8,282 nucleotides of DNA from Promethearchaeota archaeon (lineage in GTDB: Archaea > Asgardarchaeota > Lokiarchaeia > Sigynarchaeales > SOKP01), in contig JAEOUI010000048.1 of assembly GCA_016839425.1 (NCBI GenBank), forward strand, positions 1 through 8,282, read 5' to 3'. Shown here one piece after another: positions 1 through 8,282 of this stretch. Position numbers and translations under genes: made by a program. A model generated the notes under the pieces. It saw only the letters and a list, made by a program, of their open reading frames with translations. It searched no databases and had not been told where the DNA came from. Within the stretch, counting starts at the first letter, position 1. Each line of letters begins with the position of its first letter.

Positions 1-629
1 AAGGGGATTTGAACTGCATCTCCCAAAACCTTTCCCCTTGCGATCTTCGGTGCCATCTTAACCAATTCTAGAGCTTTCAGCAATGATCTATGGTCGATTT
101 GGGGTAGGATCACATGTCGCTTTGGAATATTTTCTATTTCCTCCTCTTTGGGATGTAATGCACTTAATGTCAAGGCCAAAGACATCCCAGTCGCCAAGGG
201 TACTACGATGGCGTCTTTCACGAGAGGTAATCCAAAGGTCTTGAAAAAATTTCTTGCAAGATAGTTTGAAAGCTCGTACAGTATTGAAGCCCCTGGGGCT
301 TTCGGTTGAGGCGCAGATAAATACCCACTCCTTCCCACGCCGTGACAAAATCCCGCGGAAGTCTTTAGTTGAATTTTAGAAGCAATCCTTGCCTCTCGTT
401 CGCCCACTCTCGAGGCGCTTAAATCCTTGTCCGTATCCATATTCGATAAAATGGTTAAGAAAAACTCGATCTGTTCATCGCTCCACGGCTCTCGCGGAAC
501 TGCCTTTTGTTCGAGCAACACTTTCATTGGACCTAAAAAGTCGTTCAAGATCGTCTGTCCTCGACGAAGCATATTTTCGGGAATCGTCGTGCTTGAGAAT
601 AATTCAATAATTTTACTGAAGTCAACCAT
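1..629 (-). CDS. spcS: SepSecS, O-phosphoseryl-tRNA(Sec):selenocysteinyl-tRNA synthase, N-terminal part (partial)
   Basis: This PLP enzyme converts O-phosphoseryl-tRNA(Sec) to selenocysteinyl-tRNA(Sec) with selenophosphate, the last step of the archaeal/eukaryotic Sec route. The frame is open from ATG at 629 through the window edge: 209 codons, no stop, so the gene is partial. Family blocks are clear: SNMDTDKD (res 62-69), SRVGEREARIAS (73-84), FCHGVGRSGYLSAPQPKAPG (94-113), VVPLATGMSLALTL (142-155) and LPQIDHRSLLKAL (175-187). The GRSG...QPK segment (99-110) corresponds to the loop that recognises the phosphoseryl phosphate (Arg100 and Gln108 here). The PLP lysine lies in the missing C-terminal part. 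Starting at 629 matches the family's N-terminal helical region. No Shine-Dalgarno is visible. tRNA-Sec ends 23 bases upstream on the same strand, which leaves little room for a separate promoter. Identification is firm. Confidence 0.95.
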   Translation of the reverse strand, partial: MVDFSKIIELFSSTTIPENMLRRGQTILNDFLGPMKVLLEQKAVPREPWSDEQIEFFLTILSNMDTDKDLSASRVGEREARIASKIQLKTSAGFCHGVGRSGYLSAPQPKAPGASILYELSNYLARNFFKTFGLPLVKDAIVVPLATGMSLALTLSALHPKEEEIENIPKRHVILPQIDHRSLLKALELVKMAPKIARGKVLGDAVQIP

Positions 630-652
630 AAAGGGCACTCAAATATAGTTAT

Positions 653-775
653 TGGCGGCCCTCGAGGGGATTTTCGATTTTCTGTAAATCAGAGGTTTCT
701 ATCGAACCCCTATCCCTCCGCAGGATAACTGGGTTTGAAGCCCAGCGTCAGAGACCACTCTAACCGTCAAGGGCC
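653..775 (-). tRNA. selC: tRNA-Sec (anticodon UCA), with T-loop intron and encoded CCA
   Basis: Read on the minus strand it folds as an archaeal tRNA-Sec. The acceptor stem has 9 bp (GGCCCTTGA 775-767 with TCGAGGGCC 665-657, one G-U), then discriminator G at 656 and genomic CCA at 655-653. The D stem has 7 bp (GTTAGAG 764-758 / CTCTGAC 753-747, one wobble) with a TGGT loop. The anticodon stem is CTGGG/CCCAG with loop CTTCAAA (740-734), so the anticodon is TCA at 738-736. The variable arm has a 6-bp stem (727-722 / 716-711) with loop GCGGA. The T stem has 4 bp (GGGG 710-707 / CCCC 669-666). The 9+4 acceptor/T geometry, long D stem, long variable arm and G73 are Sec hallmarks and exclude Ser and Leu tRNAs. 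Removing about 30 nt from the T loop gives a 93-nt mature RNA including CCA and a normal 7-nt T loop. This tRNA is serylated, phosphorylated, then acted on by SepSecS, encoded just downstream. Confidence 0.95.
671..700 (-). other. Archaeal-type tRNA intron in the T loop of tRNA-Sec (30 nt)
   Basis: Between GGGG (710-707) and CCCC (669-666) lie 37 nt instead of a 7-nt loop. TTCG (706-703) pairs with CGAA (676-673). On the 3' side a 3-nt bulge AAT (672-670) separates this 4-bp helix from the T stem. On the 5' side the paired run is followed by an unpaired stretch, then a small hairpin TCTG/CAGA (693-690 / 684-681). This is a relaxed bulge-helix-bulge (bulge-helix-loop) of the kind cut by archaeal splicing endonuclease. 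Symmetric cutting after the second bulge base removes 700-671 and gives loop TTCGATT; cutting after the first removes 701-672 and gives TTCGAAT. Both are canonical T loops, with the intron at 59/60 or 58/59. The exact cut is inferred. Confidence 0.83.
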
Positions 776-782
776 ACATAAG

Positions 783-800
783 TTCTTTAAATAATAAAAA
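783..800 (-). promoter_or_regulatory. Candidate TATA region for tRNA-Sec (and spcS)
   Basis: On the minus strand an A/T block containing TTTATTATTTAAA lies roughly 10 to 25 bases upstream of the tRNA-Sec 5' end at 775. It is the only TATA-like element suitably placed. The position is slightly close to the mature 5' end, so a short 5' leader removed by RNase P is possible. In such AT-rich sequence this is weak evidence. Confidence 0.35.
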
Positions 801-917
801 GAGGGAAATTTATTGAATATTTCGAATTTATGAACAGAAACTATTCAATTACATTATTTTTTCCTCAATCTATTTTCTCATTTATTATTGTTTTCTGAGA
901 TTTTCTTATTCCTTAAA

Positions 918-926
918 TTTATAATA
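918..926 (+). promoter_or_regulatory. Candidate TATA box for the membrane-protein/permease operon
   Basis: TTTATAATA at 918-926 resembles an archaeal TATA box and is preceded by an A-containing stretch that could serve as BRE. A start about 25 bases downstream would leave a leader of roughly 50 nt before the ATG at 1001. A Shine-Dalgarno-like AAGG lies at 992-995. Background AT content makes this tentative. Confidence 0.35.
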
Positions 927-1000
927 ATAGATTTTTTTTTCAGTGTAAATGTTATTTTTCAATTTTAATAGAATTTTTTTGATTAAAAAACAAGGTTATA

Positions 1001-2203
1001 ATGATGATAAGAAATAAGAATCGTGAAAAAACGAACTTGGACATTCGAAGAAATAAAGATGAGATAAAGCAGAGAGTTAATGATTATTTAGTTAGAGCCC
1101 ATAGTTTTCAAGAAGTCGGTACTGAAGTGTTACCTGACGAAAATTATGATGTTTTACATTTTCCTCACATCATACTTGCCATTGGAGTAATAATGGGTTT
1201 ATATGGTTATTTTATTATTTATATATCATCCGAATATACCGTTTACCTTGATGGATTATCGGCTCTTATTGTTGGTAACATCATATCAACAATTGGAATG
1301 CTCCGTTTATTGAAAAAATATTGGACTTCGTTTGTAATTTTATTATTGTTGAGTTTTGGAATTATTGCATTGATGTTAGCGATCTGGATATTTATATTAG
1401 TTCCTTGGGGTCTTTCTTCGGGATTATTTTTGACGAGTCTTGGTTCGCAAGTAGATTTTTTAAATAGGGTGATGATAATCATACAAACCACATTGATGTT
1501 TGCTTATACTGCCTGTTTTGTTTGGTATATTTTTGCTCGTTATACTTCCTCTCTTTATTTTAGGCTTTATTCGGGCGGTAAAAAAAAGAGACATCAATTT
1601 TTTATTGTCGATCCTTGGCGTAAAACCCTTTCAAACAAAATGATACTAATAAAAGACATTTTAGGACGAATATTATATCCTTTCTTGTTTCTCCTCTCAA
1701 TAATGTTATCCGTAACTAATGTAGGAGAACTTTATTTCACGCAAATCGATTGGGATAATTACTTTCAATCCATATTGGTAATGTATGCATTATTATGCGT
1801 GATGGTTGTTATATTCCCTGCGCTATGGCTTTTAGATTATGTGCGATTTTACGACGAACATCGCTTGGAGGTAAGATCAATGGGTCGACAAGTTCTTTTT
1901 CTCGTGAAAGGTTATGCTGGATTTGGAATAATAATTTCATTTTTAGCACGGTCTCAAGACGGAATAATAAGTGCATTAATGGAATTATTTATATTGACTC
2001 TATATTTGATACCCACATTGATACTTTTAATTGGAGGGTATGTCTTGCTAACTGAGAGAGACGTCTACTATATAGCAAGTAAGGTTCCTCACGGTGATGT
2101 TGTTATCGTGAATTACAAGCTTATCGATTCGTTAGGAGAAGAACTAAGGTGGTGGTTAGCAGCAAGGGACTCGCAAAGTGGAGGAGAGATTAAAAATGAG
2201 TGA
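1001..2203 (+). CDS. Unidentified multi-pass membrane protein (about 8 TM), first gene of permease operon
   Basis: I do not recognise this 400-aa protein. A basic, charged N-terminus (res 1-50, probably cytoplasmic) precedes about eight hydrophobic segments near 56-76, 84-102, 109-134, 155-180, 219-238, 254-278, 298-316 and 322-350. A cytoplasmic-looking basic loop with GGKKKRH (192-198) splits the first four from the last four, and a hydrophilic tail of about 50 residues follows. No catalytic motif or cofactor site is visible. AAGG at 992-995 serves either ATG at 1001 or the adjacent ATG at 1004. The stop TGA (2201-2203) lies inside ATGAGTGA, so it overlaps the permease start by 8 bases. This tight overlap implies translational coupling and a shared function, perhaps as a partner of the permease; that is inference. 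A second in-frame stop follows two codons after the TGA. Confidence 0.85.
   Translation: MMIRNKNREKTNLDIRRNKDEIKQRVNDYLVRAHSFQEVGTEVLPDENYDVLHFPHIILAIGVIMGLYGYFIIYISSEYTVYLDGLSALIVGNIISTIGMLRLLKKYWTSFVILLLLSFGIIALMLAIWIFILVPWGLSSGLFLTSLGSQVDFLNRVMIIIQTTLMFAYTACFVWYIFARYTSSLYFRLYSGGKKKRHQFFIVDPWRKTLSNKMILIKDILGRILYPFLFLLSIMLSVTNVGELYFTQIDWDNYFQSILVMYALLCVMVVIFPALWLLDYVRFYDEHRLEVRSMGRQVLFLVKGYAGFGIIISFLARSQDGIISALMELFILTLYLIPTLILLIGGYVLLTERDVYYIASKVPHGDVVIVNYKLIDSLGEELRWWLAARDSQSGGEIKNE
2180..2186 (+). promoter_or_regulatory. Strong Shine-Dalgarno that sets the permease start
   Basis: GGAGGAG lies 9 bases before the ATG at 2196 and inside the end of the upstream gene. It supports ATG 2196 over the in-frame GTG at 2178, which would overlap the site itself. 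It is the strongest ribosome binding site in the window and fits coupled translation within the operon. Confidence 0.75.
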
Positions 2204-3701
2204 AAGTAAACAAATCAGTATTTCTTCGAAATCAAGATTGAGTTCACAAAAGCGTAAGAAATATTCCTGGGTCATAGTAACGGCGATATTAGTTGGTACC
2301 GTAGTTGGAAGTGGTATTGTTAAGGATTCTGTAAAATGGGCCGCTGCTGGGGGATATTGGGCAATATTTGGTATCCTTTTCGTTTGGATCACCTTTTTTA
2401 TCATTGGAATTGCAATGTGTGATAATGCGTCTATGATGCCAGAAAAAGGTGGTACATATGCTTGGGCTCGTATCACCTTAGGAAGGTTTTGGGGGTGTCA
2501 AACAGGGTGGATATACATGATAGGATATACTTGTTTGAGTGTGATATTGAGTTGGTTAGCCTACTTAAACACAGTAACCGCTATAGAGTATTTCTTTCCA
2601 GAACCCGCAGCGTACTTATCGGCGCAAATTTTCAGTATCATCCTCCCAATGATATATATCATTACATTTTCTGCGATATATCTTTCTGGAGTAAAACAAT
2701 CCAAGCAAATAATCATTGCTTTTTTTGTGGTTAAAACAACGATGTGGTTGACTATTTTAGGAATAGGCCTTCTTCATTTTGATGCGAGCGTGGCAATTAA
2801 TACACCTAACACACAACCTTTAGGATCTATTATAGCTGTTGGAAGCTTGAGCGTCTTTGCCATGCTTGGTCTTGATTCAGCTTCTGTTTTTATTGATGAT
2901 ATTCATAAACCTGAAAAAAAAATATTGAAAGGGACTGTTGTAGGAATGACAATCGTGTTATTGCTTTATATTGGAACGATAATAGCAGTAATGGGGCTTG
3001 TTGGTCAATCAGAAGCAAAAAATTATATTAACGATGGATTATCTGGCATATTTTTATCACTATTAAGCGTACCGCCACCCGTGCTTCTCACATTCGTCGT
3101 AATTAGTATAACCGGAACCCTTTTTATTACCATGTATTTAGTTGTCAGGTTAAGTGGAGCCATGGCTGAGCATCGCGACTTTTTCTTTTCAAAAAGCGTT
3201 GAGAAAAAGATTGAAAACGAAGTAAATAACTCAGACGCCTATAAGATCGAAATGCCTAGAAAAGCAATGTTCTTCCAACCAATAATATATGTCGTATTTT
3301 TCGTACTCGTTTACATTGAAAACTTTTTTGGTACTTATTTTGTATTATACTGTGTCTATTATATGGGAATACTTGCAATATTATTCATATTGTTCATGGT
3401 GGCGTTAACAAATTTTAAAGCACATAAATCGGGATTTACTAAAAATCGCAAAGAAGAGAAAAAGCAATTTAGATGGTTAAGAGGTGTAATAATGCCAGTA
3501 TTTGGAATGATCGCTATGGCATTTATTATTGGCTTATCGATATTTTACATGTGGACTCAACCAGAATTTCCCTTACCAGGACCCAACGATAGCTCTGCGT
3601 GGTTAGTTTGGCAATATCTTGGCAAGGTTTTCCCTTTTCTCATGATAGTTCCAGGCCTGTTATATTGGTTTTTGAAAGGGAAAAAAAAACATCAAGAATA
3701 A
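2196..3701 (+). CDS. APC-superfamily amino acid/polyamine permease
   Basis: This 501-aa integral membrane protein has about 12 hydrophobic segments, the usual APC length. TM1 carries the unwound-helix motif GTVVGSGI (res 34-41), which binds substrate backbone in this fold. The loop after TM2 has MPEKGGTYAWAR (81-92), the P-E-x-G-G-x-Y signature of amino acid permeases. TM6 has FAMLGLDSASV (221-231), followed by the KPEKKILKG loop (238-246), matching the conserved F-x-G-x-(D/E)...NP-R-x-x-P region. It would import an amino acid, polyamine or related organic cation by secondary transport; the substrate cannot be read from sequence. It is coupled to the upstream 8-TM gene by an 8-base overlap. 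Start ATG 2196 is chosen from the Shine-Dalgarno at 2180-2186. An A9 run near the 3' end (3681-3689) does not break the frame. Confidence 0.9.
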   Translation: MSESKQISISSKSRLSSQKRKKYSWVIVTAILVGTVVGSGIVKDSVKWAAAGGYWAIFGILFVWITFFIIGIAMCDNASMMPEKGGTYAWARITLGRFWGCQTGWIYMIGYTCLSVILSWLAYLNTVTAIEYFFPEPAAYLSAQIFSIILPMIYIITFSAIYLSGVKQSKQIIIAFFVVKTTMWLTILGIGLLHFDASVAINTPNTQPLGSIIAVGSLSVFAMLGLDSASVFIDDIHKPEKKILKGTVVGMTIVLLLYIGTIIAVMGLVGQSEAKNYINDGLSGIFLSLLSVPPPVLLTFVVISITGTLFITMYLVVRLSGAMAEHRDFFFSKSVEKKIENEVNNSDAYKIEMPRKAMFFQPIIYVVFFVLVYIENFFGTYFVLYCVYYMGILAILFILFMVALTNFKAHKSGFTKNRKEEKKQFRWLRGVIMPVFGMIAMAFIIGLSIFYMWTQPEFPLPGPNDSSAWLVWQYLGKVFPFLMIVPGLLYWFLKGKKKHQE

Positions 3702-3706
3702 ATAAG

Positions 3707-3734
3707 TTTTTTATTTTTTCATATTTTTTCTTTT
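3707..3734 (+). terminator. Oligo-T transcription terminator after the permease operon
   Basis: Immediately after the permease stop the plus strand has three runs of six T plus a T4, separated by one to three other bases. Archaeal RNA polymerase terminates at such T-rich tracts without a hairpin. It also fits the operon boundary before the small zinc-ribbon gene. Confidence 0.6.
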
Positions 3735-3774
3735 AAATTTCGATACTTAAACGATTGGAATGCAATCGAAATTT
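3735..3774. repeat. Perfect 10-bp inverted repeat with an alternative inner hairpin
   Basis: AAATTTCGAT (3735-3744) and ATCGAAATTT (3765-3774) are perfect inverted copies separated by 20 bases. Inside, CGATTG (3752-3757) and CAATCG (3763-3768) form a second inverted pair with a 5-base spacer, and this uses the same ATCG bases as the outer repeat, so the two pairings exclude each other. The right arm runs into the TATA-like TTTTTAAAA (3772-3780) of the 58-aa gene. It could be an operator, or RNA structure at the operon 3' end. Confidence 0.6.
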
Positions 3775-3780
3775 TTAAAA
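3772..3780 (+). promoter_or_regulatory. Candidate TATA box for the 58-aa zinc-ribbon gene
   Basis: TTTTTAAAA lies about 57 bases before the ATG at 3833, which predicts a start near 3801 and a leader of about 30 nt. It abuts the right arm of the inverted repeat, so a protein bound there could block TBP. Confidence 0.4.
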
Positions 3781-3832
3781 GTGTGGTTTTACAAAAATGT
3801 ATGGTTTAATCGTTAAAAATTGAATATAAATC

Positions 3833-4009
3833 ATGTTAAACAAGATCACGAAAAGCGTCTTAGACGCACTCCCGAAAACATGCGAGTATTGTGGGAGTGA
3901 AAGAATAAGCTTTTGGGAAGAAAAGTCCAATAAATTTGTCTTTCGATGCATTGATTGCGGAGTTTTTTATCCCATTTCTACAACGAGAGGCTTAAATATT
4001 AAAAAATAA
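3833..4009 (+). CDS. Small zinc-ribbon protein (58 aa)
   Basis: This short frame encodes a 58-residue protein with two CxxC knuckles: CEYCG (Cys17, Cys20) and CIDCG (Cys39, Cys42), 18 residues apart. Hydrophobic and aromatic residues between them (F27, W28, F35, F37) fit a zinc-ribbon beta hairpin. Such mini zinc ribbons in archaea often bind nucleic acid or act as accessory subunits, but I cannot assign a role. No good Shine-Dalgarno precedes the ATG. The gene has its own candidate TATA box with an adjacent inverted repeat, and it converges on the DedA-family gene 22 bases downstream. The paired cysteine knuckles make random occurrence unlikely. Confidence 0.72.
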   Translation: MLNKITKSVLDALPKTCEYCGSERISFWEEKSNKFVFRCIDCGVFYPISTTRGLNIKK

Positions 4010-4031
4010 AAAATCAAGTCCAAAAAAAATT
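4010..4031 (-). terminator. Oligo-T terminator for the DedA-family gene
   Basis: On the minus strand, directly after the stop of the 4032-4769 gene, there is a T8 run (4022-4029), and two further T6 runs follow that extend into the end of the convergent 58-aa gene. This is a typical archaeal T-rich terminator, inferred from composition. Confidence 0.45.
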
Positions 4032-4769
4032 TTAAGCGGAGTTATTTTTAGGCTTGTACTTTACCATCAACACCATTATAGCCCATATTGCCCATAACGA
4101 AGCTACTCCCAAAATCCATCCACTTTCACTTTCACCAGAGAAAATACCGAGATTCCACGCAAAAACTCCAAAAAGCACCATCACGAGCATCATGACTATC
4201 TTTCCTGCGAACATCCAAAAGAATGTCTTCTTCAAGTCGTATTTTACAATACCTAATGGAATCATCAAGAGCGATTCTGGAAGTGGGGTGATACCAAACA
4301 CTAAAATGATCAACGGAATAAATTGGGGCTTTTTTAAAATGATCTGAGACCATCGGTATTGAATATCAGGATCGTCTTGACTTAGCACATGTTCCGCTCC
4401 TCGGCCGACATAGTAGTCCAAGAGGTCACCGATTGTATTCGAAAGCGCCGAAAAGAAAACTAATCCCACGATGAGAATCCAAGCGTAGTCATATACTCCA
4501 ATCCAAGCTTGAGTGAATAAAGCAACGGGTATCATATAGGGTATGGGGACGGGTACGAGAGCGCCAAGAAAACAGAGTAAGGAAACAAATCCAATAGCGA
4601 CCCAATAATTTACCGAACCCAAAGCATTTGGATTAAACCACTTTCCCAAGTCAAAATATTGTCCAATGTTGGGATATAAAGCACACAATATCGTGATCAC
4701 GACAAGGATTACAGCAAAGATTATGAAAAATATATTGGTCTTATTTTTTGATACAGTCAATTTTTTCAT
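4032..4769 (-). CDS. DedA/VTT-domain (SNARE-associated-like) membrane protein
   Basis: This 245-aa protein starts with a TM helix (res 12-32). A VTT/DedA-like core follows: GALVPVPIPYMIPVALF (69-85), with the re-entrant proline-rich segment, then SALSNTIGDLLDYYVGRGA (107-125), then FGITPLPESLLMIPLGIVKYDLKKTFFWMFAGK (158-190). The last block has the small-residue/Pro/Gly pattern of the second re-entrant loop and the closing glycine helix. Two more TM helices end the protein. Family members include lipid scramblases and flippases (VMP1/TMEM41B in eukaryotes, undecaprenyl-phosphate or PE flippases in bacteria), so phospholipid or polyprenyl-phosphate translocation is a reasonable family-level guess. 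The gene lies 71 bases downstream of the Nudix gene on the same strand, with a TATA-like TTTTAAAAA between them, so it may have its own promoter. No Shine-Dalgarno is visible. Confidence 0.82.
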   Translation of the reverse strand: MKKLTVSKNKTNIFFIIFAVILVVITILCALYPNIGQYFDLGKWFNPNALGSVNYWVAIGFVSLLCFLGALVPVPIPYMIPVALFTQAWIGVYDYAWILIVGLVFFSALSNTIGDLLDYYVGRGAEHVLSQDDPDIQYRWSQIILKKPQFIPLIILVFGITPLPESLLMIPLGIVKYDLKKTFFWMFAGKIVMMLVMVLFGVFAWNLGIFSGESESGWILGVASLWAIWAIMVLMVKYKPKNNSA

Positions 4770-4805
4770 GTAACTATTAATCGCTTTTAACGTATTAATA
4801 TTTGA

Positions 4806-4817
4806 TCTTTTTAAAAC
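4806..4817 (-). promoter_or_regulatory. Candidate TATA box for the DedA-family gene
   Basis: On the minus strand TTTTAAAAAGAT lies about 40 bases upstream of the ATG at 4769. A start about 25 bases downstream would give a leader near 15-20 nt, which fits the lack of a Shine-Dalgarno. Co-transcription from the Nudix gene is the alternative. Confidence 0.3.
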
Positions 4818-4840
4818 AGTAATAATTAGAGTAAAAAGGT

Positions 4841-5560
4841 TTAAAAATCCTTAAACTGGCGGAGGTAGTTGGCGTAATCCTCGCTTAGGATAAACTTTTT
4901 AAAATTTTTTAATTCCTTTACTCGAAATTCTTGCGAACCTAAATTGGATATTTCGAAATCGTAGACCATTTTGATGAAACTTACGATCATAAAAGCTGTG
5001 GCACCCCATATCATGTAGTTTTTTTTATTAGACTTGAAATCGAAATAATAAACGGGAAAATAGTGATTCCCATAAAACATCTGTCTCTCATTAAAGTTTG
5101 TTTTTTTCACAAAAAAATCTATGGGTACTTTCACGATCTGCTGCACCTCTCTTTCCTGCCTTTTAAGTTCTTGTTCCTTGTCTATAACACCCACGAAAGG
5201 AGTTATGATGAAATTAGTCATAGTAGGATAATCGTGGAGGCACCCTAACAATTTTATATTTTTCCTTGGTACGCCAATCTCCTCGCAGGTTTCCCTTAAT
5301 ACCGTGTCGATTAAAGAATCGTCCCGCTCCAATTCAAATTTTCCTCCAGGAAAGGCCATCTCTCCCCTGTGGCGTCTTCCTTTATCGGCTCGATGAATCA
5401 AAATCAGCTCATATGGCTTTTTCTCACAAGGGATTATGGTAAACAAAACCGCCGACTTGGTGAAGTGATCGTCCGTCAAGGTTATCCTATTGGGAGAATT
5501 CAATTCATATAACTTTTTTTTAATTAACTCCTCGTCGAACAAGAGATTTAGGGAACTCAT
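4841..5560 (-). CDS. Nudix hydrolase, CoA pyrophosphatase type (NUDT7/YeaB-like)
   Basis: From ATG 5560 this is a 239-aa soluble enzyme. LIHRADKGRRHRGEMAFPGG (res 54-73) matches the CoA-pyrophosphatase signature that precedes the Nudix box in NUDT7/8 and YeaB. The box follows (72-97), ending in RETCEEIGV with the metal-binding glutamates; it is about one residue longer than usual before the aspartate. VPIDFF (145-150) and IWGATAFMI near the C-terminal third are also typical of this subfamily. The likely reaction is hydrolysis of CoA or acyl-CoA to phosphopantetheine plus 3',5'-ADP; other dinucleotide substrates are possible. A longer frame from GTG 5584 exists, but ATG 5560 gives a normal N-terminus. 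It is divergent from the 99-aa gene across 80 bases and may be co-transcribed with the downstream DedA-family gene. Confidence 0.9.
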   Translation of the reverse strand: MSSLNLLFDEELIKKKLYELNSPNRITLTDDHFTKSAVLFTIIPCEKKPYELILIHRADKGRRHRGEMAFPGGKFELERDDSLIDTVLRETCEEIGVPRKNIKLLGCLHDYPTMTNFIITPFVGVIDKEQELKRQEREVQQIVKVPIDFFVKKTNFNERQMFYGNHYFPVYYFDFKSNKKNYMIWGATAFMIVSFIKMVYDFEISNLGSQEFRVKELKNFKKFILSEDYANYLRQFKDF

Positions 5561-5640
5561 TTTATGACAAAAAATATAAGACACTAACTATTATTTTTCA
5601 TAATTTTGTATTGAAAATTAAATTTAGCACGTGAGAAAAA

Positions 5641-5940
5641 ATGAAACTTCCCAAAGAAATGAGAGAAAAAAAGGAAATAGGCGCGAATAAACCTAAGGAT
5701 TGCTCCGTTATAGAATGTAAGCAGCCAGCGATTCGCTCGCTTTCGGAAAATAAGTGGAACAAGTATTTAGAAAAAGCCAAGCTAAATATCGAGGAAAACA
5801 AGCAACATAAAATCTTTCTTTGCAAGACCCATTATAAAGAAGTAAATAAGGTTAGGAAATTAGAAGAAAAACTCTATCAGAAAAAAGGCTTTTTGGACGA
5901 TTCTAAAGCTGGCAGAAAGGGACAATATTTGGGAGAATAA
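5641..5940 (+). CDS. Small C/H zinc-binding protein (99 aa), function unknown
   Basis: The protein is strongly basic and lysine-rich, with four candidate zinc ligands: Cys21 and Cys26 in CSVIEC, and Cys61 and His64 in LCKTHYKEV. They are separated by a helical charged insert (res 36-57). A CxxxxC ... CxxH arrangement, with a small basic patch after the first pair (AIRSLS), recalls short archaeal zinc-binding proteins ending in C-K-x-H-Y-K-E; I recognise this pattern only loosely. The basic charge suggests nucleic-acid or ribosome binding, which is inference. GTGAG at 5631-5635 sits 5 bases before the ATG and resembles part of an archaeal Shine-Dalgarno. The gene is divergent from the Nudix gene, and its stop lies inside a hairpin sequence at 5933-5953. 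Confidence 0.78.
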   Translation: MKLPKEMREKKEIGANKPKDCSVIECKQPAIRSLSENKWNKYLEKAKLNIEENKQHKIFLCKTHYKEVNKVRKLEEKLYQKKGFLDDSKAGRKGQYLGE

Positions 5941-5953
5941 AATAATCATTCTC
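5933..5953. terminator. Hairpin between convergent genes, possible bidirectional terminator
   Basis: GAGAATAA (5933-5940) and TCATTCTC (5946-5953) pair over 8 bp with one wobble and a 5-base loop. The stem includes the stop codon of the 99-aa gene. It lies between that gene and the convergent 39-aa frame, with T-rich sequence following on the plus strand. A termination or 3'-end stability role is inferred. Confidence 0.4.
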
Positions 5954-5973
5954 ACAAAATTTTACTTATTTAA

Positions 5974-6093
5974 TCATGCTCCCATCTGTTGGTAAAAATA
6001 AGCTATTGATTCGTATTGACCTTGAATGATCCCAAAAGTTAGCAAGGATAGGGCAACTAATAATACGATGGTAGCAATTAGTGAGCGTCTCAT
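5974..6093 (-). CDS. Putative single-TM microprotein (39 aa)
   Basis: A short minus-strand frame begins MRRSLIATIVLLVALSLLTF and continues to a polar, tyrosine-rich tail (GQYESIAYFYQQMGA). The two arginines before a hydrophobic stretch of about 20 residues predict an N-in single-span membrane protein. It fills most of the gap between its neighbours. A good BRE/TATA candidate (GGAAAT then TTTTATTTAA, 6118-6132) lies 29 bases upstream of the ATG, fitting a near-leaderless mRNA. The stop is TGA, with TAA four codons further on. No homologue is recognised. The clear membrane topology favours a real gene, but the size is small enough for chance. Confidence 0.5.
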   Translation of the reverse strand: MRRSLIATIVLLVALSLLTFGIIQGQYESIAYFYQQMGA

Positions 6094-6117
6094 TTGAAGA
6101 TATAAAATTTTTTACTG

Positions 6118-6132
6118 TTAAATAAAATTTCC
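6118..6132 (-). promoter_or_regulatory. Candidate BRE/TATA for the 39-aa frame
   Basis: On the minus strand GGAAAT is followed at once by TTTTATTTAA, which matches an archaeal BRE next to a TATA box. The box centre is about 29 bases before the ATG at 6093, so transcription would start within a few bases of the start codon. Confidence 0.38.
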
Positions 6133-6152
6133 ATTTTCACTATCTTTTATTT

Positions 6153-7022
6153 TTATTTGGCAAGATCTTCGAGCGTTGCAATTTTTTTTGTAATTTTTTC
6201 GATCTTTGTTTTATAGTCAGCGTCCGAAGTTTTGAATTGTTCTTGTGAGATCTCTTTAGAAGAAAATCGGCCATTATTTAATTTTTTATCACCTATCAGT
6301 TCAGCTTTTTCCGTTTTTAGTTCTTGAATCCATAGCTTGATCCCCATGAGCAATTCCGCTTTTTCCATATCAGCAGAATCTTTTTCGGTCTTATATTTCT
6401 CTTTTAACTTTTCAAAAGTTTCCTTATTCATCTTTTTCAAGCGGAATTCCCTTGTCAGATTCTTGAGTTGAAACACCTTAGTATCAATATTCTTGTTTAA
6501 TCTCTTGATTATGAAGACATCATCCATTTCGGATTTTATTTCGGTTTCTTCTTGTTTGAGGTCAGAAATAAGTTGCTTTACGGCTTCTAATTGCACATTA
6601 GTTTTTTGTTTGAAATCAAAATCAGTCTCATATTGTGTTGATTTCGTGGCGGTTAGGATATCGTTTAATTTTTGGGATAGCGTTTGCTTGTTAAACTCTA
6701 TTTCCGTGAACCGGATATATAAGTCAATTTGATGTTTAACATCGTCAGGTAGGGGGATGGCTTCTACAACGATATCTGCAGGTTTACTTTCCTCGATTTC
6801 CTCCACTTCCACGTCCTCTACTTCCTTTTCTTCTTTTTTTGGCTGGATTTCTTCTTCCTTTGGTAATGGTTCCTCTTTCTTTGAAGCTTTCTTGACCTCT
6901 TCTTTTTTACCGGTTGCTGCTTCTTTATAAGCCGAGTTCGTGAGTAAAGGTTTTCCACAAGCTATACAAAATTTATCCTCTGGCTTGACCGGATTTCCGC
7001 AATATACACAAAATTTACGCAT
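6153..7022 (-). CDS. N-terminal zinc ribbon plus long coiled-coil protein (289 aa)
   Basis: The first 25 residues form a zinc ribbon: CVYCGNPVKPEDKFCIACGK, with Cys5, Cys8, Cys19 and Cys22. Residues 30-90 are a low-complexity Lys/Glu/Pro linker. Residues about 95-289 are almost entirely charged helix and should form coiled coil. Two similar units, KKMNKETFEKLKEKYKTE (196-213) and KEISQEQFKTSDADYKTK (256-273), recall the I-S-x-E-x-F/Y...Y helical-hairpin motif common in archaeal coiled-coil proteins. There is no signal peptide or TM helix, so it is probably cytosolic. Its role is unknown; a scaffold or adaptor is plausible. It is divergent from selB, with a TATA-like element at 7069-7080 and a palindrome at 7051-7068 ahead of it. 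No Shine-Dalgarno precedes the ATG at 7022. Confidence 0.88.
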   Translation of the reverse strand: MRKFCVYCGNPVKPEDKFCIACGKPLLTNSAYKEAATGKKEEVKKASKKEEPLPKEEEIQPKKEEKEVEDVEVEEIEESKPADIVVEAIPLPDDVKHQIDLYIRFTEIEFNKQTLSQKLNDILTATKSTQYETDFDFKQKTNVQLEAVKQLISDLKQEETEIKSEMDDVFIIKRLNKNIDTKVFQLKNLTREFRLKKMNKETFEKLKEKYKTEKDSADMEKAELLMGIKLWIQELKTEKAELIGDKKLNNGRFSSKEISQEQFKTSDADYKTKIEKITKKIATLEDLAK

Positions 7023-7050
7023 TTTTTTGACTCGAATTTTGCAAGTGTTA

Positions 7051-7068
7051 CCAAATGAAATTATTTGG
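7051..7068. repeat. Perfect palindrome CCAAAT-N6-ATTTGG near a start site
   Basis: CCAAAT (7051-7056) and ATTTGG (7063-7068) are inverted copies with a 6-base spacer. It lies immediately downstream of the minus-strand TATA candidate at 7069-7080 and covers the predicted transcription start of the zinc-ribbon/coiled-coil gene. This is a standard operator position for a dimeric archaeal repressor. Chance occurrence in AT-rich DNA cannot be excluded. Confidence 0.45.
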
Positions 7069-7080
7069 TTTAATTATATA
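7069..7080 (-). promoter_or_regulatory. Candidate TATA box for the zinc-ribbon/coiled-coil gene
   Basis: On the minus strand TATATAATTAAA lies about 50 bases upstream of the ATG at 7022. A start about 25 bases downstream falls near 7050 and leaves a leader of about 28 nt. Confidence 0.42.
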
Positions 7081-7145
7081 ATCAGAACAATTTAATAAAA
7101 AATATTGGGAGTTCGGTTTTTGATTTATAATTCAATTTCTCTTTG

Positions 7146-7155
7146 GATATAAAAT
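7146..7155 (+). promoter_or_regulatory. Candidate TATA box for selB
   Basis: GATATAAAAT lies about 56 bases before the ATG at 7207, predicting a start near 7176 and a leader of about 30 nt. The leader would contain GAGG at 7198-7201, five bases before the start codon, which supports the 7207 start. Confidence 0.4.
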
Positions 7156-7206
7156 GATAGGATGAAAAAAATAGAATAAAAAAAAATCAATATTTTAGAG
7201 GCAAGA

Positions 7207-8277
7207 ATGCTTTATCTTGTTATAACAAACAAATCGATTTCTACATCTTTAATGGAAAGCAAGAAGAAAATTCCCGTACACATTGGTTTGTTCGGGCACA
7301 TAGACTCTGGAAAAACCGAATTGGCGTCTTCACTTAGCGAAGTGATCTCTACAGCAGGTATTGACGCACATCCTCAAAGCAAAGAGCGAGGGATCACGAT
7401 AGATCTTGGATTCACAAGCCTCTCATTGGGAAATTACCTTGTTACTCTCGTAGACGGGCCTGGTCACGCCGATTTAATAAAGATCAGCGCATCCTCCGTC
7501 GAGATAATCGATTGTGCCATTATCGTTATTGATATAAACAAGGGACCCCAAGTGCAAACGGGAGAACATATCATCATGATCGAATCGCTTGATATCAAGA
7601 ATTTAATCGTTGTACTCAATAAAACTGATATCTTTAAGGGGGACATTGCCCTGGAGGTCAAAAAAACAAGAGATTTTTTTTCAACAACAACTTTTGGGGT
7701 AGATATACCCATATATCCCGTATCGGCAAAAAAAAAAGAAGGAGTTGAAGTACTAAAAAACGGACTTCTCGAAACTATTAAAAAACTTGAAATCAAAAGA
7801 GAAATCGAAGGAAATTTGGTCATTCCAATCGATCACCATTTTCCAATAAAGGGCATGGGTGCCATCCTGACGGGTACGGTATTAAGCGGAAAATTAAAGG
7901 TAGGTCAGACCATATATGTGCTTCCAATTCAGGAAACTGGGAGGATTAAAAGCATCGAAGTGTTTCATCAAGGAGTCGAGAGCGCCGAAGCAGGAGATAG
8001 AGTAGGAGTAAATGTGAAAAACTTGGATTTAAACAAGGTATATCGGGGGTGTATAATAACTGACAACGAAAAAGCGTTTACTTACACCGATATTATTGAA
8101 GTAAAGGTTAAAAAAAGCGTCCTATTCAAGCCCGAAACCAGGCCTGGAACCCAAGTACATTTAACTATTGGGATGAACTCGGTCGCGGGTAATATCTTCC
8201 CTTATTACGAGGAGCACGGAAAGAAAATACAGTCATCCATTTCAAGCACGAACAAGGAATTTAAAGCGTGTTTATGA
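7207..8277 (+). CDS. selB: SelB, selenocysteine-specific elongation factor (interrupted by in-frame UGA in domain III)
   Basis: SelB is the GTPase that binds Sec-tRNA(Sec) and delivers it to UGA codons. G1 is GHIDSGKT (res 30-37). The Sec-factor switch I is PQSKERGITIDLGF (56-69), typical of archaeal SelB and eukaryotic EFSec. G3 is DGPGH (83-87), G4 NKTD (138-141) and G5 SAK (173-175). Domain II includes FPIKGMGAILTGTV and the AGDRVGVNV barrel strand; domain III starts near VYRGCII. ATG 7207 is supported by GAGG at 7198-7201. The family-like N-terminus instead starts at ATG 7252 (MESKKKIPV), so 15 extra residues are uncertain. The frame hits TGA at 8275-8277 after ACL, in the middle of domain III. 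Archaeal SelBs are usually about 460 residues or more, with a domain IV. Missing sequence past the window, recoding of UGA, or a mutation or assembly error could each explain this. Confidence 0.93.
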   Translation: MLYLVITNKSISTSLMESKKKIPVHIGLFGHIDSGKTELASSLSEVISTAGIDAHPQSKERGITIDLGFTSLSLGNYLVTLVDGPGHADLIKISASSVEIIDCAIIVIDINKGPQVQTGEHIIMIESLDIKNLIVVLNKTDIFKGDIALEVKKTRDFFSTTTFGVDIPIYPVSAKKKEGVEVLKNGLLETIKKLEIKREIEGNLVIPIDHHFPIKGMGAILTGTVLSGKLKVGQTIYVLPIQETGRIKSIEVFHQGVESAEAGDRVGVNVKNLDLNKVYRGCIITDNEKAFTYTDIIEVKVKKSVLFKPETRPGTQVHLTIGMNSVAGNIFPYYEEHGKKIQSSISSTNKEFKACL

Positions 8278-8282
8278 CTCAA

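Follow-up and report, generated by a model that had tools for sequence, protein, structure and literature searches.

A probable T-loop intron in the tRNA-Sec gene of a Lokiarchaeia-type archaeon, with candidate introns at three places among Asgard tRNA-Sec genes

The stretch of DNA of 8,282 nucleotides analysed here (the window) comes from a Lokiarchaeia-type archaeon and very probably contains a functional tRNA-Sec gene, the transcript of which, as judged from the sequence and its relatives, would carry a 30-nt T-loop intron between positions 59 and 60. On the scale of the phylum, the Asgard tRNA-Sec is probably a hot spot of introns of the bulge-helix-bulge (BHB) type, located in the D arm, in the anticodon loop at 37/38 and in the T loop at 59/60, alone or two together, which would have been gained and lost repeatedly, partly as single introns and partly by swaps of promoter-plus-tRNA cassettes between lineages; in many lineages, the decoding of Sec would then depend on a two-subunit splicing endonuclease of broad specificity, and many of the genes would be missed by the standard RNA models. 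The tRNA-Sec is usually single-copy, and without it the cell makes no selenoproteins; therefore, an intron in it would make the 21st amino acid dependent on RNA splicing. The comparison of relatives gives the exact predicted splice sites and demonstrates how a standard model can overlook a tRNA-Sec, and it provides a natural series of tRNA intron gain and loss in one essential gene of the archaeal group closest to eukaryotes.

Materials and Methods

The SepSecS search of close relatives comprised 34 loci in 33 genomes, and the whole-genome model and pattern searches covered 227 genomes of the same phylum (Asgard), with the loci taken from among the matches listed. From the 97 sequences given to the parser, 90 were parsed and 89 counted; the seven unparsed ones were L001, L151 and L158 (contig ends), L096, L099, L173 and L178. 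The intron sites in the parser were preset after inspection by eye, namely T 59/60 (29-32 nt), anticodon 37/38 (22-30 nt) and, for the D arm, either before the last base of the 5' strand of the D stem (29-34 nt) or in the D loop (L184 only, 28 nt). In the register test, exon bases -6 to -3 were expected to pair with intron bases -6 to -3. The locus L184 (genome G112) stands outside the register and covariation counts; for the tree count, G112 was entered by hand as bearing D and T introns and G001 as bearing a T intron, and G138, whose gene lies partly on one contig and partly on another, the 3' one being without a T intron, is unscored.

Some candidate results were discarded. The 20-nt anticodon intron of L184 in the parser output was rejected as an artefact, with the D-loop and T-loop introns read by eye being kept; the absence of tRNA-Sec in 7 of the 33 genomes was dropped, since an anticodon-loop intron had broken the search pattern in all seven; and a second tRNA-Sec in G001 was rejected, the two hits being overlapping contig ends that were read as one gene.

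Results

The tRNA-Sec gene and its fold

The Rfam tRNA-Sec model RF01852 was matched over its full length (model positions 1-91 of 91) at 775-657 on the minus strand, with a score of 48.1 bits against the gathering cut-off of 47 and an E-value of 1.7e-7 for the window, and this was the sole Rfam match of the window at E <= 1. The gene bounds of Table 1 are correct because G73 is found at 656 and the CCA at 655-653. According to the structural parse, all pairs are formed in the acceptor (9/9), the D stem (7/7), the anticodon stem (6/6) and the T stem (4/4), the anticodon loop being CUUCAAA with the anticodon UCA, and folding gives a variable arm with a 6-bp stem. Thus, the signs of the tRNA-Sec class were found together, i.e., a score above the gathering cut-off, UCA, the 9-bp acceptor, the 4-bp T stem, the 7-bp D stem, the long variable arm and G73, and the description of a complete minus-strand tRNA-Sec in the earlier note, made from the letters of the same DNA, was confirmed by model and parse alike in its acceptor, D stem, UCA, G73 and CCA.

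In the alignment to RF01852, 31 residues of the T loop stand opposite one model position and constitute the sole long insert; the fold to a tRNA-Sec covariance model, which had been proposed as a check, was therefore obtained over the full length with this T-loop insert. The minus strand folds at -55.3 kcal/mol (z -4.1) into a tRNA whose T loop bears a hairpin outgrowth, and 1 of 200 shuffled sequences folded equally well. No tRNA was found by ARAGORN over the window, the tRNA-Sec gene being missed.

Table 1. Features of the window, with coordinates, strand and basis of assignment
Feature	Coordinates	Strand	Basis
tRNA-Sec gene including the intron	653..775	-	RF01852 full-length match, structural parse (A9 D7 C6 T4), coordinates
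UCA anticodon, G73, encoded CCA of tRNA-Sec	G73 656; CCA 655-653	-	parse and coordinates
Exon 1: acceptor 5' strand to T-loop position 59	701..775	-	parse and predicted BHB cut
T-loop intron (predicted), 30 nt, BHB type, positions 59/60	671..700	-	BHB cut; comparison with intronless genes
Exon 2: T-loop position 60, 3' strands of T stem and acceptor, G73, CCA	653..670	-	parse
SepSecS (O-phosphoseryl-tRNA(Sec) selenium transferase), 5' part, cut by the window end	3..638	-	PF05889, E 2.2e-40
SelB/EFSec-like selenocysteine elongation factor, apparently short	7207..8277	+	PF00009, PF03144

The intron and its splice register in the window

The insert is laid out as a BHB motif, in which the T stem GGGG/CCCC is followed by UUCG and AU^A on the one side and by CGAA and AA^U on the other, so that a central helix of 4 bp (UUCG/CGAA) lies between two 3-nt bulges. 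A cut after the second bulge base takes out 30 nt and leaves the loop TTCGATT, with the 123 nt of the unspliced molecule giving a predicted spliced form of 93 nt that contains GGGGUUCGAUUCCCC. All 93 positions of this form agree with the tRNA-Sec of genome G006 (L006), which has no interruption and is the sole exact match to it among the parsed genes; a cut at the bulges would restore a canonical tRNA, and the intron reading is right because it is the BHB cut that yields the 93-mer of an intronless relative. Of the two loops offered by the earlier note, TTCGATT or TTCGAAT, the first is present in 40 of 40 parsed intronless genes, where the parser required GTTCGA, not the last two letters of TTCGATT.

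The inner helix beside the bulges is weak in the window and longer in G001, and the motif of the window is to be called relaxed because no strong inner helix stands next to the bulges; in RNAfold, AU is paired with AU too, which gives a 6-bp helix UUCGAU/AUCGAA and closes the 5' bulge. Of the reading in the earlier note, the following holds: the extra bases, put at about 30, are 30 nt by the BHB cut and 31 residues by Infernal; the relaxed BHB of TTCG/CGAA with the AAT bulge has four of four central pairs, with the predicted cut at 59/60; and the restored 7-nt loop agrees with the intronless genes and the 93-nt tRNA with that of L006. The probability of an exact 4-bp central helix at that register in the shuffled window intron was 0.019, which for a single intron is a chance that is not negligible, and the weight comes from the relatives, many of which are closely related. 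In G001, two overlapping contig ends give exons identical to those of the window, and the introns share 23 of 30 positions.

Introns across Asgard tRNA-Sec genes

Among the matches listed, the 89 counted genes comprised 40 without intron, 22 with D and T introns, 9 with D only, 9 with anticodon and T introns, 5 with T only (the window included) and 4 with anticodon only; these numbers differ from population frequencies, as the set unites the close-relative search, loci among the matches listed and pattern hits, and they are not independent events, because many of the genes come from close relatives (L022 and L075 probably represent a single gene, and L017 and L034 are separate genes of the same genome). 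A further T-only case, G001, was read by hand beyond the 89. The search for the same insertion in related genomes, which the earlier note had also suggested, was successful, with T-loop introns in 36 parsed genes, each from a different genome, the window included; they are 29-32 nt long, 30 nt in 26 of the 36, and lie all at 59/60 partly by construction, because the parser allowed preset sites only.

At the predicted register, four of four central pairs were found in 18 and three in the other 18 of the 36 T introns, with the shuffle expectation of 0.9 for four pairs and 7.6 for at least three. The D introns had four pairs in 27, three in 2 and none in 2 of 31 (expectation for four, 0.8), and the anticodon introns had four pairs in 13 of 13 (expectation, 0.12). 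When the 3' side was slid by 1-4 bases, four pairs were left in 0-5 of 36 T introns, in at most 5 of 31 D introns and in 0 of 13 anticodon introns. Both D introns without pairs at the fixed register belong to G017, in which a shifted helix GGTTA/TAACC was seen by eye.

The exon and the intron sides of the D-intron helix, as compared in the sequences, change together, with GTCG opposite CGAT in 24 of 31 and GTTG opposite CAAT in both G022 sequences. In the T introns, the intron partner of TTCG is AGAA in 14 of 36 (one pair short) and CGAA, as in the window, in 12. The pairs that enclose the intron covary: among the 15 distinct 93-nt mature forms obtained from 33 of the 36 T-intron genes, pair 3 of the T stem is GC in 9 and AT in 6, the acceptor pairs 5-9 vary and stay paired, and pair 4 of the D stem is non-standard in 4 of the 15.

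Several loci are worth recording separately. The chromosome of G017 (CP070831.1) contains two tRNA-Sec genes (L017, L034), both with a D intron and each beside a SepSecS match, the second of which corresponds to query residues 4-90 and a 128-aa open frame. In another Asgard lineage, the tRNA-Sec of L184 shows by eye a D-loop intron (TGG^T) and a T-loop intron; this locus was not reported by the anticodon pattern search of the Asgard genomes. The BHB-signature pattern gave 18 hits over the 227 Asgard genomes, and 8 of them were by eye tRNA genes, 4 tRNA-Sec and 4 other. The other Asgard tRNA-like genes (by eye), L181, L183, L186 and L193, carry T-loop introns ending in CGAAAAUCC, as demanded by the pattern with which they were found; the T-loop site is, therefore, not special to tRNA-Sec.

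Detection by standard tools

The RF01852 cut-off was passed by 10 of the 33 related genomes, all intronless, and by 71 of 227 genomes in the phylum-wide search; a tRNA-Sec gene was found in 33 of 33 related genomes, in 32 by the parser and in G001 by hand. Genes with anticodon introns lie above the cut-off, among the matches listed, in G116, G130 and G162, and together with the window gene they contradict a general invisibility of intron-bearing tRNA-Sec to the Rfam model. With ARAGORN, 3 of 3 intronless loci were found and 0 of 6 other intron-bearing loci, one of which (L066) is also cut by the contig end. Accordingly, the expectation that the window gene is hidden from the tRNA finders stands for ARAGORN, but not for the Rfam model, which finds it just above the cut-off.

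Gain, loss and cassette replacement

On the SepSecS tree of 77 rows, the minimum numbers of changes were 13 for the D, 5 for the anticodon and 15 for the T introns, with rows without a scored tRNA omitted; the counts are rough because the outgroup rows do not group on one side, the tree has several long branches and it was built from a neighbour gene. G003 and G004, which are closely related, share their D intron and all of the 60 nt upstream, the differences being the T intron and one T-stem pair; G126 and G127, with upstream parts 95% alike, are distinguished by the anticodon intron and by a few bases of the exons.

Two introns against none were found in the sister pairs G005/G007, G137/G141 and G006/G010. 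Their downstream similarity is 0.78, 0.90 and 0.95, respectively, and the upstream similarity is 0.65, 0.67 and 0.72, which is the range of unrelated rows in this AT-rich set. For G007 and G141, the upstream parts have a similarity of 0.88-0.92 to those of other intronless genes, and that of G006 had no such close match among the compared intronless genes. These patterns suggest that an intronless cassette may have taken the place of the promoter and the tRNA, through a crossover within the conserved tRNA. It looks, then, as if close relatives differ either by single introns, with a few exon bases, or by a swapped promoter-plus-tRNA cassette.

An intronless tRNA-Sec truncated at the T stem (L008:5654) occurs on the same contig as an intact tRNA-Sec with D and T introns; it may be a relic or, less likely, a 5' half. 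This Lokiarchaeia-type contig is found inside a MAG titled Chlamydiae bacterium SM23_39, probably through a binning error. At L002:987-1000, the 14-nt 5' end of the tRNA-Sec is duplicated just upstream of an intronless gene, which looks like a replacement scar. The truncated copy and the duplicate would both fit gene replacement.

Neighbourhood and host

The likely start of SepSecS, the enzyme making Sec on tRNA-Sec, is an ATG at 629-627, 23 nt downstream of the tRNA-Sec CCA on the same strand, and in 29 of 33 related loci fewer than 60 nt separate the tRNA-Sec from the SepSecS match downstream of it. In the SepSecS tree, the protein of the window groups as sister with that of G001 (Candidatus Lokiarchaeota archaeon isolate Zod_Metabat.1389), at 84% identity and with a support of 100/100; by this placement, the window is assigned to a Lokiarchaeia-type genome. 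No relative was found in the viral contigs searched with the window SepSecS.

At the other end, the best solved relative of the SelB-like open reading frame was SelB 4ac9 (E 1.5e-74). The frame is short for a SelB of that kind because it covers just residues 20-331 of the 482 of 4ac9; it stops at a TGA five bases short of the window end, and a contig-edge error or a real truncation are possible.

Discussion

Splicing machinery and proposed processing

Two proteins of the EndA family (PF01974) were found in 14 of the 15 Asgard genomes searched and one in the other. In G001, the first of them is similar to the splicing endonuclease 3p1z (E 5.5e-35), with the catalytic residues Tyr, His and Lys retained; the closest to the second is 1a79, the His of which is replaced by Ser. 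By these residues, the pair would fit a catalytic and a structural subunit of the (alpha-beta)2 type. RtcB was found in 6 of 8 genomes searched, G129 having a fragment of it and G010 two separate pieces, and was not found in the other two, G001 (the closest relative) and G003, perhaps due to their incompleteness. The (alpha-beta)2 endonuclease of Aeropyrum pernix is described, in the accessible part of PMC12397907, as broad in specificity, which is ascribed to a loop.

The proposed processing is as follows. In the pre-tRNA, the T stem GGGG/CCCC would serve as the outer helix, and UUCG of the T loop would pair with CGAA near the 3' end of the intron to form the 4-bp central helix, with the bulges AU^A and AA^U as the cut sites. 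Both bulges would be cut by a two-subunit (alpha-beta) tRNA splicing endonuclease, and the exons would be joined by an RNA ligase, probably RtcB, into the 93-nt tRNA-Sec, which would then serve SerRS, PSTK, SepSecS and SelB. The tRNA-Sec is probably transcribed together with SepSecS just downstream. We infer the cutting and joining, the co-transcription and the dependence of Sec decoding on splicing from the gene and its relatives.

Weighing of other explanations

The stable fold of the unspliced strand, in which the other tRNA arms are intact, might suggest that the insert is never removed and that the tRNA-Sec works with a permanently enlarged, hairpin-bearing T loop. The T loop, however, is required for the contact between the D loop and the T loop; 40 of the 89 counted genes do without an intron, one of them having exactly the spliced sequence of the window; the insert sequence drifts, with the pairing of its 3' end to the T loop retained above chance; and for the related anticodon-loop introns, with perfect BHB registers in 13 of 13, function without removal is hard to picture. 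A permanent insert is, on these grounds, very unlikely. Still less likely is a decayed window copy with another tRNA-Sec doing the work. Such a reading could invoke the truncated intronless relic beside the intact gene in L008 and the two genes of G017, but the exons of the window are perfect, all stems are paired, the spliced form is that of an intact relative, the removal of the insert restores the tRNA exactly, and the position close upstream of SepSecS is retained in 29 of 33 relatives.

An assembly artefact or a chance insertion in a single metagenome contig is barely conceivable. The contig does break inside the gene in three relatives (G001, G138 and G150), but the same site is filled, at 29-32 nt and in the BHB register, in all 36 parsed T-intron genes, and the insert of the sister G001 is homologous, with 23 of 30 positions identical; for the feature as a whole, the artefact is refuted by the relatives. 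We also give hardly any credence to a mobile or self-splicing element in the T loop: elements often integrate into the T loop or the 3' end of tRNA genes, but 30 nt are too short for a ribozyme or a mobile element, and nothing besides RF01852 was matched in the window by Rfam at E up to 1. Splicing of a BHB intron out of a working tRNA-Sec remains the preferred reading.

Comparison with known systems

The window is not the first sighting, because a T-arm intron in the tRNA-Sec of Lokiarchaeota has already been credited to Mariotti et al. 2016, and the suggestion of the earlier note that none was established for the T loop of tRNA-Sec is not supported. In the accessible text of PMC5330540, the single intron case of tRNA-Sec then reported is that of Lokiarchaeota, in the T arm, with a 7-bp D stem, obtained via Secmarker; PMC9499178, as far as its text is accessible, gives the intron as 31 nt, calls it the only archaeal case and cites the same authors. 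As described there, this intron shares with that of the window the tRNA, the arm, the lineage and the 7-bp D stem, and its 31 nt stand against 30 by the BHB cut and 31 residues by Infernal, the two being compared by description only. 'Unusual insertions and deletions' in the tRNA-Sec of all Sifarchaeia and some Lokiarchaeia are mentioned in PMC9723677, in the available part of which the word intron is absent, and these may be the same introns; nor is the word used in the available part of PMC11227280. The D-arm, anticodon and two-intron forms of archaeal tRNA-Sec were not found in print in the searchable literature, subscription papers and supplements being outside this scope. What seems new within that literature is the occurrence of related Asgard tRNA-Sec introns at three places (D, anticodon and T), alone or paired.

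Among other systems, the tRNA-Sec of Daphnia pulex, as portrayed in the accessible text of PMC5330540, also has an intron; it is, however, eukaryotic, with 25 and 16 nt, in the anticodon loop. Intron-bearing tRNA genes amount to 92-95% in other Asgard lineages according to the part available of PMC11291895, and the tRNAs of Atabeyarchaeia and Freyarchaeia described there are, like the window gene, of Asgard origin, with introns often non-canonical and several per gene; a tRNA-Sec intron is not stated in that part of the account. In architecture, the gene of the window resembles the non-canonical archaeal BHB introns of the D arm and the T arm, as presented in the accessible part of PMC12397907: with them the window shares a site outside the anticodon loop, the 3-nt bulges, the 4-bp central helix and, in its relatives, the two-subunit EndA, and it is unlike them in that its gene is a tRNA-Sec, with the 9/4 acceptor-T fold and a T stem of 4 bp.
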